IMG/VR virus record: IMGVR_UViG_3300023179_000009
Span: 248,001 to 312,000 of that record
From: a virus
Direction: 5' to 3' (one strand)
Length of the DNA stretch: 64,000 nucleotides
The position numbers were made by a program, and so were the translations under genes. Under the pieces are notes generated by a model, which saw only the letters and a list, made by a program, of their open reading frames with translations, was not told the origin of the DNA and did no database searches. Position 1 is the first letter of the stretch. Every line of letters starts with the position of its first letter. Shown here piece by piece: positions 1 to 64,000 of this stretch.

Positions 1-167
1 TTTGGGATGAAGAACACCATTTAAAAATATCAAAAAACAGATCGTTGCCTGTGAGTTATATCAATAGAAACAGACAAAGAATCTGCGATACAATAAATTA
101 TTTGGAACTTGAAGGAACAATAAAAGTTATGGGCCGAGAGGGCTTGGCATTCACTCATGAGGTTTAA
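1..167 (+). CDS. C-terminal end of an unrecognised protein (partial)
   Basis: An open frame (codons starting at base 3) runs from the window edge to TAA at 165-167 and encodes about 54 residues of a basic C-terminus ending in TIKVMGREGLAFTHEV. The next gene starts 2 bases after the stop, so the two are probably co-transcribed. No family is recognised from this fragment. The upstream part lies outside the window. Confidence 0.6.
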   Translation, partial: WDEEHHLKISKNRSLPVSYINRNRQRICDTINYLELEGTIKVMGREGLAFTHEV

Positions 168-169
168 AA

Positions 170-988
170 ATGATTTCAGGAAAACTGCCATTAATTTCTT
201 GTGTTTGTGTTACCAAAGATCGTTTTGAATTATTAAAAAAATCAATTTTTTGTTATTTAAATCAAAATTACCAAAATAAAAATTTAATCATATTGAGTCA
301 AAGCAATGATGACACTAATAAAAAAATAGAAAAATACATAAAAGATTTATCAAGAGAAGATATTCTTTTTCTTGCTGCTCCAACTATGTTGACGTTAGGG
401 GCCATGAGAAACACATCTATTGAATTGGCCACCGGCGAAATAATTTGTCAATGGGACGATGACGATTTGTATCACCCCAACAGACTGACTAATCAATATA
501 AGTGTTTAAAAAGCGATAATAGAAATGTTGCTTCTTTGTATTCAAATTTTTTAAAGTATTTTGCCAATTCAAAAGAAGTATATTGGTGTGATTGGTTAAA
601 CGAATCAGAGTACTCCCACAGATTTTTGTGTGGTTCGGTGATGTTTTACAAATCTCTTTTTCATATGTGGGAAAATTTTTATCCTGAGCGTGGTGCTCAG
701 AGTTGTTGTGAGGAAGATTTAAATGTTCTTGAGAAGTTGATGTTAAAAGGGTCCATAGCCCCAGTCTTGGATGGCAATGAATATGTTTATGTTTATCACG
801 GCGTTAACACCTATGATTTAGATCACCACAAATTAACCTTGGACATTAGATGGGGTAAAAAAGTTTATACAAAAGAAGATTTATTAAAAAAGCAAGATTT
901 GATTGAGGAAACTTTTGATTTGATACAAATGGACGATATTGTTAAAATTAAGAGTTTAGGAGAAGTTGCTTTTACTTACACAATATGA
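170..988 (+). CDS. Family 2 (GT-A fold) glycosyltransferase
   Basis: This 272-residue protein has the layout of a GT2 glycosyltransferase. An N-terminal nucleotide-binding strand (PLISCVCVTKDR) is followed by an acidic metal/sugar-nucleotide site around residues 105-109 (QWDDDDLYHPNRL). It would transfer a sugar from a nucleotide donor to an unknown acceptor. GAGG at 159-162 lies 7 nt before the ATG. The end overlaps the next glycosyltransferase by 4 bases, indicating translational coupling. Further glycosyltransferase-like genes and a carbamoyltransferase nearby suggest a glycan-modification block. The substrate is not predictable from sequence. Confidence 0.8.
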   Translation: MISGKLPLISCVCVTKDRFELLKKSIFCYLNQNYQNKNLIILSQSNDDTNKKIEKYIKDLSREDILFLAAPTMLTLGAMRNTSIELATGEIICQWDDDDLYHPNRLTNQYKCLKSDNRNVASLYSNFLKYFANSKEVYWCDWLNESEYSHRFLCGSVMFYKSLFHMWENFYPERGAQSCCEEDLNVLEKLMLKGSIAPVLDGNEYVYVYHGVNTYDLDHHKLTLDIRWGKKVYTKEDLLKKQDLIEETFDLIQMDDIVKIKSLGEVAFTYTI

Positions 989-2007
989 AATTCGAACAAA
1001 AGTACCCCACGGCTTTATCAAACGAGAGATTTGAATTTGAATACTCTTATGTGACCAAAAGCCCAAAACTAGGACAGTGTCGTTGGTGTTCTTCTTTTAC
1101 CAAATGGATAGATGTTCTTTTTCAAGTTAACGTTTGTAGCGAAGAGTGCAACGCTGAGATGTGGCACCGCTATAGGAATGATCAAAAATTAAATGGTACT
1201 TATAAAAATTTTGAGGATCATTTTGAACAAGTAAAAAAAGAATTAAAATTGGGAGAAAAGGCCACGGATGATTGGAAAGACATATTAATTGTTGTTCATG
1301 ATCAACTTGACTATATCAAAGATTGCGTTGATTCGGTACAAAAATATACAAAAAATTACCATTTGTTTATTTGGGACAATGCATCCGGCAAAGAGACTCA
1401 AGAATATATACAAAATTTATTGTTAAAATATGATCCAAACAAAGATAAGCATTATAAATTAACAACTATAAGAAGAGAGAAAAATGTTGGATTTGTGGTT
1501 CCAAATAATGAAATGATTGCTCTCGGGGAAAGTCCCTATATCATCCTACTAAATTCTGATACCAAAGTTTTTGAAAATTGGGACAATACCATGATAGCAT
1601 TTTTAAAAAACAACCCGGAATATGCCCAGGTTGGCTATTGGGGAGGACACCTTAATGCTGATGGGCGTGGATTTGGCGGGGCGAATGGAGAACGTGTTGA
1701 CTATATCCCAGGTTGGTGCTTTTGCATACCACGTGAGACCTACGATCAATTTGGTTTGTTCGATGAACATCTCAAATTCGCTTATTGCGAAGACTCTGAT
1801 TTTTCTTTGAGACTGAAAGAAGGTGGAAAAAAGATTTATTCACTTTACGCTCCACTTGTTCACCACTATCAAAACAAAACTGTAAAACAAGTCGAAAAAG
1901 AAGGTGAATTGGATCTTCAAGCAACTTTTGATCACAATCATTCCTACTTTAAAAATCGTTGGAAAGAATATTTGTCTAAAAATCGAGTTCTTTTGGATCA
2001 AAAATAA
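985..2007 (+). CDS. Family 2 glycosyltransferase with N-terminal cysteine motif
   Basis: This 340-residue protein has two visible parts. Residues about 30-55 carry CRWC...CSEEC, a likely small zinc-binding module. The rest is a GT2 catalytic domain: ILIVVHDQLDYIKDCVDSV at the nucleotide strand, ILLNSDTKV as the DxD-like site, and a later acidic CEDSDFSLRL loop resembling the catalytic-base region of rhamnosyltransferase-like GT2 enzymes. It is translationally coupled (4-base overlap) to the preceding glycosyltransferase, so the two probably act on the same glycan. No membrane segments are evident, so it is likely cytoplasmic. Confidence 0.8.
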   Translation: MKFEQKYPTALSNERFEFEYSYVTKSPKLGQCRWCSSFTKWIDVLFQVNVCSEECNAEMWHRYRNDQKLNGTYKNFEDHFEQVKKELKLGEKATDDWKDILIVVHDQLDYIKDCVDSVQKYTKNYHLFIWDNASGKETQEYIQNLLLKYDPNKDKHYKLTTIRREKNVGFVVPNNEMIALGESPYIILLNSDTKVFENWDNTMIAFLKNNPEYAQVGYWGGHLNADGRGFGGANGERVDYIPGWCFCIPRETYDQFGLFDEHLKFAYCEDSDFSLRLKEGGKKIYSLYAPLVHHYQNKTVKQVEKEGELDLQATFDHNHSYFKNRWKEYLSKNRVLLDQK

Positions 2008-2091
2008 TTATTGTTTCGGCCAACCTTTACGTCGCTTCTTTTTTCCGTAAAATAAAGATATCCCATGAGCGAAACTTTCAAGGAAAATAAA

Positions 2092-3381
2092 ATGAGTGCG
2101 TGCTGTTTTTGCGGACAAACTAAAAAAATGACCGGTCCTTTGGTTCAAGGAAATGGTCTTGGTGACGAACACCCCGTTTACATTTGTTATAGTTGTATTA
2201 AAAGTTGCGAGGAAGCACTTGCTGAAAAAATTTCAAGCATGCGGTCGGAGAACTTGAAGAAATTAAATGTTCCAAGTCCTGTTGATCTATATCAACACCT
2301 TAATCGATATGTAATTGGCCAAGATGTCGCCAAAAAGAAACTATCGGTAGAAGTTAGCAATCACTATCAAAGACTAATAGATAGTTACGAATTAAAATCT
2401 TTTAAAAACTCCGGAGATTGTTCCGTAGAAGATCCAGAACTTAGAGATGTTGAGATTGAAAAAAATAATATTCTTCTTGTGGGACCAACAGGAAGTGGAA
2501 AAACTTTATTGGCAAAAAGTTTAGCCGAAAAACTCAATGTTCCTTTTGCAATCGGTGACGCCACAACGCTCACTGAGGCTGGTTACGTGGGAGAAGATGT
2601 TGAAAATTTGCTTTTGAAACTCTTGGTTGCAGCAGACTACAACGTTGAAGAAGCACAAAGAGGCATTATCTATATCGATGAAATTGATAAAATTCGATCC
2701 ACTGGCGGAAATGTTTCTATTACAAGGGATGTGAGTGGACAAGGTGTTCAACAAAGTCTTCTTAAAATGATAGAAGGAACTGTTTGCAATGTTCCACCTC
2801 AAGGAGGTCGCAAACATCCAGAACAAAACTACATTCAGATTGATACAACTCATATTTTGTTTATTGTTGGCGGCGCTTTCGTTGGTTTAGAAGACATTAT
2901 TCGTCGTCGTTTAAGGAAGACTGCGATTGGTTTTAATGTTGAAAATCAGGTTACTGACGAAAGAAAAGAATACAACGATGTGATGAAGAAAGTTCGCCAA
3001 GATGATTTTATTGAATTCGGTATGATACCAGAGTTAATCGGCAGGCTTCCTGTGATTAGTTCTCTGGAAGAACTCTCGGTGGATGATTTGGTTCGTGTTT
3101 TAAAAGAACCCAAAAACGCCCTGCTAAAACAGGAGCGGAAGAAAATGTCTTACAAAGGCGTTGATCTTCAATTTACCGACGATGCCGTCACAAAAATTGC
3201 AGAAATTGCTATTGAAAAAGAAATTGGAGCACGTGCTTTAAGAAGTGTTCTTGGCGAGTTTATGACAGATCTTTACTTTGATCTTTCAGACGACTGTTCT
3301 GGAAAGTCTTATCTGGTCGATGTTGATGTTGTTTTGAATAAAAAGAAGCCCGTTTTGATGAACAAAAACGAGGCTGCTTAG
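2092..3381 (+). CDS. clpX: ATP-dependent unfoldase ClpX
   Basis: This is a full-length ClpX homologue. It has the N-terminal four-cysteine zinc-binding domain (CCFCG near residue 4; CYSCIKSC near residue 30), Walker A GPTGSGKT near residue 130, pore loop GYVGEDV, Walker B IIYIDEIDKI, the GGRKHPEQ loop, and IPELIGRLPV. A TAIGFNVE segment near residue 277 sits where bacterial ClpX carries its ClpP-docking IGF loop. I place the start at 2092 because AAGGAAAA lies 8 nt upstream and the zinc domain begins at once; an in-frame ATG at 2065 lacks a good ribosome site. No clpP is in the window, so it could dock to host ClpP (inference). Confidence 0.95.
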   Translation: MSACCFCGQTKKMTGPLVQGNGLGDEHPVYICYSCIKSCEEALAEKISSMRSENLKKLNVPSPVDLYQHLNRYVIGQDVAKKKLSVEVSNHYQRLIDSYELKSFKNSGDCSVEDPELRDVEIEKNNILLVGPTGSGKTLLAKSLAEKLNVPFAIGDATTLTEAGYVGEDVENLLLKLLVAADYNVEEAQRGIIYIDEIDKIRSTGGNVSITRDVSGQGVQQSLLKMIEGTVCNVPPQGGRKHPEQNYIQIDTTHILFIVGGAFVGLEDIIRRRLRKTAIGFNVENQVTDERKEYNDVMKKVRQDDFIEFGMIPELIGRLPVISSLEELSVDDLVRVLKEPKNALLKQERKKMSYKGVDLQFTDDAVTKIAEIAIEKEIGARALRSVLGEFMTDLYFDLSDDCSGKSYLVDVDVVLNKKKPVLMNKNEAA

Positions 3382-3660
3382 CTACAGATTATTCAGATAA
3401 TCAATTTCTTCTTCTGTTAAATTGTCAAAATTAATTTGATCTTTAATTTTTAATAAAATTTGATCTGCGATTAATTTTGATGAATTTGTCAAATCTAGTT
3501 CGTATTTTATATTCTCAATTTTTTGACTGTAGTCTTTGTAAAAAGAGATTATTTTTTCTTTTTTATTTTGCGAGTATAGACTAACAGCAATAAACATAGA
3601 CACTACGATGGTTGTTGCTGTCAATAGTTCAAGAAGAGATGTTCCTTTGCGTCCTTGCAT
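3382..3660 (-). CDS. Type IV prepilin-like small protein
   Basis: This 92-residue protein begins with a short basic leader ending in glycine, then TSLLELLTATTIVV, then a hydrophobic helix. That is the class III (prepilin/pseudopilin) signal, with cleavage expected after the glycine and a glutamate at mature position 5. The remainder is charged and probably helical. It is on the minus strand, directly abutting the clpX stop. Pseudopilin-like proteins normally assemble in type II secretion or type IV pilus systems; why a phage would carry one is unknown. No prepilin peptidase is seen here. Confidence 0.6.
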   Translation of the reverse strand: MQGRKGTSLLELLTATTIVVSMFIAVSLYSQNKKEKIISFYKDYSQKIENIKYELDLTNSSKLIADQILLKIKDQINFDNLTEEEIDYLNNL

Positions 3661-3676
3661 TTTTGCCCCATTTTAT

Positions 3677-3700
3677 ATGAAAAACATCAATGTTTTTCAT
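3677..3700. repeat. Perfect inverted repeat (hairpin) upstream of the prepilin-like gene
   Basis: ATGAAAAACAT and its exact reverse complement ATGTTTTTCAT are separated by CA, an 11-bp stem. It lies 17 bp before the minus-strand prepilin-like gene and 40 bp before the plus-strand cyclotransferase-like gene. It could be an operator or a 5' leader hairpin. No T-run makes it a terminator. Confidence 0.55.
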
Positions 3701-3740
3701 CAATATTTACTACTATTAATTTATATTTAGGAGCAAATTC

Positions 3741-4097
3741 ATGGCTGATTTTTTTTGTTATGGAACTTTAAAAAAAGGATTCAATGCCCACAGGATATTA
3801 AAAAATGCCCCAGCAGCCTTTTTGGGCGAAGTGATTACAAATGAAGACTACCACTTGTATGATGTTGGAAGTTTTCCTGGTATGGTTTTCGACTCAACAA
3901 CAAAAGGCGGGGTTCAAGGAGAATTATATAAAATTCCAGAGCGTGCTTTCAATGACCTAGACCGTTACGAATGTGTAAGTACAGGTCTTTTTCGTCGTGA
4001 GGAAATAATTTTACAAGACGGTAGTAAAGCCTATGCTTACATATTTAATTCTAATCTAGACAATGCAATTAAAATTGAAGATGGTTTGTGGAAATAA
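3741..4097 (+). CDS. Gamma-glutamylcyclotransferase-like (AIG2/GGCT fold) protein
   Basis: This 118-residue protein has the GGCT-fold signature at its N-terminus (FFCYGTLKKGFNAH) and a GELYKIPERAFNDLDRYE segment, where family members keep a conserved glutamate and a Tyr/Asp region. Family enzymes cyclise gamma-glutamyl amines to 5-oxoproline, and several phages encode relatives of unknown substrate. AGGAG lies 7 nt before the ATG. It stands alone between the divergent prepilin-like gene and a radical-SAM-like gene. Confidence 0.75.
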   Translation: MADFFCYGTLKKGFNAHRILKNAPAAFLGEVITNEDYHLYDVGSFPGMVFDSTTKGGVQGELYKIPERAFNDLDRYECVSTGLFRREEIILQDGSKAYAYIFNSNLDNAIKIEDGLWK

Positions 4098-4130
4098 TAC
4101 ATATTATTAGTTAATGCAGAAAGGTTTTCT

Positions 4131-5192
4131 ATGTGGGGCGATGCTTTTTGTGCTTTTCCATTTAATCGACTAAGAATAACATCCGAAGGCAATGCTTCTT
4201 TTTGTTGTTTTATGAGACCAGACCCTCTCAAAGCAGAGGAGGACGCTTATATCGGTAATGTTTTGAATAATACATTTGATGAGGTTTGGTTTGGAGAAAT
4301 TGCCGAGGAAATAAGACACGAAACACTCAAGGGCAATTTGCACAAAAAATGCCAATGTCCCGGTTGTCCTTATTTGCCGCTTAAAAAACCATACCCGATT
4401 CAGAACTTTATTTACAATGAGTATCCTAATTTCTTAGAAATAGATCTTCCGAATACCCATTGTAATGTTGGCGGATTAAAACCTCACCCGGAACACTCTC
4501 CAGCTTGCGTTATGTGTGAGCGATCAAGTCCAGTTTTCCGCCCAGAGAAAAATCATCTTTTTGAAGTTCTTGAAAAAATTAAGCACATCGTTCCCAACCT
4601 TTATCAAATACACGTTCAGGGAATAGCGGAACCTTTCTATCAAACAAGACAAGATGGATTTTTGTTGTTTGAAATTATGGATATTTTAGAATATGATAAC
4701 CATGCAGAGCAAATTACTTTAAGCATCACTACAAATGGAACCTTATTAAAACAAAATGTACGTGAGCAATATCTTAGGCGTGCTCCAAATTCTATTACTA
4801 ATTTTTCAATAGACGCCGCTACACCAGAAACTTTTAAAGCTATAAGAATATTTGATTGTTTTGATAAAGTTTTGGAGAATATGTATGCTTTTGATCAAGA
4901 GCGTGTTCGTGAGAAGCAGTTCTTGAAAATTCACAATAATATTAACATAATGAATGTGCATGAGGTTGTTGAGATGTGTCGAATTGCACACAAAGCAAGA
5001 GCGGAATTTGTTGAATTTAATCCAACAAATGGATTTAATCATAAGATTCTTGTGAACAAAAAAAATTGTGGTTTGTTTGCAAAAGCTCAACAAGATATTA
5101 TTGAAGAGTGCAATAAACTAGGACAGCCGGTTAACTTTATAAGACCACTTGACTTAAACTTAACCGACCAGTTGATACAACTCACTTTATGA
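4131..5192 (+). CDS. Radical-SAM/SPASM-like protein, paralogue A
   Basis: 353 residues. The N-terminus looks like a SPASM/twitch iron-sulfur module: CAFPFNRLRI...FCCF, then an IGNVLNNTFDEVW helix and CQCPGC. After it comes a TIM-barrel-like part containing LPNTHCNVGG and ACVMCER, where a radical SAM cluster motif would be expected. The cysteine spacing is about C-x14-C-x2-C instead of the usual C-x3-C-x2-C, and the SPASM-like part comes first instead of last. Two paralogues occur at 6183-7283 and 9876-10955. The reaction is unknown; the context suggests glycan or peptide modification. AAAGG lies just before the ATG. The 3' end is duplicated at 6008-6190. Confidence 0.65.
   Translation: MWGDAFCAFPFNRLRITSEGNASFCCFMRPDPLKAEEDAYIGNVLNNTFDEVWFGEIAEEIRHETLKGNLHKKCQCPGCPYLPLKKPYPIQNFIYNEYPNFLEIDLPNTHCNVGGLKPHPEHSPACVMCERSSPVFRPEKNHLFEVLEKIKHIVPNLYQIHVQGIAEPFYQTRQDGFLLFEIMDILEYDNHAEQITLSITTNGTLLKQNVREQYLRRAPNSITNFSIDAATPETFKAIRIFDCFDKVLENMYAFDQERVREKQFLKIHNNINIMNVHEVVEMCRIAHKARAEFVEFNPTNGFNHKILVNKKNCGLFAKAQQDIIEECNKLGQPVNFIRPLDLNLTDQLIQLTL
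5010..5192 (+). repeat. Left copy of a 183-bp duplicated gene end
   Basis: The last 183 bp of radical-SAM-like paralogue A recur at 6008-6190. The first 32 nt match exactly, about 16 nt diverge, about 80 nt are identical, and the tails diverge while encoding similar peptides. The copies flank the minus-strand LAGLIDADG endonuclease gene. Confidence 0.85.
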
Positions 5193-5960
5193 TTTCTTTT
5201 TGTGTTTGAATTTTTTTTCAAATTTTAATAGTTTATACTGGAGGCAATTCCAAGGAATATGTGGTTGAATTATATCTATAAAACAATCATAGTCTATAGA
5301 TCCGATGTAGATCACATATTGAATTTGATTATTTTTGTTTTTTCTGCTCGGTACCGGACGAGTGTCTAGTTTCAAATCTTTTTTTATAAGACCAACTAAT
5401 CGTTCTACCTCAATTTTACTAAAATTGTGGGTACAAATAAATGCGTTGTTGCTTTTCCCAATGTATCCATCGTCACAGAACCAATAAGCTAATGTTAGAG
5501 GCGTTATGTTCAATTTTTCGGGCAATATCTTTTTTTCTTTTACATACCATTGATTTCTTAGTTTGGTAAAAATAGGATGACAACAGGTATGGTATAACAT
5601 TGTTTGTTCAACATAATTTTTCCCTTTCAAACTTCTGTTTTTTTCGTACATTTTTAGCGAGTTAGAGTAGGGTTGTAGTTCATCGTGCAAACTTTGTTGA
5701 TATTCTTGCATTGCCATCTTTTGACCTTTTTGAAAACGAGAATTGTGCGTTTCTTTTTTTGGTCGATCTAAATGAGCGTCACCTAATAATGAACCGACAA
5801 TAATCTCCATCTGCCTATCATTTATTTCAGGCAAACAAGGCACAAGACCTTTGCTTTTGCATTCCCTTGAGCAATTTTTTCTTAAATGAAACTCGGAGGG
5901 TTTTATTTCAAATATTTTACCACAAAATTGACAGGCTTTTTGTATTTTACATTTTTTCAT
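5187..5960 (-). CDS. LAGLIDADG homing endonuclease
   Basis: 257 residues. An N-terminal zinc-ribbon-like segment (ACQFCGK...CSRECKSKG) is followed by two LAGLIDADG-type helices, IIVGSLLGDAHLD near residue 53 and LTLAYWFCDDGYI near residue 155, each with the catalytic-position aspartate. This two-motif form can act as a monomeric site-specific nuclease. It is on the opposite strand to its target gene, overlaps the stop of radical-SAM paralogue A by 6 bp, and is bracketed by duplicated copies of that gene's 3' end. This is the footprint expected of homing insertion. It is free-standing; I see no intron core. Confidence 0.88.
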   Translation of the reverse strand: MKKCKIQKACQFCGKIFEIKPSEFHLRKNCSRECKSKGLVPCLPEINDRQMEIIVGSLLGDAHLDRPKKETHNSRFQKGQKMAMQEYQQSLHDELQPYSNSLKMYEKNRSLKGKNYVEQTMLYHTCCHPIFTKLRNQWYVKEKKILPEKLNITPLTLAYWFCDDGYIGKSNNAFICTHNFSKIEVERLVGLIKKDLKLDTRPVPSRKNKNNQIQYVIYIGSIDYDCFIDIIQPHIPWNCLQYKLLKFEKKFKHKKKS

Positions 5961-6007
5961 AATTATATGTATTCACATAGTTGTGTTTTTCTTAACAACA
6001 TAAACAC

Positions 6008-6190
6008 GTTGAATTTAATCCAACAAATGGATTTAATCACAAAATTTTAGTTAATGAAAAAAATTGTGGTTTGTTTGCAAAAGCTCAACAAGATATTATT
6101 GAAGAGTGCAATAAACTAGGACAGCCGGTTAACTTTTTGCGTCCTTTAGATTTAGGTTATACCGAACGGCTGATACAGTTGACTATATAG
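6008..6190 (+). pseudogene. Orphan 3' fragment of a radical-SAM-like gene
   Basis: This stretch encodes the last 60 residues of a paralogue-A-like protein (VEFNPTNGFNHKILV ... RLIQLTI, stop TAG at 6188) but has no start or upstream coding sequence. Its tail differs from paralogue A (LGYTERLIQLTI against LNLTDQLIQLTL), so it probably came from a different allele. Between it and the endonuclease start (5961-6007) there is only AT-rich spacer. It overlaps the end of the convergent paralogue B by 8 bp. Confidence 0.85.
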
Positions 6191-7283
6191 TTAATTGTAT
6201 CAAGTCGTTCCCTACTACTTGTTCAAATTCCCTCACCATTTTAATGGGCATATTTATTTCTTTTGCTTTTTCTTTTGCTTTTTCAGAATTCTCTAAAAAA
6301 ACAGATACGTTATCTTTGGTGACCATTATATCTTGTATAGTTTTTTCTGATGTTAGTGATCCGCAGTCGTGAGTAGGATTGAATTGAATTTCATTAAAAT
6401 TATTATCTTTGGCAAAGACTACCATATCTTCCATTTCTTTCACGTTTAAAGTATTTATATTGTTATACATTATACTTCGATGGTTTTCTCCTTTTATTTT
6501 GTTGTATAAATTTAGATTTTTTTGAATTATTTCAAAAAAATCTCTTCTCCTTATACTTTTATAAGTTTCTTTTGTGGCAGCATCTATTGAAAAATAAATA
6601 AATGATTTTTTTACTATTTCTAGATATTTTTTTTGTAAAATTTCGTTAAAAATAGAACCATTGCTGTACGTCCAAAAATTAATATTATTTTGATATTTTT
6701 TAAATTCTATTTCTTCAAAAATTTCAAAAATTAAGTCCTTGTAGAAGGGCTCAGCCACACCCAAAACGGAGAATAAAATTAGGTTTGGAACAATACACTT
6801 TATTGAGTCTATAATTTTTTTTGTATTATTTAATTTAAAATTTTCACTTTTTCGAAAAACATCAAAATTTCTGGGACACATTACACAAGCTTGATTTTTA
6901 TCATTTGGATTTTCTCCACCTATGTTGCAATGTGTTGGTGGCAAATCTATCTCCAAAGATATTGGATAATTTTCTAAAAAAACTACTTTTTGATTATTTT
7001 CTTTTAAATTTTTGTTTATATAAGGACATCCACCCCATTCTTGACAATTATTATGCAATTCTCCATTTAAAGTTTTTTCTCTTATTTCTTTTGAAATACT
7101 ATTATTCCATATTTGTATGATATTATCTTTAAAAATATTGCCTAAAAATTTCCCTTGATAACAACACATTGTTACATCGCCGGTGACATTTATTTTTATG
7201 TGCCTAAATGGCATTTCACAAAAACTATAAATTATTTGTTTTTTATTTTTGAAGTTGGGATTTTGATTTTGATATTTGAACAT
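6183..7283 (-). CDS. Radical-SAM/SPASM-like protein, paralogue B
   Basis: 366 residues with the same arrangement as paralogue A. The N-terminal cysteine module is FCEMPFRHIKINVTGDV...CCYQ with a later CQEWGGCPY. Then come LPPTHCNIGG and ACVMCPRN (C-x13-C-x2-C), a GVAEPFYKD segment, and NINTLNVKEME near the C-terminus. All candidate cluster cysteines are kept, arguing that it is functional. It is very AT-rich and minus strand, converging on the orphan fragment of paralogue A. The product probably binds iron-sulfur clusters in the cytoplasm; the substrate is unknown. Confidence 0.65.
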   Translation of the reverse strand: MFKYQNQNPNFKNKKQIIYSFCEMPFRHIKINVTGDVTMCCYQGKFLGNIFKDNIIQIWNNSISKEIREKTLNGELHNNCQEWGGCPYINKNLKENNQKVVFLENYPISLEIDLPPTHCNIGGENPNDKNQACVMCPRNFDVFRKSENFKLNNTKKIIDSIKCIVPNLILFSVLGVAEPFYKDLIFEIFEEIEFKKYQNNINFWTYSNGSIFNEILQKKYLEIVKKSFIYFSIDAATKETYKSIRRRDFFEIIQKNLNLYNKIKGENHRSIMYNNINTLNVKEMEDMVVFAKDNNFNEIQFNPTHDCGSLTSEKTIQDIMVTKDNVSVFLENSEKAKEKAKEINMPIKMVREFEQVVGNDLIQLTI

Positions 7284-7300
7284 TTTTAAAATTAATTAAT

Positions 7301-7308
7301 CATAAATA
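7301..7308 (+). promoter_or_regulatory. T4-late-like promoter box CATAAATA
   Basis: CATAAATA lies 27 nt before the ATG at 7335, in an intergenic region between divergent genes. One mismatch from the T4 late consensus TATAAATA. Supported only by similarity and by recurrence of the box upstream of other genes in the first 17 kb. Confidence 0.35.
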
Positions 7309-7334
7309 ATTAGTTATTCGAGCAAGGAGGCTTT

Positions 7335-8276
7335 ATGAGCGTTTGTTTTGAAGAAAATAAGCACATTATATACTACTGGTGGAATGATAATCCCAATATT
7401 AAACCACATCAAGATTTAAAAAGTCCAGTAATTTTGTCGATAGCAACCCTTAGATCTTTTCACAAAAACGTCCCAGTAACAATTTTTGATATTAGTGATT
7501 TTGAAAGACCAAAAGAGGACTGGAAAGACTTTCAAAATATTTTAAATTTCGACGTAGTTAAAACAACAACAGATTTGAATACTTCTTCTCCAAGATATTG
7601 GAAACTTTGTTCAAAAATTGCAGATATTTCTAAAAATATACAATTTTTAAAAGAAGATAATATTGTATTTGTAGACTCCGATATTTTTTTTCTTCAACAA
7701 ATTTTTCCTTTGAAATATGAAGAGCAATTAGATAAAAATTTTTATTGTTACCCACACAACACCGGATTTTTTTACTTTAATAAAAACTTAGAATCAAATA
7801 AGGAAATATTTGAACTTTGGGCTAACACAATAAATAAATGTTTAATAGACGAAGATTTTTTTACAGAGGTGTGCTTAAAGATAAACGATTATTCAACAAA
7901 AAGTCTTCATGACGAAATTAGTTTAAGATATTTGATCAAAGAAAAAAAAATAAATAATATAAAAAACTTAGACATCTCCGAGAGTTTTGTTTTCAATCAA
8001 ACCCAAATATACGCTGCTAATTACGGAAGAATTGATAGTGAAAATTTTTTAAAACTAAAACATAAAATTAAATTTATTCATGCGATGTTAATTTATAATG
8101 GGCCAAAAAGAGGTTTACTTTGCTTAATAATCGAAGAATTAAAACAAGCAATTAGCAAATCTTTGAATGCTGAATTAATTAAAAAAATATTTAGAAATGA
8201 TATTGTAATTCCAAGTTACAATATTGATTTAATTATTAAAATGTCACATAAGCAACTCTATTGTCTACTTAATTAA
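7335..8276 (+). CDS. Glycosyltransferase-like protein (GT-A, DxD)
   Basis: This 313-residue protein has a nucleotide-diphospho-sugar transferase layout. An early VILSIATLRSF helix and VPVTIFDIS strand are followed by NIVFVDSDIFFLQ near residue 118, which carries the DxD motif. A later FIHAMLIYNGPKRG provides a histidine where GT8-like enzymes bind metal. CAAGGAGG is 5 nt before the ATG. It converges on the carbamoyltransferase with a 4-bp overlap. The family is recognised only at the fold level; sugar and acceptor are unknown. Confidence 0.65.
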   Translation: MSVCFEENKHIIYYWWNDNPNIKPHQDLKSPVILSIATLRSFHKNVPVTIFDISDFERPKEDWKDFQNILNFDVVKTTTDLNTSSPRYWKLCSKIADISKNIQFLKEDNIVFVDSDIFFLQQIFPLKYEEQLDKNFYCYPHNTGFFYFNKNLESNKEIFELWANTINKCLIDEDFFTEVCLKINDYSTKSLHDEISLRYLIKEKKINNIKNLDISESFVFNQTQIYAANYGRIDSENFLKLKHKIKFIHAMLIYNGPKRGLLCLIIEELKQAISKSLNAELIKKIFRNDIVIPSYNIDLIIKMSHKQLYCLLN

Positions 8277-9817
8277 TTTTCTTGTGGTATTGAAATTAGT
8301 TCTATATCATCTTTTTCTTTAAAATCATACAAAGCATCACTATAAGTGTTGCATATAGGCTTCCCAGGTCCATTTAAACTTGTATTTATTATACACTCAC
8401 TCCCAGTTATTCTACCGTACTCAACAAGTAGTTCGTGTAACCAAGGATCTTTTTCCTTGTGAACCACTTGCGGCCTACTACTGTTGTCTTTGTGTACAAT
8501 TGCTGGACACTCCATTTTTGCTGCCAGATTACATTCACAACGATACTGCATGTATTCTCCTTTGGGACCAGTAAAATATCTGTCGAAGCTTTCTGCGGTT
8601 ACCATCGGAGCTAATGGGCGATAATATTCTCTTCCTTTTAACTCTTGCGAGACACGTTTTAAATTCTCATACTTACTGGCATTTGCTAATATAGATCTGA
8701 AACCCAAAGCTCTAGGGCCACACTCCGCTTTTCCACGAAGCAAGCCCACAACTTTATCTTGGGCTATCAGCTTCGCTATTTCTTTTGGCTCTTGTGGCCC
8801 TATTTTTGACAGAGGTTCTTGCAAATACATTATTGAAGGTGTTTTTAAAGCTTTTGGCCATTTTCCTTTATCTAAAAAATAACCATAAGAAGCGGCCCCC
8901 AAAACTAAACCACTATCATTTATAGCTGGTCCGAAAACAAAATCCTTAACGTAACTTGCTATATTAGTGTTCAATTCAAGAGCTAAACATGTTCCACCGC
9001 CGACCACTATTCCTAATTCTTTGTTTGGGATAAAATTTTCTAAATTCTTTTTTATTGAATCCCATGTACGATTTATCCAAAATTTATAAAATTTTGCTAT
9101 AAATTTAAGATCCTCTTCAGACGGATTGGGAAACCAAGGAAAACTTGGAATATACTCTTGTTGTCCGGGGGTCCACAACCACGCTGGGGGTGGCATATAA
9201 GGTTTTGTGAAAGATTCGACTAATCTCACAATATCATCCTCAGAAATTTTTTCTTTTGTGTCTTCTAAAAAACCAGACAACCCCATAGCTTTACCGGCAC
9301 TATTAAAACCCAACATCGACCCCAAACTACAACTGCTTGGTATAGGTGGGTCACACACTTTTAAAGAAAACCCATCTTCATTAATCATTCCGCAAAAACA
9401 ACTTCCTAAAACCATGCCATCTGCGTTTGGGCCAGCGCCGTCAAAAGCCAAAGCAAATCTTGTTTCGTCATTTTTTCTAAAAAACCAAGAAGATAATATA
9501 TGGCATAAGTGATGGCTTATGCAGTAGTTTGGCTCATATCTTATGTTTTTTTTCATCCACTCACTGAAGGTTGATTTCATTGCAACAACCGGATGTTGCC
9601 CTTCTATTGTTTCATAATTTAATCCCATGGGTGGCACGCAAACGATATCTTCTTTACTTGGAGGAGGAATAAAATCTAATATTTCTGCCAGACTGTTTTC
9701 TGTTTTTACTCGTTTACCATAACGTTCTGCGTGTGCGTAAAATTCCAAATTGCCACTCTCGTCAAGAATAGCCACTCCAGAATCGTGATAACCACCATAA
9801 AATCCATAATATCTCAT
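8273..9817 (-). CDS. Carbamoyltransferase (NodU/CmcH family)
   Basis: This 514-residue protein spans most of a NodU/CmcH/TobZ-type O-carbamoyltransferase, which transfers the carbamoyl group of carbamoyl phosphate, through a carbamoyl-AMP intermediate, to a hydroxyl. The start YYGFYGGYHDSGVAILDE is the ASKHA-like phosphate strand. HHLCHILSSWFF holds the metal-binding histidines, followed by FALAFDGAGPNADG and VVGGGTCLALELNTNI. The diagnostic AECGPRALGFRSIL of the C-terminal YrdC-like half is present. Flanked by glycosyltransferases and radical-SAM-like genes, it probably decorates a sugar on virion, DNA or host surface. Minus strand. Confidence 0.9.
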   Translation of the reverse strand: MRYYGFYGGYHDSGVAILDESGNLEFYAHAERYGKRVKTENSLAEILDFIPPPSKEDIVCVPPMGLNYETIEGQHPVVAMKSTFSEWMKKNIRYEPNYCISHHLCHILSSWFFRKNDETRFALAFDGAGPNADGMVLGSCFCGMINEDGFSLKVCDPPIPSSCSLGSMLGFNSAGKAMGLSGFLEDTKEKISEDDIVRLVESFTKPYMPPPAWLWTPGQQEYIPSFPWFPNPSEEDLKFIAKFYKFWINRTWDSIKKNLENFIPNKELGIVVGGGTCLALELNTNIASYVKDFVFGPAINDSGLVLGAASYGYFLDKGKWPKALKTPSIMYLQEPLSKIGPQEPKEIAKLIAQDKVVGLLRGKAECGPRALGFRSILANASKYENLKRVSQELKGREYYRPLAPMVTAESFDRYFTGPKGEYMQYRCECNLAAKMECPAIVHKDNSSRPQVVHKEKDPWLHELLVEYGRITGSECIINTSLNGPGKPICNTYSDALYDFKEKDDIELISIPQEN

Positions 9818-9844
9818 ATCTTCCTCTATAATTGATGCATAATT

Positions 9845-9852
9845 TATAAATA
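9845..9852 (+). promoter_or_regulatory. T4-late-like promoter box TATAAATA
   Basis: An exact TATAAATA lies 23 nt before the ATG at 9876, where no Shine-Dalgarno is visible. This is the best match in the window to the T4 late promoter consensus. Activity is inferred only. Confidence 0.4.
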
Positions 9853-9875
9853 CATATTATACATTAAATTATTTT

Positions 9876-10955
9876 ATGTTAAAAAACCCAGATAACCAAT
9901 CAACCAATTTTGCTTTTTGCTCCAATCCTTTCACGAAAGTGATATTAACCAGTTGGGGCGAAGTTTCTATGTGCTGCCATCAACATACCCAACTGGGAAA
10001 ATTAGACGAAAAAACCGATATTTTGGATATTTGGAATAATTTTGTTGCAAAAGAAATAAGAGAATTTACAAAAAATGGAAAATTGCACCCAGTTTGTTTT
10101 TCTTGGAATGTTTGTCCATTTATCACTAAGTTAAAAAAACCTTTTTATTTTGAATCTTATAAAAATTCTCGTTTTCCAATATTTTTAGAAATATGTTTGC
10201 CGGATAAGCATTGCAATATCGGCGGAGAAACACCTGATGAGGATAACCCAGCTTGCATTATGTGTGCAAGAAACTTTCACAAGCCAGACCAGCCGGATAT
10301 GACAGATTTTTTATGCGAAAAAGCAAAATCATTAATGCCCTATTTAAGATTTTTAAGTGTTTTGGGCATAGCAGAACCTTTTTGGAAGGATGCAGTTTTT
10401 AGAATTTTTGAAAAACTAGATTTTAAAAAATATAAAAATGAAATAGAATTTACAACAAATACTAATGGAACTTGTTTGAACGAGAAAACATCATTAAAGT
10501 TTTTTAATTCAACTACTAAATCTAATATCTCTTGGTCATTAGACGCTGCCGATCCAATTACTTTTAAAAAAATTAGAAGACTTGATTTGTATGACCAAGT
10601 AATAGAGAATTTAAAAAGATGGATTAAAATGAGAGAAAAATTTGGTGGCAAAAAACAACACAGAGTTTCTATTTACAACAACATAAACATGTTAAACGTT
10701 CACGAAATGTCTAAAATGGTGGAAACAGCACACAAGTTAAATGTTGAAAAACTAACAATGATCCCCACCTCAGACCAATTAGGCATTGTAAAATTGGGAG
10801 ATTTGTTGCTCAATAAAAAAAACGTTGATCTTTTTAAACAAGAGTCTGAGAAAGCGACGAGTCTGGCAAAAAAATTAGGTGTAGAATTAGAATATCCTAA
10901 ATGTTTTGATCTGGTTCCTCCCACTGTTGAGCAGTTGGTTCAATTAAGCATTTGA
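9876..10955 (+). CDS. Radical-SAM/SPASM-like protein, paralogue C
   Basis: 359 residues, with the same permuted layout as paralogues A and B. The N-terminal module is FCSNPFTKVILTSWGEVSM...CCHQ with VCFSWNVCPF. The core has LPDKHCNIGG and ACIMCARN (C-x13-C-x2-C), then GIAEPFWKDAVF, NINMLNVHEMSKMV, and a C-terminus VEQLVQLSI that matches the ends of A and B. Three diverged, intact paralogues in 7 kb suggest different targets of one chemistry. No Shine-Dalgarno is visible before the ATG. Confidence 0.65.
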   Translation: MLKNPDNQSTNFAFCSNPFTKVILTSWGEVSMCCHQHTQLGKLDEKTDILDIWNNFVAKEIREFTKNGKLHPVCFSWNVCPFITKLKKPFYFESYKNSRFPIFLEICLPDKHCNIGGETPDEDNPACIMCARNFHKPDQPDMTDFLCEKAKSLMPYLRFLSVLGIAEPFWKDAVFRIFEKLDFKKYKNEIEFTTNTNGTCLNEKTSLKFFNSTTKSNISWSLDAADPITFKKIRRLDLYDQVIENLKRWIKMREKFGGKKQHRVSIYNNINMLNVHEMSKMVETAHKLNVEKLTMIPTSDQLGIVKLGDLLLNKKNVDLFKQESEKATSLAKKLGVELEYPKCFDLVPPTVEQLVQLSI

Positions 10956-10965
10956 GTTAACAATC

Positions 10966-10972
10966 CTAAATA
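10966..10972 (+). promoter_or_regulatory. Late-promoter-like CTAAATA box
   Basis: CTAAATA lies 27 nt before the ATG at 11000, close to the spacing of similar boxes upstream of other genes in this block. Candidate only. Confidence 0.3.
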
Positions 10973-10999
10973 AAATATAACATAACTAAAGGAGGATTT

Positions 11000-11248
11000 A
11001 TGTTTTATATAATTGGTTGGTTGTTTTATGGCTTATTAGTAGGCTTAATCGCAAAAGCATTCCACCCTGGGAATGAAGCACAAGGTTTTCTTCCAACAAT
11101 TGGTATCGGAATAGCTGGCAGCTATGTCGGTGGCTTAATCAACTATTTAATTGGTGCGGGCGGTAGCCCAATTTCGCCATCAGGCTTTGTTATGGGAATA
11201 GTTGGAGGTGTATTGTTTTGTTGGATCTATAAAAAATATTTAGCCTAA
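11000..11248 (+). CDS. GlsB/YeaQ/YmgE-family small membrane protein
   Basis: 82 residues, nearly all hydrophobic, with three predicted membrane segments and glycine-rich turns (GLLVGLIAKAFHPG, GIGIAGSYVGGLI, GFVMGIVGGVLFCWIYKK). This is the pattern of the transglycosylase-associated GlsB/YeaQ/YmgE family of bacterial stress proteins. It would sit in the host inner membrane. AAAGGAGG is well placed before the ATG and a strong hairpin follows at once, so it is probably a single-gene transcript. The role in a phage is unknown. Confidence 0.85.
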   Translation: MFYIIGWLFYGLLVGLIAKAFHPGNEAQGFLPTIGIGIAGSYVGGLINYLIGAGGSPISPSGFVMGIVGGVLFCWIYKKYLA

Positions 11249-11250
11249 AT

Positions 11251-11285
11251 TTTTTTTGGGGGGCAAAAACTGCCCCCCAAAAAAA
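11251..11285. terminator. Strong bidirectional rho-independent terminator
   Basis: Seven T, six G, CA, a short loop, TG, six C and seven A form a near-perfect stem of about 15 bp with a T-run on either strand. It lies immediately after the GlsB-like gene and before the gene at 11306. Confidence 0.85.
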
Positions 11286-11305
11286 TATTTGCAACGGAGG
11301 GAGCC

Positions 11306-11635
11306 GTGCAAAAATTTTGTTTTTCTTTTAAGCCCTACACACTCAACAAATTGTGGTTTTTTGATGATCTAAAAAATGGATTAGTCAAAGAAGCACTTAC
11401 CGATGGTGTTCCCGAGGTGATAATTCGTGCTTGTCAAAAAAGCAATCTGATGCAAAATATTGAAGTGCATTTTGCAGATTTTCGTTTTGGTCGTTTTTAT
11501 CTAGATTTTCAAAAGCCATTGAGAAATGGAAATCTTTATTCTTGGAAAGAAGAAAATTTAAAATGTTGGTTCTGTCCAGCTTTATTGAAGTATTTTATAA
11601 AACCTCCAAAAAAGATTTGGTTCTCCGTAATTTAA
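11306..11635 (+). CDS. Uncharacterised 109-residue protein
   Basis: GTG start with a good ribosome site (GGAGGGAG, spaced 5 nt). The protein has no signal peptide or membrane helix. It carries WFFDDLKNGLVKEALTDGVP near the N-terminus and a conserved-looking CWFCPALLKYFIKPPKKIW at the C-terminus. It reminds me of a small uncharacterised bacterial family (DUF6717-like), but that is recall and untested. It is flanked by terminators on both sides and so appears to be its own unit. Confidence 0.6.
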   Translation: MQKFCFSFKPYTLNKLWFFDDLKNGLVKEALTDGVPEVIIRACQKSNLMQNIEVHFADFRFGRFYLDFQKPLRNGNLYSWKEENLKCWFCPALLKYFIKPPKKIWFSVI

Positions 11636-11693
11636 CAAAAAACTTAAATCAAAATCAGATTTGCTGATTATATTATATTTTGATATATTTATG

Positions 11694-11751
11694 GCCCGGT
11701 GGTGTGTACGATCTGGTTCGACTCCAGCCTCACATCATCGGGCTTTTTTTT
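11694..11751 (+). terminator. Long structured terminator with tRNA T-arm-like inner hairpin
   Basis: GCCCGGTGGTGTG (11694-11706) pairs along its whole length, with two G-U wobbles, with CACATCATCGGGC (11731-11743), and eight T follow. Inside is CTGGTTCGACTCCAG, which has the exact form of a tRNA T-arm with a B-box-like GGTTCGACTCC. There are no D or anticodon arms and no acceptor, so it is not a tRNA gene. It lies only 9 bp before the ATPase start, so it may act as an attenuator or processing element. Confidence 0.6.
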
Positions 11752-11760
11752 GGAGATTTT

Positions 11761-13512
11761 ATGGAAAACCAACAAGATATTCAATCACACATTGAAAGAG
11801 AAGTTCAAAGAAAAACAAGCAGACTTCTCATACAGCACAACGAAGAAATTTCTGAACTAAAAAAAATTATCGAACAGTGCAGATCGGATTTGGTTCGCCA
11901 ACACAATATTATATCCAAATTATCGTCTGAGCCTTTAGTTTATGGTTATTTGCTCAAAGTCCACAAATTAGTGGATCCTGCTTGTTTTAAAAACAACGAT
12001 GAAATCATTGTCGTTGATGAAAACAGTCCACATTTTCAAAAAGGTGGCAAGATAATTCTTGCGTCGAGTTACGATAGTGTTGTTGATGAACATGGTAGTG
12101 TTCTCGTTAGATTAGTAGACGACACAGAGGAAAGATTTTTTATAGGCTCAAAGCAAGGACAATCCGCACAAATTCGCCTAACACAAAAAGCCGATGGCAC
12201 CTACGCTGTAGTGCAAATTGATGGCAAGCCATGGGAAATACAAGGTTTGCCATTTTTAGATCTTTGCGTAGGCGATTCAGTAAAAGTAAAACCAGATAAT
12301 AAAGCCATAGTTGATAAGGCAGAGGACTTGCCTGCTGGCCCAATTTGTATCGTATCCGCCGTGTTGGATCAAAATATAGAAGTCTTATATAAGGGAGATA
12401 AATTTTTAGTTTTCAATCCTAAAAACTTCACCCTAGAAGAAGGTGATAGAGTCCTAACGGACTACAATCTTTTTTCTGTTACAAAAAAACTTGAAAAAGA
12501 AAATCATTCAAAATATAAAATTTCCCAAGATTTGAATGTGAGTTGGGATGATGTCGGTGGATTAGACTTTGCAAAACAAGAATTAAAAAGCGCTTTGGAA
12601 TTTCCTTTTTTGTATCCACATCTTTTTGACCATTATAACATAGAGGGTTTACGTGGAGTTTTATTATATGGCCCACCAGGATGCGGAAAGACTCTTCTTG
12701 CAAGAGTGTGTGCTCATTCAATTGCAAAAATTCATGGAAAACAAGCAATAGACTCGGCATACATTTATGTGAAATCACCAGAAATCTTAGATAAATGGGT
12801 TGGCAATACCGAAAGAGAAATTCGTGAATTATTTGAACGTGGCAGAAAGCATTATCGTGAACATGGCTACAAAGCAATTCTTGCAATCGACGAAGCAGAT
12901 GCAATCATGCCCCAACGTGGCACACGCAGAAGCAGTGACATATCTGACACTATAGTACCTATGTTTTTGGGAGAAATGGATGGCATTGATAGCGTTCAAA
13001 CAAAAGAGAATCCAATTGTGATTCTTATGACCAATCGTGCCGATGTGTTGGATCCGGCAATTACTCGCCCAGGAAGAATCAGCCGCCATATCAAAATCGA
13101 TAGACCAAACGAGATCACATCGATTGACATATTAAAAATTCACTCTGATCGGGTTCCTTTTTCTAAAGAAGAAGAAAAAGAGGCACTTTTAACCATCACA
13201 ACAGCCGATGTTTTTTCTAAAAATCACACCCTATACAGGGTCAACAATGAATATGATTTTACACTTGGAAATTGTGTGAATGGAGCTATGTTGTCAAATA
13301 TTTTAGAAATTGCTAAAATGAATGCACTGCATAGAGATATTGAAAATAAAACAACCACCGGTGTGGATCTGGAAGACTTTCGTTTAGCGGTCAAAAAAGT
13401 TTATCGTCAACAAAGAGGATTAAATCACTCATACGATTTACAGGACTTTGCTGAAAGTTTAGGAATTCAACATCAAAATATGCAAGTTGAACGTTGCTTT
13501 GGATCTTTTTAA
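11761..13512 (+). CDS. Proteasome-ATPase-like AAA protein (ARC/Mpa type)
   Basis: 583 residues arranged like the bacterial proteasome ATPase: an N-terminal coiled coil (about 1-60), a region of two OB-like beta domains (about 60-230), then one AAA domain with Walker A GPPGCGKT near 304, Walker B AILAIDEADAI near 373 and ARPGR-type finger (TRPGRISRHIKI). Family members form hexameric rings that thread proteins into the 20S proteasome. The C-terminus ends CFGSF, not the HbYX/GQYL tail that docks on a 20S core. The start at 11761 follows TTTGGAGATTTT; an upstream in-frame start would run through the terminator. No proteasome subunits or Pup are seen. Confidence 0.85.
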   Translation: MENQQDIQSHIEREVQRKTSRLLIQHNEEISELKKIIEQCRSDLVRQHNIISKLSSEPLVYGYLLKVHKLVDPACFKNNDEIIVVDENSPHFQKGGKIILASSYDSVVDEHGSVLVRLVDDTEERFFIGSKQGQSAQIRLTQKADGTYAVVQIDGKPWEIQGLPFLDLCVGDSVKVKPDNKAIVDKAEDLPAGPICIVSAVLDQNIEVLYKGDKFLVFNPKNFTLEEGDRVLTDYNLFSVTKKLEKENHSKYKISQDLNVSWDDVGGLDFAKQELKSALEFPFLYPHLFDHYNIEGLRGVLLYGPPGCGKTLLARVCAHSIAKIHGKQAIDSAYIYVKSPEILDKWVGNTEREIRELFERGRKHYREHGYKAILAIDEADAIMPQRGTRRSSDISDTIVPMFLGEMDGIDSVQTKENPIVILMTNRADVLDPAITRPGRISRHIKIDRPNEITSIDILKIHSDRVPFSKEEEKEALLTITTADVFSKNHTLYRVNNEYDFTLGNCVNGAMLSNILEIAKMNALHRDIENKTTTGVDLEDFRLAVKKVYRQQRGLNHSYDLQDFAESLGIQHQNMQVERCFGSF

Positions 13513-13530
13513 AAAGGAAAAATAAAAATT

Positions 13531-14031
13531 ATGGACGCTTTAACATCTAAATTTAACATTTACGATATTGAAACTTTAATAGAGGCTATGGGCGACTGGG
13601 AAATGATGGGCAACCATGATTTCCACGTGTTGCAAATGATAAAAAATGCACCCATGCCACCAGAAGATTCGGAAGCTTTTGATGTTATGCACCAAATAAA
13701 AGAAGTGTTTCGCTCAAGAGAAAAAGATATTTTGGCCGGGAGAGCCATGCGACAAGAAAAAGCTATATTTCTCAAAGCCAAATTGCTAATGGTTCGCAGC
13801 AAACTTACGAGTGGTCAACTTTTTGATATGGGCGAAAACAGCGATGCTGTGAATCAACAAAATACACAACAATCAGCAAAAGCAATTGCAAAAAAGAATT
13901 TAGAAAAATCGAATCTAGAAAAAAGATTGGAAATGGCTGAATATTTCATAAAAGATCTCGGTGTTTGGGATCATTTTCAAAAGTTCATATCAGAAACCGC
14001 AGGTGCTTTAGACAAAAATAAGAGTAAATGA
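13531..14031 (+). CDS. Uncharacterised helical protein
   Basis: 166 residues, mostly charged and helical, with a Gln/Lys-rich stretch (QQNTQQSAKAIAKKNLEKS). No domain is recognised. It follows the proteasome-ATPase-like gene by 18 bp and overlaps the methyltransferase by 4 bp, so the three are probably one operon. It could be a partner or adaptor of either neighbour, but nothing in the sequence shows it. Confidence 0.65.
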   Translation: MDALTSKFNIYDIETLIEAMGDWEMMGNHDFHVLQMIKNAPMPPEDSEAFDVMHQIKEVFRSREKDILAGRAMRQEKAIFLKAKLLMVRSKLTSGQLFDMGENSDAVNQQNTQQSAKAIAKKNLEKSNLEKRLEMAEYFIKDLGVWDHFQKFISETAGALDKNKSK

Positions 14032-14990
14032 AAAACATCAATATATTTCAGGGCGATTGTATTGATGTTGAAAAAAGAATTCCTGATGAATCGGTGGATC
14101 TTGGAATTTTTGATCCTCCTTTTGGCTTGGGTGAGTCTAATTTTGACAAACATTATAATCGAGACGAAAATAACGTACTTGTTGGCTACAAAGAAGCCCC
14201 AAAAGATTATGAAAAGTGGACACACGAGTGGCTAACAGAGGCCGTTCGTGTTTTGAAGCCTAATGGTTCCATGTACGTTTTTATGGGACACACAAATCTT
14301 AGGCACCTTCTTAATGCCGCCCATAAACTGAATTTATTTGAAATAAATCATTTAATATGGAGATATAATTTTGGAGTTTATACAAAGAAAAAGTTTGTGA
14401 CATCCCATTATCATATTCTCTATTACAAGAAATCCAAAATTTCCAAAGTCAAGTTTAATACTTTTTGTCGATTTGGTTCTCAAGAAAAAGACAACAAAAA
14501 TGGATCTTTGCTTTATCAAGACTTAGAAGACGTTTTTGTGGTAAATCGTGAGTACGCTTTTGGAGAGAAAAAAAATCAAAATAAATTACCCGAAGAAATC
14601 ATAAAAAAATTAATATTGTATTCTTCAAATGAAAATGATGTGGTTTGCGATTTCTTTATGGGTAATTTTACCACAGCACTAGCCGCAATTAAACTCGGCA
14701 GGAAAGTTGCTGGTTATGAAATTAACAAAAATTCTTATGACTACAATATTAAAAAAGTTGAAAATATTGAATATGGTTGCGACTTAAAAAATTTAAAAAA
14801 AGTTGAAAATTTAAAACCATTGAATCAAGGCAAAAAAATAACAAAAGAAGAAATTGATTCTATAAAAAAAGATTATCTTTTAATGCTAGAAAAAGGTTTT
14901 AAAAAAGGTAACATCCATTTAGAATTACAAAAAAAATATGGCAGGGGCAGATTTGCCATCAAAAACATTCTTGACAAGTGCTTGTTTTAA
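14028..14990 (+). CDS. DNA methyltransferase (N6-adenine/N4-cytosine, beta class)
   Basis: 320 residues. The catalytic motif IV is DLGIFDPPFGLG near residue 26 and precedes the SAM-binding motif I (VCDFFMGNFTTALAA, then GYEIN) near residue 205; this order defines beta-class amino methyltransferases. The C-terminal 70 residues are Lys-rich and look like a small HTH or DNA-contact tail. It would methylate phage DNA at a specific site, typically as protection from host restriction. No cognate restriction enzyme is adjacent, so it appears orphan. It is coupled to the preceding gene by ATGA. Confidence 0.9.
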   Translation: MKNINIFQGDCIDVEKRIPDESVDLGIFDPPFGLGESNFDKHYNRDENNVLVGYKEAPKDYEKWTHEWLTEAVRVLKPNGSMYVFMGHTNLRHLLNAAHKLNLFEINHLIWRYNFGVYTKKKFVTSHYHILYYKKSKISKVKFNTFCRFGSQEKDNKNGSLLYQDLEDVFVVNREYAFGEKKNQNKLPEEIIKKLILYSSNENDVVCDFFMGNFTTALAAIKLGRKVAGYEINKNSYDYNIKKVENIEYGCDLKNLKKVENLKPLNQGKKITKEEIDSIKKDYLLMLEKGFKKGNIHLELQKKYGRGRFAIKNILDKCLF

Positions 14991-14995
14991 ATTTT

Positions 14996-15024
14996 CAAAT
15001 ACTAAATATATTGTTTAGTATTTG
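14996..15024. repeat. Inverted repeat between methyltransferase and HNH genes
   Basis: CAAATACTAAA pairs exactly with TTTAGTATTTG across a 7-nt loop. It also contains a CTAAATA late-promoter-like box (15002-15008), 25 nt before the HNH start. No T-run follows, so it is not a classic terminator. Confidence 0.5.
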
Positions 15025-15033
15025 GTGGTCTAA

Positions 15034-15696
15034 ATGTCATGTTGGAAATCCATAGTCACAGTTACTTGGGAATTTGACTCTCTTGAATCTCGTCAAGAAT
15101 GTTTAAAAAAAGTTAAATCTCAAATAGATGAAATTATAGAATCTTCTCCTCACGGTCAAGATTTTGAGAACTTCGCTGTTCAAGTCGATCTTGTCAAGAT
15201 GAAAGATCGCAATAAGTTAATTCATATAAAAAAATATGAGCCAGAAGAAATTTTTTCTTTGGTTACACACGAAGAAGAAAAAATAGAGTTTATAGTTGGT
15301 GAAAAAAGTTATTTTGTCAAAATGAATTCAAGTCGTTATCACGTTTTTAAATCTAATCAAAATTGTGTTTCTTGCGGGTTGCAAGGCAAATACATGATAC
15401 TAGACATTAATCCTAGCGATATGTGTCCTCATTTTAATTTCTATGCTGAAGAAAACGGCAGACTCGTTTTGATGACGAAAGATCATATAGTCGCTAAATC
15501 AAAAGGAGGCACTAATGATTTATCTAATTTCCAAACCTGTTGTGCTGTTTGTAATAATTTAAAAGCCGACTATGACTTGAGTTATTGCAATGTTAAAGAA
15601 TTAAGAGAAATCTATAAAAATGACAACAAACTTTCCAAGAAAGAGTTGCGTGATCTTATTAATAAAACAAGAGAAAAAATGATATCAAAAAATTAA
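15034..15696 (+). CDS. HNH endonuclease
   Basis: 220 residues. The C-terminal half has an HNH fold with structural zinc cysteines: CVSCG near residue 110, LMTKDHIVAKSKGGTNDLSN with the catalytic DH pair near 149, and CCAVCNNLKAD near 170. The N-terminal 100 residues are unrecognised. It is free-standing, starts after a hairpin and converges on the minus-strand gene at 15700. It could be a homing endonuclease or a phage nuclease acting on host DNA; no flanking duplication was noticed. Confidence 0.8.
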   Translation: MSCWKSIVTVTWEFDSLESRQECLKKVKSQIDEIIESSPHGQDFENFAVQVDLVKMKDRNKLIHIKKYEPEEIFSLVTHEEEKIEFIVGEKSYFVKMNSSRYHVFKSNQNCVSCGLQGKYMILDINPSDMCPHFNFYAEENGRLVLMTKDHIVAKSKGGTNDLSNFQTCCAVCNNLKADYDLSYCNVKELREIYKNDNKLSKKELRDLINKTREKMISKN

Positions 15697-15699
15697 TTT

Positions 15700-16404
15700 T
15701 CATAAAAACTTAAATCTTGATTTTTGCTCATCATAGTGGTTGTATTTTAAATAATTTGATATCACAAAAGCCAGCACAGTTCCCATGTTTGATGCTTCCT
15801 CTTTATTTTTTCTAAATTTATAAGGTATTTCTAGTTGCATTGATTGAACCATGGCATCATTGCTGTGTTTTCTAAAATATTGATTCAAGTTATTTGTATC
15901 TCTACCGGCATATCTACCACCACCTTTTCCTTCAAACACACTTTTTTTAACAACATTTTCAAAACAATCACAAAATAAATTTTTCCTCCATAATTGACAA
16001 GTCAGACTGTCTTTTTTTATCCCCAACCCGTAACCTACCACCATAGCAACTTCTTCACCGGCTCTTTTGTGAACTATATCACCACATCCGTGAATATAAA
16101 AAATATTTAATTCATTTATTTTATGCAATTTGTTAACAATTTTATTTTTTAATTTAATTATCGGCTTGAGAAACTCTTCGTAAACTACGTCTTGTTTGCA
16201 ATGATCAATTCTATTGCAATTTGCTTTATCGTTGTTGACATCAACCAACTCCGACCTCTCGAAACCTCTGTTTATAACGGCATAACAATTTAGTTCTTTT
16301 GCGGCCTTTTCCGCAATAACATCTGTATTGGTGTCGTCTGCACCGTGGGGTGCAACCAACATTACATTTTTTTTACCTAAGATTATAGACACACGTTCTT
16401 TCAT
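15700..16404 (-). CDS. N-formylglutamate amidohydrolase-like protein
   Basis: 234 residues. The start VMLVAPHGADDTNTDVIAEK, then AVINRGFERSELVDVNND and a late QSMQLEIPYKFRK, match the order of motifs in the N-formylglutamate amidohydrolase/poly-gamma-glutamate hydrolase superfamily: zinc ligands in a PHG-like motif and a final QLEI segment. FYIHGCGD in the middle adds a further histidine. It could hydrolyse a glutamyl or peptide amide, possibly a capsule component. It overlaps the next minus-strand gene by 4 bp. Recognition rests on motif order only. Confidence 0.55.
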   Translation of the reverse strand: MKERVSIILGKKNVMLVAPHGADDTNTDVIAEKAAKELNCYAVINRGFERSELVDVNNDKANCNRIDHCKQDVVYEEFLKPIIKLKNKIVNKLHKINELNIFYIHGCGDIVHKRAGEEVAMVVGYGLGIKKDSLTCQLWRKNLFCDCFENVVKKSVFEGKGGGRYAGRDTNNLNQYFRKHSNDAMVQSMQLEIPYKFRKNKEEASNMGTVLAFVISNYLKYNHYDEQKSRFKFL

Positions 16405-17114
16405 AAATGAATTTTTCTCTTTTTGTTTTTAAAAATGTTAAAAGCTTCGTGATTCTTTGTTCTGTTTAAGCCTATGAAATGATAACCTTTTCCTTCGCAC
16501 AATGTATATTCGCAATTTGTTATTGATTCTTTAGGTATTATAATATAATTCTTATTATCCAAAAGTGCAAGAGCTACCAATCCTTGTTCGTCAAAAGTTT
16601 CATTTTTATCATGTTCATATAATGCATTTTTTTCCCATTTTTCCCCAACATAAAATTTTATGTATTTTTCAAAATCGAAATTTGGTGGCATTCCATAAAC
16701 CCCACTGTTTATACAAAACTTTGGAGGAACATGATTTTCAAATCTTCCATAAGTTCTTCCTAAATCTTCTAATAATAAAGTGAAATTATTTTTTTTGAAA
16801 AACTCGTCTATTTGTTCGATTCTTTCATTTAAAATTATATCGTTGTCTATTGATATTTCGTGTCTTTTTATATCTAATCTCGGCGGATACAGTTTCCAAG
16901 CAACACCCGCTGCTTCTGGCATTCCGTTGATATTTTTTTGTTGTTCTACTAAGTTAAATTTTTTCAACTGTTGTGGGAGTTGGCCTAATTCACAATTATA
17001 GCAAATAAACACATCGGCTTGGTAATACTTTAAGAATGAATTGATTGATTCTATCAAACATTCATATCCGTCTTTGCTTGTTTTTCCAATTGTCCATCTT
17101 ACTAAAGGTTGCAT
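16401..17114 (-). CDS. Glycosyltransferase-like protein
   Basis: 237 residues. HEISIDNDIILNERIEQ near residue 85 looks like a GT-A DxD site, with AWKLYPPRLD just before it as in many small glycosyltransferases, and a CINSGVYGMPPNFDFEKY segment follows. There is no membrane helix. It is co-directional with and overlaps the amidohydrolase-like gene, forming a two-gene minus-strand operon. Confidence 0.55.
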   Translation of the reverse strand: MQPLVRWTIGKTSKDGYECLIESINSFLKYYQADVFICYNCELGQLPQQLKKFNLVEQQKNINGMPEAAGVAWKLYPPRLDIKRHEISIDNDIILNERIEQIDEFFKKNNFTLLLEDLGRTYGRFENHVPPKFCINSGVYGMPPNFDFEKYIKFYVGEKWEKNALYEHDKNETFDEQGLVALALLDNKNYIIIPKESITNCEYTLCEGKGYHFIGLNRTKNHEAFNIFKNKKRKIHL

Positions 17115-17133
17115 AAAAAAATTATTAATTATA

Positions 17134-17141
17134 GATAAATA
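17134..17141 (+). promoter_or_regulatory. Late-promoter-like GATAAATA box
   Basis: GATAAATA, one mismatch from TATAAATA, lies 22 nt before the TTG start at 17163. Candidate only. Confidence 0.25.
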
Positions 17142-17162
17142 ATTCTAACAAAAAAGGTATTT

Positions 17163-17330
17163 TTGAAAAACAAATCAAATATTATTGATTTAAGCGACTG
17201 CAATAAGATAGTTGTTTCTAAAATTATTCTATCTGTTATGGGCTATTTTGAGTCTAAAGGGAAAAAAGTAACCCTTAAAAAGAAAACACAAAAAACCCAT
17301 AAAATTCTCACTGTACAAAAAGCCACTTGA
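17163..17330 (+). CDS. Possible small basic protein (TTG start)
   Basis: A 55-codon frame starts at TTG with AAAGG 6 nt upstream. The product is basic (KKVTLKKKTQKTHK). It occupies most of the 320-bp gap between 17114 and 17436. The rest of the gap (17331-17435) holds a TATAAT at 17340 without a usable -35, and the first copy of the TGATACCAACTAG element. No homologue is recognised. Confidence 0.4.
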   Translation: MKNKSNIIDLSDCNKIVVSKIILSVMGYFESKGKKVTLKKKTQKTHKILTVQKAT

Positions 17331-17392
17331 CATAGTGCGTATAATGTATTGGTGGCCCAAAAACACACACCGAACAGCCCGCCTATAATTTT

Positions 17393-17405
17393 TGATACCA
17401 ACTAG
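17393..17405 (+). promoter_or_regulatory. TGATACCAACTAG element, copy 1
   Basis: Exact consensus, 30 nt before the ATG at 17436. It is the first copy; none occurs in the 17 kb to its left. Confidence 0.7.
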
Positions 17406-17435
17406 AGCGGCGTACCCCAACCGGAGAAACCGAAA

Positions 17436-18941
17436 ATGTCTGAGTGGTTTAGTGCCCATAAAGATGGATTGCGTCAAATTGCGGAAAGGTTAGTTGAACG
17501 TCGTGGGTTCGGTATTGTAGGAGGAGAACTCTATCAAAACGTGATGGACACCAACGCAACCTCTTGCGTTATCACTCTAAATAAACTCGCTGGTCGTCCC
17601 TTGGCCGAGTTAAGCGTTGAAGACAATGATCCCAATGGATTTCCTGATTTGGCTCACGCTTGGACTGTTTTTGCTCCTTCCTTGAAAAAGAGCGACCCCA
17701 CCAAGGCTGGAAGATTTAATGTTGGCGAAAAAATGGTTCTTGCTTTTTGCAAAGAAGCCAAAATTCACACAACCAAAGGTCTTGTAGAATTTAATCAAGA
17801 AGGCAGAAAAGAATATACTCGCAGAAAGAGAGAAGTCGGCACTGAATTTTGGGCTTTAATTGAGTGTAATCAAGAGCGTTATGATCAATTTATTGATTAC
17901 ATGAGAAAAATTATCGTTAGACCAGGATTGACTTTGACGGTTAACGGGGAAATAATTCAATGTCGTGAACCACTCACTAAATTTGTTGAAAAACTACCCA
18001 CGGAAATTGCTGGCGAAGATGGCATTCTTAGAAAATCAATACGCCAGACAGAGGTTCAAATTTACGAAGCGTTGCCGGGAGAAGAACCGTACTTGTACGA
18101 AATGGGAATCCCGGTTGTCGAAACCGGAGACAAGTGGCACTATAATGTTTTGCAAAAAGTTCCGTTGAATGTTGACAGGGATAATGTCACTCCTTCTTAC
18201 TTAAGAAACTTGCGTGTCGTTGTTTTCAACAACATGCATGAAAAAATTGAAGAAAGCGACGTTACATCTTCTTGGGTCAACGAAGCAGCGGATGATAAAA
18301 ATTGTTTGCCAGATGCCGTAGAAACTTTTCGTGTTAAGAGATACGGTGAGAAATCGGTTGCTTTTGACCCGACTAACCAAGAAGCAAATGCAGAAGCCGT
18401 GGCTCATGGTTATACCTTGATACCACCTAGGGGACTGAGTTCTGGTCAAAGAAAGAATCTTTACTCAGCAGGAACTTTGGTTTCTAGTAGTGATGCTTTT
18501 CCTTTGGCTGGCAAGGGTGCGTATAGTGATGATCCAAATGCTACTCCGGTAGAAGTCATCGAAGAAAATGACTGGACCGATGACATGTGTTTGATTCACG
18601 AATACACGACAGAAGTTGCAAAAAGATTGTTGGGTAAAAATGTAGATGTGAGATTCGTTAACTGTTCACGATATGCTTATAAGCCTTGGAGTGCATGTTT
18701 TGCCAGAGGTCACTTGTTATCAACCAGTTATTTTGATTACAACATTCACGCTCTTGGCAAAAAATGGTTTTCTTCAGGGGTCAATGAGAACGTTGATGAT
18801 TTAATTTTACATGAACTTGCCCATGAGTTTGAATCCAACCATCTATCGGAAGATTATTATAAGGCTTGCACAAAACTAGGTGCCAGACTTAAGGCAGAGG
18901 TTTTGAGAGATTATGATTGGTTCTTGAAGTTTGTTAAATAA
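17436..18941 (+). CDS. GHKL ATPase fused to HExxH metalloprotease-like domain
   Basis: 501 residues. The N-terminal 130 residues carry a GHKL (Hsp90/histidine-kinase/MutL) nucleotide pocket: GGELYQNVMDTNAT as the N box, VEDNDPNGFPD as a degenerate G1 box, and AGRFNVGEKMVL as the G2 box. The middle part is unrecognised. Near residue 458 is LILHELAHEFESNH, an HELAH zinc-protease motif with a downstream helix. This pairing is unusual. It could be an ATP-gated protease, or the HExxH part may be structural. GGAGAAA precedes the ATG. It is followed by the sigma factor after 27 bp, probably in the same transcript. Confidence 0.75.
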   Translation: MSEWFSAHKDGLRQIAERLVERRGFGIVGGELYQNVMDTNATSCVITLNKLAGRPLAELSVEDNDPNGFPDLAHAWTVFAPSLKKSDPTKAGRFNVGEKMVLAFCKEAKIHTTKGLVEFNQEGRKEYTRRKREVGTEFWALIECNQERYDQFIDYMRKIIVRPGLTLTVNGEIIQCREPLTKFVEKLPTEIAGEDGILRKSIRQTEVQIYEALPGEEPYLYEMGIPVVETGDKWHYNVLQKVPLNVDRDNVTPSYLRNLRVVVFNNMHEKIEESDVTSSWVNEAADDKNCLPDAVETFRVKRYGEKSVAFDPTNQEANAEAVAHGYTLIPPRGLSSGQRKNLYSAGTLVSSSDAFPLAGKGAYSDDPNATPVEVIEENDWTDDMCLIHEYTTEVAKRLLGKNVDVRFVNCSRYAYKPWSACFARGHLLSTSYFDYNIHALGKKWFSSGVNENVDDLILHELAHEFESNHLSEDYYKACTKLGARLKAEVLRDYDWFLKFVK

Positions 18942-18968
18942 TTCTTTTCATTTTCAAAGAAAGAAAAC

Positions 18969-19826
18969 ATGAATACTTTTGAGTATTATGCTCCCACAAA
19001 GTTATCCAAAGAAGAAAAAGCCGAAATTGAAAATAAAATGAAAGAAGCTTTCTTTTGCTTCGAGTCTGTGGCAAAAGAAAGATATGGATTTCCAAATGTT
19101 AAAAAACTTAGGAACGATTACAAAAAAGGATTGGTTGATCTTGATGGCAAGGCCAAAGATCTAATGGACTGGATGATTGCCAACGAACAAAGAATCATCT
19201 CGGGCTATATCAAGATGGTCAAGAAAATGGGTTTAACTCCAAGTTATCGAAGCAAAAGAAGAGGGGTTTCTTATAGCGATTATCTCCAAGAAGCCTGTTG
19301 TGCTATTTATGATGCAATGTATTTGTATAATGGAAAAAGCAAGTTTTCTACATATTGCTTTTGGGTAATCAAGAACAACATCATTAACTACAATAGGTCT
19401 CAAGAAAGACAAGATGTTGTAGAGCATCACATTGATGAAATCAAACAACAGGTGTTTGATCTTCAAAATCAAGGAATCACCGTTGAGAAGGCTGTTTCAA
19501 AATTATCTTCAACAGACGAATCTGTTTTCGGAACAATTCAAAAAGTTCAATCCTCACTATTGGGTGAATCAAGATCTTTTCAAGATGGCGATGAAAGGCT
19601 TTTGATGTGGCGGGCCATAGAAGAAACTCAACTTAGCGATCTTGAAAGAAATTTAGTAGACAATTGTATTAACGGCAATCGTGGTCACATAGCCAGAATG
19701 GCAGAAACTGTTATAAATCCAAACACGGGAAAGTTGTATACAAAACAAAGGCTTTCCCAGATTTTTATTCGGGCTTGTGAAAAAATTCGCAAAACTTATC
19801 GCACCAAGCAACGAGCGGCTGCTTAG
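18969..19826 (+). CDS. Divergent sigma-70-family sigma factor
   Basis: 285 residues. A region-2-like block (SYSDYLQEACCAIYDAMYLY, then GKSKFSTYCFWVIKNNIINY) matches the core-binding and -10 recognition helices of sigma-70 proteins. A C-terminal region-4-like HTH follows (LSDLERNLVDNCING...YTKQRLSQIFIRACEKI). It would direct host RNA polymerase to phage promoters. It lies directly downstream of the GHKL gene and just before a TGATACTAACTAA element, so it is a natural candidate to recognise that element or the late-like TATAAATA boxes; both are inference. Confidence 0.8.
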   Translation: MNTFEYYAPTKLSKEEKAEIENKMKEAFFCFESVAKERYGFPNVKKLRNDYKKGLVDLDGKAKDLMDWMIANEQRIISGYIKMVKKMGLTPSYRSKRRGVSYSDYLQEACCAIYDAMYLYNGKSKFSTYCFWVIKNNIINYNRSQERQDVVEHHIDEIKQQVFDLQNQGITVEKAVSKLSSTDESVFGTIQKVQSSLLGESRSFQDGDERLLMWRAIEETQLSDLERNLVDNCINGNRGHIARMAETVINPNTGKLYTKQRLSQIFIRACEKIRKTYRTKQRAAA

Positions 19827-19828
19827 TT

Positions 19829-19841
19829 TGATACTAACTAA
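19829..19841 (+). promoter_or_regulatory. TGATACCAACTAG element, copy 2 (TGATACTAACTAA)
   Basis: Two mismatches. It lies 2 nt after the sigma-factor stop and 19 nt before the ATG at 19861. Confidence 0.6.
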
Positions 19842-19860
19842 CGAAACACAAGGAGTGAAA

Positions 19861-21063
19861 ATGAGAACACAACAACAAAAAGCTTTTTTTGATTGGACGG
19901 AAGATCAGAGTTTGGCTCAAAAAGGTATCCAGCCTCCCAAGCCAAACGCCGATCAGATTCGGACAATGCTTGCTCAAAATAACTCTAAGTGTCCGCTGAA
20001 TGACATAGTTGTTAGCCCATCCAACGAAGGCAACATGCGAATTTTGCGTAGGTTCGCCTTTTCTTCATATTGCTATCACAACCACACCTGTAGGGGTTGC
20101 AATTTTGGAATTTACAGTCCCCCAGGTCAAGGTAAAACTTTTGTTGTGAAGAAGTTTGCTGAAACTATTGGGATTCCTTTTGTTTTTGTTCAAAGCAGTT
20201 CTTTAGAGAACAATTTCATGCTGTTTCAGCAGATCTCTGAGGTTATGGAAAAGTTTGGAACTCCTTTGGTTCAAGAACAACACAAGGATCGAGACTTTTA
20301 TTTGCCTCCTTGTATTGTGTTTTTTGATGAGGCGCATGAGTTAAAAGATTCTATGACAAAAGGATCTTTGTTAAATGCCATGGAGCCGAACGATGCAATG
20401 ATGGTTGTGAAAACTCCTGGCAAAAATGGTTCAACTTTTCGTGTTGATTGCTGGGAGGTTTGTTGGATCGCAGCAACCACAGAGCGGGGCGATCTTTTCG
20501 ATGCGTTTGAAAGTCGTCTCAGCACTGCTATTGAATGGCATCCTGCCGAGGGTGATGAGTTGGTTCAAATTGTAAAGAATGGTTTGACCAACAAAGTTAA
20601 AACTGGCGAGTTGCCTTATGCTCCTCCAGATGATGTTTGTGCTTTGATTGCAAAATATCAGAAGGTTCCTCGCTTGGCAATTCACGGCTTCGGAACAAAG
20701 GTGGTTCAACATAAAATGTATATGCCAAGTTGTTCTTGGCGTGAGTGTTGTGATGTTGTGGCAAATGATATTGGCATGAACAATTTCGGTTTAACCAAGA
20801 AGCAGATGGTCATCCTGTCCGCACTCGGACAGCGACCAATTGCAGAAAATCGCCTTGCGGATATTGCTCGTTGCAGGTTGGCTCAGATTAAAAAGTACGA
20901 ACTGCCAGCATTGATGCAATACTCAGCAGGTGGCCCTTTTGTAATCAGTGTTTCTGGCAAAGGTCTCTGTATTACCAAGGCCGGAATATCGCTACTTGAT
21001 AAAATGAACATAGAACACAACGGTTCAAAAATTACCGCAGAGTTTTTTGAATCTAGGCGTTGA
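19861..21063 (+). CDS. RuvB-like AAA ATPase
   Basis: 400 residues from the ATG at 19861, chosen because AAGGAGTGAAA precedes it; an earlier start would run back into the sigma factor. Walker A is SPPGQGKT near residue 94 and Walker B is CIVFFDEAHEL. The C-terminal winged helix (NFGLTKKQMVILSALGQRPI ... LADIARC) resembles that of RuvB. A CRGC pair precedes Walker A. It could remodel Holliday junctions or load another protein. Another AAA gene with a similar position relative to the repeated element lies at 25148. Confidence 0.7.
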   Translation: MRTQQQKAFFDWTEDQSLAQKGIQPPKPNADQIRTMLAQNNSKCPLNDIVVSPSNEGNMRILRRFAFSSYCYHNHTCRGCNFGIYSPPGQGKTFVVKKFAETIGIPFVFVQSSSLENNFMLFQQISEVMEKFGTPLVQEQHKDRDFYLPPCIVFFDEAHELKDSMTKGSLLNAMEPNDAMMVVKTPGKNGSTFRVDCWEVCWIAATTERGDLFDAFESRLSTAIEWHPAEGDELVQIVKNGLTNKVKTGELPYAPPDDVCALIAKYQKVPRLAIHGFGTKVVQHKMYMPSCSWRECCDVVANDIGMNNFGLTKKQMVILSALGQRPIAENRLADIARCRLAQIKKYELPALMQYSAGGPFVISVSGKGLCITKAGISLLDKMNIEHNGSKITAEFFESRR

Positions 21064-21138
21064 AAACAATGTTGTTAAAGATTTTTAATTTGATTAGAAT
21101 GATGACTTCACTCAAACCCCAACAAGTGGAGTTATCAC

Positions 21139-21765
21139 ATGGAATCTTTAAAAAGCGAAGTTAAGACATATTACGAAGGCGGAAGAGGCAAAAAACAATG
21201 TTCGAAGTGCTACAAATACGTCGCCGCAGTAACAAAAATTTGTGCTTGCGGAGCCGAATTTGCCGCAAAGACAAATTTTAAGGCTGAAATTTCCACCTTC
21301 TCGACAGGAGGCAGGGGTAGAAAAGAATGCCCTGACTGTCGTAAGTTTGTTGGCGCAATAGTGCCAAAATGTGTTTGTGGCTTTGATTTTAAACAAGCGA
21401 AGATTTCCAAAAAAGACGCATTATCTCAATCAATCAAATCGGCACTACAAGCAGCGAACTTACAATCCCAAGAAAAACTTACATTAAGTCCCGAATTTGC
21501 TTCTTTAATGGTTGGGTGCAAGTCAACAATAATCGCACCAGCAGGAAGTTGTCCTCATAAACTCGACAGTACGGAACCTGATAAAATAGATGAATGGATC
21601 AGCAAGGTGAGATTGTCATTCAAAAACAAACAACAGTTTCTAACAATCTCTGGAGTAATTTATTTCATTCATCAATTTTTTAATATGTTCAGTCCAGAAT
21701 ACAAAATTGTCAGGGATTACGTAGAAAAAAGTTTAGGTTCGGAAAGAAGTTTAGGTCTTAGTTAA
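21139..21765 (+). CDS. Protein with two tandem zinc ribbons
   Basis: 208 residues. Two copies of the same module occupy the first 90 residues: YYEGGRGKKQCSKCYKYV...CACG, then FSTGGRGRKECPDCRKFV...CVCG. Each has a CxxC and a CxCG pair that could bind zinc. The C-terminal 120 residues are unrecognised. The repeated GGRG-K-C spacing suggests an internal duplication, and nucleic-acid binding is a fair guess. GGAG precedes the ATG and its stop TAA lies inside the next TGATACCAACTAG-type element. Confidence 0.65.
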   Translation: MESLKSEVKTYYEGGRGKKQCSKCYKYVAAVTKICACGAEFAAKTNFKAEISTFSTGGRGRKECPDCRKFVGAIVPKCVCGFDFKQAKISKKDALSQSIKSALQAANLQSQEKLTLSPEFASLMVGCKSTIIAPAGSCPHKLDSTEPDKIDEWISKVRLSFKNKQQFLTISGVIYFIHQFFNMFSPEYKIVRDYVEKSLGSERSLGLS

Positions 21766-21775
21766 TACCAACTAG
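21763..21775 (+). promoter_or_regulatory. TGATACCAACTAG element, copy 3 (TAATACCAACTAG)
   Basis: Its first three bases are the stop codon of the zinc-ribbon gene. The next ATG is 17 nt downstream. Confidence 0.65.
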
Positions 21776-21792
21776 TAAGTCGGAGAGCAACA

Positions 21793-22200
21793 ATGAACAC
21801 GCCAGAAAAACAGCCGATTGTTTTGTCGATGATTTCGCAGGGAACACCAGAGTATCCTCGTTTTTACATAGCCGATCAATATCTTCGTTATTGGACGGGA
21901 GATGGTTGGACGAAGCAAAAAGATGATAAAAACGCATTGATGTATGCTGATTCAAATCAGGCTCTTTCTGATATGAATAGTTTGTTGGTTACCCAACACG
22001 AAAACAAGGTTGTTAAAAGATACAAAGCACCTATTTATATAGAAGTTTTCTCTGATCAAGAAATTCCTTTACGTGACTTAAAGATGTGGCTTTTCAAAGC
22101 AACAAAGTTGTTGATTGATTCGCCAAAACATGGAAATGGTCCAGTGGCTGGTTCTCTCGGCACCTGTAGAATCGAATACTCCGAAATGGAAAGTTACTAA
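21793..22200 (+). CDS. Uncharacterised protein
   Basis: 135 residues, no recognised domain. An aromatic-rich stretch (FYIADQYLRYWTGDGW) suggests a small beta fold. GTCGGAGAG lies 7-8 nt before the ATG. It is followed after 1 bp by a membrane protein gene, so the two are probably co-translated. Confidence 0.65.
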   Translation: MNTPEKQPIVLSMISQGTPEYPRFYIADQYLRYWTGDGWTKQKDDKNALMYADSNQALSDMNSLLVTQHENKVVKRYKAPIYIEVFSDQEIPLRDLKMWLFKATKLLIDSPKHGNGPVAGSLGTCRIEYSEMESY

Positions 22201-22201
22201 A

Positions 22202-22891
22202 ATGTTTCTTGAATTAGTCACTAAAATTTGCATTGTGATATTTGCCGTTTCGATGGTTAAGGTTAAGGTGTCAAGCCCGGAGTTTGCTACTAATTTTGCT
22301 ATTGCGATGTTGGCTTTGAGTTTTTTGAGAGATTGGTATATTCGGCGTAATGAAATTTTTCGTATGTTGCCTACTTTTGGTTTTTGGTGGATTGTTACAT
22401 ACTTGATATTATTGCCATTAATGCCACTTTCAAAAACTTTGACGGGGCAATATTTTTTCAATGCATGGGAAACAGTTTTTGCAACATCAGTTTGTGCTTT
22501 TGCGTTCAGGGTATTCTTGATTGCCAATGAAGGTGTGGCACGTGCAATTATGACTTTGTTGGGTTTTGATAACAAAAGATTAGACAGGGTTCAGAGGACC
22601 ATGCAACAGAGATTTTATGGCAATGTCAGGAATAAAGGTAACAGTTGTGTGGTCGATGGTTCTTGTGGTATCAATAATTTTGTTCAGCCAGAGCAGGGGT
22701 ATTACTTATATGAATCGTGTGGAGAGCAAGGTTGTTGTTCTAGGTGCGGAGCAGTGGAGGTAAACTCTTTTGAACCTTGTTGGAACTGCGGGCTTGCCAA
22801 GCAACAAGTTGCCACTAGAAGATTTAAATGCAAATCTTGTAAGCCAAAAAATATAGATTTTAATTACACAAATGTTCAACCAAAAAGATGA
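22202..22891 (+). CDS. Membrane protein with C-terminal zinc ribbons
   Basis: 229 residues from ATG 22202. The first 120 residues contain about three or four membrane segments (LVTKICIVIFAVSMV, FGFWWIVTYLILLPLMPL, TVFATSVCAFAFRVFLIA). The C-terminal third is cysteine-rich (CGEQGCCSRCGAVEV, CWNCGLA, FKCKSCK), a likely pair of zinc ribbons facing the cytoplasm. Function unknown. The end overlaps the RNA ligase frame by 20 bp. Confidence 0.65.
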   Translation: MFLELVTKICIVIFAVSMVKVKVSSPEFATNFAIAMLALSFLRDWYIRRNEIFRMLPTFGFWWIVTYLILLPLMPLSKTLTGQYFFNAWETVFATSVCAFAFRVFLIANEGVARAIMTLLGFDNKRLDRVQRTMQQRFYGNVRNKGNSCVVDGSCGINNFVQPEQGYYLYESCGEQGCCSRCGAVEVNSFEPCWNCGLAKQQVATRRFKCKSCKPKNIDFNYTNVQPKR

Positions 22892-24023
22892 TATGTTATG
22901 TACACAAAAGTATCTGCTGTCAGGCAAGACTTGTGATGATTTGAGTAATGAGTTTTGTATAAAAACTAATTTTCACCCAGATCTTCCTTTGGTCATTTTA
23001 AACTATGACCAAATTAATTCTCCTAAAAAACATCCTATTGTTAGGGAGTGTAGAGGTCTTGTTCTAAATAGTAGTGACTGGTCTTTAGTCGCTCGTTCTT
23101 TTCCTAGATTTTTTAATTGGGGAGAAGTTCCTGAAGAAATGGATTTCTTCGATTTTGATGATTTCGTTGTTCAATCCAAAGAAGACGGATCTTTAGTAAT
23201 CATTTATTTTTTCAATAATGAATGGCATGTAAACACAAAAGGTTCTTTTGCAACAGATATGATGCAGAATCAATCTTTTACTTGGAGACAAGCTGTTTGC
23301 AAAGGTTTAGGAATAAGCGATCTAAAAGATCTGAACTCCATATTGGATCCCAAATTAACTTACATTTGTGAGTTTGTTAGTCCTTGGAATAAAGTTGTAA
23401 GATATTACAAAAATCCACAAGTCTATCTACTGACTGCTTTTGAAGAACACAAGGAAATAGCATTAGAAAATATAGATGTTTCTAGAATTAAAGTTTTTCA
23501 AAATCTTGATATTTTTGAATTTAGAAGCATTCAACAAATTCAAAAATTTTTAGAAGAAAAATCTGTGAAAGATAAAACTTTTGAAGGTTTTGTGATTTGT
23601 GATAAAAACAAAAACAGATGGAAGATTAAGAATCCAAGTTATCTCTCTTTACACAAGATTAAAGGTGAAGGAGATAATCTATTTCATCCCAAATACTTAC
23701 TTCCATTTGTTCTAAAAAATGAAGCAGACGAGTTGTTTACTTATTTTGAAGAAGTAAAAGACCAATATTTTTCAATCAAAAATCAAGTAGATAATTTTTA
23801 CGAACAAACCTTAAAAGTTTGGCAAGAAAACAAGAACATAGAATCTCAAAAAGAATTTGCACTATCAATTCAACAAGAAGATTTCAAATCTGTCCTGTTT
23901 GATGTTCGAAAAAAGTACGGTCAAAACCAAACAGAAAAAAATTTGAGAGAAGAATTTTTAGCCCACCCAGATCTGATTCTAAAAAAATTGAAATCAAAGC
24001 AGTCCGTTTTTCAAGAATCTTAA
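22872..24023 (+). CDS. T4 Rnl1-type RNA ligase
   Basis: 383 residues with the nucleotidyltransferase motifs of T4 RNA ligase 1: motif I QSKEDGSLVIIYF with the adenylated lysine near residue 103 (T4 RnlA uses Lys99), an upstream RECRGLVLN, CEFVSPWNKVVRYY as motif III/IIIa, and KTFEGFVI ... RWKIKN as motifs IV and V. Family members seal tRNA broken by host anticodon nucleases. An alternative start is ATG 22893; neither has a clear Shine-Dalgarno. A second, unrelated RNA ligase is at 32197. The 217-bp gap that follows is AT-rich, with no gene seen. Confidence 0.85.
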   Translation: MFNQKDDMLCTQKYLLSGKTCDDLSNEFCIKTNFHPDLPLVILNYDQINSPKKHPIVRECRGLVLNSSDWSLVARSFPRFFNWGEVPEEMDFFDFDDFVVQSKEDGSLVIIYFFNNEWHVNTKGSFATDMMQNQSFTWRQAVCKGLGISDLKDLNSILDPKLTYICEFVSPWNKVVRYYKNPQVYLLTAFEEHKEIALENIDVSRIKVFQNLDIFEFRSIQQIQKFLEEKSVKDKTFEGFVICDKNKNRWKIKNPSYLSLHKIKGEGDNLFHPKYLLPFVLKNEADELFTYFEEVKDQYFSIKNQVDNFYEQTLKVWQENKNIESQKEFALSIQQEDFKSVLFDVRKKYGQNQTEKNLREEFLAHPDLILKKLKSKQSVFQES

Positions 24024-24240
24024 AATTTTTTGGGTCAAAATTTTAGATTTTTTTGCATAAATGCTTGATTTTAAGCCACTTAAAGCGTGTTGTTAACGAT
24101 AAAAAAAAATTTCGGTATTTGATATTGACGACTTCTTTAAAAATTTTCTTGACTTTTGAGTTTTCTGTGTAAGGATTGATTTGAGGGCAAGGGTTGCCCT
24201 AAAGTTTTTACTTTTCAAGAACGGAATCAAGGAACAACCA

Positions 24241-24450
24241 ATGCTTGTTTTAACCAGAAAAGAAGGCGAACAGATACGGATTGGCAACAGCGTGACCATC
24301 ACCTTGGTGTGCGTCAACGGCGATAGAGCAAGAATCGGAATCGACGCTCCAGAAAACATTCCGATTGACAGGGCGGAAATTGCGATAGCGAAGATTAATG
24401 GCGTGGCTCCAAAAAAGTTTAAGAAACTTAATCAAAACCAAAGATGGTAA
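24241..24450 (+). CDS. csrA: CsrA-family carbon storage regulator
   Basis: 69 residues. The first 50 match CsrA/RsmA closely (MLVLTRKEGEQIRIGNSVTI ... ARIGIDAPENIPIDRAEI), including the N-terminal and R44-region strands that clamp GGA-containing hairpins in mRNA. A Lys/Asn-rich tail of about 15 residues is added. The start is set by homology; an upstream in-frame start is spurious. As an mRNA-binding regulator it could seize host CsrA targets or tune phage translation. It lies after a 217-bp AT-rich spacer that probably carries its promoter, which I could not fix. Confidence 0.93.
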   Translation: MLVLTRKEGEQIRIGNSVTITLVCVNGDRARIGIDAPENIPIDRAEIAIAKINGVAPKKFKKLNQNQRW

Positions 24451-24471
24451 CTTTGAAGAGGAGAAACAGCA

Positions 24472-25035
24472 ATGTCTCGTAAAGCAAGTGAGTTCACTCA
24501 AGCGATTCGAAAGATTTGTCAAGAACACAATTTCAACATCACTTATGCTGATGCTCGTCCTATTTTGCTTAAAATGGGATTTAAATTAGCAAAAGAACCA
24601 GAAGACAAATCTGAGAATTACAAGGCATTTGAAGAAAAAAGAAAAGGTTCTCTTCCCAAAAAGGAAGAAGAAGTTATTGAATACTACAAAAAGTTTGTAA
24701 AAGCAGCAGGCTTATCAAACTTGGAGTTAGATTCAATAATGAAAGAAGATGCTGTTCATCGTGCTTTTTGTAACGAAAGAAATATTTTTGATGTTACAAA
24801 ACACAACTGGTACCGAACTCTGAACAGGATGGATTTGTCAAGTGTTGTTGTGAAAAAGAAACACCAAACTTTAAAAAGCAAAGAAGCTTTGGAAATAATG
24901 AAACTTCTTTTAGAGTCTGGTGGCTCTGATGCCATTAAGGCTAAAATCAAGTCTTTAAATGTAGAGATAGATCGTTTGTCATCTATCTTGAAAAAGGCCG
25001 TGAAGGTTCGTAAGTTGTTTCCTGACGCTGCTTGA
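24472..25035 (+). CDS. Uncharacterised helical protein
   Basis: 187 residues, charged and largely helical, with a C-terminal coiled-coil-like stretch (KAKIKSLNVEIDRLSSILKK). No family recognised. GAGGAGAAACAGC precedes the ATG, 21 bp after csrA, so it probably shares csrA's transcript. The unit ends at a strong hairpin at 25061. Confidence 0.65.
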   Translation: MSRKASEFTQAIRKICQEHNFNITYADARPILLKMGFKLAKEPEDKSENYKAFEEKRKGSLPKKEEEVIEYYKKFVKAAGLSNLELDSIMKEDAVHRAFCNERNIFDVTKHNWYRTLNRMDLSSVVVKKKHQTLKSKEALEIMKLLLESGGSDAIKAKIKSLNVEIDRLSSILKKAVKVRKLFPDAA

Positions 25036-25060
25036 TTTCAAAAATCATTGTTGTAGAATA

Positions 25061-25097
25061 TCTTGGGTGCGTGATCTTTATGGTCACGCACCCAAGA
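25061..25097. terminator. Strong hairpin, probable terminator
   Basis: TCTTGGGTGCGTGA pairs perfectly with TCACGCACCCAAGA across a 9-nt loop. Only a weak T-rich tail (TTATAATTT) follows. It ends the csrA-24472 unit, and copy 4 of the repeated element begins 8 nt later. Confidence 0.7.
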
Positions 25098-25105
25098 TTA
25101 TAATT

Positions 25106-25118
25106 TGATACTATCTAG
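25106..25118 (+). promoter_or_regulatory. TGATACCAACTAG element, copy 4 (TGATACTATCTAG)
   Basis: Two mismatches. It lies after a hairpin that should end upstream transcription and 29 nt before the ATG at 25148, an arrangement that fits a promoter. Confidence 0.6.
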
Positions 25119-25147
25119 CAGGATGCATCCGACTCAAAAGGAATTTT

Positions 25148-26338
25148 ATGAAATATCAAGTCAATTTGTCACGCACAATTTCTAAGCGTATCCGACCAGA
25201 AAAGATTCAAGCCCAAGTAGACTTTTTAATTCAAAGAGCCATGAACGGTAATCGTGGCAGGTGTTGGGCCTTTGAGTGCGAAAGCGTCAACGGTCCAGAA
25301 TCCACACCGGCTGGTTGGAAATATTCTTGTGATGTAAGTTTTGAAAAAACCAGCGGCAAAGGAATTGGTGGAGAAATTGAATTTAAACAGTGGCAAGATA
25401 TTAAAGCCATGTTAACCCAAACAGGCAAAAATTCAAAGTTCCAAGATAGCCCTTGGATAATCACCGACAATAACGAATCTTTCTCAGAATCGGATGTTGA
25501 AGAAAACAATAGCTCAGTTGACGGCGTAAGCACCGTTGCCGCTTGTGTTTCTGATAAAGTTTTGGATTGGCAGGATCTAAAGTTTCCAGAAGAATTACTT
25601 GAAGGTGATGAAGCACTTGCTGGTCATCCTGCTTTTTGTGATCTTTATGATTTGGGACCGCAAATTCGAACCGTGTTGTCGGCTATCAAGCGTGCAGTTG
25701 ATACAAACGGCGCTAGTAGATACCACTCTGTTTTGTATGGCGAACCTGGGTGTGGAAAGACTAGCACTCTTCGTGCAGTAGAAAAACTTTTCGGTCCTGG
25801 ATCGGTTTTGCATTTGGATGCCACAACCACAACCAAGGCTGGTATTGAGAAATTGTTTTTCAATGAGTTAAAGCAATACCCAAGGCTTGTTTTTCTTGAA
25901 GAAGCAGAGAAGGCACCCGAAGATGGTTTAAAGATTTGGTTAGGTGCCTTGGATGATCGTGGCGAACTTCGAAAGGTAAACTTTCGTCAAACGCAAGTGC
26001 GTGAGATACAGATATTGTTTTTTTGCACCGCCAATAACAAACGTGCTTTTGACAACATGATGGGAACCGGTAGCGGTGAACCTGGCGCATTGTCTAGTCG
26101 CTGTGTAAATGAAATTCAATTTCCTCGACCTGCCGAAAGTACACTTCGAAAGATTTTAGAAAAAGAAATTGATCTTAAAGGCGGAAACAAAAAATGGGTA
26201 ACTCCATGTTTGGATCTTGCTCGTGAATTAAAAGTTGCAGATCCAAGAAAAGTTAAAGCCTTCCTTACTGGCGGGGATAGACTTTTGGATGGATCTTTTC
26301 AAGAAGATCAAAGGTCAATTCGCAAAGTAAATGTTTGA
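25148..26338 (+). CDS. AAA ATPase with unusual N-terminal domain
   Basis: 396 residues. An N-terminal region of about 130 residues of unknown fold and an acidic Ser-rich linker are followed by an AAA core with Walker A GEPGCGKTST near 202, Walker B RLVFLEEAEKAPED (Glu-Glu instead of Asp-Glu), a sensor-like FFCTANN, and an arginine-finger candidate ALSSRC. The C-terminal lid has a DPRKVKAFLTGG segment. It resembles clamp-loader/RuvB-like remodelers. AAAGGAA precedes the ATG; the end overlaps the next gene by 8 bp. Confidence 0.7.
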   Translation: MKYQVNLSRTISKRIRPEKIQAQVDFLIQRAMNGNRGRCWAFECESVNGPESTPAGWKYSCDVSFEKTSGKGIGGEIEFKQWQDIKAMLTQTGKNSKFQDSPWIITDNNESFSESDVEENNSSVDGVSTVAACVSDKVLDWQDLKFPEELLEGDEALAGHPAFCDLYDLGPQIRTVLSAIKRAVDTNGASRYHSVLYGEPGCGKTSTLRAVEKLFGPGSVLHLDATTTTKAGIEKLFFNELKQYPRLVFLEEAEKAPEDGLKIWLGALDDRGELRKVNFRQTQVREIQILFFCTANNKRAFDNMMGTGSGEPGALSSRCVNEIQFPRPAESTLRKILEKEIDLKGGNKKWVTPCLDLARELKVADPRKVKAFLTGGDRLLDGSFQEDQRSIRKVNV

Positions 26339-26834
26339 TGTTAAAAAAATAATTTATTTGAAAAAAAATCTTTATTTAAATGATTTTAATTCAAATAATA
26401 TTGTTTTTGTTCCTAATATTTTGAGCGATAGTGGAGTTTTTACTTCTTCTTTTGAATCAGAGGAAGCAAAAAAGCATTATCTAGATTGGTACAAAAAAGG
26501 GGTTTGGAAACAAGATAATGTTTGGTTTTGCAAAAACTTTGTTCTTGGTCAAACTCAATTCCTAAAATGCAATTTTAATGAATTAGATTTTTTTGTTGCC
26601 AATATGCTTTGCAAAAAAGGATTAGGTGGAGTCAGATCTCTTAGGTACAATTCTTTTTCTCGTTGTATGGATTTGTTGGTTTCTTTTTGTGAGAAACATA
26701 GTTTTGATTTGTCTAAAGTTGAAGTTAGAATCAACTACGGTAGTTTCGAAAAAGGAGTTGATTGGAAATTGGTTGAAAGTCTGATATTTGATTGTTGGGT
26801 CGAAAGAGGCTTGCAAGTAAAAATTTATCTTTGA
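26331..26834 (+). CDS. Uncharacterised protein
   Basis: 167 residues, no recognised domain. It is very AT-rich and aromatic (WYKKGVWKQDNVWFCKNFV). Its start overlaps the end of the AAA gene by 8 bp, with no Shine-Dalgarno, so translation is probably coupled. The next gene begins 7 bp after its stop. Confidence 0.6.
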   Translation: MFDVKKIIYLKKNLYLNDFNSNNIVFVPNILSDSGVFTSSFESEEAKKHYLDWYKKGVWKQDNVWFCKNFVLGQTQFLKCNFNELDFFVANMLCKKGLGGVRSLRYNSFSRCMDLLVSFCEKHSFDLSKVEVRINYGSFEKGVDWKLVESLIFDCWVERGLQVKIYL

Positions 26835-26841
26835 GGATAAG

Positions 26842-27996
26842 ATGGAATATTATCATTGGCAAACTATGGTTGATGAACATCGTTGGATTCATCGACAAGA
26901 CAAAAAGAGAGTTCGTAATCTGACTGATGCTCAGATTAGGGATATTGAAATGGAGAATATATTGACTACTCCATTTAAAAAAGAGTCTAATCGTTGGCGC
27001 AGAGTGATTCGTTTGACAGGAGAAAATGTTTGGATCAATGCTGGCAAGCCATACTACAACATTCACCCTCAAATGGTTAGGTCGCTTTGCAATACAAATT
27101 TAGACAAGATACCAGCAAATTTGATCGAAGTTCCGGCGGGTCTGGAGGCAGTAGTTTTTAGATTTGCCGAGGATGTTCCGATTCGCCATATCTCAAATGA
27201 TGGATTTCACACTGTGGCAGCAGATGAGGTGCATCATTCTCCCATTTATTGTAGATCAGTTTTGTTTGGAAAAATAAAAAACGATCATTCAAAAAATGTA
27301 GCTGAAAATATAAAGAAAACCGCAGGAGATTTTTTTCAATTAATGAACATGCCTTCTTTAAGCGACAGTGTAAAATCTGTTATAGATATGGCCTCTGAAG
27401 GCTTTTATAAAGATGTTGATGACTTTATGATAATGTGTGTTGACGAAGGCTTTAGAGTTAAAGATCGTGGCGTTGATAGAAGTTTGTGTAATTTGATCAC
27501 TATTAATTGCAAACATGGTCAAAGCGTCTCAGAAGCAATACAGACTACCGTAGAACAAGCCTCCGCTGGTGAACAGGCTGTTATGGTTACTATGGGTAAT
27601 CGTTTATCAAATCTAATTCGTGTGATCGTATCTGCTGGTTTTTTGGCAAATTGTCCTGAAGACGATTTGGTTGTCCCAGATATTTTGAGTGCTGATAAAC
27701 AAAGTTTCAAAGATGCCTCTCAACGTGGAGATTCGGCGGCAATCCAAACTATTGTTGAGCGTGCAAAAAGGCGTGGCAAAAACGGTTACAATATCGGCAC
27801 ATCAGAGATGTTCGTCTCAGAGAACGAATCTGAACATCAAAAACAATACGATAGCACCGGCAAACAATTAAGTTTTAGCCACTTACGTGGTGGTCATCCT
27901 CATGCCGTCAGATATGGTGAGGGCAAAAATAAAGTAAAAATTAAATGGTTTAGACCAACTAGAGTCAGGCCGGATCTGCCATTTAAAAATGTTTAA
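26842..27996 (+). CDS. Uncharacterised 384-residue protein
   Basis: The start is set by GAGGATAAG before the ATG. The middle has a hydrophobic, repeat-free helical region and a TTVEQASAGEQAVMVTMGNR segment. The C-terminus is histidine- and arginine-rich (SFSHLRGGHPHAVRYG, then KIKWFRPTRVRPDLP), a pattern I associate with uncharacterised phage proteins that end with a basic strand. No enzyme motif is clear. It is the last gene before the promoter at 28011. Confidence 0.65.
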   Translation: MEYYHWQTMVDEHRWIHRQDKKRVRNLTDAQIRDIEMENILTTPFKKESNRWRRVIRLTGENVWINAGKPYYNIHPQMVRSLCNTNLDKIPANLIEVPAGLEAVVFRFAEDVPIRHISNDGFHTVAADEVHHSPIYCRSVLFGKIKNDHSKNVAENIKKTAGDFFQLMNMPSLSDSVKSVIDMASEGFYKDVDDFMIMCVDEGFRVKDRGVDRSLCNLITINCKHGQSVSEAIQTTVEQASAGEQAVMVTMGNRLSNLIRVIVSAGFLANCPEDDLVVPDILSADKQSFKDASQRGDSAAIQTIVERAKRRGKNGYNIGTSEMFVSENESEHQKQYDSTGKQLSFSHLRGGHPHAVRYGEGKNKVKIKWFRPTRVRPDLPFKNV

Positions 27997-28010
27997 TTAT
28001 TTTTAAAACC

Positions 28011-28038
28011 TTGACGATCACATTTTCTAACGTATCAT
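28011..28038 (+). promoter_or_regulatory. Sigma-70-like promoter of the HTH gene
   Basis: TTGACG (28011-28016) and TATCAT (28033-28038) are 16 bp apart, in a gap directly after an unrelated stop and 29 nt before the GTG start at 28068. Confidence 0.55.
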
Positions 28039-28067
28039 GATTGTGTCACACATGAAGGGATTTCGCA

Positions 28068-29111
28068 GTGGACACTCAAGAAGATTTTGACTTTCTTAAA
28101 GCAATAGAAAACACAGAGCCCGACTTTGTTCGGGCATACCTTGGAGGCATTAAGTCAGATATGTCTAAGACAAATGTTCAACTTACCGTTCGTCAGTGCG
28201 CATCTTTACTTGGCGTTTGCCAGAATACTGTTCTCAACCACATCAAAGCAAACAAATTAAAAGCCAAACTTGTTGAAGGCCAGTGGTTTATACAAGAAAG
28301 CGATTTTGATTCATACAGGTCGTCTATTGTTGTTTCAAAAGGAAAAGATAGTCGTTCGATTATAAGATTTTCTAAAAAATCAAAAGAAACTAAAGTTTCT
28401 TCAAACAAAGAAGAGGTTCATGTCATGGATGAAAAAATTCGTTATCAAAAAGCAACCTCAAGAACTGTCACAGACTTTCTTCACGATTGGCACCGCAACA
28501 AGTCGTCCGGATTTTCCTTGTTGACTATTTGCAGAGACTTTAACCAAGTTTCAGCAAATCCAACCAATGAAAATCAGATGAGCGGGATTTTGTCATCGCT
28601 TAGAAACAAGGGAATAGTTATCCGCAAAGGCAAGGGCATTTACCAAGTTAGCCCTTCAATTGTCGGAGAAATAATTGAAGATCAATCGCATTCAACTACA
28701 GATACCACTCCAGAAACACAGGCAACTTTAATCGACACAGACATTGAGCAAATTCGCACTTCTTTGAAAAAGACTGAGCGAATGGCTGTTGAGGCTTTTA
28801 TAAGAAATCATGCTTCTCCCGGTGTTGATTTTTATTTTACAATCGCTGATGTTGCTCGTGAGTATCCGCATCTTGATCGCAACAAACTCGGCAAAGCTTG
28901 CGTTAACATGTGCCAAACCGGCAAACTTGTAAAGAGCCAAGGTTTGGGAGAATATGTTAAGCAAACTAAAGAAAACCATGTGCAAGAACGAAATCAGAGT
29001 GTCAAGCAACCTTCTACCGATAGCGTTCTTGAAAAAATTAATCGAATCATCAACTCTGACTTTGAAGATAAATTTAAAGAGGAACTTATAAAAGGAATTA
29101 TGCAAAATTAA
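28068..29111 (+). CDS. Helix-turn-helix DNA-binding protein (excisionase/MerR-like head)
   Basis: 347 residues. An N-terminal HTH of the excisionase type (LTVRQCASLLGVCQNTVLNH, then AKLVEGQWFIQESDF) is near residues 40-80. Two winged-helix-like regions seem to follow (ICRDFNQVSANPTNENQMSG ... IVIRKGKGIYQV, and IADVAREYPHLDRNKLGK). The start is GTG at 28068; a later ATG at 28161 would cut off part of the HTH approach. It is the gene immediately left of the Cas12 cassette and may regulate its surroundings (inference). Confidence 0.65.
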   Translation: MDTQEDFDFLKAIENTEPDFVRAYLGGIKSDMSKTNVQLTVRQCASLLGVCQNTVLNHIKANKLKAKLVEGQWFIQESDFDSYRSSIVVSKGKDSRSIIRFSKKSKETKVSSNKEEVHVMDEKIRYQKATSRTVTDFLHDWHRNKSSGFSLLTICRDFNQVSANPTNENQMSGILSSLRNKGIVIRKGKGIYQVSPSIVGEIIEDQSHSTTDTTPETQATLIDTDIEQIRTSLKKTERMAVEAFIRNHASPGVDFYFTIADVAREYPHLDRNKLGKACVNMCQTGKLVKSQGLGEYVKQTKENHVQERNQSVKQPSTDSVLEKINRIINSDFEDKFKEELIKGIMQN

Positions 29112-29117
29112 TTTTTC

Positions 29118-29154
29118 ATGGAAAAAAATCTTTTACCAAAAGAAGAACTAAATC
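29118..29154 (+). repeat. Left 37-bp direct repeat bounding the Cas12-CRISPR cassette
   Basis: Identical over 37 bp to 31770-31806, the first 12 codons of the MscL-like gene. Here the frame stops after two more codons (CTA TGT TAG), leaving a 14-codon remnant. The match begins exactly at the ATG and ends one base before the Cas12 start region. Confidence 0.92.
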
Positions 29155-29155
29155 T

Positions 29156-30781
29156 ATGTTAGAACAAGAAGAAAATAATTGTGTTGTTATTAAAGTTCCA
29201 TTGATTTGTAACCAAAAGCAAATTAAATTGCTTAAAAGTAGATTTAATTCTTCTAGAGTTTTTTATAATTCTTGTTTAGCAGAGTGCGAAAGAAGAAGGA
29301 AAATTCTTGTCGTTCATCCTAATCGTATCGAAGCCAATAGAATATACAAAGAATTAAAAGAAAAAGACAAACAAGTTAAAGAAAAAAAAATTACTAGAAG
29401 TTCTTATGACTTTAAAAAGAACAAAGAACTCTATAGTTCTCTTTATCGAAAATCTGAGAGGGAGACGGGTTTTTATTTAAGATCTAGTGCCACAAATGAT
29501 ATGACAAATTCTTTAGAACAATGGGTTTCGAATGTAAGAAATGGAACCAATATTGAAAAAGAGTTGGATAGCCACACCTGTATGACTTTAATGGATCGAG
29601 CATTTAAAGCATCTAAAAGAGTTTTAAATGCTCGATGGGTATTTAATAAGAAAAAAAACACTTACATAAAACCATCGGTTCAGTTTAAGAGTGTAAAAAA
29701 ACCAATCCTTAGCATTTCTAGCAAAAGCCAAAAATCTTCTCTTAAATTTTTATTAGAAAGCAAAACAATTCGGGTTCCTCATGTCGTTTGGACAATTAAC
29801 AAAAAAGCAATATGGCCTATTTTAAATTTGGACCCAATTGATCCTTATCATAACTTTTTAATTGAAAACTACCACAAAGTGGGTCATATTAAATTGTGTC
29901 GTGAAGAAATTAAAGGAAAGTGGGTTTATTCTATGCAGGCTACTTGTAGCATAGATTCAATGAGTAAATTTTATTTGGGAGTTAAACCAAAATATTTAGG
30001 TGAAGGTGTTTGTGGAGTTGATATTGGAGCAAGCGACTTTGCCTTTTCAGCACCGAACCACTCGGAAATTACAAAATTATTTCCGGAGTTTGATTTAGGT
30101 GTTGAGAAAAAGTTAAAGCAACTACACAAACAAAATTCTCGTATGCTCAGACAGAACAACCCAAACAATTTTGAGCCTGATACTTGGGAAAAAAATCCCA
30201 ATGGCAAACTAATTAAGAAATTTGGATCACAAAAAAAGGGTTGCAAAAATTTTATTAGCAAAAGGCACAAAAAAGTGCTACTTCAGATGAAGGAAATTTA
30301 TAGAAAACTCAAAGAAAGTCGTAGCATTTCTCATAAAAAAGCGGCAATTCGCTTACGTTCAAAAGCCGACAATCTAAGAATGGAAGATCTCAACTATTTT
30401 TCGTGGCAAAAAGGCGGCATGGGCAAATCATCCCAAATACGCTCTCCCGGACTATTTAGTAAAACTTTAGAGAACACATTCAAAAAAACCGGCGGTAAGG
30501 TTGAAAAAATTGATCCTTTTAAATCTTGTCTTTCGCAAATTTGTCCCAATTGCGGAAGCAAAAAAAAGAAAGAAAGAAGTCAGGATTGGCACGAGTGCGA
30601 AGAGTGCGGTTACGGTAAGAAATTTCCAGTTCAAAGAGACTTGAATTCTGCTATGCTTGCGTGTACAGTTGATTTGAAAACTCAAACTGTCGATGTGGAA
30701 GAAGCCAAAAAACTTCTTCGGGATAGAGGACCGATCCTGCGGACGACATCGGCTAGTTTTAAAAAAGGTGCGAAGAACTAG
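29156..30781 (+). CDS. Compact Cas12-like (TnpB-related) RNA-guided nuclease
   Basis: 541 residues. A split RuvC nuclease with all expected residues: RuvC-I GVDIGASDFAF (Asp289), RuvC-II LRMEDLNYFSW (Glu410), a zinc ribbon CPNCGS...CEECGY (Cys463, 466, 481, 484), and RuvC-III VQRDLNSAM (Asp495). The N-terminal 280 residues are basic and helical, as in REC/wedge regions of small Cas12 proteins. Size and layout fit hypercompact type V effectors (Cas12f or V-U groups); the subtype cannot be set by eye. A CRISPR array and a candidate tracrRNA follow. No adaptation genes are present. It starts 2 nt after the left direct repeat. A free-standing TnpB is less likely because of the array. Confidence 0.9.
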   Translation: MLEQEENNCVVIKVPLICNQKQIKLLKSRFNSSRVFYNSCLAECERRRKILVVHPNRIEANRIYKELKEKDKQVKEKKITRSSYDFKKNKELYSSLYRKSERETGFYLRSSATNDMTNSLEQWVSNVRNGTNIEKELDSHTCMTLMDRAFKASKRVLNARWVFNKKKNTYIKPSVQFKSVKKPILSISSKSQKSSLKFLLESKTIRVPHVVWTINKKAIWPILNLDPIDPYHNFLIENYHKVGHIKLCREEIKGKWVYSMQATCSIDSMSKFYLGVKPKYLGEGVCGVDIGASDFAFSAPNHSEITKLFPEFDLGVEKKLKQLHKQNSRMLRQNNPNNFEPDTWEKNPNGKLIKKFGSQKKGCKNFISKRHKKVLLQMKEIYRKLKESRSISHKKAAIRLRSKADNLRMEDLNYFSWQKGGMGKSSQIRSPGLFSKTLENTFKKTGGKVEKIDPFKSCLSQICPNCGSKKKKERSQDWHECEECGYGKKFPVQRDLNSAMLACTVDLKTQTVDVEEAKKLLRDRGPILRTTSASFKKGAKN

Positions 30782-30980
30782 TACTCACTCTAATTGAAAA
30801 ATTAGTTTGCCGAAAAATCTACTTTTTAGAAAAACACCTAAAGAGTCAGAGTACCTCGTCCGTGAAACTACGAGCGATTTAGAATGACAGCCCTCATCGG
30901 AATAGTTTTAAATCGTCGTGGTCTCGTCTTTTGTTGCGAGAGGTACGGTGGCGTTAAAAACCGCCGTACCTCTCGTTTTT
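30782..30980 (+). ncRNA. Candidate tracrRNA
   Basis: This 200-nt region lies between the Cas12 stop and the CRISPR leader. CTCGTCTTTTGTT at 30923-30935 complements repeat bases AACAAAAGATGAG over 13 positions (one G-U). A second partial anti-repeat, TGACAGCCCTCATC at 30885-30898, complements the GATGAG...TGTCA part of the repeat. The 5' part folds: GTACTC ACTCT with AGAGT CA GAGTAC, and CTCGT (30855-30859) with ACGAG (30870-30874). It ends at a strong terminator. No separate promoter is clear, so it may be the 3' UTR of the cas mRNA. Expression is not proven. Confidence 0.65.
30937..30980 (+). terminator. Rho-independent terminator of the cas/tracrRNA unit
   Basis: CGAGAGGTACGGTGG pairs with CCGCCGTACCTCTCG (15 bp, one G-U) across a 9-nt loop, and five T follow. 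It begins one base after the 3' anti-repeat. Confidence 0.88.
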
Positions 30981-31073
30981 ACTTAAATACTGTGTTGTCA
31001 ATGATTTACAGAACTCTTATTTTGTTTTTTGATATTTGATGGATCTAAATTTTAACAACCTCTCGCAAAGGTC

Positions 31074-31102
31074 TTGTTTTTTGTTGTGGTTTTTTGTATA
31101 AT
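31074..31102 (+). promoter_or_regulatory. Pre-crRNA promoter in the CRISPR leader
   Basis: TTGTTT (31074-31079), a 17-bp spacer and TATAAT (31097-31102) form a good sigma-70 promoter. The expected start, about 31109, is about 5 nt before the first repeat. The leader between the terminator and the repeat is AT-rich and holds no gene. Confidence 0.75.
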
Positions 31103-31113
31103 TTTAATGTGCT

Positions 31114-31772
31114 ATTGCAGTACTTAAAACAAAAGATGAGTATGTCAAGTGGTCTCTAGGGCATCGTTGGCGTCTCGGTAAACCAAATTGCAGTACTTAA
31201 AACAAAAGATGAGTATGTCAAGAGGGCATCGTTGGCGTCTCGGTAAACCAAATTGCAGTACTTAAAACAAAAGATGAGTATGTCAAGGACATTGAGAAGG
31301 TACTCGGAATCTTGTTCGGGGGATTGCAGTACTTAAAACAAAAGATGAGTATGTCAAGGTGCTGCTCAGGCGTTAGTGGAGGTTTGTTGGTAGCCAATTG
31401 CAGTACTTAAAACAAAAGATGAGTATGTCAAGAATTAGCGGCAGTACGAGCCACCGACCATCAGCAGATTGCAGTACTTAAAACAAAAGATGAGTATGTC
31501 AAGGAAACCCAAGTCCATAGACGCAAGAGGCAAAAACGGATTGCAGTACTTAAAACAAAAGATGAGTATGTCAAGTACCGATGGGCTACCAAAAACATCG
31601 CCAGGGCGGCAAAATTGCAGTACTTAAAACAAAAGATGAGTATGTCAAGATGACCAAGGCAAAAACCCGCCATTGCAGTACTTAAAACAAAAGATGAGTA
31701 TGTCAAGGTCAAGTGGCGTATTATTAGACAACGTGAGTTCTCATTGGATTTCAGTGCTTAAAACAAAAGATG
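31114..31772 (+). CRISPR. CRISPR array: nine 36-bp repeats plus one degenerate terminal repeat
   Basis: Nine identical 36-bp repeats start at 31114, 31187, 31252, 31323, 31397, 31468, 31540, 31614 and 31672. Each begins ATTGCAGTACTTAAAAC and ends GATGAGTATGTCAAG. A tenth at 31748-31772 keeps 23 of its first 25 bases and then becomes the MscL-like gene. Spacers are 37, 29, 35, 38, 35, 36, 38, 22 and 40 nt. Spacer 2 equals the last 29 nt of spacer 1. Spacers 1, 5 and 7 are about 54-57 % GC against an AT-rich phage. The degenerate last repeat and the promoter place the leader on the left, so the crRNA runs on the + strand, the same as cas12. Confidence 0.98.
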
Positions 31773-31806
31773 GAAAAAAATCTTTTACCAAAAGAAGAAC
31801 TAAATC
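31770..31806 (+). repeat. Right 37-bp direct repeat bounding the Cas12-CRISPR cassette
   Basis: Identical to 29118-29154. The final, truncated CRISPR repeat supplies the A of the ATG, so the cassette junction falls exactly at the start codon. Confidence 0.92.
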
Positions 31807-32195
31807 GTTATAAGCAATTTGCTTTTAAAGACGATATGTTCAAATTGGCTATAGGTTTTATTTTAGGCAATTCTTTCAATAATGTGGTTGGTGGAATTAG
31901 CAGTTTTCTAATTATGCCGGTGGTTAATTTTTTAACTACACAAACAGGAGAGAATTGGAGAACTATTGTTTTTTCGCCAGTGAGTGGTTTGGATTTTGAA
32001 CTAGGAAAACTTTTAGGAACTTTTGTAGATTTTTTACTAACATCTATTGTTCTTTATGTAATTTACGTTAAAATTTTAGGGTCAATAAAAAAACAAGAAG
32101 AAGATTGTAATTTGAAACAATGCAATCGTTGTCTAAGTTTAATTCATGTTGACGCAACAAGATGCAAGTTCTGCACCAGCCCAATTAAAAAATAA
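31770..32195 (+). CDS. MscL-like mechanosensitive channel with zinc-ribbon tail
   Basis: 141 residues. The first helix FKDDMFKLAIGFILGNSFNNVV corresponds to MscL TM1 with its small-residue face; the periplasmic loop and TM2 (FVDFLLTSIVLYVIYVKIL) follow. After TM2 there is an added CNRCLSLIHVDATRCKFC zinc ribbon, absent from typical MscL. It would form a membrane channel that opens under tension. Its start codon now abuts the last CRISPR repeat with no Shine-Dalgarno, so expression may have changed after the cassette inserted. The end is 1 bp before the RNA ligase start. Confidence 0.82.
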   Translation: MEKNLLPKEELNRYKQFAFKDDMFKLAIGFILGNSFNNVVGGISSFLIMPVVNFLTTQTGENWRTIVFSPVSGLDFELGKLLGTFVDFLLTSIVLYVIYVKILGSIKKQEEDCNLKQCNRCLSLIHVDATRCKFCTSPIKK

Positions 32196-32196
32196 C

Positions 32197-33210
32197 ATGA
32201 GAAAATTAGCATCTATACAAATTGTTAATTCAATTAAGCCTATCCCTAATGCAGATGCTATTGAATGTGTCGGTGTTCTTGGTTGGGAGTGTGTTTCAAA
32301 AAAAGGTGAATTCAAAGTTGGTGATAAATGTGTTTATTTTGAAATCGACAGTTTGCTACCAGAAACAGAAACATTCGAGTTTTTAAGAAAAAATTGCTAT
32401 AGAAAAGATCTTAAAAAGTTTAGATTAAAAACCGCTAAATTGCGTGGTCAACTTAGCCAAGGTCTCGCCCTGCCTTTGAGTTTATTCCCCGATCTATACC
32501 ACCTAGAGGCGTGTGCGGATGTCACCGATCTGCTGAATGTAGAAAAATATGAGCCTCCGATTCCGGCTCAAATTTCGGGCGATGCAAAGTCTTTTAGTTG
32601 GCCTATTGCGAAAACAGATGAGGTCAGAGTTCAGACCGATGAGGGCTTGAACTTGTTGGGTGCCCTTCACGGCAAGCCTTATTATTTAAGCCTTAAATTG
32701 GACGGAACGAGTTGTTCGTTTATCATAGATCCGTCAAACAAAGAATTTCATGTTTGTGGAAGAAATTATAGTTATAAAAACAAACCAAATCATAGTTTTT
32801 GGACAATAAATGAACGATACCAAGTAGAAGAACGATTGCGTTCAATTGGTGAAAATTTAGCCTTGCAGGGAGAATGTGTTGGCCCAGGTATTCAACAAAA
32901 TAAACTTGGATTACCTAACATTGATTATTACATATTTAATGTAGTTGATACTTCTACTCGCAAAAGACTATCTCTTGAAGATTCTTTGAGTGTCGTAAAA
33001 GAACTCAAAATGAATTTTGTTCCAATATTGGAAAAAGGCGATTCATTCAAATACAATATGGAACAGTTGCTTGAAAAAGCAAAAGGAAAGTATCGTGAAC
33101 ATTTTGAAAATGCAAAGCAGCATCAAGAGCGTGAAGGAATAGTGATTCGAAGTTTGTGCGGATCAGTTAGTTTCAAAGCCATAAATAACGAATTTCTCCT
33201 ACAAGAATAA
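32197..33210 (+). CDS. RNA ligase with N-terminal OB domain (DraRnl/Rnl5-like)
   Basis: 337 residues from ATG 32197, directly after the mscL stop. The first 110 residues look like an OB fold (IPNADAIECVGVLGWECVSKKGE ... KVGDKCVYFEID). The ligase core has motif I SLKLDGTSCSF (Lys near 167), RNYSYKN as motif Ia, LQGECVGPG as motif III, REGIVIRS as motif IV and VSFKAIN as motif V. This order matches the Deinococcus RNA ligase family, which seals nicks in RNA. The next two genes follow after 1 and 2 bp. Confidence 0.85.
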   Translation: MRKLASIQIVNSIKPIPNADAIECVGVLGWECVSKKGEFKVGDKCVYFEIDSLLPETETFEFLRKNCYRKDLKKFRLKTAKLRGQLSQGLALPLSLFPDLYHLEACADVTDLLNVEKYEPPIPAQISGDAKSFSWPIAKTDEVRVQTDEGLNLLGALHGKPYYLSLKLDGTSCSFIIDPSNKEFHVCGRNYSYKNKPNHSFWTINERYQVEERLRSIGENLALQGECVGPGIQQNKLGLPNIDYYIFNVVDTSTRKRLSLEDSLSVVKELKMNFVPILEKGDSFKYNMEQLLEKAKGKYREHFENAKQHQEREGIVIRSLCGSVSFKAINNEFLLQE

Positions 33211-33211
33211 T

Positions 33212-33820
33212 ATGTCGATTACAGTTATCGGTGATGTTCACGGCCATTACGCACGATATCACAAAATCGTGCGTCAAAAAGATCGTCACCCACACACTGT
33301 TCAAATTGGCGATTTTGGTTTTGAGTATGAAACATTAAAAAATGTTGATGCCAATAATCATAAGGTTATTGGTGGAAATCATGACAATTATAATAAAATT
33401 ATTGATACTCCTCATTATTTGGGTGATTTTGGGAACGTTTCTTTAAACAATGTTAATTTTTTCTTTTTGCGTGGTGCTTTTTCTATTGATCAACAATATC
33501 GAGTAATCGGTAGAAGTTGGTGGCCTGAAGAAGAATTGAACAACGATAGTTTTAATGAGGCAATGAAGTTGTATGTTGAAAAAAAGCCAAAAATTGTTTT
33601 AACACACACTTGTCCAATTTCAATTGTGCCTCAGTTGTTGCCTGCTGGTAGTCACTTATTCCAAAGTAAAACAGAGATGTTCCTGGAATCAATGCTTAAT
33701 GCACATCAGCCAGAGTTATGGATATTTGGTCACTTTCATGTTTCTAGGACAATCAATCAAACTTTAAATGGAACTCAATTTGTTTGCCTAGATGAATTAG
33801 AAACTTACAAATTAGGTTAA
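33212..33820 (+). CDS. Calcineurin-like metallophosphoesterase
   Basis: 202 residues with the complete metal-site series: GDVHGHYARY, QIGDFGF, GGNHDNYNK, LTHTCP and GHFHVSR. Such enzymes hydrolyse phosphomonoesters or diesters. Packed 1 bp after an RNA ligase and 2 bp before an exonuclease, it may heal RNA or DNA ends before sealing; this is inference from context. Confidence 0.88.
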   Translation: MSITVIGDVHGHYARYHKIVRQKDRHPHTVQIGDFGFEYETLKNVDANNHKVIGGNHDNYNKIIDTPHYLGDFGNVSLNNVNFFFLRGAFSIDQQYRVIGRSWWPEEELNNDSFNEAMKLYVEKKPKIVLTHTCPISIVPQLLPAGSHLFQSKTEMFLESMLNAHQPELWIFGHFHVSRTINQTLNGTQFVCLDELETYKLG

Positions 33821-33822
33821 AA

Positions 33823-34332
33823 ATGTCTCTTATCATTGTTGATGTTGAAAGCGATGGACCTATTCCCTGTGAATATAGTATGATTTGTTTCGGTGCGGTA
33901 ATTTTTGACGAAAATCTAAATGAAACATTTTATGGACAAACAAAGCCTATTTCTAAAAACTATCAACCCGACACATTAAAAATAAGTGGATTTACTAGAG
34001 AACAACATGAAAATTTTGATAATCCATATGATGTAATGGTGAAGTTTAGTTATTGGATAAAAGAAAACAGTAGGGGTAAACCTATCTTTATAAGCGATAA
34101 TCCATGTTATGATTGGCAGTGGATAAACTATTATTTTCATTATTTTGTTGGAGAAAATCCTTTTGGATACTCTGGCAGAAGAATTGGCGATTTATTTTGT
34201 GGAATGAAAGGTGACGCTAGAGCATCTTGGAAACATTTGAGAAAAACAGTTCACGACCACAATCCAGTGAACGACGCTATAGGCAATGCCGAAGCATTGC
34301 TTGAGATGAAAAAAATGGGTCTAAAAATTTGA
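33823..34332 (+). CDS. DEDDh-type 3'-5' exonuclease
   Basis: 169 residues. IIVDVESDGPIP holds the first Asp/Glu pair, FISDNPCYDWQWIN the second Asp, and VHDHNPVNDAIGNAEALLEM the His-x4-Asp of the DEDDh exonuclease class. It would trim RNA or DNA 3' ends. It lies in the tight ligase-phosphoesterase-exonuclease cluster. Confidence 0.82.
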   Translation: MSLIIVDVESDGPIPCEYSMICFGAVIFDENLNETFYGQTKPISKNYQPDTLKISGFTREQHENFDNPYDVMVKFSYWIKENSRGKPIFISDNPCYDWQWINYYFHYFVGENPFGYSGRRIGDLFCGMKGDARASWKHLRKTVHDHNPVNDAIGNAEALLEMKKMGLKI

Positions 34333-34343
34333 CTGGAGAACAG

Positions 34344-34523
34344 ATGAGGCGTAGAATTTTTTTGAGTTCGGCAATTTTTGTTGGTTTGTTTAACACCCCA
34401 ATTTTTGCTGCCAGCAAAACTTACCGATACAAATGCCCCAAATGCAAATTAATTCAAGAGTATGGTTCAATCGGCACAAAAAAGTGTCCAAATGATGGAA
34501 GAACCATGATTAGGGTAAACTAA
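34344..34523 (+). CDS. Small exported zinc-ribbon protein
   Basis: 59 residues from ATG 34344 (GGAG 7 nt upstream). MRRRIFLSSAIFVGLFNTPIFA is a signal peptide with a twin-arginine-like head and an AxA-like cleavage site; the mature part has CPKCKLI and CPNDG, a zinc-ribbon pair. If the Tat route is used, it would be exported folded with its metal. Function unknown. Confidence 0.6.
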   Translation: MRRRIFLSSAIFVGLFNTPIFAASKTYRYKCPKCKLIQEYGSIGTKKCPNDGRTMIRVN

Positions 34524-34562
34524 AAAATCTAAAAATTTCTAGAAAAAATTTTGATTCTTGGC

Positions 34563-34590
34563 TAGACGATTTCGATGCGCTGTGTATACT
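34563..34590 (+). promoter_or_regulatory. Possible promoter of the NYN gene
   Basis: TATACT at 34585-34590 with TAGACG 16 bp upstream. The -35 is weak. It lies in a 152-bp gap before the GTG at 34676 and is otherwise the only promoter-like site there. Confidence 0.3.
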
Positions 34591-34675
34591 AAAGTTAGGA
34601 TGTTTTTAGTTTTAATTTCATTTTGATTATTCGAACGGAATAGAATTTATCAAATTTTAAATAAGGGTTAAAAAA

Positions 34676-35338
34676 GTGATCTCTGGTTCTTCGCAAAGAG
34701 TGAGTTCTTCTAATAGGCCGGTCAAGACGAATAGTTTTTCAACAATTTCAAACAGTGGGTTATATTCTAAAGTGAAAGAGTTAAATCAAAAAGAATATTA
34801 TAACGAATCCAGAAACGAAACCAACCAAGACACAGACATCAAGAAAAATAGAGTGGCAGTTTTTCTTGATGGATCAAATTTCTTTTATATGCAGAAGGAT
34901 GCCTTGAATTGGTTTATTGATCCAAAGAAACTTTTAAATTGGATAAATCAATTTGGGGATATCACCGATGCGAATTACTACACCACAGTTGACAATCAAA
35001 ATCAAGGTCAACTAAATTACATCAGGGCGCTTAATCACATGGGCTTTAGAGTTGATGCAAAGCCTATTGATTCTTATGAAGATTCTGATGAAGGGTTCGA
35101 TGGTAGTGTAGATTTAGATATGTTGATTGATATCTTGGTGCAAATGGAAAATTATGATATGGCTGTTATAATTTCCGGCGATGCTGATTTTGCGAGAATT
35201 GTTGAGGTTTTGCGTCAACGTGGCAAGAAGTATCTTGTTCTTAGTACGAAAGGCATGGTCTCTGGAGCCGTAAAGAGTGCTGCTGGCTTGCATTACAAAG
35301 ACATAGCGGAACTCAGAAGTAAAATTGAGAAGAATTAA
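34676..35338 (+). CDS. NYN-domain (LabA/PIN-like) nuclease
   Basis: 220 residues, GTG start with AAGGG upstream. A 60-residue Ser/Asn-rich leader is followed by an NYN domain: RVAVFLDGSNFFYM, then GSVDLDMLIDILV, and MAVIISGDADFARIVEVL with LVLSTKG. The four conserved aspartates of this PIN-like fold are present. Such proteins are likely metal-dependent RNases. It is the first of a three-gene group ended by the terminator at 35891. Confidence 0.85.
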   Translation: MISGSSQRVSSSNRPVKTNSFSTISNSGLYSKVKELNQKEYYNESRNETNQDTDIKKNRVAVFLDGSNFFYMQKDALNWFIDPKKLLNWINQFGDITDANYYTTVDNQNQGQLNYIRALNHMGFRVDAKPIDSYEDSDEGFDGSVDLDMLIDILVQMENYDMAVIISGDADFARIVEVLRQRGKKYLVLSTKGMVSGAVKSAAGLHYKDIAELRSKIEKN

Positions 35339-35350
35339 ATTGGGCGTCAG

Positions 35351-35626
35351 ATGAATAAGCACAAAATTATTTCGCAGGATGCGGAACTGGTCTCCATCAG
35401 TGTGGGGAAAGTTGACGGTAAACCTCGGTTGTTTTTAACTTTTAGGTTTGATAAAAATGATTTTTCTACTCAAACTATAAGTTTAAAATCGAGACAAGCG
35501 GTTCGTTTAAAAAACGATATTAATGATTTGGCAAATAAAAGTCCTTTATTTCAAAAGGTTCTAAGTAAAGCCAAAAATTACTATAGTTCTTTTGAACGAA
35601 TATTTTTTGATCGGCCCCCGGTATAA
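35351..35626 (+). CDS. Uncharacterised small protein
   Basis: 91 residues, no domain recognised. A beta-rich start (ELVSISVGKVDGKPRLFLTF) is followed by a basic helical end. It lies 12 bp after the NYN gene and is probably co-transcribed. Confidence 0.55.
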   Translation: MNKHKIISQDAELVSISVGKVDGKPRLFLTFRFDKNDFSTQTISLKSRQAVRLKNDINDLANKSPLFQKVLSKAKNYYSSFERIFFDRPPV

Positions 35627-35634
35627 AATTTGTT

Positions 35635-35865
35635 ATGAGAAAAACAGTTTCTAAATTAACAAGTAAAGAAATATCTTTTCTAATGAGGTTGTATAACGAA
35701 CAGTCTCTAGGAATTGATAAACTTCCTTACACCCCAGAGTTTGATAATATTGTTTTTCAATTCCATCAAGTTTTCGGAAATGAAAACGGACATAGAGAAT
35801 TGTGGCACACTCTTATCAATCTTAGAAAACAAAAAAAACTTTTGAGAAAAACTCGAAGTCGATGA
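35635..35865 (+). CDS. Uncharacterised small basic protein
   Basis: 76 residues, helical, with a Lys/Arg-rich C-terminus (LRKQKKLLRKTRSR) that could bind nucleic acid. No Shine-Dalgarno is evident. Last gene before copy 5 of the repeated element and a terminator. Confidence 0.55.
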   Translation: MRKTVSKLTSKEISFLMRLYNEQSLGIDKLPYTPEFDNIVFQFHQVFGNENGHRELWHTLINLRKQKKLLRKTRSR

Positions 35866-35869
35866 TGAT

Positions 35870-35882
35870 TGATACCAACTAG
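35870..35882 (+). promoter_or_regulatory. TGATACCAACTAG element, copy 5
   Basis: Exact consensus 4 nt after a stop. Here a terminator hairpin lies between it and the next gene (ATG 58 nt on), which is hard to fit with a simple promoter. Confidence 0.65.
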
Positions 35883-35890
35883 GACTTTGC

Positions 35891-35925
35891 AAAAAGGCAT
35901 GGATTTCCGTGCCTTTTTGTTTTTA
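35891..35925 (+). terminator. Rho-independent terminator
   Basis: AAAAAGGCA pairs with TGCCTTTTT (loop of 10 nt), followed by GTTTTTA. It ends the NYN gene group. Confidence 0.8.
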
Positions 35926-35940
35926 TAGAAAGGATTCACT

Positions 35941-36375
35941 ATGATTTTTGCAACCATTACAACCAAGGTCGATGTCCAAAAAAAAGACGTTCAAAATTTG
36001 CTTGTTGGTCTTTTTGAAAACAACTATTCGCCTTGGCTAAGAGAAATTAAATCAAAGAATTTTGCAGAAGGATACACGTTTACCGATTTTAGAGTAGGCG
36101 GGAAGATGCAAGATATGAAAGACTATTATCATTGGTCTCAAATCATACCCGTGACAGAAGGTTGTTCCTTAACCCTCTCTGTGGATGATCCCGATAGCGA
36201 CAAAGGTGGTGAAAAAGACGTTATTTTAGATTGCGAATCTATTTATCGTGGCTTACAAGTAATGGCTACAAAATATCGAGAACATTGGGAAAATTTTATT
36301 TACAAAGATGATGATGCAATTACGGCTGATGTTTTTGGACAATGCTGTGTTTACGGAGAGGTTTTTTACTCTTAA
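35941..36375 (+). CDS. Uncharacterised protein
   Basis: 144 residues, no recognised domain; acidic middle (DDPDSDKGGEKD). TATAGAAAGGATT precedes the ATG, a leader shared with genes at 51019, 51511 and 51734. The stop is 1 nt before copy 6 of the repeated element. Confidence 0.6.
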   Translation: MIFATITTKVDVQKKDVQNLLVGLFENNYSPWLREIKSKNFAEGYTFTDFRVGGKMQDMKDYYHWSQIIPVTEGCSLTLSVDDPDSDKGGEKDVILDCESIYRGLQVMATKYREHWENFIYKDDDAITADVFGQCCVYGEVFYS

Positions 36376-36376
36376 T

Positions 36377-36389
36377 CAATACCAACTAT
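36377..36389 (+). promoter_or_regulatory. TGATACCAACTAG element, copy 6 (CAATACCAACTAT)
   Basis: Three mismatches, but it keeps the ATACCAACTA core. It lies 1 nt after a stop and 22 nt before the helicase start. Confidence 0.5.
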
Positions 36390-36411
36390 GGATGGTGGAA
36401 AGGAACTAAAA

Positions 36412-38517
36412 ATGACCACCACAACCGATAATCCTATTTTTCGCACTATTCGTAATCGTTTTTCTAAAAATTGCTCTGTTTGTAGTATTATTGTTGAAGC
36501 AAATCAAGGTTATGCTTGCGAACACAAAACTGGTTGGGCTACTTATTGTGAGGCTCATGTCCCGGTGAAAATTGAGCCGGAACGTGCCGAAATTACCAAG
36601 GAAGGTCACGTTTATTTTCCTTACCACCCCGATGCTGTTTCGCTCGTTAAAAGTCTCTATTATTCATCATTTAATCGTGAAGGAAAGTTTTGGCGAGTTT
36701 CTATTGAACCCGAGCATATCAATCGTGTAATTCAAGTTGGTCGGCAGTTAGGGCTAAAAATTGCAGATGAGTTGCTTGAACTTGCCAGTGATGTAAAGCA
36801 GGAAGCCGAAGAAAAAGTAGAAACTAATTTTGATACGGTTGGCTTGTTTCCTTTTCAAGTTACCGGCGCTTCGTTTTTGGCAAACAGGTCTCGTTGCTTG
36901 CTTGGTGACGAGATGGGTACTGGCAAAACTGTACAAACTCTTGCGGCATTGCCCAAGGAGTTTGGCACTCTTGTTGTCTGTCCTGCCAGTTTAAAGTTCA
37001 ATTGGCGTGATGAAGCCGCCAAGTGGAGACCGGATCTATCTCCTGTTGTTTTGAATGGTCGTAAAAGTTTTCGTTTGCCTGAAGCGGGTGAAATTGTAAT
37101 TGTAAATTATGATATTCTTCCTCAAGACTTAAATGAAATTCAAAAGAAAAATTTTGTTCTTGTTTGCGACGAAGTTCATCTTTGTAAGAACTACAAAGCA
37201 AAGCGATCACGTGCTGTTAAAATTTTGTCTAATATAGCAAAAAAGACAATCGGACTCACCGGAACTCCGTTGATGAATCGTCCTTTTGATCTTTATGGTG
37301 TATTGTCTTCGCTTCATCTTGAAAATGAAGTCTTTGGTAATTGGGCAGGATTTCTTCGTGCTTTTAATGGATATAAAAATGAATGGGGTGGTTATACATT
37401 CGGTGCTGTTTCGCCGTTAGTACCCGAGTTGCTTCGCAGAGTTATGCTGCGTCGTCGCCGTGAAGAAGTTCTGCCCGATTTGCCTAAAAAATCATACTCC
37501 ACCATTACAGTCGATAGTGTTTCTAGGAGCCTTCAACGACAACTTGATGAAATTTATAATGAAGTTGAATTGTTGCTTGAAATGAAGGAACTTCCTCCTT
37601 TTGAAATGTTCGCTGAAATTCGTGCCGCTTTGGCGGAAAGCAGAGTGGAAGCGATGTTAGAGATGGTAGAAAACCATGAAGAAGAAGAAATTCCTCTCGT
37701 TGTTTTCTCTGCTCATAGGTTGCCTATTGATACTCTTGCGGAGCGTGAGGGTTGGGCAACGATTACTGGTTCTACAAAACCAGAAGATCGACAAGATATT
37801 GTTCGTAAGTTCCAATCTGGAGAACTCAAGGGAATTGGTTTAACAATTTCTGCCGGTGGAGTTGGCTTGACTTTAACCAGAGCATGGAAGGCTTTGTTTG
37901 TTGATTTAGATTGGACTCCAGCATTGAATGCTCAAGCAGAGGATCGCATTTGCCGAATCGGCCAGACCAAGCCGTGTGAAATTGTTCGCATGGTGTCTGA
38001 TCATGTTCTAGATCGTCACATTCATGCTTTGATTGCGGAAAAAATTGAATTGTTTAACAATGCTATCGACAAAGATATTGGCAATGTTTCTTTGAACATT
38101 AATCAAGGTGAGACTGATGAGCAATATAACGCTCGCATGGCCGCTTTGCAGGCTGCTGTTGATGCACGTGAGGCCGAAATGGCAGCAAAGCACGAACAAG
38201 AGCAAAAAATTATTGCAAAGAAAAAAGTCGATATGATTGTTGATCGTGAAATGAATCGTGTGACTAACGGTGGTAAGAAAAAGTTCAAGATGCCTGAGTT
38301 CACACCTGTTTTGGTTTGTTCGATTCACGACAATTTGGCGAAAATGTTGGGTGTTTGTGACGGTGCCAGAGAGCGTGACAATGTAGGTTTTAACAAACCG
38401 GATGCTATGCTTTCCCGTTGGCTTTACGCCGCTGGTCTTGAAGAACCTGAGACACTCCAGGCGGCATATCTGATGTTGCTGCGGTATCCTCGGCAGGTTC
38501 GGCTCAAACTCAAGTGA
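36412..38517 (+). CDS. SNF2-family helicase (SMARCAL1/HARP-like)
   Basis: 701 residues. An N-terminal zinc motif (CSVC...CEH) is followed by a HARP-like patch (FPYHPDAVSLVKSL ... KFWRVSIEP). The ATPase has Walker A GDEMGTGKT near 165, the DEVH box FVLVCDEVHLCKN near 252, LTGTPLMNRP, and the C-terminal ISAGGVGLTLT...RICRIGQTK motif VI. A charged Met/Ala-rich coiled coil and a short C-terminal domain follow. HARP-type enzymes anneal or remodel forked DNA. I start it at 36412 because GGAAAGG is 8 nt upstream; 36388 lies inside the repeated element. Confidence 0.9.
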   Translation: MTTTTDNPIFRTIRNRFSKNCSVCSIIVEANQGYACEHKTGWATYCEAHVPVKIEPERAEITKEGHVYFPYHPDAVSLVKSLYYSSFNREGKFWRVSIEPEHINRVIQVGRQLGLKIADELLELASDVKQEAEEKVETNFDTVGLFPFQVTGASFLANRSRCLLGDEMGTGKTVQTLAALPKEFGTLVVCPASLKFNWRDEAAKWRPDLSPVVLNGRKSFRLPEAGEIVIVNYDILPQDLNEIQKKNFVLVCDEVHLCKNYKAKRSRAVKILSNIAKKTIGLTGTPLMNRPFDLYGVLSSLHLENEVFGNWAGFLRAFNGYKNEWGGYTFGAVSPLVPELLRRVMLRRRREEVLPDLPKKSYSTITVDSVSRSLQRQLDEIYNEVELLLEMKELPPFEMFAEIRAALAESRVEAMLEMVENHEEEEIPLVVFSAHRLPIDTLAEREGWATITGSTKPEDRQDIVRKFQSGELKGIGLTISAGGVGLTLTRAWKALFVDLDWTPALNAQAEDRICRIGQTKPCEIVRMVSDHVLDRHIHALIAEKIELFNNAIDKDIGNVSLNINQGETDEQYNARMAALQAAVDAREAEMAAKHEQEQKIIAKKKVDMIVDREMNRVTNGGKKKFKMPEFTPVLVCSIHDNLAKMLGVCDGARERDNVGFNKPDAMLSRWLYAAGLEEPETLQAAYLMLLRYPRQVRLKLK

Positions 38518-38527
38518 TACCAACTAG
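38515..38527 (+). promoter_or_regulatory. TGATACCAACTAG element, copy 7
   Basis: Exact consensus; its TGA is the helicase stop codon. Next ATG 17 nt on. Confidence 0.7.
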
Positions 38528-38544
38528 GGTTCAAGGAGGATGTT

Positions 38545-39138
38545 ATGAAAATTACAGAGGAGACTGTGGAAAAAATCAACATTGATAAAGATTTTATTGA
38601 TGTTGATTTCAAACTTTCAATTGGACCCAAAGAAGGTTGGATCAAAATTGAAGGCGATATCAACGAATGTGATTATGGCTGTATTGGCAAATTAGAGTTA
38701 GTGCAATTTAATTTTTTTAAAGTTAATTATGCTTGGATTGATTTAATTGATGAAGTTAACGATGATACCCTAGCTACGCTAAAGCCAATTATAGATGCAA
38801 AAAATTGCGATTACTCAGGTGAGTTCTTGGACATTTTAGATGGAGAATATCCAAGTTCCGTTATTGAAATTCAAAGGTTATTTATTGATTTGGAATTTAG
38901 AGGTAATAACTTGTTGGGCGGAATTTTAAGAATTATTCAAACTCTAAACGACTCTCCAATAGTTCTAACTCCATGTCCTTTGCAACACGCAAACGGTGAA
39001 GATAATTTAAGGGTAATGGGAAGAAATAAAAAAGCCAAAAGATCCGATTTTAAAAACGATTTTCAAAAACTATGCAAACATTATGAGAAGCATGGTTTTA
39101 AGAGAATTAAAAAGTCTAAAACTTGGGTTTTGCCTTAA
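38545..39138 (+). CDS. Uncharacterised protein
   Basis: 197 residues. IDLEFRGNNLLGGILRIIQ near residue 115 is followed by a basic C-terminal tail (KHYEKHGFKRIKKSKTWVLP); the end resembles the last strand of GNAT-type acetyltransferases, but the acetyl-CoA loop is not convincing. CAAGGAGG precedes the ATG. Confidence 0.6.
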   Translation: MKITEETVEKINIDKDFIDVDFKLSIGPKEGWIKIEGDINECDYGCIGKLELVQFNFFKVNYAWIDLIDEVNDDTLATLKPIIDAKNCDYSGEFLDILDGEYPSSVIEIQRLFIDLEFRGNNLLGGILRIIQTLNDSPIVLTPCPLQHANGEDNLRVMGRNKKAKRSDFKNDFQKLCKHYEKHGFKRIKKSKTWVLP

Positions 39139-39159
39139 AATTGCAATTGAAAGAACATA

Positions 39160-40071
39160 ATGAAACTAGGTCTCTGCTGTATATCCTTGAACCTTCAAGA
39201 GCGTGATCCGCCTTTGAAGTTCCAGAAAATGACTTTTAAACGTTTTAGTTCTCTTCCAAGAGAAGAGGCTTTAGAAATTTTGGGCAGTCGTATTCTAAAC
39301 AACATGATTGTTACCAATGAAACAATTAAATATTGCTCAGAGAATAATTTGTGCTATCGAATGAGTTCAGATTTGTTTCCTTTAATTACTTATGATGCCG
39401 CAGAAGTTGAACTTACCGATTTGCCAAATCACGATGATATTCAAGATGCTTTTGATTCTATTGAAAATACAATTAAAGAAACCAGCGTAAGAATATCTGC
39501 GCATCCCTCAGAATTTAATGTTCTTGCAAGCAAAAACGAAACCGCCGTTAAAAAAACAATTGATGAACTTAACTTTTATTCATCTTTTATGGACAGAATT
39601 GGTTGCCCACCTAACCATGAAAGTCCGATGAATTTGCACATCAACAACAAAGATGGAAGTTATGAAGATGTTATCGCTAGGTTTATGGATAGTTTTTCTA
39701 AACTAGATACAAATTGTCAAAATAGACTTACTGTAGAACAAGACGATAAGACATCAGGGTGGAGTGCAAAAGAATTAGTCGAAGAGTTTTATTCACGTAC
39801 TAAAATTCCCATCACTTATGATTATTTACACGATAAGTGTAATCCTTCCTATGATAGCGAAGAACTTGCTATTCGTGCTTGTTATGATACTTGGGAAGAT
39901 TGCATCCCTCTTTTTCATTATAGTGAATCGGCTCCCGGCAATAATCCTAGAAAACACGCAGACTATGCTACTCAGGTATTCGACACTTATGGCTTAGATT
40001 TTTGTTTAGATTTTGAACTTAAAGAAAAATGTCGAGCAATCAGCAATTACAAGAAAGTTTATTTGGTTTAA
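39160..40071 (+). CDS. UV damage endonuclease UvdE-like (TIM barrel)
   Basis: 303 residues. The start MKLGLCCISLNLQ, the N-terminal TFKRFSSLPREEALEILGSR helix, RISAHPSEFNVLAS, NLHINNKDG, RLTVEQDDK, ITYDYLHDKCNP and FHYSESAPG follow the order of metal-binding strands in UvdE/UvsE. That enzyme nicks DNA 5' to UV photoproducts, starting excision repair. The family is normally about 300-400 residues, so this is full length. It is followed after 3 bp by a small gene. Confidence 0.9.
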   Translation: MKLGLCCISLNLQERDPPLKFQKMTFKRFSSLPREEALEILGSRILNNMIVTNETIKYCSENNLCYRMSSDLFPLITYDAAEVELTDLPNHDDIQDAFDSIENTIKETSVRISAHPSEFNVLASKNETAVKKTIDELNFYSSFMDRIGCPPNHESPMNLHINNKDGSYEDVIARFMDSFSKLDTNCQNRLTVEQDDKTSGWSAKELVEEFYSRTKIPITYDYLHDKCNPSYDSEELAIRACYDTWEDCIPLFHYSESAPGNNPRKHADYATQVFDTYGLDFCLDFELKEKCRAISNYKKVYLV

Positions 40072-40074
40072 AAT

Positions 40075-40425
40075 ATGAATACCCTTGATGGTGTTTACAT
40101 TTTGTTGCAAAAAGGCGTGCCTCTCCTTTGGAAACAAAAAGGACAAGATGGAGAAGAGGTTGCTGGTTTAGTGATTGCATTAAACCACTACGATGCAAAG
40201 AGGCTGAGTCAGCAATGGTCTGAAAAATATCAAATGAAGATTAGTCCGTACCTTGTCGGATCAGCCACAGAAAATTTTAATTTAAGCGTTACAGAATTTT
40301 ATGCTCACATTAAAGGCGAAGAACTTGATGTTGTTTTCGTTTTGCATTACGAAGAGGATCGTCCAAAGTTTTGGTTTGTACCTCCAGATCAACTCACTGA
40401 ATTTTTAAAGGGACAAAATGGATAA
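40075..40425 (+). CDS. Uncharacterised protein
   Basis: 116 residues, no recognised domain; aromatic-rich C-terminus (HYEEDRPKFWFVPPDQL). Overlaps the next gene by 8 bp; part of a run of small genes from 39160 to 42198 with almost no gaps. Confidence 0.55.
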   Translation: MNTLDGVYILLQKGVPLLWKQKGQDGEEVAGLVIALNHYDAKRLSQQWSEKYQMKISPYLVGSATENFNLSVTEFYAHIKGEELDVVFVLHYEEDRPKFWFVPPDQLTEFLKGQNG

Positions 40426-40882
40426 AGAAAACTTTGAAGAAGCAACAAAAAAATGCTTAGAGGAAGGTTTAATTAAAGTCCACTTTACTTTAAAAGATCA
40501 AAGCGGCCCAGTGGGAGAAAGTGTTTGGGCCACACCAATTGGTAAAAAATACGCAAAAATAAACAATATACCTTTCTTTGTAGATAATGTTAGCATCAAC
40601 GACATTGTTGAAATTAAAACCAACTCAGACAGTTACATCAAAGAATTTGTAAATTTAGTGAGTCGTGGAAGTCGAAAAAGTTTGGCATCATATCACATAG
40701 GTGAAAATCATGAAGAAACCGTAAGTAATTTTACGGATTTACGTGATTATATTGTCGCTCAAAATTGTATGATTGAAGGAGCGTCTCCGGGTTTTTGTGT
40801 TGTTGCTTTTCCTGTAGAGACAACAAAAGCAAAAGCAAAAAAGATTTTATCGAAAGCACCCCATATTAAGGATTTTAGTTGA
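40418..40882 (+). CDS. DUF4265-like protein
   Basis: 154 residues. The N-terminal half (VHFTLKDQSGPVGESVWATP, INNIPFFVDNVSINDIVEIK) fits the pattern of the small DUF4265 family as I recall it: an ES-WA motif followed by NIPFF and a DIV segment. Function unknown. Recognition is by memory of the pattern only. Confidence 0.6.
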   Translation: MDKENFEEATKKCLEEGLIKVHFTLKDQSGPVGESVWATPIGKKYAKINNIPFFVDNVSINDIVEIKTNSDSYIKEFVNLVSRGSRKSLASYHIGENHEETVSNFTDLRDYIVAQNCMIEGASPGFCVVAFPVETTKAKAKKILSKAPHIKDFS

Positions 40883-40883
40883 A

Positions 40884-41288
40884 ATGATTAAAGTAAGATT
40901 TAATTTGGGTAAAGGTAAAAATTACAAAAAATGGCAAGTAAAACGAGGAACAAAAGTAGAATATTTTGATCCCGATGTTTGTCAATTGAAAATGTTTGAT
41001 TGCAAACTGAGGAATCAACCGAAAACAGCAACAAAAATTTTTCAAGGAAGAAATAAAACAGTTTGTGCTTGGATTGATTGTTCAACCATCGAAATTAGCA
41101 AAACAACAGAGGAAGTTGAAAATAATTCTAGAATTCACTATAATCCTAAAGTAGCCCCTTTTTGGCAAAATGAGCAAGGTTTAAATGTTGATAATGCTCA
41201 TTTTGATTTTTTAATTAGTAGGGGTCGAGTTATTTTTGTTAAGGATTCTTATGAAAATTACATATCGAACACTTGCGCAATTAATTGA
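40884..41288 (+). CDS. Uncharacterised protein
   Basis: 134 residues. The start VRFNLGKGKNYKKWQVKRGT suggests a basic beta-hairpin; the C-terminus (HFDFLISRGRVIFVKDSY) is hydrophobic. No family recognised. It overlaps the following gene's start by 38 bp. Confidence 0.55.
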   Translation: MIKVRFNLGKGKNYKKWQVKRGTKVEYFDPDVCQLKMFDCKLRNQPKTATKIFQGRNKTVCAWIDCSTIEISKTTEEVENNSRIHYNPKVAPFWQNEQGLNVDNAHFDFLISRGRVIFVKDSYENYISNTCAIN

Positions 41289-41508
41289 AAGACTTAGCGA
41301 AGAACAAAAAGACAAAGAAGTTAGTGTTGATATTTGGGATGGTGCCTCTCTAGAAACTTACGGTGCAGAGTTTCGTATAGTCAATGACAAACATGACTTT
41401 TTAGAACACAACCATCCCGTTTTATGTGTTAATCAAGTTGATGATTTGGGCAAATTAATTAACGATGTAGATTGGATATCACGATCTATAGGGATAGTAA
41501 AGGAGTAA
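41251..41508 (+). CDS. Uncharacterised small acidic protein
   Basis: 85 residues from ATG 41251 (AAGGATTCTT upstream). LAQLIERLSEEQKDKEVSVD is followed by a short beta region. No family recognised. Confidence 0.55.
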   Translation: MKITYRTLAQLIERLSEEQKDKEVSVDIWDGASLETYGAEFRIVNDKHDFLEHNHPVLCVNQVDDLGKLINDVDWISRSIGIVKE

Positions 41509-41509
41509 A

Positions 41510-41926
41510 ATGAATATTTCAAATTTAGATATTGAAAATTTATATTATCATCTTGCTCACAATTTCAATTTTAGATGCGATCATAGAGTTGTTCAAGAGT
41601 TTGATTGGATTGTAAATAATTTAGAACCACATGGTACACCAATTTATTTTGATACACTACTAAATAAAATACAATTGCAACAAGCTGGTCAAAGTCCAAG
41701 TTTTGAACAACCTTCTAAGAGCCAATTAGTGGCAGGGTTGAAAAAACTTCTTAAGCACGATCTTGTTGAAATTAATGGCGAGATAAAACATATAAAACAC
41801 GTACCAAAAAAAATTCCAAAACACACAGAGGAAAAAATAAATAAAACAAATTTATTTGCAAAGAAAACAAAGAAAGCAACTTCGAGAAAAAGTGCTATCA
41901 AAAAAGGAGTTAAAAGAAAACAATGA
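41510..41926 (+). CDS. Uncharacterised protein, first of a tandem pair
   Basis: 138 residues. VQEFDWIVNNLE ... PIYFDTLLNKIQL and PSKSQLVAGLKKLLKHDLVE align with the next gene, indicating tandem duplication. The order resembles a winged helix that senses or binds DNA. The last 40 residues are Lys/Arg-rich. AAAGGAG precedes the ATG, and the end overlaps its partner (ATGA). Confidence 0.6.
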   Translation: MNISNLDIENLYYHLAHNFNFRCDHRVVQEFDWIVNNLEPHGTPIYFDTLLNKIQLQQAGQSPSFEQPSKSQLVAGLKKLLKHDLVEINGEIKHIKHVPKKIPKHTEEKINKTNLFAKKTKKATSRKSAIKKGVKRKQ

Positions 41927-42198
41927 GTGAAATAGAGAAAGGTTGTTATTCGCTACATCCAGAGTTTAATCCAGCACACCGCACTGTGAAAATTTACAAT
42001 TGGATAGTTAATCAAATCAAGGAAGAATCCCATCCTGTTTGTTTTCAAACAATCTTTTCTAAAATTCAACATGACTTTACAAGCAACATAAAAAACATAA
42101 ACAACATAAACAAGGACGAACCTCCTTCAAAAGAGCAAACTATAGAGGGCTTAAAAAGTTTGCTGGCCGAGCGATTGATCGTATCTAATACTAACTAG
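41923..42198 (+). CDS. Uncharacterised protein, second of a tandem pair
   Basis: 91 residues: VKIYNWIVNQIKEESHPVCF and PSKEQTIEGLKSLLAERLIV match the preceding gene. It lacks that gene's basic tail. Its TAG stop forms the end of copy 8 of the repeated element. Confidence 0.6.
   Translation: MSEIEKGCYSLHPEFNPAHRTVKIYNWIVNQIKEESHPVCFQTIFSKIQHDFTSNIKNINNINKDEPPSKEQTIEGLKSLLAERLIVSNTN
42186..42198 (+). promoter_or_regulatory. TGATACCAACTAG element, copy 8 (TAATACTAACTAG)
   Basis: It lies within the last codons of the preceding gene, and its final TAG is that gene's stop. Next ATG 19 nt on. Confidence 0.6.
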
Positions 42199-42217
42199 AC
42201 AACCGCAGGGCGTTTAA

Positions 42218-42430
42218 ATGTCTTTTACTTGGGGTGAAGTTAGCAAGTGGGCAAAAGACCACGGCTACAAAATTAGCCGCAAAGAACAAAAGTTTTATTG
42301 GACAAACACCACCACAGAAGATTCTGGAGAGTGTTATTCGTTAGAAGATTTAACCAAATCAGTCTTTAACAAAATAACAAATGATAAGTGGGTTGATCAC
42401 CAAAAAAACTATGAAAAAAAGCAAAAATAA
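42218..42430 (+). CDS. Uncharacterised small protein
   Basis: 70 residues, basic, with WGEVSKWAKDHGYKISRKEQ at the N-terminus. GCAGGGCG precedes the ATG. It overlaps the acetyltransferase start. No family recognised. Confidence 0.5.
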   Translation: MSFTWGEVSKWAKDHGYKISRKEQKFYWTNTTTEDSGECYSLEDLTKSVFNKITNDKWVDHQKNYEKKQK

Positions 42431-42926
42431 TTGTGGTCCTATTTTAAGTTTTGTTGAAATTGCTCAAAAGCAAGGTTGGAAATATATACCTTGTGTCGTT
42501 GTTGCGGATGATGGCAGAAGAAAAGTTAACCCCGAAGCCGTTCATTTAAATAACGGAACATACGCAACAATTGTTAGCCCCGATGGTCTTGTGCAATTTG
42601 CTTTAGACCACACAATTGTTTACTACCATAATGGGAATGTATGGAGGGGTGACCCCACCGATATTAGAAATGATTTAATTATTATTGCAGCAGTAGTTGT
42701 TGATAAAAATTTTCGAAGAAAAGGTTATGGTACGAAAGCCATAAAAAACTTTCTTGAAATTGCCAATGTTCTAAACATGAAGGTTATGTTGGAAGCCTGT
42801 CCGATACATCAATTTTCTCTCAAATCAAAAAACATTACCCAAAAAAAGTTGATACAATGGTACAAAAAACTAGGATTTGTTTCGGCCTATCCAAATCAAG
42901 GCGATCAAATACTTTGTTATCCGTAG
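42411..42926 (+). CDS. GNAT-family acetyltransferase
   Basis: 171 residues. IIAAVVVDKNFRRKGYGTKA is the acetyl-CoA pyrophosphate loop (R-R-K-G-Y-G), and LIQWYKKLGFVSAYP is the final GNAT strand. Transfers acetyl from acetyl-CoA to an unknown amine. The start is uncertain (42381 or 42411, neither with a strong ribosome site). Confidence 0.75.
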   Translation: MKKSKNNCGPILSFVEIAQKQGWKYIPCVVVADDGRRKVNPEAVHLNNGTYATIVSPDGLVQFALDHTIVYYHNGNVWRGDPTDIRNDLIIIAAVVVDKNFRRKGYGTKAIKNFLEIANVLNMKVMLEACPIHQFSLKSKNITQKKLIQWYKKLGFVSAYPNQGDQILCYP

Positions 42927-42934
42927 CCCTTATC

Positions 42935-42947
42935 AGATACCAACTAG
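42935..42947 (+). promoter_or_regulatory. TGATACCAACTAG element, copy 9 (AGATACCAACTAG)
   Basis: One mismatch; 8 nt after a stop and 31 nt before the ATG at 42979. Confidence 0.65.
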
Positions 42948-42978
42948 AAAATCCTTCCTCTATATCTCGGAGAAAAAA

Positions 42979-43176
42979 ATGAATTACGATATCCTTTACG
43001 TTGCCGATGGTGAAATTTTTAAGGTCGGTCCCTTTTTATCTGAGGCCGAGGCTTTGGAATACATTCGCAACAACAATGGCGAATCTGGTGAGTTTGATAT
43101 AGATAATCAACACATCTATATTATTGACTCACAACTTAGAATGAATGAAATTTTTTCAAGCGACATTGAGGATTGA
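42979..43176 (+). CDS. Uncharacterised small acidic protein
   Basis: 65 residues from ATG 42979 (CGGAGAAAAA upstream). YVADGEIFKVGPFLSEAEAL looks like a compact alpha-beta protein. Followed by the next ATG after 1 bp. Confidence 0.55.
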   Translation: MNYDILYVADGEIFKVGPFLSEAEALEYIRNNNGESGEFDIDNQHIYIIDSQLRMNEIFSSDIED

Positions 43177-43177
43177 A

Positions 43178-43606
43178 ATGAGTAAAAAAACTATTAAGAG
43201 ACTTCACGAAGTTCAATCGGGAGAAGTTTTTGAATATGTTCATCCTCTTGTACCGGGCACAGGAGGAAAGTACGTTCGTGTTTTTGGCACAAAGTACAAT
43301 GTACTCTGTTTGAATAGTTTTCAAATTGGCATGAGTGACTTAAACGAAGAGGTCAGGGTAATAGGCAAAATTAATTACAATCTTTTTGAAGAAAGGGTTA
43401 ATTCAAGATTCGATGAATTGTTTGCTGCCGCCGTTGCTGGTTTGGTAGAATTTTACGAAGAACTTGAAGATGCGAGTATTGTTTTAGAAATCAAACAAAG
43501 AATTGAAGATATTGATACGGGGAATGATCAAAAAGATTATGTGTCTATTAAAAATTTAGTTGAGAATCAAGTTCAAAATTGGATTGTTGACAAGCGATTT
43601 ATTTGA
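43178..43606 (+). CDS. Uncharacterised protein
   Basis: 142 residues from ATG 43178 (GAGG 5 nt upstream). A beta-like N-terminus (VQSGEVFEYVHPLVPGTGGK) leads into a helical acidic C-terminus. No family recognised. Confidence 0.55.
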   Translation: MSKKTIKRLHEVQSGEVFEYVHPLVPGTGGKYVRVFGTKYNVLCLNSFQIGMSDLNEEVRVIGKINYNLFEERVNSRFDELFAAAVAGLVEFYEELEDASIVLEIKQRIEDIDTGNDQKDYVSIKNLVENQVQNWIVDKRFI

Positions 43607-43625
43607 AATTTACAAGAAAACCAAT

Positions 43626-43862
43626 ATGAAAAAGTATCAAGTAACTTTAGTTAGACGGGTGGGAAAAGTAGTAAGCACTTTTACTATGGATGTATCGGCA
43701 AGTAACCGCAGAAGTGCCGCTTTGGGGGCCGAGAGTTCGGCAAACAAATTTGACCCAGGCGATGATCAAAAAAAATTGACAGGCAGAGGTTGGAAAACTC
43801 AAAAGGTGGTGTCTTCAAGTGATACCAACTATGAATCGCAAGGAGAAAAGCATGACGATTAA
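43626..43862 (+). CDS. Uncharacterised small basic protein
   Basis: 78 residues starting MKKYQVTLVRRVGKVVSTFT, which may bind nucleic acid. Copy 10 of the repeated element lies inside its last codons (encoding SDTNYES), and it overlaps the next gene by 11 bp. Confidence 0.5.
   Translation: MKKYQVTLVRRVGKVVSTFTMDVSASNRRSAALGAESSANKFDPGDDQKKLTGRGWKTQKVVSSSDTNYESQGEKHDD
43820..43832 (+). promoter_or_regulatory. TGATACCAACTAG element, copy 10 (TGATACCAACTAT)
   Basis: One mismatch; 19 nt before ATG 43852 and, unusually, inside the coding end of the preceding gene. Confidence 0.6.
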
Positions 43863-44085
43863 AATGGTTGTTGCAGCAAGCGGCTTTGACGGACCAGATC
43901 TTTATTTTTGCAAAGTCGAATGCACCGAAGAACAATACGAGAATGGCGATCATTACGATTGCGCAAAAGAGGCTGCGGCAGAATCTGGTTACGAAGAGCC
44001 AATGGTGGCATTTGATGAAAATGATTCTCCTAAGCCTTTGTTTGATTTGTTTGCTTGGGACTCCGCATCGACTTTCAAGGTTTGA
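43852..44085 (+). CDS. Uncharacterised small acidic protein
   Basis: 77 residues; AAGGAGAAAAGC precedes the ATG at 43852. KVECTEEQYENGDHYDCAKE and an acidic C-terminus. No family recognised. Confidence 0.55.
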   Translation: MTIKMVVAASGFDGPDLYFCKVECTEEQYENGDHYDCAKEAAAESGYEEPMVAFDENDSPKPLFDLFAWDSASTFKV

Positions 44086-44087
44086 TT

Positions 44088-44183
44088 GTGTCTGTTGGTT
44101 ATCCCGATGTTTTGCCGTGGTTTGATAACGAATCAGACTTGTACGATGAGTTACCAACCGAAGATGTTGCTTATGATGAATGA
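44088..44183 (+). CDS. Possible very small acidic protein (GTG start)
   Basis: 31 codons from GTG with CAAGG 7 nt upstream, packed 2 nt after one stop and 9 nt before the next ATG. VSVGYPDVLPWFDNESDLYD is acidic. Kept because it fills the gap exactly and has a ribosome site. Confidence 0.4.
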   Translation: MSVGYPDVLPWFDNESDLYDELPTEDVAYDE

Positions 44184-44192
44184 AAGGTTTTT

Positions 44193-44510
44193 ATGATTCG
44201 TGCCGAAGTTCATAGTGATGATTATGTTCGTCAAGTTAAATTTGACGCTACTAAATGGTTTGAATCCGCCTCTGATCAAGAAATAATTAATTTGATTAAT
44301 TGTGACTTTGGCGGCGATTACCCTGCTGATCGTGTTGCCGAAAATCTTTCCGTGTTTAATCAGGAACTAAGCGATTTTTTCTCTTATTTTGATGATAAGC
44401 CGGTGATGCTAAACGGAGATATTGTTGGTTTTGAGTGCCATGTTAACCAAAGCGATGCCGAGAATTGGATTAAAAACAATCGTTCAAATTTGAAAGAATT
44501 TTTGAAATGA
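44193..44510 (+). CDS. Uncharacterised protein
   Basis: 105 residues, acidic; AAAGG precedes the ATG. Includes FDATKWFESASDQEIINLI and WIKNNRSNLKEFLK. It overlaps the DNA ligase start (ATGA), so the two are coupled. Confidence 0.55.
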   Translation: MIRAEVHSDDYVRQVKFDATKWFESASDQEIINLINCDFGGDYPADRVAENLSVFNQELSDFFSYFDDKPVMLNGDIVGFECHVNQSDAENWIKNNRSNLKEFLK

Positions 44511-45811
44511 AAACACATCATTTTGATTATGTAGAAAAAATGGTTCGTGATCTTCGTGCTACAAGTGGCACGTTAGAGAAAGAAAGCATCATTGGCGAGT
44601 ATTGCAATCGCAACACTGCGGCTGCTGTTTTTGCTAAAAATATTTTGCTATATGTTTACCATCCAATGTGGCAATATAATGTAACAAGTGATAATTTAAA
44701 GAAGAAACATCAACTTTCAGGTAGAGACTTTGGTGACATTTTCTTTTTGCTAAACGCACTGAAAGATCGTCAAGTTACAGGTCATGATGCTATTGGTGCC
44801 GTGAATACTTTTGTGAACAATCACGCAGAGTATAAGGAACTCATTCATTGCATCATTGACAAAGATCTTAAAACTCGGGCAGGCGACAAAATAATTAACA
44901 AGGCCATCCCAGATTGGATTCCGGAATTTAGTGTTGCTTTGGCCGAAAAATACGAGCCTGATTTGGTTGATTGGGAAGAAGGTTGGTATGTTAGCCGCAA
45001 ACTGGACGGTTGTAGATGTATTGCTATTATTGACGATCACAGTAACGCTATTTTCTATTCCCGTGCGGGAAAAACATTTGATACTCTTGATCGTGTTGCT
45101 AGTGGCATTAAGAGTCTTGGCATTAAGAATGTAGTATTTGATGGAGAGTTGTGTCTTATTGACAAGAATGGCAACGAAGACTTTCAAGGCGTGATGAAAG
45201 AACTTCGTAAGAAAAATCACATTATTGCTAATCCTTCATATAAAATTTTTGATATGATTAGTCATGAAGAATTTTATTCGAAAAAAGGCGACTCTCAAAA
45301 GTCTTATTCGCATCGGTACAAAAACTTGAGAACTATTATTCAAAACAATACTTATTTAAGTGTGTTGGAACAAGAAAAAATTAAAAGTGATGATCATTTT
45401 ATAGAGTGGGCAACAAGATCGAGTCAAAATCAATGGGAAGGCTTGATACTTCGTGCTGACACACCTTATAAGGGCAAGAGAAGTAAAGATCTTTTAAAAT
45501 ATAAAAGTTTTTGTGATGATGAGTATGTTGTTTTAGATGTTGAAAACGGTCCTTTCCGTTATGTGAAAAATGGAAAGGAGGTCGAAGAAAAAATGTTAAG
45601 TTGTGTCGTGATTGAACACAAAGGCCACAAAGTTCGGGTAGGAAGCGGTTTTACGATTGAACAACGTCAAGAATTTTTTAAACACCCCGATAGGTTGATA
45701 AACAAGCAAATCACTGTACAATATTTCTCGGAAAGCGAAAATCAACAAGGCGGATTGAGTCTTCGTTTTCCAACTTTCAAATATTTACACGGTGAAAAAC
45801 GGGAACTGTAA
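44507..45811 (+). CDS. ATP-dependent DNA ligase
   Basis: 434 residues. Adenylation motif I VSRKLDGCRCIAI has the active lysine near 165, motif III is VVFDGELCLID, motif IV is WEGLILRAD and motif V is LLKYKSF; an OB domain follows (VVLDVENGPF ... VRVGSGFT). The N-terminal 130 residues are helical. It seals nicks in duplex DNA during replication or repair and is full length for a phage enzyme. Confidence 0.93.
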   Translation: MKTHHFDYVEKMVRDLRATSGTLEKESIIGEYCNRNTAAAVFAKNILLYVYHPMWQYNVTSDNLKKKHQLSGRDFGDIFFLLNALKDRQVTGHDAIGAVNTFVNNHAEYKELIHCIIDKDLKTRAGDKIINKAIPDWIPEFSVALAEKYEPDLVDWEEGWYVSRKLDGCRCIAIIDDHSNAIFYSRAGKTFDTLDRVASGIKSLGIKNVVFDGELCLIDKNGNEDFQGVMKELRKKNHIIANPSYKIFDMISHEEFYSKKGDSQKSYSHRYKNLRTIIQNNTYLSVLEQEKIKSDDHFIEWATRSSQNQWEGLILRADTPYKGKRSKDLLKYKSFCDDEYVVLDVENGPFRYVKNGKEVEEKMLSCVVIEHKGHKVRVGSGFTIEQRQEFFKHPDRLINKQITVQYFSESENQQGGLSLRFPTFKYLHGEKREL

Positions 45812-46207
45812 ATGCAGGATTACTGGAATGATCTTGAGTCAAGAGCGGCAATAAATTTGATTTGTGCTTTAGATGCTGAGATAGTAGCCAAGCAACAAAC
45901 TCTTTTGATGTGCTGCGACAAAGATTTTCCAGAAATTTTTAGGCAAAAAATTTGGGATTCGATTAACAATCTTTCTTTGGAAACTGGCTCAGGTCGCATA
46001 CAACAGAATGTTGATTTCTACAAAAAAACAAAGAGAAGTTTGTTGTTAGATTCTCTTAAAACAATTTGGCAAGAGATTGCAAGCAAAAATTATCCAACAC
46101 GATTTGGTATGCTACTAGCAGATCCTGCTAGTAATTTATCTGCTAGAGATTCGTACAACAAAGAGATGGAAGAATTTGATCTTAAAGAACGTGGCGAAAC
46201 CAAGTAG
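45812..46207 (+). CDS. Uncharacterised helical protein
   Basis: 131 residues, helical, with cysteines at LLMCCDKDF. It starts directly after the ligase stop and is probably translated by coupling. No family recognised. Confidence 0.55.
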   Translation: MQDYWNDLESRAAINLICALDAEIVAKQQTLLMCCDKDFPEIFRQKIWDSINNLSLETGSGRIQQNVDFYKKTKRSLLLDSLKTIWQEIASKNYPTRFGMLLADPASNLSARDSYNKEMEEFDLKERGETK

Positions 46208-46208
46208 T

Positions 46209-46221
46209 TGATACCAACTAG
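46209..46221 (+). promoter_or_regulatory. TGATACCAACTAG element, copy 11
   Basis: Exact consensus, 1 nt after a stop and only 10 nt before the ATG at 46232, the shortest downstream spacing seen. Confidence 0.7.
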
Positions 46222-46231
46222 TGGGAAAGTT

Positions 46232-46423
46232 ATGATTTTTTTATTTTTGTTTTTCATTGTAATTATTGCGTTTGCAAATCAAATTGCCCAATATTACCGG
46301 TATAATCTGTTTCTCTACAGAAAAGAAATAGAACAACGAGAACACGCAGAATTCCAACTACAAATGCAACGTGAACGTGCCATTCAACAATTAAACCGAA
46401 TTCGAAAATATTACGAGAACTAA
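46232..46423 (+). CDS. Small single-pass membrane protein
   Basis: 63 residues from ATG 46232. One N-terminal membrane segment (MIFLFLFFIVIIAFANQIA) is followed by a charged Gln/Arg helix likely in the cytoplasm (EIEQREHAEFQLQMQRERAI). It has the look of a spanin or scaffold component, but nothing proves it. GGGAAAG precedes the ATG. 1 bp before tilS. Confidence 0.55.
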   Translation: MIFLFLFFIVIIAFANQIAQYYRYNLFLYRKEIEQREHAEFQLQMQRERAIQQLNRIRKYYEN

Positions 46424-46424
46424 T

Positions 46425-47066
46425 ATGATCAGAGTTGCTAAATTTTTGTTGAGCAAAAAGCAGCAATATCATATTGCTGTAAGTATGGGCACGGATAGTG
46501 TTGCTGCTTTGTTTTGGTTAAAGTCTAAAGGTTATTCTATTATTCCTTTGCATTTTAATCATAACTTGCGGGCGCAAAACGGCACAATGCACGAAAGATT
46601 TCTTGAACTTTGCAAAGACTTGAATCTTGAGTGTAAAAGTGATATTGGTATCGGTTTGAAAACCGAGAACGAATGCCGACAGGCAAGATTAGATTTTTAT
46701 TCAAGAGTAGCCAAAGGCGGAACTATTGTAACGGCTCATCATCTTAATGATTGGGTTGAAAGTTATTTGTTAAACTGTCTGCGTGGTCACCCAAATCATC
46801 AGCCGATAAGTTTTCAGAGCGAATTTACTGATTTTAAAATTATTCATCCTTTTTTGTTAACTAGAAAGCAAGATTTTAAACAATATCTTGAGCGGAATGG
46901 ATGGATGAAGTATGTTGTTGAAGATTCTTCAAATACTGTTGTGAAAGGCAGTAGGAGAAACTGGATTAGAAACACAATTATTCCACAAATGCAAACGCAA
47001 AAATTGTCTTTAGAAAAATTTGCAAAAAAGAAAATCGAAAAGATGATTGTTAAGATCGGGGATTGA
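46425..47066 (+). CDS. tilS: tRNA(Ile)-lysidine synthase-like protein (TilS N-terminal domain)
   Basis: 213 residues, about the length of the TilS catalytic domain only. The ATP-pyrophosphatase P-loop is AVSMGTDSVAAL (usual form SGGxDS). HFNHNLR, VTAHHLNDWVESYLLNCLRG and VVEDSSNTVVKGSRRNWIRN are the hallmark TilS blocks. TilS converts C34 of tRNA-Ile(CAU) to lysidine so that it reads AUA. A CAU tRNA lies 285 bp downstream, strongly suggesting the pair works together. The C-terminal tRNA-binding domains of long TilS proteins are absent. Confidence 0.85.
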   Translation: MIRVAKFLLSKKQQYHIAVSMGTDSVAALFWLKSKGYSIIPLHFNHNLRAQNGTMHERFLELCKDLNLECKSDIGIGLKTENECRQARLDFYSRVAKGGTIVTAHHLNDWVESYLLNCLRGHPNHQPISFQSEFTDFKIIHPFLLTRKQDFKQYLERNGWMKYVVEDSSNTVVKGSRRNWIRNTIIPQMQTQKLSLEKFAKKKIEKMIVKIGD

Positions 47067-47090
47067 CTTTTCTTTTTTTTTACGTAGAAT
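47063..47090 (+). promoter_or_regulatory. Promoter before the small membrane gene and tRNA
   Basis: TTGACT, 16 bp, TAGAAT; it overlaps the tilS stop and lies 39 nt before ATG 47130. Could transcribe the 47130 gene and the tRNA. Confidence 0.5.
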
Positions 47091-47129
47091 AGCACTGGTG
47101 TTCGTTTACTTTTTTAAGAAAGAAATAAG

Positions 47130-47306
47130 ATGGACGAGAAAATGGTTGGCAAGGTTTGTTTTTATCTTGGCTTTGTTTCGATTGCCGCAAGCATCGCTAT
47201 TTGGTTTTTGAGCAAAGAACCTGACGCTGCTCACGGTGAACGATTTGGTATCTTTGTTGGGCTTTGGGCTCCAACATTTTTTGCTTTAGCAAATCGTTGG
47301 AAGTGA
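47130..47306 (+). CDS. Small membrane protein, paralogue of 48371
   Basis: 58 residues, two membrane segments. The C-terminal GIFVGLWAPTFFALANRW resembles GIFVGIWVPSILCLGRYF in the gene at 48371, so the two are related. It lies between tilS and the tRNA. Function unknown. Confidence 0.55.
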   Translation: MDEKMVGKVCFYLGFVSIAASIAIWFLSKEPDAAHGERFGIFVGLWAPTFFALANRWK

Positions 47307-47350
47307 AAATAGAATAAAAAGTAAGGAAACAAGAAAGCAAAGACAAAATT

Positions 47351-47425
47351 CCGAGAGTAGCTCAATTGGTCAGAAGCGCCGCTCTCATAAAGCGGATGTT
47401 GTGGGTTCAAGTCCCACCTCTCGGA
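47351..47425 (+). tRNA. tRNA with CAU anticodon (Ile2 or Met)
   Basis: Acceptor CCGAGAG/CTCTCGG, anticodon arm CCGCT-CTCATAA-AGCGG giving CAT, T-arm GTGGG-TTCAAGT-CCCAC, discriminator A, no encoded CCA. CAU can be Met or, after lysidine modification, Ile; the nearby TilS favours tRNA-Ile2. The HNH endonuclease gene on the opposite strand ends 2 bp after its 3' end. Confidence 0.92.
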
Positions 47426-47426
47426 T

Positions 47427-47972
47427 TCAACTATCAAGTCTAATAGCCCAATGTTCTTCTCTATGGCAATTTGCACATAGCAGATCGCATTTATCTAATT
47501 CTTTTTTTATTCTATCGCTTAATTTACGACAGCCATATTTTTTGCACAAAGAAAAATCTTTTTCTTTTGGATTTCTATGGTGAAAATCTAAAGCGGCTTG
47601 ACATTTAGCGTATCCGCATCTTTGGCATTTTCCGCCTTTATACTGAATACAATCTAATTTGAGTTTTCTACCCCTTTCTACAGTTTGATCTTTTACGCAT
47701 TTTTTGCAGTGACCAGAATAATTATCTCCTCTTCTTTCATAAAATTCAATGAATTTTTTGTATGTATTACAGTGAGGGCAGTATCGTGTTTCTCCTATGA
47801 TCTTTATTCTGTTGCTGTAGTCATGTCCGTCCTTAAAACTTTTAAAATTAGGTTTCAATCCATACTTCTTCATCCAATAGCGAATTGAACTAAAGCACTT
47901 GTGGCTCTCAGCAGATATTTGTCTAATTGTCAGGTTCCTATCAAGATAATCTTTTAATTCTTCATATTTCAT
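47427..47972 (-). CDS. HNH homing endonuclease abutting a tRNA
   Basis: 181 residues. An N-terminal HTH (LTIRQISAESHKCFSSIRYW) is followed by a zinc-binding CPHCNTY...CKKC pair and an HNH core with CQRCGYAKC, AALDFHHRNPKEKDFS and LLCANCHREEH. A close paralogue lies at 61657-62202, and both are minus strand with their stop at the 3' end of a tRNA gene. They probably nick or cut intron-less alleles at tRNA loci. Confidence 0.88.
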   Translation of the reverse strand: MKYEELKDYLDRNLTIRQISAESHKCFSSIRYWMKKYGLKPNFKSFKDGHDYSNRIKIIGETRYCPHCNTYKKFIEFYERRGDNYSGHCKKCVKDQTVERGRKLKLDCIQYKGGKCQRCGYAKCQAALDFHHRNPKEKDFSLCKKYGCRKLSDRIKKELDKCDLLCANCHREEHWAIRLDS

Positions 47973-48054
47973 ACCTTAATGTAGTGTGGTCTAAACAAAA
48001 AATACTAACCAATTGAGTTATTGCATTTTCCCCCAATTCAAACAAAATAAATCT

Positions 48055-48285
48055 ATGCACTCTGAAATCAAAATATGCGAAGTAAAAAATAAAGAACATG
48101 AAGATAAGTTGTTAGAAGTCGCTAAATGGTTAGACGACACTACGTTTTCATGTACTTTTTCAATTATTGATGGCATCGCTCATTTCGATATAGACGCAGC
48201 AGATCCAGATTTTTGGGATCAAGATAGGTTTGAAAAATTTTCATCTCAAGAAGTTTTAAGTGCTTTGGCAAAATTTTTAGTTTGA
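48055..48285 (+). CDS. Uncharacterised small acidic protein
   Basis: 76 residues from ATG 48055; the ribosome site is weak. DIDAADPDFWDQDRFEKFSS near the C-terminus. Stands alone between the HNH gene and a weak hairpin. No family recognised. Confidence 0.5.
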   Translation: MHSEIKICEVKNKEHEDKLLEVAKWLDDTTFSCTFSIIDGIAHFDIDAADPDFWDQDRFEKFSSQEVLSALAKFLV

Positions 48286-48291
48286 AAAACA

Positions 48292-48323
48292 AAAACGACA
48301 CTTTACAATAAAAAAGTCGTTTT
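48292..48323 (+). terminator. Weak terminator-like hairpin
   Basis: AAAACGAC pairs with GTCGTTTT across a 16-nt loop. Followed by GTCGCC instead of a T-run, so efficiency is doubtful. Confidence 0.35.
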
Positions 48324-48341
48324 GTCGCCAACGCACACATT

Positions 48342-48354
48342 TGATACCAACTAG
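48342..48354 (+). promoter_or_regulatory. TGATACCAACTAG element, copy 12
   Basis: Exact consensus, 16 nt before ATG 48371 and 56 nt after the previous stop, beyond a hairpin. Confidence 0.7.
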
Positions 48355-48370
48355 ACGAAAGTAGAATCGG

Positions 48371-48523
48371 ATGCGTAGCAGATATTATTTTATTACTGGG
48401 GCTTTCCTCAGTTTTGTTTTAAGCGTTACTTTGTGGTTTGTTTTTGACAATCAACTACAAGGTATTTTTGTTGGAATTTGGGTTCCTAGCATTTTGTGCT
48501 TAGGAAGGTATTTTGATGAATAA
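48371..48523 (+). CDS. Small membrane protein, paralogue of 47130
   Basis: 50 residues with two hydrophobic segments; the C-terminal half resembles the 47130 product. It overlaps the next small gene by 8 bp. Function unknown. Confidence 0.5.
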   Translation: MRSRYYFITGAFLSFVLSVTLWFVFDNQLQGIFVGIWVPSILCLGRYFDE

Positions 48524-48629
48524 TTTTGTGTTATTCATTTGTGGATCAATAGTATCAACATTCGCAGGAATGGGTGTTTTGGTTTATATGGTGCATCTTG
48601 GGTATAAACAAAATAAGAAAAAGGATTAA
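48516..48629 (+). CDS. Very small single-pass membrane protein
   Basis: 37 residues: one membrane segment (VLFICGSIVSTFAGMGVLVY) and a Lys-rich tail. AGGAAGG is well placed before the ATG. Translation is probably coupled to 48371. Confidence 0.5.
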   Translation: MNNFVLFICGSIVSTFAGMGVLVYMVHLGYKQNKKKD

Positions 48630-48633
48630 ATAT

Positions 48634-48828
48634 ATGCCACAATTTAGAGTCGAAATTTGCAGAGTTGGCTACGGTTTTAACGAAGTTTTAGTTGATGCAG
48701 CCAATGAAAGTGAAGCGCAGTATAAGGCTTTAGAAGATGCCGGGAACTTGTTGTTCTCTGAAAAAAGCAGCGAATATAATGTGAATTTTTGTGTAGAGTT
48801 ACAAAAGAAACCAGCCCTCCAGGATTAA
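48634..48828 (+). CDS. Uncharacterised small protein
   Basis: 64 residues from ATG 48634 (AAGGA upstream). FRVEICRVGYGFNEVLVDAA with acidic helix; resembles small phage proteins of one beta sheet. No family recognised. Confidence 0.55.
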   Translation: MPQFRVEICRVGYGFNEVLVDAANESEAQYKALEDAGNLLFSEKSSEYNVNFCVELQKKPALQD

Positions 48829-48832
48829 AACA

Positions 48833-49123
48833 ATGTTTGAACGTGAAATTGCTTTTACGGGAGAATATGCGGCAATTCCAAAAAATATGCAAGAAAGTAT
48901 GCTTGGATATGTGTTTGAAAACAAGCCTGTAGGTTCGTTTTTAGAAGCCGTCATCTGCAATGATCTAAAGGGTGCTTTTGGAAGAGCCGACAGCACAAAC
49001 TTGCCACTTTTACATCTTTATGTATTGTGGTTTTACAACGTGTGTCCTGCTCATTTAGTGGGACTTGATAATTATGTTTGTCACACTAAAAACAAATCAG
49101 AGTCCGTAACAAAAATCGGTTAG
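48833..49123 (+). CDS. Conserved phage-type small protein
   Basis: 96 residues. IPKNMQESMLGYVFENKPVG, then SFLEAVICNDLKGAFGRAD, matches a pattern I know from many uncharacterised phage proteins (a P-G-SFL-A-x-NDL-x-A-x-x-AD motif). Function unknown. AGGATT lies upstream of the ATG. Confidence 0.65.
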   Translation: MFEREIAFTGEYAAIPKNMQESMLGYVFENKPVGSFLEAVICNDLKGAFGRADSTNLPLLHLYVLWFYNVCPAHLVGLDNYVCHTKNKSESVTKIG

Positions 49124-49144
49124 TTTTCGGAGCAAAAATTTATT

Positions 49145-49258
49145 TTGTATGATTTTAACGAAGACTATAGTTGGGAAGATAGTCTAAGATACTTTTTTAT
49201 TTGGTATCAGAATCTTTTAAAATCTGAAGCCGATACGAAAAACGATGGTTGGAGGTAA
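49145..49258 (+). CDS. Possible small acidic protein (TTG start)
   Basis: 37 codons from TTG with CGGAG about 12 nt upstream; YDFNEDYSWEDSLRYFFIWY is aromatic and acidic. Fills an otherwise empty gap. Weak ribosome spacing keeps confidence low. Confidence 0.35.
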   Translation: MYDFNEDYSWEDSLRYFFIWYQNLLKSEADTKNDGWR

Positions 49259-49278
49259 AAAACGAAATAATGTATACT
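49249..49278 (+). promoter_or_regulatory. Possible promoter of the deaminase-like gene
   Basis: TTGGAG, 18 bp, then TATACT at 49273-49278; about 42 nt before the ATG at 49320. Confidence 0.35.
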
Positions 49279-49319
49279 ACCTAGAGCCGCAAAGGATGGC
49301 ACTCAAGGGATTGTACTTT

Positions 49320-49724
49320 ATGAATCTTGATAAGATTATAGAAATAAGTTTTGCGTTATCTGGCAAGAGAAATACAACACAAAGATGTCGGCATTTTTCT
49401 TTTATATGTGACCGAAATAGAATACTTTCTATAGGAATGAACAGCCCGAAAACGCATCCTTTTAATTTAAAATATAATTATATCAACAAACAAAAACACA
49501 ATATAAGAAATATAGTAGGCACACACTCTGAGTTAAGTGCTGTTTTGAAGATCGGGGCAGAGGATTGTCGTGGACTTACTATAATCAACACGAGAATCAA
49601 CAGAAAAAACGAAATAGATTTTAGCCGTCCGTGTAATGGTTGCATGGACATGATAAACAAAATCGGATTTAAGCGATTAGTTTACACAACTAAAGATCAA
49701 GAGTTTGAATTCGTTGATCTTTGA
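49320..49724 (+). CDS. Cytidine/deoxycytidylate deaminase-like protein
   Basis: 134 residues from ATG 49320 (AAGGGATTG upstream); earlier in-frame ATGs at 49245 and 49296 are possible. THSELSAVLKIG is a His-x-Glu zinc and proton-shuttle motif, and FSRPCNGCMDMINKIG is the Pro-Cys-x2-Cys partner. Such enzymes deaminate cytosine nucleotides or bases. The HSE form instead of HAE is a variation. The substrate is not evident. Confidence 0.72.
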   Translation: MNLDKIIEISFALSGKRNTTQRCRHFSFICDRNRILSIGMNSPKTHPFNLKYNYINKQKHNIRNIVGTHSELSAVLKIGAEDCRGLTIINTRINRKNEIDFSRPCNGCMDMINKIGFKRLVYTTKDQEFEFVDL

Positions 49725-49833
49725 TCAAACTAATTAAGAATGGAGTCTTGTTTGAAAAACCTACTTTGTTTGTTGATTTTTTACTTACAGGGTGGCCCAC
49801 ACCTTTACTTTCAGAAAAAGGATTCGAACTATA

Positions 49834-50262
49834 ATGAATGAGTCAATTCAGAGATTGGTGGATTACGCAGTTGAAAAAAATCTGAGCAATAAAAGAATTA
49901 GAGAGCGATGCCATAATGCTCTTAATTCTGTGCGTTCTTTTTGCAAAGAAATTGAGCAACTTCGTTTTAGAGCAAAAGGTTTTGAGGGATCAGCCGAGGT
50001 ATCTATTTCCGAACTGATTTCATACTCTGATTCAGGAGACCCTGTTTCTTTTGTTGAATTTGATAGTGGAGACTTTAATCCAGAGATTGGGAGTTTCCGG
50101 TTTGTTTCGGTTGTTGATCAAAATGATGTCAAAATTAGAGTTGATATTTATGATATCGAAGACCGAAGGTTTGTTCCGGAAAACAAATATATTAGCGTAT
50201 CCGATGCTGTTTCTATGGTCATGGATTGGGCTTTAGCAAACAATGTGATTTTGCCGCAATGA
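49834..50262 (+). CDS. Uncharacterised acidic protein
   Basis: 142 residues from ATG 49834 (AAAAGGATT upstream). A helical N-terminus (NKRIRERCHNALNSVRSFCK) is followed by a beta-rich half with FVEFDSGDFNPEIGSFRFV. Coupled by ATGA to the next gene. The 100-bp gap before it shows no confident gene. Confidence 0.55.
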   Translation: MNESIQRLVDYAVEKNLSNKRIRERCHNALNSVRSFCKEIEQLRFRAKGFEGSAEVSISELISYSDSGDPVSFVEFDSGDFNPEIGSFRFVSVVDQNDVKIRVDIYDIEDRRFVPENKYISVSDAVSMVMDWALANNVILPQ

Positions 50263-50495
50263 AAAACAAAGTAAGAACCCCACAGCAATTGATGGTGTTA
50301 ATGAGGCAATATTGTGAAAAAAATGATATTGTTTCGTTTGTCGATCAATTGAGTTTTGAAGAAATTACTTTGTGTACAATGTGTTCTGAGTTATTGATGA
50401 GCGACCCTCAATTGAGCCTATTAGAAAGAACCGAGCGAGAAAGTCAGTTTGAGTTTTTTAATAACTTGCGGAAAAGCAGGATAGAGGTAAACTAG
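50259..50495 (+). CDS. Uncharacterised small helical protein
   Basis: 78 residues from ATG 50259, overlapping the previous stop by 4 bp. LMVLMRQYCEKNDIVSFVDQ and acidic helices. No family recognised. Confidence 0.5.
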   Translation: MKNKVRTPQQLMVLMRQYCEKNDIVSFVDQLSFEEITLCTMCSELLMSDPQLSLLERTERESQFEFFNNLRKSRIEVN

Positions 50496-50498
50496 ATT

Positions 50499-50511
50499 TG
50501 ATACCAACTAG
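50499..50511 (+). promoter_or_regulatory. TGATACCAACTAG element, copy 13
   Basis: Exact consensus 3 nt after a stop; 28 nt before ATG 50540. Confidence 0.7.
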
Positions 50512-50539
50512 AACCATGACCCCTGAGAAAGACAAAAAC

Positions 50540-50893
50540 ATGAAACTCAACAATAAAGACGAAATTATCGTTGTTGCAAGCGATGATGAAACTTTTGAAA
50601 AGTATGGTGATGAAATAGACTTCACTGTTGAGGTTGAATGGGACGAATCAACAATAAGTTGGACAAGTGATATTTGGAATGTTTATGCTGGGCCGACCGC
50701 ACTTTTAGAAGAATTTGTTGGTGCTAAACTTAAGCAAGCCAAGTTAGATGGCAAACTTATGCCTATAACGGATGATCTTGAAAAGTTTGCAATCAAGAAA
50801 TTAAAAGAAGGATGGCATAAGGCTCCAAATAGATTAAATGGCTATAGTGGAGAGATTTTAGATATTCGGGCAGAAAGCGATGCCAGCTTCTAA
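50540..50893 (+). CDS. Uncharacterised acidic protein
   Basis: 117 residues from ATG 50540 (GAGAAAG 8 nt upstream; ATG 50516 is possible). VEVEWDESTISWTSDIWNVY suggests a beta sheet. No family recognised. Confidence 0.5.
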   Translation: MKLNNKDEIIVVASDDETFEKYGDEIDFTVEVEWDESTISWTSDIWNVYAGPTALLEEFVGAKLKQAKLDGKLMPITDDLEKFAIKKLKEGWHKAPNRLNGYSGEILDIRAESDASF

Positions 50894-50941
50894 AAGATGG
50901 TATAGATGTTGAAGATTGATCAAAATATTGAAACGGTTGAT

Positions 50942-50954
50942 TGATACTAGCTAG
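50942..50954 (+). promoter_or_regulatory. TGATACCAACTAG element, copy 14 (TGATACTAGCTAG)
   Basis: Two mismatches; 48 nt after a stop and 64 nt before the GTG at 51019. Confidence 0.5.
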
Positions 50955-51018
50955 CGTTGAAAACAAACTTGACAACAACAAATTGTTGTCTAAAATAAAT
51001 AGAAAGGATTCAATTCTC

Positions 51019-51222
51019 GTGTCGGAACCATCGGCAGATAACACCATTAATCTTATTTATTCTATTATGCAAGAACTTCATGAAAGAAATCGTGATGTTG
51101 AAATGACTCTATATGGGAACGGATCTGGCAGATTTAAAGTAGGTCTGCGTGAAAAAAACTTTAGCAGTCTCAAAAATGGATTGATTAAAATTCAAGAGAT
51201 GCTAAATTTTGAAAATAAGTAA
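51019..51222 (+). CDS. Uncharacterised small protein (GTG start)
   Basis: 67 residues from GTG 51019, chosen for ATAGAAAGGATT upstream, a leader shared with 35941. NLIYSIMQELHERNRDVEMT and a basic C-terminus. No family recognised. Confidence 0.45.
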   Translation: MSEPSADNTINLIYSIMQELHERNRDVEMTLYGNGSGRFKVGLREKNFSSLKNGLIKIQEMLNFENK

Positions 51223-51226
51223 TTCT

Positions 51227-51239
51227 TGATACTTACTAG
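51227..51239 (+). promoter_or_regulatory. TGATACCAACTAG element, copy 15 (TGATACTTACTAG)
   Basis: Two mismatches, 4 nt after a stop and at the left edge of the structured non-coding region. Confidence 0.5.
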
Positions 51240-51490
51240 ACAATAGCCACTAGGAACTAACGATCCCTACGGACAGCCCGAAAATTGTTGCGGGAATAAT
51301 GTGGCGATGCAACCGAAAGCCGTGACGTTGCTTTTTGCGTGAGTCTAGCAGACTGGATTGGGGTATACTATTCAACAGGCCGATGTGTGCTTGGGTAAAA
51401 CCGGCATTGGTGTTTGATGCGTCATGCTTCAAACTAGAATACCAACTACTAAGGTGCAATTCCTTGGTCACGCTTTTTTGGTTTGTGTTT
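51240..51490 (+). ncRNA. Candidate structured non-coding RNA
   Basis: 250 bp with no convincing + strand frame, more GC-rich than its neighbours and full of short hairpins: CCCG(10 nt)CGGG near 51278, GCAAC with GTTGC near 51312, AGTCTAGCAGACT at about 51342, and AAGG(7 nt)CCTT near 51451. It is framed by element copies 15 and 16. It could be a small RNA or a long leader of the 51511 gene. A 98-codon minus-strand frame covers it, but every other gene nearby is on the + strand. Confidence 0.4.
51438..51450 (+). promoter_or_regulatory. TGATACCAACTAG element, copy 16 (GAATACCAACTAC)
   Basis: Three mismatches; 60 nt before ATG 51511, inside the structured non-coding region. Confidence 0.45.
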
Positions 51491-51510
51491 AATTCTATAG
51501 AAAGATTGTT

Positions 51511-51687
51511 ATGAAAACTCAAAAAGCAAGAACTGTTTTGGTTCATATTGAAAATGAAGATCTACAGCGCATCGTTGAAGAACAAAAAGGTGGAATAACA
51601 TTAGAAATAATTGTCACTCATGCCAATATCAAAGTCGATGCCAGAACCGGCGAAGATGAAAAAGTAAAACTGTATCGTTTCAAGTAA
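51511..51687 (+). CDS. Uncharacterised small protein
   Basis: 58 residues: ARTVLVHIENEDLQRIVEEQ then a beta-rich end. TATAGAAAGATT precedes the ATG. Its stop TAA is the start of element copy 17. No family recognised. Confidence 0.55.
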   Translation: MKTQKARTVLVHIENEDLQRIVEEQKGGITLEIIVTHANIKVDARTGEDEKVKLYRFK

Positions 51688-51697
51688 TACCAACTAG
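51685..51697 (+). promoter_or_regulatory. TGATACCAACTAG element, copy 17 (TAATACCAACTAG)
   Basis: Its TAA is the stop of the preceding gene; rIIA begins 36 nt on. Confidence 0.65.
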
Positions 51698-51733
51698 TAA
51701 CCCAGTTCGATTCACTTTTATAGAAAGATTTTT

Positions 51734-53833
51734 ATGAAGATTGCAACCAACAACTCGACCGTTCAAACCAATTCGACCAGCATTGAGAGCCACAATTTTT
51801 CTATCGGTGATGTTAGCACGATCATCGACATTCTGCGTAATCGTCTGTATAGCAACCCTATTCAAACGCTGACGCAAGAGTATCTTTCTAATGCCCGTGA
51901 TAGCCACCGTGAATCGAATCAAAAGCGTCCGATTACGGTCACGCTGCCGACTAAACTTGATAGTGTTCTCAAGATTCGTGACTATGGTGTTGGTCTTGAC
52001 AAGCAGCGTGTTCGTGATGTGTTTGTGAATTATGGCATTAGCACTAAGCGTAGCGATAATACGCAGACTGGTGGCTTTGGTCTTGGTGCCAAGAGTGCAT
52101 GGGCATATACGGACTCTTTCTGTGTGGTTAGTTATTACGATGGTGTTCGATACACTTATGTTGCCCACACTGGCAAGAACAAGAACGGTACGTTTGAATT
52201 GATTGATGAGTGCAGCACCAGTGAGCCTAATGGTGTCGAGGTTCAGATTCCTGTTAAGGAGTCTGATATCTTCAAGTTCATTAATGCTGTTTACCGAACT
52301 ACTTTCTTTTGGGATACGAAGCCTGAGTTGCAGGGCATCACTAAACTGGAAGTTCCCAAGGTGTATAGCCACAATGAGTACGATTTTCAGAAGAACAAGA
52401 CTACGATTGTCAAGGAATCTGATTTTACTCGGTTGTTGTTTAACACTGGTTACAACACGAATAAGATCTTCGCCCTTATTGACGGCATTCCCTACGATTT
52501 GTCGAAGGTTGTTGGTTCTATTCCTGCCGCTCGTCGTATCACCAATATGATGAAGGGTAACTATATCACTTTTATTTCTGTAAATAATGGCGATATCAGT
52601 GTGGCTGCTTCTCGTGAAGAAATCAGTAGCGACGAAAGTAACGTCAAGGCTGTCACCGCATTCTGTGATCGTGTCGTTGCTGATATTGTCGAGATTGTTC
52701 TTGATGAGTTTAACCGTTCGTTTGATTCACTCCAGGATTATGTTGATACTTATGAAAGTGTTGCTGAGGTAGTTAATTATCATCAGTTGTCGCTCACCGA
52801 TGAGCAGAAGAAGATGGTGTTTCGTTATACGGAGAATGGGGTCGAGTTCACGTTTGATCTGACTAATAACTACACCTGTGCTAAGTTTGAAAAGATTCGG
52901 CGTTATCGTTTGAGGAAGAAGCGAGTTCGTCATCACCTTGAAGTTGATGAGAACTCTCATATCAGTTCTGATTCCAAGTCTATTGTTGTAATCAACGATC
53001 AGGTGTTTGCCAACTCTGTCAAGTCGCAGAAAATTCGTGCGCTGCTTGGTCAAAATTACGATACGGTTTATGAGGTTGATTGCAAGGAGGGTTATCAATC
53101 AAAGATTCAAGCAATTTGCAAGGCTCAGTTGATGAGTGAATTGCAGTATGCTAAGAAGACCTATAATCGTACCACTGGTCGTGTTAAGGAAGATGATGAA
53201 GTTCAGATTCGTTGTCTGGCCCCTAGTTACGATTGTGTTGAGAGCGAGGGTATTGAAACCCATAAGGTTGAAGATCTTACCGATGATGGTAACAACTATG
53301 TGTTGATTCCATTTACTCGCAACGAAGAAAAGTTTAATAGCAACAACGCTGATTTTTTTCGGATGGTGCAGTTTCTTCGTGGCCGTGGTTGGAAGGTTGT
53401 TAAGTGTGGTAAGCGTGATTACGATTTGCTTAGTGAACTTGATAACTTTCATGAATATGATGAGGTTGTGGAAAACATCCCTGAATATTTTCCTATCAGC
53501 GATGCTGTGATTCGGACTAAGATTCTTTCTACGGTGAACACTTACCTTTATAACTTGAAGCGGTTCCGTGAACAGATTGTTTGCCCTATGTTTGCTGAAT
53601 TGTTTGGGTTGTATCCTGATCGACTTGATAGAAGTCCCCTGGATATTCATGAAGAGATTCTTGATACTTACTACCCAAGTCACAAGAAGTTTCGTAAGGA
53701 TTTTGCTCAACTTCAAAAGTTGGAGAGCAAAATCTATACCGACTACCCACTGTTGTCTTCTTGTCATAGCGAACGCATGATTGCAGAATACGTTGTTTAT
53801 ATCAATGCCAAGTATGAGTCCAGAAAGAAGTAA
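51734..53833 (+). CDS. rIIA: rIIA-like GHKL ATPase protector
   Basis: 699 residues. The N-terminal GHKL pocket has an N box LTQEYLSNARDSHRE, G1 IRDYGVGLDK and G2 TGGFGLGAKSAWAY, as in T4 rIIA. The long C-terminal part has no recognised fold. T4 rIIA is membrane-associated and prevents lysis exclusion by lambda RexAB. The rIIB-like gene follows after 4 bp, as in T4, which supports the call. Codon choice is richer in G and C than in neighbouring genes, perhaps for high expression or from a different origin. TATAGAAAGATT lies upstream. Confidence 0.85.
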   Translation: MKIATNNSTVQTNSTSIESHNFSIGDVSTIIDILRNRLYSNPIQTLTQEYLSNARDSHRESNQKRPITVTLPTKLDSVLKIRDYGVGLDKQRVRDVFVNYGISTKRSDNTQTGGFGLGAKSAWAYTDSFCVVSYYDGVRYTYVAHTGKNKNGTFELIDECSTSEPNGVEVQIPVKESDIFKFINAVYRTTFFWDTKPELQGITKLEVPKVYSHNEYDFQKNKTTIVKESDFTRLLFNTGYNTNKIFALIDGIPYDLSKVVGSIPAARRITNMMKGNYITFISVNNGDISVAASREEISSDESNVKAVTAFCDRVVADIVEIVLDEFNRSFDSLQDYVDTYESVAEVVNYHQLSLTDEQKKMVFRYTENGVEFTFDLTNNYTCAKFEKIRRYRLRKKRVRHHLEVDENSHISSDSKSIVVINDQVFANSVKSQKIRALLGQNYDTVYEVDCKEGYQSKIQAICKAQLMSELQYAKKTYNRTTGRVKEDDEVQIRCLAPSYDCVESEGIETHKVEDLTDDGNNYVLIPFTRNEEKFNSNNADFFRMVQFLRGRGWKVVKCGKRDYDLLSELDNFHEYDEVVENIPEYFPISDAVIRTKILSTVNTYLYNLKRFREQIVCPMFAELFGLYPDRLDRSPLDIHEEILDTYYPSHKKFRKDFAQLQKLESKIYTDYPLLSSCHSERMIAEYVVYINAKYESRKK

Positions 53834-53837
53834 TTCA

Positions 53838-55157
53838 ATGAAGTACTATCTGTTGAATAGCAGCATTGTTGTGTTTGTTGACAATAATGTTCACACCATT
53901 AGCAACAACGATTACCGATTCGAACAAGTCAAGGCTGCTATTGCTTGTAACAATCTTGATTTTGTTCGTTCGTTGATTGACCCTAACTATAGTCTTAACA
54001 AAGAAGGTTTTGTAATTCGTAATGGTGTTGTCTTTTATCAAGACAATCCTATCCCCACCGTGTTGGGAAATCGGTTCATGAGCATGAGCCAGGATAGTTT
54101 TGAATTTCGTAGTATCTTCAACTTTTGGTTCAATATGAAGACCAGGGTTGATGATGATACGGCTTCAAACATTATCAATGAACTTGTCCACAGGAATGCC
54201 TATGCTGTTACTGAGGATGGTTTCTATCTTCTTTACAACAATAAGGAGATTGATCAAACCAATAATGTTCTCAACAAGCGTAATCAAAATGAAGTGTTTC
54301 ACTTCTATAATTATGCTACCTGTCCTGCTAAGTATTTTGCTATGTTTGAAGAACAGCGTAGTTTTAGCAGTGTGATTCAAGAAGTGTTTGGTTTCTGCAC
54401 TAAGAAGTTGCGAAACCTTGCTGTTCAAAAAGTGTTTAACACCAAGGATAACTTCTTTAATTATAAGTGGCTTTTCTATGGCGAGGCATTCAAAGATATT
54501 CTCGCCACAGATAATATTCTTTATGCTATTGAACACGAACTTCTCAATACTGATTTGGGAGACATCGACAACTATCAGGATTTGAAGGTGTTTCTCAAAG
54601 ATTATTGTGTAGAAAAGAATGGATCCTATAGTCAAAAGAAGATGCTTAACTTCTTGGAAAGTGTCACCGACAAACACCAACTTGTTGAAATTGGTACTTT
54701 CTACACGGCTGTTAAGCACCAGTTTAGCATAGATATTCAGGGTTTAAATTTTGTCAATAACTGCGATACGATTCACGCTTATATGAAACGTGAGTATGGT
54801 CGCATCCAAAATCCAATTTTTATGCTTAACAATGATCCTGAGATTGAGGCTTTGGATGAAGTTGAATTTGCTAATTTTCGTGTTATGGTTCCTAAGACCA
54901 ATCATGACTTGATCGCATGGGGCGGAATTATGCACCATTGCGTTGGCGGTTTTACTTATGCGAAAGATGTTAAAAACAAAGTTTGTCAGATTCTTTCGAT
55001 AAACGACAAGACCACTAACGAAATGCTTTATACTCTTGATATTCGTAGAAAATCTTTATCTCAATGTCTTGGCAAATACAATAAAGCACCTTCGGCTGAA
55101 GATCGCAATACTATCGTTGAATTCCTGCGTAACAAGAATCTTATTTATAAGGAGTAA
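53838..55157 (+). CDS. rIIB: rIIB-like protein fused to a PcfJ-like domain
   Basis: 439 residues from ATG 53838. The first 150 residues resemble T4 rIIB (FVIRNGVVFYQDNPI, SFEFRSIFNFWFNM, and the characteristic YAVTEDGFYLLYN). The last 100 (AWGGIMHHCVGGFTYAKDV, then KSLSQCLGKYNKAPS) match PcfJ-like proteins of plasmid and phage origin, with a His-His-Cys core. This fusion replaces the usual rIIB C-terminus. The function of PcfJ-like domains is unknown. It follows rIIA by 4 bp and ends at element copy 18. Confidence 0.78.
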   Translation: MKYYLLNSSIVVFVDNNVHTISNNDYRFEQVKAAIACNNLDFVRSLIDPNYSLNKEGFVIRNGVVFYQDNPIPTVLGNRFMSMSQDSFEFRSIFNFWFNMKTRVDDDTASNIINELVHRNAYAVTEDGFYLLYNNKEIDQTNNVLNKRNQNEVFHFYNYATCPAKYFAMFEEQRSFSSVIQEVFGFCTKKLRNLAVQKVFNTKDNFFNYKWLFYGEAFKDILATDNILYAIEHELLNTDLGDIDNYQDLKVFLKDYCVEKNGSYSQKKMLNFLESVTDKHQLVEIGTFYTAVKHQFSIDIQGLNFVNNCDTIHAYMKREYGRIQNPIFMLNNDPEIEALDEVEFANFRVMVPKTNHDLIAWGGIMHHCVGGFTYAKDVKNKVCQILSINDKTTNEMLYTLDIRRKSLSQCLGKYNKAPSAEDRNTIVEFLRNKNLIYKE

Positions 55158-55167
55158 TACCAACTAT
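55155..55167 (+). promoter_or_regulatory. TGATACCAACTAG element, copy 18 (TAATACCAACTAT)
   Basis: Its TAA is the rIIB stop; the ATG of the next tiny frame overlaps its end. Confidence 0.6.
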
Positions 55168-55273
55168 GCCAACTACAACGCCAACTAAAGCACCCACAAA
55201 AACCCCAGCCAGACCCAAACCGGCTCCGTTCAATCCTCCTAAACCAGAACAGTTACCCGAACCTAAAAACTAA
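55166..55273 (+). CDS. Possible Pro/Thr-rich small peptide
   Basis: 35 codons, nearly all Pro, Thr, Lys and Ala (MPTTTPTKAPTKTPARPKP). GGAG is 11 nt upstream. Low complexity; it may be a linker-like peptide or just spacer. Confidence 0.35.
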   Translation: MPTTTPTKAPTKTPARPKPAPFNPPKPEQLPEPKN

Positions 55274-55274
55274 A

Positions 55275-56315
55275 ATGTACGAAAACAGCCTGTATGTAAA
55301 CCCTGCGATTCGTAATTTCTGGCGTAATCTCAAAAAGAATGATTCGCCGTTCCATGTTTTCAAGCACAATCGCAACATGGTGTTTTTTGGTGATAGTCTC
55401 AGCAAGGCTTCATTCGAATATATTACCGAGCGTTTGCAAAAGTTAAATGTTGAATATGATCTTGCCGGTATAGGCCAAGCATTTATTGAACTAAGCGAAC
55501 ACGAACAGGGACATACCGAAACTCTTAAAAATCTTGCCATCAAGGCTGTGAGTGAGGCTCTTGATATTCCTGAAGATTTATTAGAGGCCAATCTCAATGA
55601 GAATAGCGATGTGGAACTCAACAATTCCACAAAGCAAAAGAATTACGATTACAATGTTTTGTCGCAAGAACTCAAAGATCAAATCAACAAGCGTATTTTG
55701 TTGAACTGTATCATTCAGGGTTCAAGCATTCATTCGTTTTACACTTTGCATCATGTTGTAAAGAGTGAAATTGATGCAATCAATCCCGAGTTGATCCCGT
55801 TGTATGATAAGTTTGCTGCCGGTTCAGCAAGAACCTACTACAGTGTTGATTACAGTTCTTTGATTGACAATGAGCAGATCGCTCAATTTGCTGCTTTAGG
55901 TAGTGTGAAGGTTGAATATGATGAGAACAAGCCTAAAGTTGTTGCTAATGCAAAGAGTTTTCCGGTATTGTGTCAAGAACTTGTAAAGGGTGCATTTGAA
56001 ACAATTTGTTTGCACGGCTTGCAAAACATTAGCAAGGAAGATCTTGATAAGATCTACTACTTTGCTGATGCTCGAAAGGATGAACCTCGTTACATTCAGA
56101 TAGGTAGCAAGGTTTGGCGTAACATTCTTGAACTCAACAAGATGATTCGCCAAGATAATAATGTTACCATCCCCGAATTGATTATGAGTATTAGCCGGAT
56201 GGATTGCCAAACTATCGACTTGTTTTTCGAAAAGTTGAATGATAATGATTTTGAAGATGCTTGTGAAATGTATTTAGAAATTTCCGATAATGGAGACGAC
56301 TATGACTCTCAATGA
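55275..56315 (+). CDS. Uncharacterised 346-residue protein downstream of rIIB
   Basis: No fold is recognised. The N-terminus has LYVNPAIRNFWRNLKKNDSP; the middle is acidic and helical (LSEHEQGHTETLKNLAIKA), with HSFYTLHHVVKSEI. It is GC-richer in codon use, like rIIA and rIIB, so it may belong to the same transcript. It overlaps the next gene by 14 bp. Confidence 0.6.
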   Translation: MYENSLYVNPAIRNFWRNLKKNDSPFHVFKHNRNMVFFGDSLSKASFEYITERLQKLNVEYDLAGIGQAFIELSEHEQGHTETLKNLAIKAVSEALDIPEDLLEANLNENSDVELNNSTKQKNYDYNVLSQELKDQINKRILLNCIIQGSSIHSFYTLHHVVKSEIDAINPELIPLYDKFAAGSARTYYSVDYSSLIDNEQIAQFAALGSVKVEYDENKPKVVANAKSFPVLCQELVKGAFETICLHGLQNISKEDLDKIYYFADARKDEPRYIQIGSKVWRNILELNKMIRQDNNVTIPELIMSISRMDCQTIDLFFEKLNDNDFEDACEMYLEISDNGDDYDSQ

Positions 56316-56538
56316 TACCGTTCATGTAGAATGTCGGACTTGTGGCAAAGTTTGTTCTATACAGTGTAACAAAGAGGATTTGTCTAAATGGAGAAATGGT
56401 GAAGGTTATATTCAAGACTTATTGCACTACCTTTCTGCTGCTCAACGAGAACTTTTAATTAGTGGCACATGCGGTGAGTGTTTCGATGAGATGTTTTCTT
56501 TAGATGAAGACGAAGAAGAGAGCGACGATACCAACTAA
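56302..56538 (+). CDS. Small acidic zinc-finger-like protein
   Basis: 78 residues from ATG 56302 (GGAGACGACT upstream). CRTCGKVCSIQC and CGECF could bind zinc; the C-terminus is very acidic (DEDEEESDD). Its stop lies in element copy 19. Confidence 0.55.
   Translation: MTLNDTVHVECRTCGKVCSIQCNKEDLSKWRNGEGYIQDLLHYLSAAQRELLISGTCGECFDEMFSLDEDEEESDDTN
56526..56538 (+). promoter_or_regulatory. TGATACCAACTAG element, copy 19 (CGATACCAACTAA)
   Basis: Its final TAA is the stop of the preceding gene; next ATG 18 nt on. Confidence 0.6.
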
Positions 56539-56556
56539 GAAATCGGAGGTAAACAA

Positions 56557-56736
56557 ATGCAAGATTTAATTGATCGCTTTCAAACTCAACAAGGCTGGGA
56601 CAATAATACTATTCTAGATCTGCTCAAAAGTTTTATTGCCACCAGACAATCATACTGGCCCGATGATAACCCAATGATTCGTGATCTTGAGGGGATGTTT
56701 CAAAATGTTGCCGACGTTGAAAATGGAATTATCTAG
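56557..56736 (+). CDS. Uncharacterised small acidic protein
   Basis: 59 residues with CGGAGG upstream. FQTQQGWDNNTILDLLKSFI and an acidic end. A pattern common in small phage proteins of unknown function. Confidence 0.55.
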   Translation: MQDLIDRFQTQQGWDNNTILDLLKSFIATRQSYWPDDNPMIRDLEGMFQNVADVENGII

Positions 56737-56762
56737 AATCAACATCATTAGGAATCAAACAA

Positions 56763-56969
56763 ATGAAAACCGTTTACACTAAAGATGCCCCCAAATCAAG
56801 ACAACGTAAAAACCCCCCTAGTGGTGTGTGCTTTAGTTTTCCTTGGGAAAGCATTTGCCATATTGTTCAAGACTTTCGTGTGAAACATAATTTCACCAAC
56901 GAAAAGGAAGGTGTTATTGAGGTTTTTGTGGATGACCAAGGCGTGACTTTTTACACCGAACGTGTTTGA
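56763..56969 (+). CDS. Uncharacterised small basic protein
   Basis: 68 residues. Basic N-terminus (APKSRQRKNPPSGVCFSFPW) then an alpha-beta end. No clear ribosome site. The stop TGA is part of element copy 20. Confidence 0.5.
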   Translation: MKTVYTKDAPKSRQRKNPPSGVCFSFPWESICHIVQDFRVKHNFTNEKEGVIEVFVDDQGVTFYTERV

Positions 56970-56979
56970 TACCAACTAG
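56967..56979 (+). promoter_or_regulatory. TGATACCAACTAG element, copy 20
   Basis: Exact consensus; TGA is the stop of the preceding gene; next ATG 30 nt on. Confidence 0.7.
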
Positions 56980-57009
56980 AATCCTGCACCTTGCCCCTAA
57001 AATAAAAAA

Positions 57010-57342
57010 ATGGCTACAAAGATTGACATTAGTTCACTTGATGCGACCACTAAGAAAAAAATCAAAGAATTAAAGAATAGAGTTGGCGAACTTACCGAAG
57101 GGGTAAGTAAGAAAATTACCATCACTGTTGAAGTAAACCTTAACGCTCATTGGGCAATGGGAGAAACTTGCTTTACAGATTTTTATTATCCCGATGACGA
57201 ATCGGCAATTGATCTTGAAACGAAAAAATACAAGAAACAAATTGATGAGGAAATCAAGGTTATCCTAGATTTCTCTGACAGCGTTGCCGATAAACTTGGC
57301 GTTGATCGCACCGAATTTTGGGATCAGTGCTTTTTGGGTTAA
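57010..57342 (+). CDS. Uncharacterised protein
   Basis: 110 residues, alternating Lys- and Asp/Glu-rich. LNAHWAMGETCFTDFYYPDD in the middle. No family recognised. Confidence 0.55.
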   Translation: MATKIDISSLDATTKKKIKELKNRVGELTEGVSKKITITVEVNLNAHWAMGETCFTDFYYPDDESAIDLETKKYKKQIDEEIKVILDFSDSVADKLGVDRTEFWDQCFLG

Positions 57343-57343
57343 A

Positions 57344-57356
57344 TGATACCAACTAG
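57344..57356 (+). promoter_or_regulatory. TGATACCAACTAG element, copy 21
   Basis: Exact consensus, 1 nt after a stop and 23 nt before ATG 57380. Confidence 0.7.
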
Positions 57357-57379
57357 AAGTGAAAGGAGCAAAAAAAAAT

Positions 57380-57532
57380 ATGAGTAGGAAACTGTACACT
57401 GTATACACGCTAAAGAGATTTGTTGATGGATTAAAGTATGTTGTTTATAAATGGGAACATGGAAGGGTTCAACCCACTTATTACAGCAATAAGAAACTCG
57501 CTGAACAAAATAAAAATTGGGTGGCTGGTTAA
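57380..57532 (+). CDS. Uncharacterised small basic protein
   Basis: 50 residues with AAAGGAG upstream; LYTVYTLKRFVDGLKYVVYK is a likely beta hairpin. No family recognised. Confidence 0.5.
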   Translation: MSRKLYTVYTLKRFVDGLKYVVYKWEHGRVQPTYYSNKKLAEQNKNWVAG

Positions 57533-57542
57533 AAATTACAAA

Positions 57543-57555
57543 TGATACCAACTAG
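57543..57555 (+). promoter_or_regulatory. TGATACCAACTAG element, copy 22
   Basis: Exact consensus whose last G begins a 12-bp hairpin; 53 nt before ATG 57609. Confidence 0.65.
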
Positions 57556-57585
57556 AGGGGAGCGAACGAGTGATTCGCTCCCCTC
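57555..57585. terminator. GC-rich hairpin after element copy 22
   Basis: GAGGGGAGCGAA pairs exactly with TTCGCTCCCCTC across 7 nt. There is no T-run, so it may protect a processed 3' end or hold a 5' leader, rather than end transcription. Confidence 0.5.
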
Positions 57586-57608
57586 CCTAAAACAAAAAGG
57601 AACACAAC

Positions 57609-57998
57609 ATGAAGCGTAATGTTGAAATTGACGACACGCTGCCGGATCGGGTTGAAAACGCTATTGAAGAAGTGCGTGAACAACTGATTGAATACATCAA
57701 GGAAAACAAGCCCGACAGCACCCCCGATCTGCATAACGATCTGGATTACAGCGGTTCAATCCACGAAATCGTTGATGGTTGTGTTCCCGTCTATACTAAA
57801 GAAATTGACGACGCTTGGTATCTCCATAAGCGTGATCTTATCGAAGCCTATGAAAATGCAGGTGTGGGCAGCAACCCTAATGAGAATGACGGCATGGCTG
57901 CGATTTATTATTACATTCACGAACAGGTTTGTGAATGGTATGATAAGAACGCCGACGAAATCTATGACGAAATTATGAACGGACAGGAAACGGAGTAA
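57609..57998 (+). CDS. Uncharacterised acidic protein with GC-rich codons
   Basis: 129 residues, strongly acidic (VENAIEEVREQLIEYIKENK ... YDEIMNGQETE). Codon use is clearly richer in C and G at third positions than its neighbours. Acidic phage proteins are often DNA mimics, but nothing here proves that. AAAAAGGAAC precedes the ATG. Confidence 0.6.
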   Translation: MKRNVEIDDTLPDRVENAIEEVREQLIEYIKENKPDSTPDLHNDLDYSGSIHEIVDGCVPVYTKEIDDAWYLHKRDLIEAYENAGVGSNPNENDGMAAIYYYIHEQVCEWYDKNADEIYDEIMNGQETE

Positions 57999-58002
57999 AA
58001 CC

Positions 58003-58404
58003 ATGAAAGAAACCATTGCTAAAAAGTGGGTGAAAGCACTTCGGTCTGGTAAGTACAAGCAAGGAAAAGATTTGTTAAAAAAGATTACCAAGAAACAAGA
58101 ACAGCATTGTTGCTTGGGAGTTCTCTGCGATCTTTACAACAAAGAACAAAAATTAAAGAATAAGCCACCGATTAAGCAGAAGATTGAGCGAGACATCTCA
58201 AATCGTTATGATCTTGTTCGTTTTGGCACCACAGCCGAATTGTTACCAACAACGGTTAGGCGTTGGGCTGGTGTAAAAACAAGCGATGGCATGATATTGT
58301 TTAAAGATTACATACATCGTGATAGTTTATCGAGTTTAAATGATCGAGGTGTTACTTTTAAGAAAATTGCCAACTTGATTGAAAAACACTTTAAGTACCT
58401 TTAA
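58003..58404 (+). CDS. Conserved phage-type hypothetical protein
   Basis: 133 residues. KKWVKALRSGKYKQGKDLL and HCCLGVLCDLYN form a pattern I recognise from many uncharacterised phage proteins (WV-x-ALRSG-x-Y then CCLGVLC). CGGAG precedes the ATG. Function unknown. Confidence 0.7.
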   Translation: MKETIAKKWVKALRSGKYKQGKDLLKKITKKQEQHCCLGVLCDLYNKEQKLKNKPPIKQKIERDISNRYDLVRFGTTAELLPTTVRRWAGVKTSDGMILFKDYIHRDSLSSLNDRGVTFKKIANLIEKHFKYL

Positions 58405-58414
58405 GGAAACACAA

Positions 58415-58672
58415 ATGTCAAGTGCTATTTTAGAAGAAAAGAAGATAGAGAAAACGGCAAAAACTTCAGAGAATCAAATTTTGGATATGCTTTGGAGAGA
58501 AAAAGGCAAGCCAAAAAATTATCTCAAAATCAAAGTTGTAAATGTTTTTGACAACGCCTACAGAGTAAATGTTTGGTCTGAGTTTGAGGACAAGATTCAC
58601 AAGATCAATCGTGTGAGAATTTCTCATAGTTACTTTTGCAAAGTTGTTGACCAGGAATTGTTGGTGATATAA
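58415..58672 (+). CDS. Uncharacterised small protein
   Basis: 85 residues from ATG 58415 (AAGGAAACAC upstream). A helical head precedes a beta tail (LKIKVVNVFDNAYRVNVWSE). Shares its last base with the lipoprotein start. Confidence 0.55.
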   Translation: MSSAILEEKKIEKTAKTSENQILDMLWREKGKPKNYLKIKVVNVFDNAYRVNVWSEFEDKIHKINRVRISHSYFCKVVDQELLVI

Positions 58673-58911
58673 TGAAAAAGATTCTTTTTGTTTTGTTTGT
58701 TTTGATGAGTGGGTGTGATAATGCTAACTCGGAAGTTGACAAGATACTCAAAGCAAAGCAAATTGTTTTGAGTAAAATTAATTTCCCAGACACCGCTGAT
58801 TTTCATGAAATGAAAACCCAAGTTCAGGGAAATAATGTTAGTCTTACTGTGACGGCAAAAAATGCTTTCGGTGTGCCTGCCACTCAAACCTTCACCGTTC
58901 GTGTTGACTAG
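58672..58911 (+). CDS. Small lipoprotein
   Basis: 79 residues. MKKILFVLFVLMSGC is a signal peptide with a lipobox (LMSG-C), then a beta-rich domain. It would be lipid-anchored in the host envelope; such phage lipoproteins can act in superinfection exclusion or lysis, but this one is unassigned. Confidence 0.7.
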   Translation: MKKILFVLFVLMSGCDNANSEVDKILKAKQIVLSKINFPDTADFHEMKTQVQGNNVSLTVTAKNAFGVPATQTFTVRVD

Positions 58912-58919
58912 GAAAAATT

Positions 58920-59273
58920 ATGGGCTACCTTACAACATTCACTATTTACAATGATGGCATACATTTAATCAAAGAACATCCTCAAGATTTTGCAGAGGGT
59001 GTGTTTTCGGCAGCAAATGAATTTAGAAACGCTCCTATTGATATTGCAATTGGCGGATTTGTTAATCTAATTAGGGTGCAAAGAAGTCGTCACGCTGATG
59101 ATAATACCATCTATGTTCACATGGGAAATTGTGTTGTTGAACTAAACCCTTATTCGGAAGAAACTAAACGTCTAGCAGAAACAAAACCTGAGTTTTTCAA
59201 GAAATTAGTGCAGTTTCTTTCTAAAGACGTAAAAGAACTTAAAACCTTGATTAAAAAGAAAAACGATGAATAG
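58920..59273 (+). CDS. Uncharacterised protein
   Basis: 117 residues. YLTTFTIYNDGIHLIKEHPQ is followed by HADDNTIYVHMGNCVVEL and a Lys-rich helical end. TAGGAAAA precedes the ATG. The pattern is shared, as I recall, with phage hypotheticals; no function. Confidence 0.6.
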   Translation: MGYLTTFTIYNDGIHLIKEHPQDFAEGVFSAANEFRNAPIDIAIGGFVNLIRVQRSRHADDNTIYVHMGNCVVELNPYSEETKRLAETKPEFFKKLVQFLSKDVKELKTLIKKKNDE

Positions 59274-59460
59274 TTTTCTTAAAGGTTTTATGAGTTTGTT
59301 TAGTTGGATAGATTCATTTCACGATCTTTCTCCGAAAGATCGTGTTGATCAAGTGTTAGATGATTTTTACAACGATCATCCTTGGATAGAGCGTGATGAT
59401 AATAAGGCTCTTCAAAAAGATGCTGAAACTATAGCAAGAGATTTTTATGAAAGACGATAA
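59266..59460 (+). CDS. Uncharacterised small protein
   Basis: 64 residues, acidic and aromatic (MSLFSWIDSFHDLSPKDRVD). Overlaps genes on both sides, so translation is probably coupled. Confidence 0.5.
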   Translation: MNSFLKGFMSLFSWIDSFHDLSPKDRVDQVLDDFYNDHPWIERDDNKALQKDAETIARDFYERR

Positions 59461-59635
59461 AGTTGTAATGAGTTGCATTGCTTTTTTATTTTGGATTTTT
59501 GGCATGAGTCTGATTGTTTATCATGCTGGTTGGGGGGTTGCCATTGGTTTGTTTTTCGTTATGTGGGCTGATAATGTTAATTCGGTTTTAAGATTAGAAA
59601 AATGTGGAATTAAATGGTGGTTTTATGACATCTAA
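59447..59635 (+). CDS. Small membrane protein
   Basis: 62 residues with two hydrophobic segments (CIAFLFWIFGMSLIVYHAG and AIGLFFVMWADNV). Overlaps genes on both sides. Function unknown. Confidence 0.55.
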   Translation: MKDDKVVMSCIAFLFWIFGMSLIVYHAGWGVAIGLFFVMWADNVNSVLRLEKCGIKWWFYDI

Positions 59636-59870
59636 AAAAAGTAACAATCAATATTATTTCGTGTTTGTTTGGGGCGACGTTGAACCAGAGATTCACGGTC
59701 CTTACAAAACTCCACAATCACGTTTTAAAGCAGTTCGTGCTAGCGTCAAAGAAAACGGGCTGGATGGCAATAGTCATTTTTGGCTTGACAACGTGAATGG
59801 TAAACTTGAGATTGGAACATACGCTAGTAGTGATTTTAGTGATATAGTTGAAAATGAAGAGTGTGTATAA
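59625..59870 (+). CDS. Uncharacterised small protein
   Basis: 81 residues from ATG 59625. YYFVFVWGDVEPEIHGPYKT suggests a small beta fold common in phage hypotheticals. No family assigned. Confidence 0.55.
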   Translation: MTSKKSNNQYYFVFVWGDVEPEIHGPYKTPQSRFKAVRASVKENGLDGNSHFWLDNVNGKLEIGTYASSDFSDIVENEECV

Positions 59871-59881
59871 AGGATAAATCA

Positions 59882-60148
59882 ATGAGTGAAAATTTTGTTG
59901 ATTATAGTTTTACCGCAACCGGAAGTTGGTCTATACAAAAACAGTTAAAGCCCTTTTTTGGCAGTCTCAACAATGTTATTGGATTTGAATTACCAGACGG
60001 TCGATCTGTTAGGCTGGTAATTGCTCTTGAAGTTGAAAACAAACAGACCGGCGATATGCAATATGTGACCAGTGAGCGAGAAATGGATGATTTAGGATTT
60101 TATGCTTTAGAGTATGATCGTCTCGATTTTGAAATGTTAGAAGAGTGA
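59882..60148 (+). CDS. Uncharacterised small acidic protein
   Basis: 88 residues from ATG 59882 (AAAGGATAA upstream). VIGFELPDGRSVRLVIALEV near the middle. No family recognised. Confidence 0.55.
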   Translation: MSENFVDYSFTATGSWSIQKQLKPFFGSLNNVIGFELPDGRSVRLVIALEVENKQTGDMQYVTSEREMDDLGFYALEYDRLDFEMLEE

Positions 60149-60151
60149 TTT

Positions 60152-60164
60152 TGATACCAACTAG
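60152..60164 (+). promoter_or_regulatory. TGATACCAACTAG element, copy 23
   Basis: Exact consensus 3 nt after a stop; 37 nt before ATG 60202. Confidence 0.7.
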
Positions 60165-60201
60165 CAAAGCGTAATTTCAAACTAAAAAAAGGAACTTAAA
60201 A

Positions 60202-60543
60202 ATGTCGAAAGTCAAGCGTTGCGTTGAATTGTCTCGTCAAGAAGCCGAAATTTTGGTCGCAGAGAACATTTACGAAACTTTGGTAAATGACGCCAATTAT
60301 TTAAAAGAACTTATTCTTGAAGATGGGTTTGACGATCATTTTGGGCCTGTGAAAAATTTTACCGATGAAGCACTTGCCGACAGGATTTTTGAATTAAATC
60401 TTGCTGAGAAAATCGCACAGGACAACGATGCTGAAATGGTTGTTTTGCGTCTTAATCAAATTAGTAATTTTGTTGTTTACGAACGAGAAGATGAGTTGAA
60501 TATCAACACCACGGCTGTTGACACAATCGTTCACGCCGGTTAA
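60202..60543 (+). CDS. Uncharacterised acidic helical protein
   Basis: 113 residues (LSRQEAEILVAENIYETLVN ... FDDHFGPVKNFTDEALADR). AAAAGGAAC upstream. No family recognised. Confidence 0.55.
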   Translation: MSKVKRCVELSRQEAEILVAENIYETLVNDANYLKELILEDGFDDHFGPVKNFTDEALADRIFELNLAEKIAQDNDAEMVVLRLNQISNFVVYEREDELNINTTAVDTIVHAG

Positions 60544-60548
60544 AACTT

Positions 60549-60561
60549 CGATACCAACTAG
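60549..60561 (+). promoter_or_regulatory. TGATACCAACTAG element, copy 24 (CGATACCAACTAG)
   Basis: One mismatch; 5 nt after a stop, 28 nt before ATG 60590. Confidence 0.65.
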
Positions 60562-60589
60562 GACCACGCCAGTTCACAAAGGAGTAAAA

Positions 60590-60907
60590 ATGAAAAAGTT
60601 TAATATCCCAGAGAAGTGTATCATCAAGTATCTTCGTGATCGCAAGCGAAATCCTTGTGGAGTTTTGGTTGCCGCAAGAAGAACTGACGGAACGGTGAGT
60701 GTTCATTACTCATATTGCAACAAGAAGACTGATCGCTTTAACAAGTTCACCGCCTTGACGATTGCTTTTGGTCGTGCGTTAGAAGATAAGCCTTACGAAG
60801 ATTTTAGCAAACTTCCTCGCCATGTGCAGCGTGAATTGGCTGAGTTTAACACAAGAGCAACTAAGTATTTTAAGGTTAACAAGGAAGAAATTTGTAGTTG
60901 GATGTGA
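60590..60907 (+). CDS. Uncharacterised basic protein
   Basis: 105 residues from ATG 60590 (AAAGGAGT upstream). CGVLVAARRTDGTVSVHYSY and a basic helical end suggest nucleic-acid contact. No family recognised. Confidence 0.6.
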   Translation: MKKFNIPEKCIIKYLRDRKRNPCGVLVAARRTDGTVSVHYSYCNKKTDRFNKFTALTIAFGRALEDKPYEDFSKLPRHVQRELAEFNTRATKYFKVNKEEICSWM

Positions 60908-60910
60908 TTT

Positions 60911-61186
60911 ATGAATAATATCCAAAACTTGTTGCATCAACTTGAAAGCGAATACATTTTAGAAAAGGCGAATCATCAAAAAACAGTTGACCGCAACTGT
61001 GAGTTGTTCAAGATTTTGGCAACTGTTAAGAATGATTTAGAAAAAACTCTCAAAAAGCCAGAATCGTTAAAAGAAACAGTTTATGGTTGTATCAATTTGT
61101 TGAGAGCAAACACTCCTTATTACAGCACAAATGAAGGTTGTAATAAAATTGATCCGCCCTTAACAGAAGATCAGAAGACTTTATGA
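60911..61186 (+). CDS. Uncharacterised small helical protein
   Basis: 91 residues: LLHQLESEYILEKANHQKTV looks coiled-coil. Overlaps the next ATG (ATGA). Confidence 0.5.
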   Translation: MNNIQNLLHQLESEYILEKANHQKTVDRNCELFKILATVKNDLEKTLKKPESLKETVYGCINLLRANTPYYSTNEGCNKIDPPLTEDQKTL

Positions 61187-61347
61187 ACAATCAACGTGAC
61201 GATTTGATTTTAGAATTGAAAGAAATGCAAGGTTTAGGTGTTTTTGTGAGCGAAAAATGCTTAGATCATGCAAAAACTGCGGATTTGAGTGAATATTGTT
61301 GCAAGATTTCAGATCTGGCGAGTTTATTCTTGGAGTTGTACAATTGA
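61183..61347 (+). CDS. Uncharacterised small acidic protein
   Basis: 54 residues (MNNQRDDLILELKEMQGLGV). Start overlaps the previous stop and its own stop overlaps the TTG of the next gene, a coupled trio. Confidence 0.5.
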   Translation: MNNQRDDLILELKEMQGLGVFVSEKCLDHAKTADLSEYCCKISDLASLFLELYN

Positions 61348-61502
61348 GTGATTATGTTGTTTGTTGGTTTGGTGCGATTGCCAAACATTGGGAAGTAATT
61401 TCTGGTTATGATGCAATGCAAGAAAGAGTAAACGAACTGGTGGAAAAGGGGGTTAAAGAAGATGATATTGTAGTCGGAGAAATTACAAAAGATACAGAGT
61501 AA
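61344..61502 (+). CDS. Uncharacterised small protein (TTG start)
   Basis: 52 residues from TTG 61344 with GGAG 8 nt upstream and a TTGA overlap with the preceding stop. WFGAIAKHWEVISGYDAMQE. It ends 10 nt before tRNA-Thr. Confidence 0.5.
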   Translation: MSDYVVCWFGAIAKHWEVISGYDAMQERVNELVEKGVKEDDIVVGEITKDTE

Positions 61503-61512
61503 GAAAATGTTG

Positions 61513-61583
61513 CCGATGTAGCACAACGGCAGTGCAATTGATTTGTAATCAATAGGTTGGAGGTTCAAATCCTCTCGTCGGCT
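61513..61583 (+). tRNA. tRNA-Thr (anticodon TGT)
   Basis: Acceptor GCCGATG/CGTCGGC, anticodon arm ATTGA-TTTGTAA-TCAAT, T-arm GAGG-TTCAAAT-CCTC, discriminator T, no encoded CCA. Reads ACA-type Thr codons, frequent in AT-rich genes. Confidence 0.92.
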
Positions 61584-61587
61584 CTTT

Positions 61588-61659
61588 GGCCCTGTGGTGA
61601 AATAGATATCACAACTCTCTTCTAAAGAGTTATTCCTCGTGCGATTCGAGGCAGGGCTA
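61588..61659 (+). tRNA. tRNA-Arg (anticodon TCT)
   Basis: Acceptor GGCCCTG/CAGGGCT (one G-U), anticodon arm AACTCT-CTTCTAA-AGAGTT, T-arm CCTCG-TGCGATT-CGAGG, discriminator A, no CCA. Reads AGA. Its last three bases are also the reverse-strand stop codon of the HNH gene. Confidence 0.92.
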
Positions 61660-62202
61660 CTTTTTTCTAATGTATTTTTTTGTGTTTATTTCTTCATGTA
61701 CTTCTCGGTGACAATTAGAACAAAACAAGTTGCATTTATCTAATTCTCGCTTCATTTCTTCATTAAAACACCGTTGCTTTGCGTGGGCTATTGTAAAGTC
61801 TTTTTTAGATGGATCTTTGTGATGAAACTCTAGAGCTGCCTTGCATTTTTTATACCCGCATTTTTCACATTTTCCTCCCTTGTACTTAATCATTTTTAAT
61901 TTAATTTGTCTTTGTCTTGCGATTGTCTGCTCATTGGTGCATATTTTGCAATAAACAGAAGAGTTTGGCTTTCCTCTTCGTGAATAAAAATCTTCTGTAG
62001 GAACCTGTTCTTTACATCGAGGACAAAAGCGGAATTCCCCGTACTCCCCTGTGGGCTTGTCTTTAAATGTGACAAACTTTGATTTTAGTTCATGTTTTTT
62101 AGTCCAGTAACGGATAGTGGTTAAAGACTTGCCAGTTTTTTTACTAATTTGATTTAATGATAAATTTTGATTGATATAATTTTCAAGAATATGTTTTTCC
62201 AT
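61657..62202 (-). CDS. HNH homing endonuclease overlapping a tRNA end
   Basis: 181 residues, the same length as, and closely similar to, the HNH protein at 47427. HTH LSLNQISKKTGKSLTTIRYW, zinc pair CPRCKEQ...CKIC, core CEKCGYKKC, AALEFHHKDPSKKDFT and LFCSNCHREVH. Its stop codon lies within the 3' end of tRNA-Arg. Likely a mobile endonuclease that targets tRNA loci. Confidence 0.9.
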   Translation of the reverse strand: MEKHILENYINQNLSLNQISKKTGKSLTTIRYWTKKHELKSKFVTFKDKPTGEYGEFRFCPRCKEQVPTEDFYSRRGKPNSSVYCKICTNEQTIARQRQIKLKMIKYKGGKCEKCGYKKCKAALEFHHKDPSKKDFTIAHAKQRCFNEEMKRELDKCNLFCSNCHREVHEEINTKKYIRKK

Positions 62203-62223
62203 ACTCTATAATAGTGGATTATT

Positions 62224-62251
62224 TTGATTTTTTATCCCTTTTTGCTATAAT
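62224..62251 (+). promoter_or_regulatory. Sigma-70-like promoter
   Basis: TTGATT, 16 bp, TATAAT, 28 nt before ATG 62280 and just upstream of the divergent HNH gene. Confidence 0.6.
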
Positions 62252-62279
62252 CTCCTTTTCATTAACTACAAGTAAGATT

Positions 62280-62498
62280 ATGAGCGATAAAATCACAAAA
62301 GATGAAATAGAATACGTAGAGATGTTGTGTCTTCAAACAAACACACCAGTTCCAAGCGATTTAAGAGAATATACAGTTAAGCAGTTGTTTGATTTTCTTA
62401 GCATATTAAGAAAAAAAACAACTAATGATAATCGCACCAATGTGCAACTAGACAATCGTATGCCCAATGTATCCTCTGTAAATTTTGAAGGTGAATGA
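62280..62498 (+). CDS. Uncharacterised small protein
   Basis: 72 residues from ATG 62280. SDKITKDEIEYVEMLCLQTN; helical, ends with an Asn-rich tail. Overlaps the next start (ATGATGA). Confidence 0.55.
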   Translation: MSDKITKDEIEYVEMLCLQTNTPVPSDLREYTVKQLFDFLSILRKKTTNDNRTNVQLDNRMPNVSSVNFEGE

Positions 62499-62809
62499 TG
62501 AGAGTTGTGGCAAAAACGCCCTCGGGTTGGTATGAAAGAAAAAATATCAAACTAACACCAACCGAACGACAAGAATTGTTTTATGGTTGTGATGATGTTA
62601 AGCGTGAACAAATTGTGAAAAATTTTAAAGAACAATCCATTGTCAAATTAAACGATAACGAAATAGATTGTTTTGAAAAAATTTTTCAATCATTTAACAT
62701 AGATGGCGAATTAGTTATTGCTAATTTGATGATTCACTCTTGTAGGGCCACAGTAGTTACCAAAAATAAGAACACGTTCACAAGGACTGAGCATCAATGG
62801 TCAAGTTAA
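62495..62809 (+). CDS. Uncharacterised protein
   Basis: 104 residues, basic with an acidic middle; VAKTPSGWYERKNIKLTPTE at the N-terminus. Overlaps the next gene by 13 bp. Confidence 0.5.
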   Translation: MMRVVAKTPSGWYERKNIKLTPTERQELFYGCDDVKREQIVKNFKEQSIVKLNDNEIDCFEKIFQSFNIDGELVIANLMIHSCRATVVTKNKNTFTRTEHQWSS

Positions 62810-63018
62810 CGCAAGAAGATATTGAAAATCTAAAAACGGTTCTTAACGAACAGTTTGAGAGCATACAAAGATTAATGCCTTTGTTGTATGCTACTTGCAA
62901 ACAACCAAAAGATTTTCAAGAAATTTATCAAGATATTTTAGAGTGCAATACAGTGATGATGGAGATAATTGAAGGCCCAAAAGGCGGCATTGAAAAACTC
63001 ATAGATCGAACGATTTAA
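62797..63018 (+). CDS. Uncharacterised small helical protein
   Basis: 73 residues (LTQEDIENLKTVLNEQFESI), amphipathic helices. Overlaps the preceding gene. The gap 63019-63178 that follows shows only element copy 25 and no confident gene. Confidence 0.5.
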   Translation: MVKLTQEDIENLKTVLNEQFESIQRLMPLLYATCKQPKDFQEIYQDILECNTVMMEIIEGPKGGIEKLIDRTI

Positions 63019-63081
63019 TCGCAATGTGTGGAACATATCTTGAAAAGTCGTTTTGAAAATCACCCCACCGAAACGCTCATT

Positions 63082-63094
63082 CGATACCATCTAG
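63082..63094 (+). promoter_or_regulatory. TGATACCAACTAG element, copy 25 (CGATACCATCTAG)
   Basis: Two mismatches; 63 nt after a stop and 84 nt before ATG 63179. Last copy in the window. Confidence 0.5.
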
Positions 63095-63178
63095 CGTGTC
63101 AGAGAACACTAGTTGTCTTAAAAAGTGAAAACATCACTCAACTGATTGTTGAGTTACAAAATGAATTGAGTCGTAGAA

Positions 63179-63325
63179 ATGAAACTGTTTGCAATTTTCA
63201 AGAATGAAGAATTTTTAGGAACAGTGAAAAATTTTAGTGGTGGTGGTCTTAGAGATTGGGCAAGTCAGTTCTATAAAATTCCTATTGTTGAAATCAAAGT
63301 TTATGAACTTGTTGAGGTGAAGTAA
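63179..63325 (+). CDS. Uncharacterised small protein
   Basis: 48 residues (MKLFAIFKNEEFLGTVKNFS ... VYELVEVK), likely a small beta sheet. No clear ribosome site. Confidence 0.45.
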   Translation: MKLFAIFKNEEFLGTVKNFSGGGLRDWASQFYKIPIVEIKVYELVEVK

Positions 63326-63384
63326 AATTCATCTAATCAAATTCTAATAGTAAAATGGTAAAATCATAGTATTACTAATTTACT

Positions 63385-63570
63385 ATGACTAACATTTTAT
63401 TATGGATCGCTTTGTCCGCTCATGTTTTTTTTCTTTTTAGAGTAAGAAATTCTCCTGCTCAAAGTAAAAAGAAAAAAAGAATTCCAAAGCAATATATCGA
63501 AACAAAAAAATATATCAAAAGTTTAGAAAAACAAGTTGTGGATTTAGGACTTTTACAAACTAAGCCTTAA
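63385..63570 (+). CDS. Small membrane-anchored protein
   Basis: 61 residues. An N-terminal membrane segment (MTNILLWIALSAHVFFLF) precedes a Lys-rich tail. Function unknown. Confidence 0.5.
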   Translation: MTNILLWIALSAHVFFLFRVRNSPAQSKKKKRIPKQYIETKKYIKSLEKQVVDLGLLQTKP

Positions 63571-63572
63571 AA

Positions 63573-63914
63573 ATGTCTCATTTAAATCTTGTTGATTTGG
63601 AACCAGAGTATCGTCAATCGGTTGTTGCTTTCCGCCAACTGCTCGATATGCTTCGTGAAGGTGTTGAAGAACCCGTAGGTGAAACATCGAAGATTGTGGT
63701 TCGTTGGCACGAATGCGATTTTATGGGATTGTGTAGCATTGATCCGATTGAAAGCGATTCTATAGATTCCAGGTACAGTTTTTTGGTTGAAAGGATTTTG
63801 AGTCGTTGGAACAATGTTGTTGGTTCAACGATTCGTTTAAACGACAAAATAGCATATCACTTAAATGTTGATAAGAGTTTGGTGTGGCGCAGTTTTTTCG
63901 ATGACGGAAAGTAA
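63573..63914 (+). CDS. Uncharacterised protein
   Basis: 113 residues (LVDLEPEYRQSVVAFRQLLD), helical then beta. Starts 2 nt after the previous stop. No family recognised. Confidence 0.55.
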   Translation: MSHLNLVDLEPEYRQSVVAFRQLLDMLREGVEEPVGETSKIVVRWHECDFMGLCSIDPIESDSIDSRYSFLVERILSRWNNVVGSTIRLNDKIAYHLNVDKSLVWRSFFDDGK

Positions 63915-63917
63915 ACG

Positions 63918-64000
63918 ATGGAACAACAATGCGATGTAAATTTGTGGGTTGTTAAAGTGTTAGACAACCGAACCGAAAATTTTAATATTATCGGTGGTAT
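63918..64000 (+). CDS. N-terminal end of an unrecognised protein (partial)
   Basis: Begins MEQQCDVNLWVVKVLDNRTE and continues past the window edge. 3 nt after the previous stop. Confidence 0.5.
   Translation, partial: MEQQCDVNLWVVKVLDNRTENFNIIGG

What the first reader, a model, noticed from the sequence alone, without database searches (positions are those of the whole stretch)
29156..31772. Phage-borne compact Cas12 system: 541-residue nuclease, candidate tracrRNA and CRISPR array, without adaptation genes
The nuclease keeps all three RuvC acidic residues (Asp289, Glu410, Asp495) and a CxxC...CxxC zinc ribbon, so it should cut. It is immediately followed by a structured RNA with anti-repeats, a terminator, a promoter and a nine-repeat array, all on one strand in 2.6 kb. 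No cas1, cas2 or cas4 is seen within the window. The size is between Cas12f and CasPhi/Cas12 lambda, and the subtype cannot be assigned by eye; it may be a new branch of the type V miniature effectors.
Basis: partly seen in the sequence, partly recalled or inferred. Interest (0 to 1): 0.93.

Follow-up and report, generated by a model that had tools for sequence, protein, structure and literature searches.

The report
Phage TnpB-derived mini CRISPR-Cas12 system
A 459-kb giant bacteriophage carries a complete-looking, 2.6-kb RNA-guided DNA-cutting system (a small Cas12-like nuclease descended from transposon TnpB, a partner RNA and a nine-repeat guide array) that seems to have been inserted as one cassette, which makes it a rare, divergent member of a known kind.

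Summary
Window 29156-30781 encodes an intact 541-aa nuclease with RuvC D289/E410/D495 and a zinc ribbon. It is followed on the same strand by a strongly folded RNA ending in a terminator, a TATAAT box and nine identical 36-nt repeats. The host is a 459-kb phage record (terminase, rIIA) with no Cas1 or Cas2 anywhere.

Sequence and structure place the protein with TnpB-type nucleases (about 21-31% identity, homologous over its full length), not with Cas12f, Cas12j or Cas-lambda. It joins one TnpB group (motif R-x-NNP-x-N[FY]) with 100/100 support against LaTranC, Cas12n and ISDra2 TnpB, but on a very long branch, and a deeper placement is not rejected. No close relative was found.

A 13-nt anti-repeat (30923-30935) lies just before the terminator, suggesting a split guide: tracrRNA plus crRNA. 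The nuclease-RNA-array unit is bounded by exact 37-nt copies of the start of mscL; an 88%-identical phage contig has mscL but neither the unit nor an adjacent helix-turn-helix gene.

Spacers are 52% GC against 36% for the phage, match nothing searched, and do not target this phage. I read it as an independent TnpB-to-Cas12 system borne by a phage: a new variant of a known kind. Activity and targets are untested.

The parts
28011..28038 (+). Promoter-like TTGACG-16-TATCAT ahead of the HTH gene; possible promoter of HTH gene plus nuclease
   Evidence: 10 of 12 consensus matches; consensus scan only, not enriched over shuffles
28068..29111 (+). 347-aa helix-turn-helix protein (HTH_17), absent from the relative L003; possible regulator. 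C-terminal tail shared with a 322-aa protein of L003
   Evidence: no relative in viral contigs
29118..29154 (+). 37-nt direct repeat, copy 1: exact duplicate of the first 37 nt of mscL; opens a 14-codon leader ORF (29118-29162) overlapping the nuclease start
29156..30781 (+). 541-aa TnpB-lineage Cas12-like RNA-guided nuclease; RuvC D289/E410/D495 and CxxC...CxxC zinc ribbon
30690..30980 (+). Candidate tracrRNA (5' end unknown, overlaps the 3' end of the nuclease ORF)
   Evidence: (z = -6.7)
30868..30921 (+). 18-bp imperfect hairpin of the candidate tracrRNA, directly before the anti-repeat
30923..30935 (+). Anti-repeat CTCGTCTTTTGTT, pairs with AACAAAAGATGAG of the repeat (12 Watson-Crick + 1 G-U)
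   Evidence: 0 of 166 control segments reach 13 pairs; duplex energy reached by 1 of 166
30937..30980 (+). Intrinsic terminator hairpin (CGAGAGGTACGGTGG...CCGCCGTACCTCTCG) followed by TTTTT
31097..31102 (+). TATAAT box 11 nt before the first repeat; likely promoter of the array
   Evidence: one of two TATAAT on this strand in 4.4 kb
31114..31707 (+). CRISPR array: nine identical 36-nt repeats ATTGCAGTACTTAAAACAAAAGATGAGTATGTCAAG, spacers of 37, 29, 35, 38, 35, 36, 38 and 22 nt
31708..31747 (+). Last spacer, 40 nt
31748..31772 (+). Degenerate, truncated terminal repeat that runs into the mscL start codon
31770..31806 (+). 37-nt direct repeat, copy 2 = native 5' end of mscL
31770..32195 (+). mscL-like gene (141 aa) that the cassette sits against; 95% identical protein in L003

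Best explanation
This is a phage-encoded, interference-only type V CRISPR-Cas system whose effector is an independently domesticated TnpB (V-U / TnpB-CRISPR-intermediate kind). Proposed mechanism: the array is transcribed from a promoter at its leader. Each crRNA repeat pairs with the anti-repeat of a tracrRNA encoded at and just after the 3' end of the nuclease gene. The duplex is trimmed (host RNase III is the likely candidate, since no phage RNase III was found) and loaded into the 541-aa nuclease, which cuts double-stranded DNA matching the spacer next to a PAM. Shown here: the anatomy, an intact active site, homology to TnpB, the anti-repeat, the absence of adaptation genes, and a cassette-like insertion beside mscL. 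Inferred: expression, processing, cleavage, and the use against rival mobile DNA or host genes of higher G+C than the phage. New spacers would come by recombination or acquisition in trans, not by its own machinery.
For: Intact ORF with all RuvC acids and zinc ribbon. Full-length homology to TnpB and best solved-structure neighbours TnpB, Cas12f, Cas12p and LaTranC (model pLDDT 85.7). Nine exact repeats. Folded RNA with an anti-repeat just before a terminator. TATAAT 11 nt before the array. Nuclease, RNA and array lie in one unit bounded by exact 37-nt repeats, with an 88%-identical relative lacking it. No Cas1 or Cas2 in the record. Spacers are 52% GC against 36% for the window, 0 of 20,000 random placements as high, and none matches the phage itself.
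Against: No relative shares the repeat or the RNA, so the tracrRNA cannot be tested by covariation, and its duplex energy alone is reached by 1 of 166 control segments. No spacer target was found. Homologs can land beside unrelated arrays (L079 against L078). Spacer lengths of 22-40 nt and the S1/S2 overlap suggest array rearrangement. PAM, expression and cleavage are untested.
Confidence: 0.78

Rival explanations
1. A plain TnpB (IS605-type remnant) landed beside an orphan CRISPR array; the array serves a host Cas effector and the nuclease uses its own omegaRNA.
For: The protein is TnpB-like. A homologous element sits right beside a CRISPR array in L079, while its 83%-identical copy in L078 does not. 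Huge phages are reported to carry effector-less arrays (PMC7162821).
Against: Nuclease and array are one unit between 37-nt repeats. An anti-repeat to this very repeat lies between them. No tnpA or IS605 end is visible. The protein is far more diverged than the transposon TnpBs (branch 2.3 against a median of 0.4).
Confidence: 0.12
2. A decaying relic: the array no longer acquires spacers, its lengths are irregular, and the system is not used.
For: Spacers of 22-40 nt, S2 a truncated copy of S1, degenerate end repeat. No targets found.
Against: Nine letter-identical repeats, an open 541-codon frame with all catalytic residues, an intact terminator and an intact -10 box.
Confidence: 0.08
3. A guide-dependent silencer or host-takeover tool rather than a cutter: the complex binds host promoters or genes, as reported for some phage arrays and for Cas12m.
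For: Phage arrays can target host transcription and translation genes (PMC7162821). Spacer GC is above that of the phage and would fit a bacterial chromosome.
Against: All three RuvC acids are present, unlike naturally inactive effectors. No spacer target was identified, so host and rival DNA cannot be told apart.
Confidence: 0.2

Closest known systems
TnpB of IS200/IS605 elements, R-x-NNP-x-N[FY] group (Scytonema, Nostoc, Acidithiobacillus, Ktedonobacter; viral L062-L064)
   Same: Full-length homology, about 21-31% identity, the same RuvC core, joined with 100/100 support against LaTranC, RdCas12n and ISDra2 TnpB
   Different: Has a CRISPR array and an anti-repeat RNA, no tnpA, about 50 extra residues mostly in the N-terminal half (49-55, 79-95, 158-162, 167-172, 201-205, 217-222), a canonical CxxC on both sides of the zinc ribbon, and a very long branch
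LaTranC (TranC, transposon-CRISPR intermediates; Jin et al. 2025, doi 10.1016/j.cell.2025.09.004, seen here by title and PDB entries only)
   Same: TnpB-like effector of similar size (478 aa in the PDB entry); best PDB match of the family profile (5e-15). By title the concept is RNA splitting into two pieces
   Different: Outside the clade that holds the window protein in the RuvC tree, although the AU test does not reject moving the window to that side (p = 0.46)
Cas12f (V-F) and candidate effectors Cas12u2/u4 (PADLOC)
   Same: Similar size, similar fold (Foldseek 1e-12), HMM hits of 41-44 bits
   Different: The best-scoring stretches cover mainly the RuvC/zinc part, and ordinary TnpBs score as well or better, so the hits are not specific
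Array-adjacent TnpB-like nucleases of other viruses: L063 (512-kb phage), L074, L103
   Same: Homologous nuclease with a repeat array directly 3' on the same strand
   Different: Different repeats, no significant anti-repeat, and scattered on the tree (at least 4 changes of state, L078/79 included)
CasPhi (Cas12j) and Cas-lambda of huge phages
   Same: Phage-borne, compact, array without adaptation genes
   Different: Cas-lambda is only a weak structural match (TM-score normalised to the query 0.31-0.38, E at best 2e-5) and Cas12j is not among the 50 best. This one has a candidate tracrRNA and is smaller

Membership tests
Type V CRISPR-Cas (Cas12) interference module | RuvC nuclease with D...E...D and a zinc-ribbon (target nucleic-acid binding) region | tested here: met
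Type V CRISPR-Cas (Cas12) interference module | Adjacent CRISPR array of conserved repeats and unique spacers | tested here: met
   the S1/S2 overlap is the one exception to uniqueness
Type V CRISPR-Cas (Cas12) interference module | Guide RNA made of crRNA, with or without tracrRNA, bound by the effector | tested here: inconclusive
   anti-repeat and folded RNA found; binding not testable here
Type V CRISPR-Cas (Cas12) interference module | Guide-dependent DNA cleavage or binding | not testable with these tools
   needs a bench assay
Transposon TnpB (IS200/IS605, IS607) | Scores above the curated TnpB family cut-off | tested here: not met
   guided_TnpB 77.2 bits against cut-off 100; relatives L106 122.5 and L062 107.3 bits, though array-adjacent relatives and L080 also fall below 100
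Transposon TnpB (IS200/IS605, IS607) | Neighbouring tnpA or transposon ends with an omegaRNA and one 3' guide | tested here: not met
   no tnpA among the neighbouring ORFs; an array follows instead. The absence of cryptic IS605 ends was judged by eye only
Cas12f (V-F) | Specific full-length match to Cas12f profiles | tested here: not met
   43 bits, mainly C-terminal, no better than ordinary TnpBs
Cas12j / Cas-lambda | Closest structural neighbour | tested here: not met
   Cas-lambda TM-score 0.31-0.38, Cas12j not among the 50 best; TnpB and Cas12f come first
TranC (TnpB-CRISPR intermediates) | Lies in one of the described TranC clades | tested here: inconclusive
   LaTranC falls outside the window's clade, but the AU test is not decisive; other TranC clades were not available
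TranC (TnpB-CRISPR intermediates) | Effector works with the split RNA (tracrRNA + crRNA) | not testable with these tools
   anatomy only

The most novel reading that the evidence does not exclude
A separate, undescribed TnpB-to-Cas12 conversion fixed in a giant phage. The guide RNA has been split into tracrRNA and crRNA, and the whole 2.6-kb unit moves as a cassette that restores the start of the gene it lands in (37-nt duplicate of mscL).
Probability: 0.4. Interest if true: 0.72.

Novelty: new variant of a known kind. Interest (0 to 1): 0.58.

Why it matters
The origin of type V CRISPR from TnpB is thought to have happened about 50 times, by coupling TnpB to arrays; one proposed route is splitting one guide RNA into two. 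Here is a compact case on a phage in which nuclease, candidate tracrRNA, terminator, promoter and array fit in 2.6 kb, with a near relative that shows the site without it. The split-RNA step can be tested directly with one plasmid, and the nuclease (541 aa) is small enough to interest genome editors. The relatives found (L063, L074, L103) suggest that phages may be a place where this conversion happens repeatedly.

Tried and rejected
Close relatives of the nuclease in IMG/VR: none. Exact repeat in IMG/VR: none. Spacer targets in INPHARED phages, PLSDB plasmids, IMG/VR (S1/S2 core and S3 only) and the phage's own genome: none. Rfam match to the RNA: only a chance hit. PDB match to the single sequence: none useful. 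Cas12f assignment from PADLOC: rejected because ordinary TnpBs score equally. Grouping of the window with L103 (95/96): treated as possible long-branch attraction. The idea that all array-adjacent relatives form one phage CRISPR clade: rejected; at least four changes of state on the tree, and L079 is a TnpB element that landed beside an array. The 16-nt anti-repeat at 31013-31028 lies after the terminator and is weaker; the one at 30923-30935 is preferred. Phage RNase III: none found with PF14622. Primary papers by Altae-Tran 2023 and Tordoff 2025: not held.

Full report
WHAT IS THERE. The ORF at 29156-30781 is 541 aa and intact. Pfam finds the Cas12f1-like TNB domain (5.9e-9) and a sub-threshold OrfB helix-turn-helix. 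NCBIfam's guided_TnpB matches residues 65-500 at 77 bits, under its cut-off of 100. PADLOC gives Cas12u4, Cas12f and Cas12u2 at 41-44 bits, mainly over the C-terminal RuvC part. Ordinary TnpB relatives score as well on the same models, so those names carry no subtype information. Asp289, Glu410 and Asp495 are invariant across 80 aligned proteins. The zinc ribbon is C463/C466...C481/C484. The same four positions are cysteine in 38 of 79 relatives, but none has CxxC spacing on both sides.

THE RNA AND ARRAY. Nine identical 36-nt repeats begin at 31114, followed by a degenerate, truncated copy that ends in the mscL start codon. Spacers are 37, 29, 35, 38, 35, 36, 38, 22 and 40 nt. S2 equals the last 29 nt of S1, best read as rearrangement. 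Between nuclease and array, RNA 30690-30990 folds with z = -6.7 and ends in a strong terminator (30937-30980). Immediately before the terminator is CTCGTCTTTTGTT (30923-30935), which pairs over 13 nt with AACAAAAGATGAG of the repeat. None of 166 control segments from the same window reached 13 contiguous pairs, 1 of 166 reached the same duplex energy, and 0 of 40 shuffled repeats did. A TATAAT box ends 11 nt before the first repeat. The reading is a tracrRNA that overlaps the nuclease 3' end, in the place where TnpB encodes its omegaRNA, plus a separately transcribed array. This is inference from sequence; no covariation test was possible because no relative shares it.

THE CARRIER. The window lies at 248,001-312,000 of a 458,813-bp IMG/VR record. 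Terminase large subunit, rIIA and other phage genes confirm a phage. Its terminase is nearest to that of a 595-kb uncultured phage. The record has no Cas1 or Cas2, one weak sub-cut-off Cas4/RecB-like match far away, and no RNase III by PF14622.

INSERTION. A contig with 88% identity to the window (L003, IMGVR_UViG_3300042197_004429) has the flanking genes in the same order but only 5 nt between ORF384 and mscL, and its 177-kb contig has no homolog of the nuclease. In the window, the gap holds an HTH gene with its own promoter-like site, then an exact 37-nt copy of the mscL start (29118-29154), the nuclease, the RNA, the array, and mscL with the second copy (31770-31806). So the nuclease-RNA-array unit is bounded by 37-nt direct repeats and leaves mscL intact. 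Whether the HTH gene came with it is unknown. Loss in L003 is possible, but recombination between the 37-nt repeats alone would not remove the HTH gene. The first copy opens a 14-codon leader whose stop overlaps the nuclease start, which could couple translation (inference).

KINSHIP. A single-protein scan of IMG/VR found nothing. A profile from distant TnpBs found 44 viral and 80 genomic relatives, at about 21-36% identity over the matched stretches. In a 60-row tree the window is on a very long branch (2.31 against a median of 0.4) and pairs with the equally long L103 (95/96, flagged as possible long-branch attraction). A RuvC tree puts it with this TnpB group at 100/100 against LaTranC, RdCas12n and ISDra2 TnpB, but moving it to their side is not rejected (p = 0.46). 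An AlphaFold model (pLDDT 85.7, pTM 0.80) is nearest to ISDra2 TnpB, Cas12f, ISFba1 TnpB, Cas12p and LaTranC by Foldseek, and far from Cas-lambda.

ARRAY-LINKED RELATIVES. Five homolog loci have repeat arrays directly downstream: L063 (512-kb phage), L074, L079 and L103/L104 (the same locus). None of the genomic loci does (Fisher p = 0.014 on dereplicated counts; sampling is uneven). L079 is a warning: its nuclease unit is 83% identical to L078 up to an omegaRNA-like hairpin, and the flanks then differ completely, so that TnpB landed beside a foreign array. Only the window shows a significant anti-repeat.

TARGETS. Spacers are 52% GC against 36% for the window (0 of 20,000 random placements as high), so they probably come from other replicons. 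None matches the phage itself, INPHARED phages or PLSDB plasmids; S1/S2 and S3 cores are absent from IMG/VR. Function against rival mobile DNA or against host genes cannot be separated.

LITERATURE. Huge phages carry type V-U, V-F and CasPhi systems, almost all without Cas1/Cas2/Cas4 and with short arrays (median six repeats), some aimed at other phages or host genes (PMC7162821). About 50 independent TnpB-to-Cas12 events are inferred, with tracrRNA arising many times (PMC12669027). TnpB-like proteins beside arrays occur in landfill phages (PMC12607003). The split-RNA idea is the subject of Jin et al. 2025 (doi 10.1016/j.cell.2025.09.004), which I could see only as a citation and through PDB entries for LaTranC.

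VERDICT. The system is a divergent, phage-borne member of the TnpB-derived type V kind with a candidate split guide RNA and a cassette-like insertion: unusual and testable, but not a new category.

Noticed in passing
L078:5574-5940: Downstream of a TnpB-like gene, alternating short boxes GAGCAGCCG and GAGAGCACCG, mostly with gaps of about 8-15 nt, resembling a TIGR-type dual-spacer array; no Tas gene was looked for by profile.
   Followed up: partly
L079:5584-5960: TnpB element with an omegaRNA-like end inserted right beside a CRISPR array (36-nt repeats, 30-nt spacers); the 83%-identical element in L078 has other flanks.
   Followed up: partly
L063:5674-5960: A 512-kb phage with a 542-aa homologous nuclease followed by four copies of CTTACGGTTGGTGCTCAGGCCAGCAGCGGTTGTCAG (one truncated) and irregular spacers; a second phage-borne candidate.
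   Followed up: partly
17390, 48339, 50496, 56964, 57540, 60149: Repeated motif TTTGATACCAACTAGA, possibly a phage promoter or other control site.
   Followed up: no
28068-29111 and L003:13428-14396: Two otherwise different HTH proteins of sister phages share a roughly 45-aa C-terminal tail (VLxxIxxI...LIKxxM); each lies where the other phage has none.
   Followed up: partly
5010-5190 and 6008-6188: A 181-nt direct repeat (85% identical), the first copy at the 3' end of a 353-aa ORF that looks like a radical-SAM protein.
   Followed up: no
L002 (G000:25828-26280, minus strand): A second TnpB-like fragment with an internal TAG in the same phage genome; looks decayed.
   Followed up: partly
31770-32195: A phage-borne MscL-like mechanosensitive channel with an added zinc-finger-like tail, found in only one other viral contig.
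   Followed up: no

What the first reader, a model, noticed from the sequence alone, without database searches (positions are those of the whole stretch)
30782..30980. Two anti-repeats mark a tracrRNA between cas12 and the array
CTCGTCTTTTGTT (30923-30935) pairs with repeat bases AACAAAAGATGAG (13 positions, one G-U), directly before a 15-bp terminator. TGACAGCCCTCATC (30885-30898) also pairs with the GATGAG...TGTCA half of the repeat. The 5' half folds into two hairpins. Both anti-repeats compete for GATGAG, which suggests a switch or one true site. The RNA lies in the 3' UTR of the cas gene, recalling omegaRNA of TnpB.
Basis: seen in the sequence. Interest (0 to 1): 0.8.

Follow-up and report, generated by a model that had tools for sequence, protein, structure and literature searches.

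The report
Phage Cas12 tracrRNA, omegaRNA-like fold
A giant virus of bacteria carries a tiny CRISPR system in which a small RNA encoded just after the cutting enzyme probably pairs with the CRISPR repeat in two places at once, much like the guide RNA of the jumping-gene enzyme it seems to come from; a good but not unprecedented example of how CRISPR arose from transposons.

Summary
The sequence facts are right: a 541-aa TnpB/Cas12-like ORF (29156-30781), a 3'UTR RNA, a strong terminator and nine 36-nt repeats, in a 458.8-kb phage record. Only one of the two anti-repeats stands out. AR2 (30923-30935) pairs with repeat nt 15-27 with probability 0.96 in a co-fold and is among the three best repeat-pairing sites on both strands of the window. 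They need not compete: AR2 can form the repeat:anti-repeat stem while loop UGACA pairs with UGUCA just before the spacer, as a pseudoknot. That is the published guide-PK-stem layout of TnpB omegaRNA and Cas12f guide RNA. omegaRNAs of related TnpBs end in a (mostly UUUA-looped) hairpin and a short tail ending TCAG before the guide; in Bacillales they carry the same loop:tail pseudoknot. Best reading: a tracrRNA that, with the repeat, is a split omegaRNA. The effector fits no named subtype well. A related phage has the empty site. New variant of a known kind. Transcription, pseudoknot and activity are inferred.

The parts
29156..30781 (+). Compact TnpB/Cas12-like effector, 541 aa, RuvC D289/E410/D495 and CxxC...CxxC finger intact
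   Evidence: Alignment with TnpBs; Pfam Cas12f1-like_TNB 5.9e-09; NCBIfam guided_TnpB 1.5e-21, below its cut-off; PHROG transposase 2.4e-34; fold closest to ISFba1 TnpB and Cas12f
30782..30980 (+). Predicted tracrRNA (5' end unknown), effector stop to terminator
   Evidence: z -4.1 for 30782-30922; anti-repeat and terminator
30790..30805 (+). Hairpin 1 (6-bp stem, 4-nt loop)
   Evidence: MFE
30818..30850 (+). Hairpin 2
   Evidence: MFE
30867..30922 (+). Hairpin 3, 18 bp, with AR1 mostly in its apical loop
   Evidence: z -4.7 for 30865-30922; arms over 84% paired, AR1 79% unpaired
30885..30898 (+). AR1 TGACAGCCCTCATC; UGACA (30885-30889) is the proposed pseudoknot partner of UGUCA in the repeat tail
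   Evidence: Best tail complement in the RNA, but p 0.067 against loop shuffles; analogous loop:tail helix in Bacillales omegaRNAs
30923..30935 (+). AR2, the anti-repeat (13 bp with repeat nt 15-27)
30937..30980 (+). Intrinsic terminator, 15-bp stem, 9-nt loop, TTTTT
   Evidence: Sequence, fold
31097..31102 (+). TATAAT in the array leader, possible -10 of an array promoter
   Evidence: Sequence only; not listed by the promoter scan
31114..31747 (+). CRISPR array: nine identical 36-nt repeats, spacers of 22-40 nt
31748..31772 (+). Degenerate, truncated last repeat; its ATG is the mscL start codon
29118..29154 (+). Left copy of a 37-bp direct repeat (5' end of mscL) just before the effector gene
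   Evidence: 100% identical to 31770-31806; single copy in L009
31770..31806 (+). Right copy of the 37-bp repeat, start of intact mscL
28068..29111 (+). HTH_17 (excisionase-like) protein gene, also absent from the empty site of the related phage; link to the system unknown
   Evidence: (Pfam HTH_17 5.4e-09)

Best explanation
The 3'UTR of the phage's compact Cas12/TnpB-like gene encodes a tracrRNA. The tracrRNA plus one repeat-spacer crRNA rebuilds an omegaRNA-like guide: two 5' hairpins, a long third hairpin, then AR2, which pairs with repeat nt 15-27 to give the stem that is a closed, mostly UUUA-looped hairpin in TnpB omegaRNAs; the last nine repeat bases (UAUGUCAAG) lead into the spacer, and UGUCA in them can pair with UGACA in the loop of hairpin 3 as the pseudoknot. 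The two anti-repeats would thus act together (R:AR2 stem and R:AR1 pseudoknot). Shown by computation: positions, AR2 pairing, hairpin 3, terminator, intact RuvC residues, TnpB kinship, empty site in a related phage. Inferred: transcription, pseudoknot, processing of the duplex (perhaps by host RNase III, since none was found in the phage record), RNA-guided DNA cutting, and descent from an omegaRNA by splitting.
For: AR2 pairing probability 0.96-0.98, AR1 0.000; AR2 with flanks unmatched in 2000 shuffles; among the three best repeat-pairing loci on both strands of 64 kb, and directly before a terminator, between effector and array. Hairpin 3 z -4.7. The effector's nearest relatives are IS605 TnpBs of about 500 aa; 26 distinct omegaRNA ends in this set have a GAACC-type flank, a hairpin with mostly a TTTA loop and a short tail ending TCAG before the guide, comparable with the repeat end GATGAG-TATGTCAAG before the spacer. 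In eight Bacillales omegaRNAs a loop TGACAAC pairs with tail GTTGTCA in 98% of cells, with one compensatory change. Published structures describe the guide-PK-stem layout and omegaRNA as a natural sgRNA joined by a UUUA tetraloop, resembling R:AR1 and R:AR2 of Cas12f (PMC10097598). Catalytic residues intact.
Against: No close relative with the same RNA was found, so there is no covariation for the phage RNA itself. The 5-bp pseudoknot is not significant alone (p 0.067). A direct HMM test of tracr arm plus repeat end against omegaRNA ends was not convincing. The AR2 core alone is only modestly unusual. P0001 sits on a very long branch (2.05) and is not nested in the TnpB clade. No spacer targets were found. 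No tracrRNA promoter is evident.
Confidence: 0.78

Rival explanations
1. The two anti-repeats are alternative sites that compete for GATGAG and switch the RNA between states.
For: Both segments contain a complement of GATGAG.
Against: AR1 lies mostly in an 18-bp-closed loop and gets zero pairing probability with the repeat when AR2 is present. AR1 alone is at chance level. The known layout uses both segments together.
Confidence: 0.06
2. The effector needs only crRNA, and the 3'UTR RNA is just a structured terminator region or a regulator.
For: Some phage Cas12s (such as Cas12j) work without tracrRNA (own knowledge). The AR2 core is AT-rich and modestly significant.
Against: The repeat forms no hairpin of its own in the co-folds, unlike most tracr-free systems (own knowledge). 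AR2 with flanks is unmatched in shuffles and is placed between effector and array.
Confidence: 0.1
3. The gene is a TnpB with a one-piece omegaRNA; the array beside it belongs to something else. A hairpin followed by GTCAG at 30818-30848 could be the omegaRNA end.
For: Closest relatives are TnpBs; hairpin 2 runs into GTCAG.
Against: The GTCAG follows hairpin 2 without the 8-9-nt tail and GAACC flank of the relatives. AR2, array and effector are adjacent, in one orientation, and jointly absent from the related phage. No TnpA-like gene was seen next to it among the ORFs checked.
Confidence: 0.06

Closest known systems
IS605-family TnpB and its omegaRNA (ISDra2 TnpB; about 500-aa cyanobacterial and Bacillales TnpBs)
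   Same: Protein family, RuvC and zinc-finger residues, scaffold RNA in the 3'UTR, guide-PK-stem layout, TCA(A)G before the guide
   Different: Here the scaffold ends in a terminator and the guide-bearing part is in CRISPR repeats; no TnpA seen adjacent; at most 30% identity
Type V-F Cas12f with dual guide RNA (Un1Cas12f1, AsCas12f)
   Same: Size, fold (TM normalised to target 0.61-0.69 for CnCas12f1 and AsCas12f), tracrRNA with two repeat-contacting segments, compact locus
   Different: Only partial matches to Cas12f profiles (about 43 bits, against 185 bits for the L049 protein); dimer use and PAM unknown
TranC (LaTranC, PDB 9jfq), TnpB-to-Cas12 intermediates
   Same: TnpB-derived effector and, from my own knowledge, the idea of omegaRNA split into tracrRNA and crRNA
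   Different: Only distant fold and profile similarity; the TranC paper was not in the library
TnpB-like effectors beside CRISPR arrays in phages and megaphages (PMC12607003; about 50 independent TnpB-to-CRISPR events, PMC12669027)
   Same: Same kind of event in the same kind of genome
   Different: In the passages read, those papers do not analyse the tracrRNA layout of such a locus

Membership tests
Type V CRISPR-Cas (class 2) | Single RuvC effector next to a CRISPR array | tested here: met
Type V CRISPR-Cas (class 2) | RNA-guided DNA interference | not testable with these tools
   Needs experiment; no spacer targets found
Subtype V-F (Cas12f) | Effector of about 400-700 aa with RuvC DED and CxxC..CxxC TNB domain | tested here: met
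Subtype V-F (Cas12f) | Sequence membership by subtype profile over most of its length | tested here: not met
   PADLOC Cas12f only 43 bits over residues 331-507 against 185 bits for the L049 protein; TnpB profile is better (1.5e-21)
Subtype V-F (Cas12f) | tracrRNA with R:AR1 (pseudoknot) and R:AR2 stem | tested here: inconclusive
   R:AR2 supported; pseudoknot possible, p 0.067
Subtype V-F (Cas12f) | Works as an asymmetric dimer | not testable with these tools
   Only a monomer model was made
Subtype V-N (Cas12n, former V-U4) | Sequence or fold membership | tested here: not met
   Top PADLOC hit Cas12u4, but partial, 44 bits; RdCas12n ranks 38th by fold
IS605 TnpB element | One-piece omegaRNA ending in TCAG/TCAAG at the guide, downstream of the ORF | tested here: not met
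   Terminator follows the scaffold; TCAAG before guides lies in the repeats
IS605 TnpB element | Membership in the TnpB protein family | tested here: inconclusive
   guided_TnpB 77 bits, cut-off 100; long branch beside the TnpB clade
Adaptation-competent CRISPR-Cas | cas1 in the same genome | tested here: not met
   No Cas1 in the 458.8-kb record

The most novel reading that the evidence does not exclude
An independent, phage-borne conversion of TnpB into a Cas12 outside the named subtypes, in which the tracrRNA and CRISPR repeat are a split omegaRNA that keeps both the stem and the loop:tail pseudoknot.
Probability: 0.4. Interest if true: 0.55.

Novelty: new variant of a known kind. Interest (0 to 1): 0.42.

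Why it matters
It would be a natural, very compact test case for the idea that dual-guide Cas12 systems arose by splitting an omegaRNA (proposed in PMC10097598). The model makes direct predictions for each half of the pairing. The kind of event is already known to have happened about 50 times (PMC12669027), so it adds an example rather than a principle. The phage carries it without cas1, with foreign-looking spacers (mostly 50-57% GC, window 35.6%), in a site that is empty in a related phage.

Tried and rejected
Close relatives of the effector in viral contigs and of the repeat: none. The wide alignment A1 could not seed a search. An earlier idea, that AR1 is the split 5' arm of the terminal omegaRNA hairpin (TTTAGAA...CCC), was dropped: those bases sit in hairpin 3 and the HMM test failed. 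A third possible anti-repeat in the leader (31013-31028, 14 of 16) and a 13-position run at 31073-31085 with three G-U pairs lie after the terminator and were set aside as AT-rich chance pairings. Spacer targets in phages, plasmids, IMG/VR (one spacer, exact) and the phage itself: none. No Rfam family for the RNA. Reports on TranC, Cas12n and the TnpB/Cas12 PNAS survey were not held or not found.

Full report
Setting. The window is 248001-312000 of a 458,813-base virus record, a jumbo phage by size and gene content. The finding lies between a 541-aa ORF (29156-30781) and an array of nine identical 36-nt repeats, ATTGCAGTACTTAAAACAAAAGATGAGTATGTCAAG, starting at 31114, plus a degenerate truncated last repeat at 31748-31772.

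The effector. It carries the Cas12f1-like TNB domain and matches the NCBIfam TnpB family at 1.5e-21, below the curated cut-off, and a PHROG transposase family at 2.4e-34. PADLOC Cas12u4 and Cas12f profiles match only partly, at about 44 bits; a phage TnpB/Cas12f-like protein next to another array (L049) gets 185 bits. RuvC D289, E410 and D495 are invariant or nearly so in an alignment with 36 relatives. All close hits are TnpB-type proteins, the best of them about 500 aa long, at 22-34% identity. In a tree it has a branch of 2.05 and lies beside, not inside, this TnpB set. A model (pLDDT 79.5) is closest to ISFba1 TnpB and to Cas12f structures. I read it as a TnpB-derived compact Cas12 of no named subtype.

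The observation. AR2 is real: 13 positions, one G-U. With its flanks the duplex reaches -25.4 kcal/mol (shuffles -13.7 +/- 2.7, 0 of 500), or -24.5 without most of the terminator (0 of 2000). The core alone is weaker (-16.9, reached by 7.7% of shuffles), because the repeat is AT-rich; and some of the flanking pairs use bases that also belong to hairpin 3 and to the terminator. In a scan of both strands outside the array, the AR2 site is one of the three best loci (others at 2886 and 35241), and it is the one in the expected place. AR1 alone is ordinary: 4.9% of windows do as well.

What the RNA looks like. The fold has two 5' hairpins and a long third one, 30867-30922, with z = -4.7. AR1 lies mostly in its apical loop (79% unpaired), and AR2 follows the hairpin directly (78% unpaired), then the terminator. 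In co-folds AR2 pairs with the repeat with probability 0.96-0.98, AR1 with 0.000. Nested folding cannot show pseudoknots, so this excludes AR1 as a rival stem, not a loop contact.

Why both segments may matter. In the ISDra2 TnpB structure the omegaRNA has a pseudoknot between the bases just before the guide and an upstream segment, and a stem 4; these resemble R:AR1 and R:AR2 of Cas12f, and the omegaRNA is called a natural sgRNA with crRNA-like and tracrRNA-like parts joined by a UUUA tetraloop (PMC10097598). Twenty-six distinct omegaRNA ends of TnpBs related to this effector have that hairpin, mostly with a TTTA loop, and a short tail ending in TCAG. In eight Bacillales omegaRNAs a hairpin loop TGACAAC pairs with the tail GTTGTCA: 98.1% of cells paired, one compensatory change in L119. 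In the phage the same places are taken by AR2:repeat 15-27 (stem), UAUGUCAAG (nine-base tail) and loop UGACA with tail UGUCA. The 5-bp contact has p = 0.067 by itself, so it is proposed by analogy, not shown.

Surroundings. A related phage contig (L009, about 87% identical upstream, 81-88% downstream) lacks the HTH gene, the effector and the array and has a single copy of the 37 bp that flank the effector-array unit here. The duplicated 37 bp are the start of mscL, and the last repeat ends in the mscL start codon. No cas1 and no RNase III domain were found in the phage record, so spacer uptake and RNA processing would need the host. Spacers are mostly 50-57% GC (last one 42%) against 35.6% for the window, and no targets were found.

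Novelty. About 50 independent TnpB-to-CRISPR events have been inferred (PMC12669027), and TnpB-like effectors beside arrays in viral genomes are reported (PMC12607003). This locus is therefore a new variant of a known kind. Its value is that the two anti-repeats map onto the two contacts expected for a split omegaRNA, which makes the splitting idea testable by point mutations. A direct sequence test of omegaRNA descent did not succeed, and the lineage is too divergent for covariation, so descent stays an inference.

Noticed in passing
L042:5733-6000 and L043:6372-6740: Two viral contigs carry TnpBs of the related clade (sister in the tree, support 94), each followed by a small array with hairpin repeats (about 29-30 nt, spacing 62) and a shared 3'UTR RNA with a compensatory change (CTGTGG/CCACAG against CTGTAG/CTACAG): a possible second CRISPR capture in the clade.
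   Followed up: partly
L049:553-2360: Phage TnpB/Cas12f-like gene followed by seven repeats with 66-68 spacing; strong Cas12f profile match.
   Followed up: no
window:29118-29154 and 31770-31806: Perfect 37-bp direct repeat of the mscL start flanks the effector-array unit; single copy in L009. The mechanism of this insertion is unexplained.
   Followed up: partly
window:31150-31186 and 31223-31251: Spacer 2 is identical to the last 29 nt of spacer 1, i.e. shortened by eight bases at its 5' (repeat-proximal) end; spacer 8 is only 22 nt.
   Followed up: no
G000:C1 25888, 189875, 232766, 456664 (loci L051-L054): Four further TnpB-like genes of about 390-420 aa in the same phage; that of L051 ends in an omegaRNA-like hairpin and TAGTTCAC.
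   Followed up: partly
window:28068-29111: HTH_17/excisionase-like protein gene between the upstream gene and the effector, absent from the related phage's site and from that contig.
   Followed up: partly
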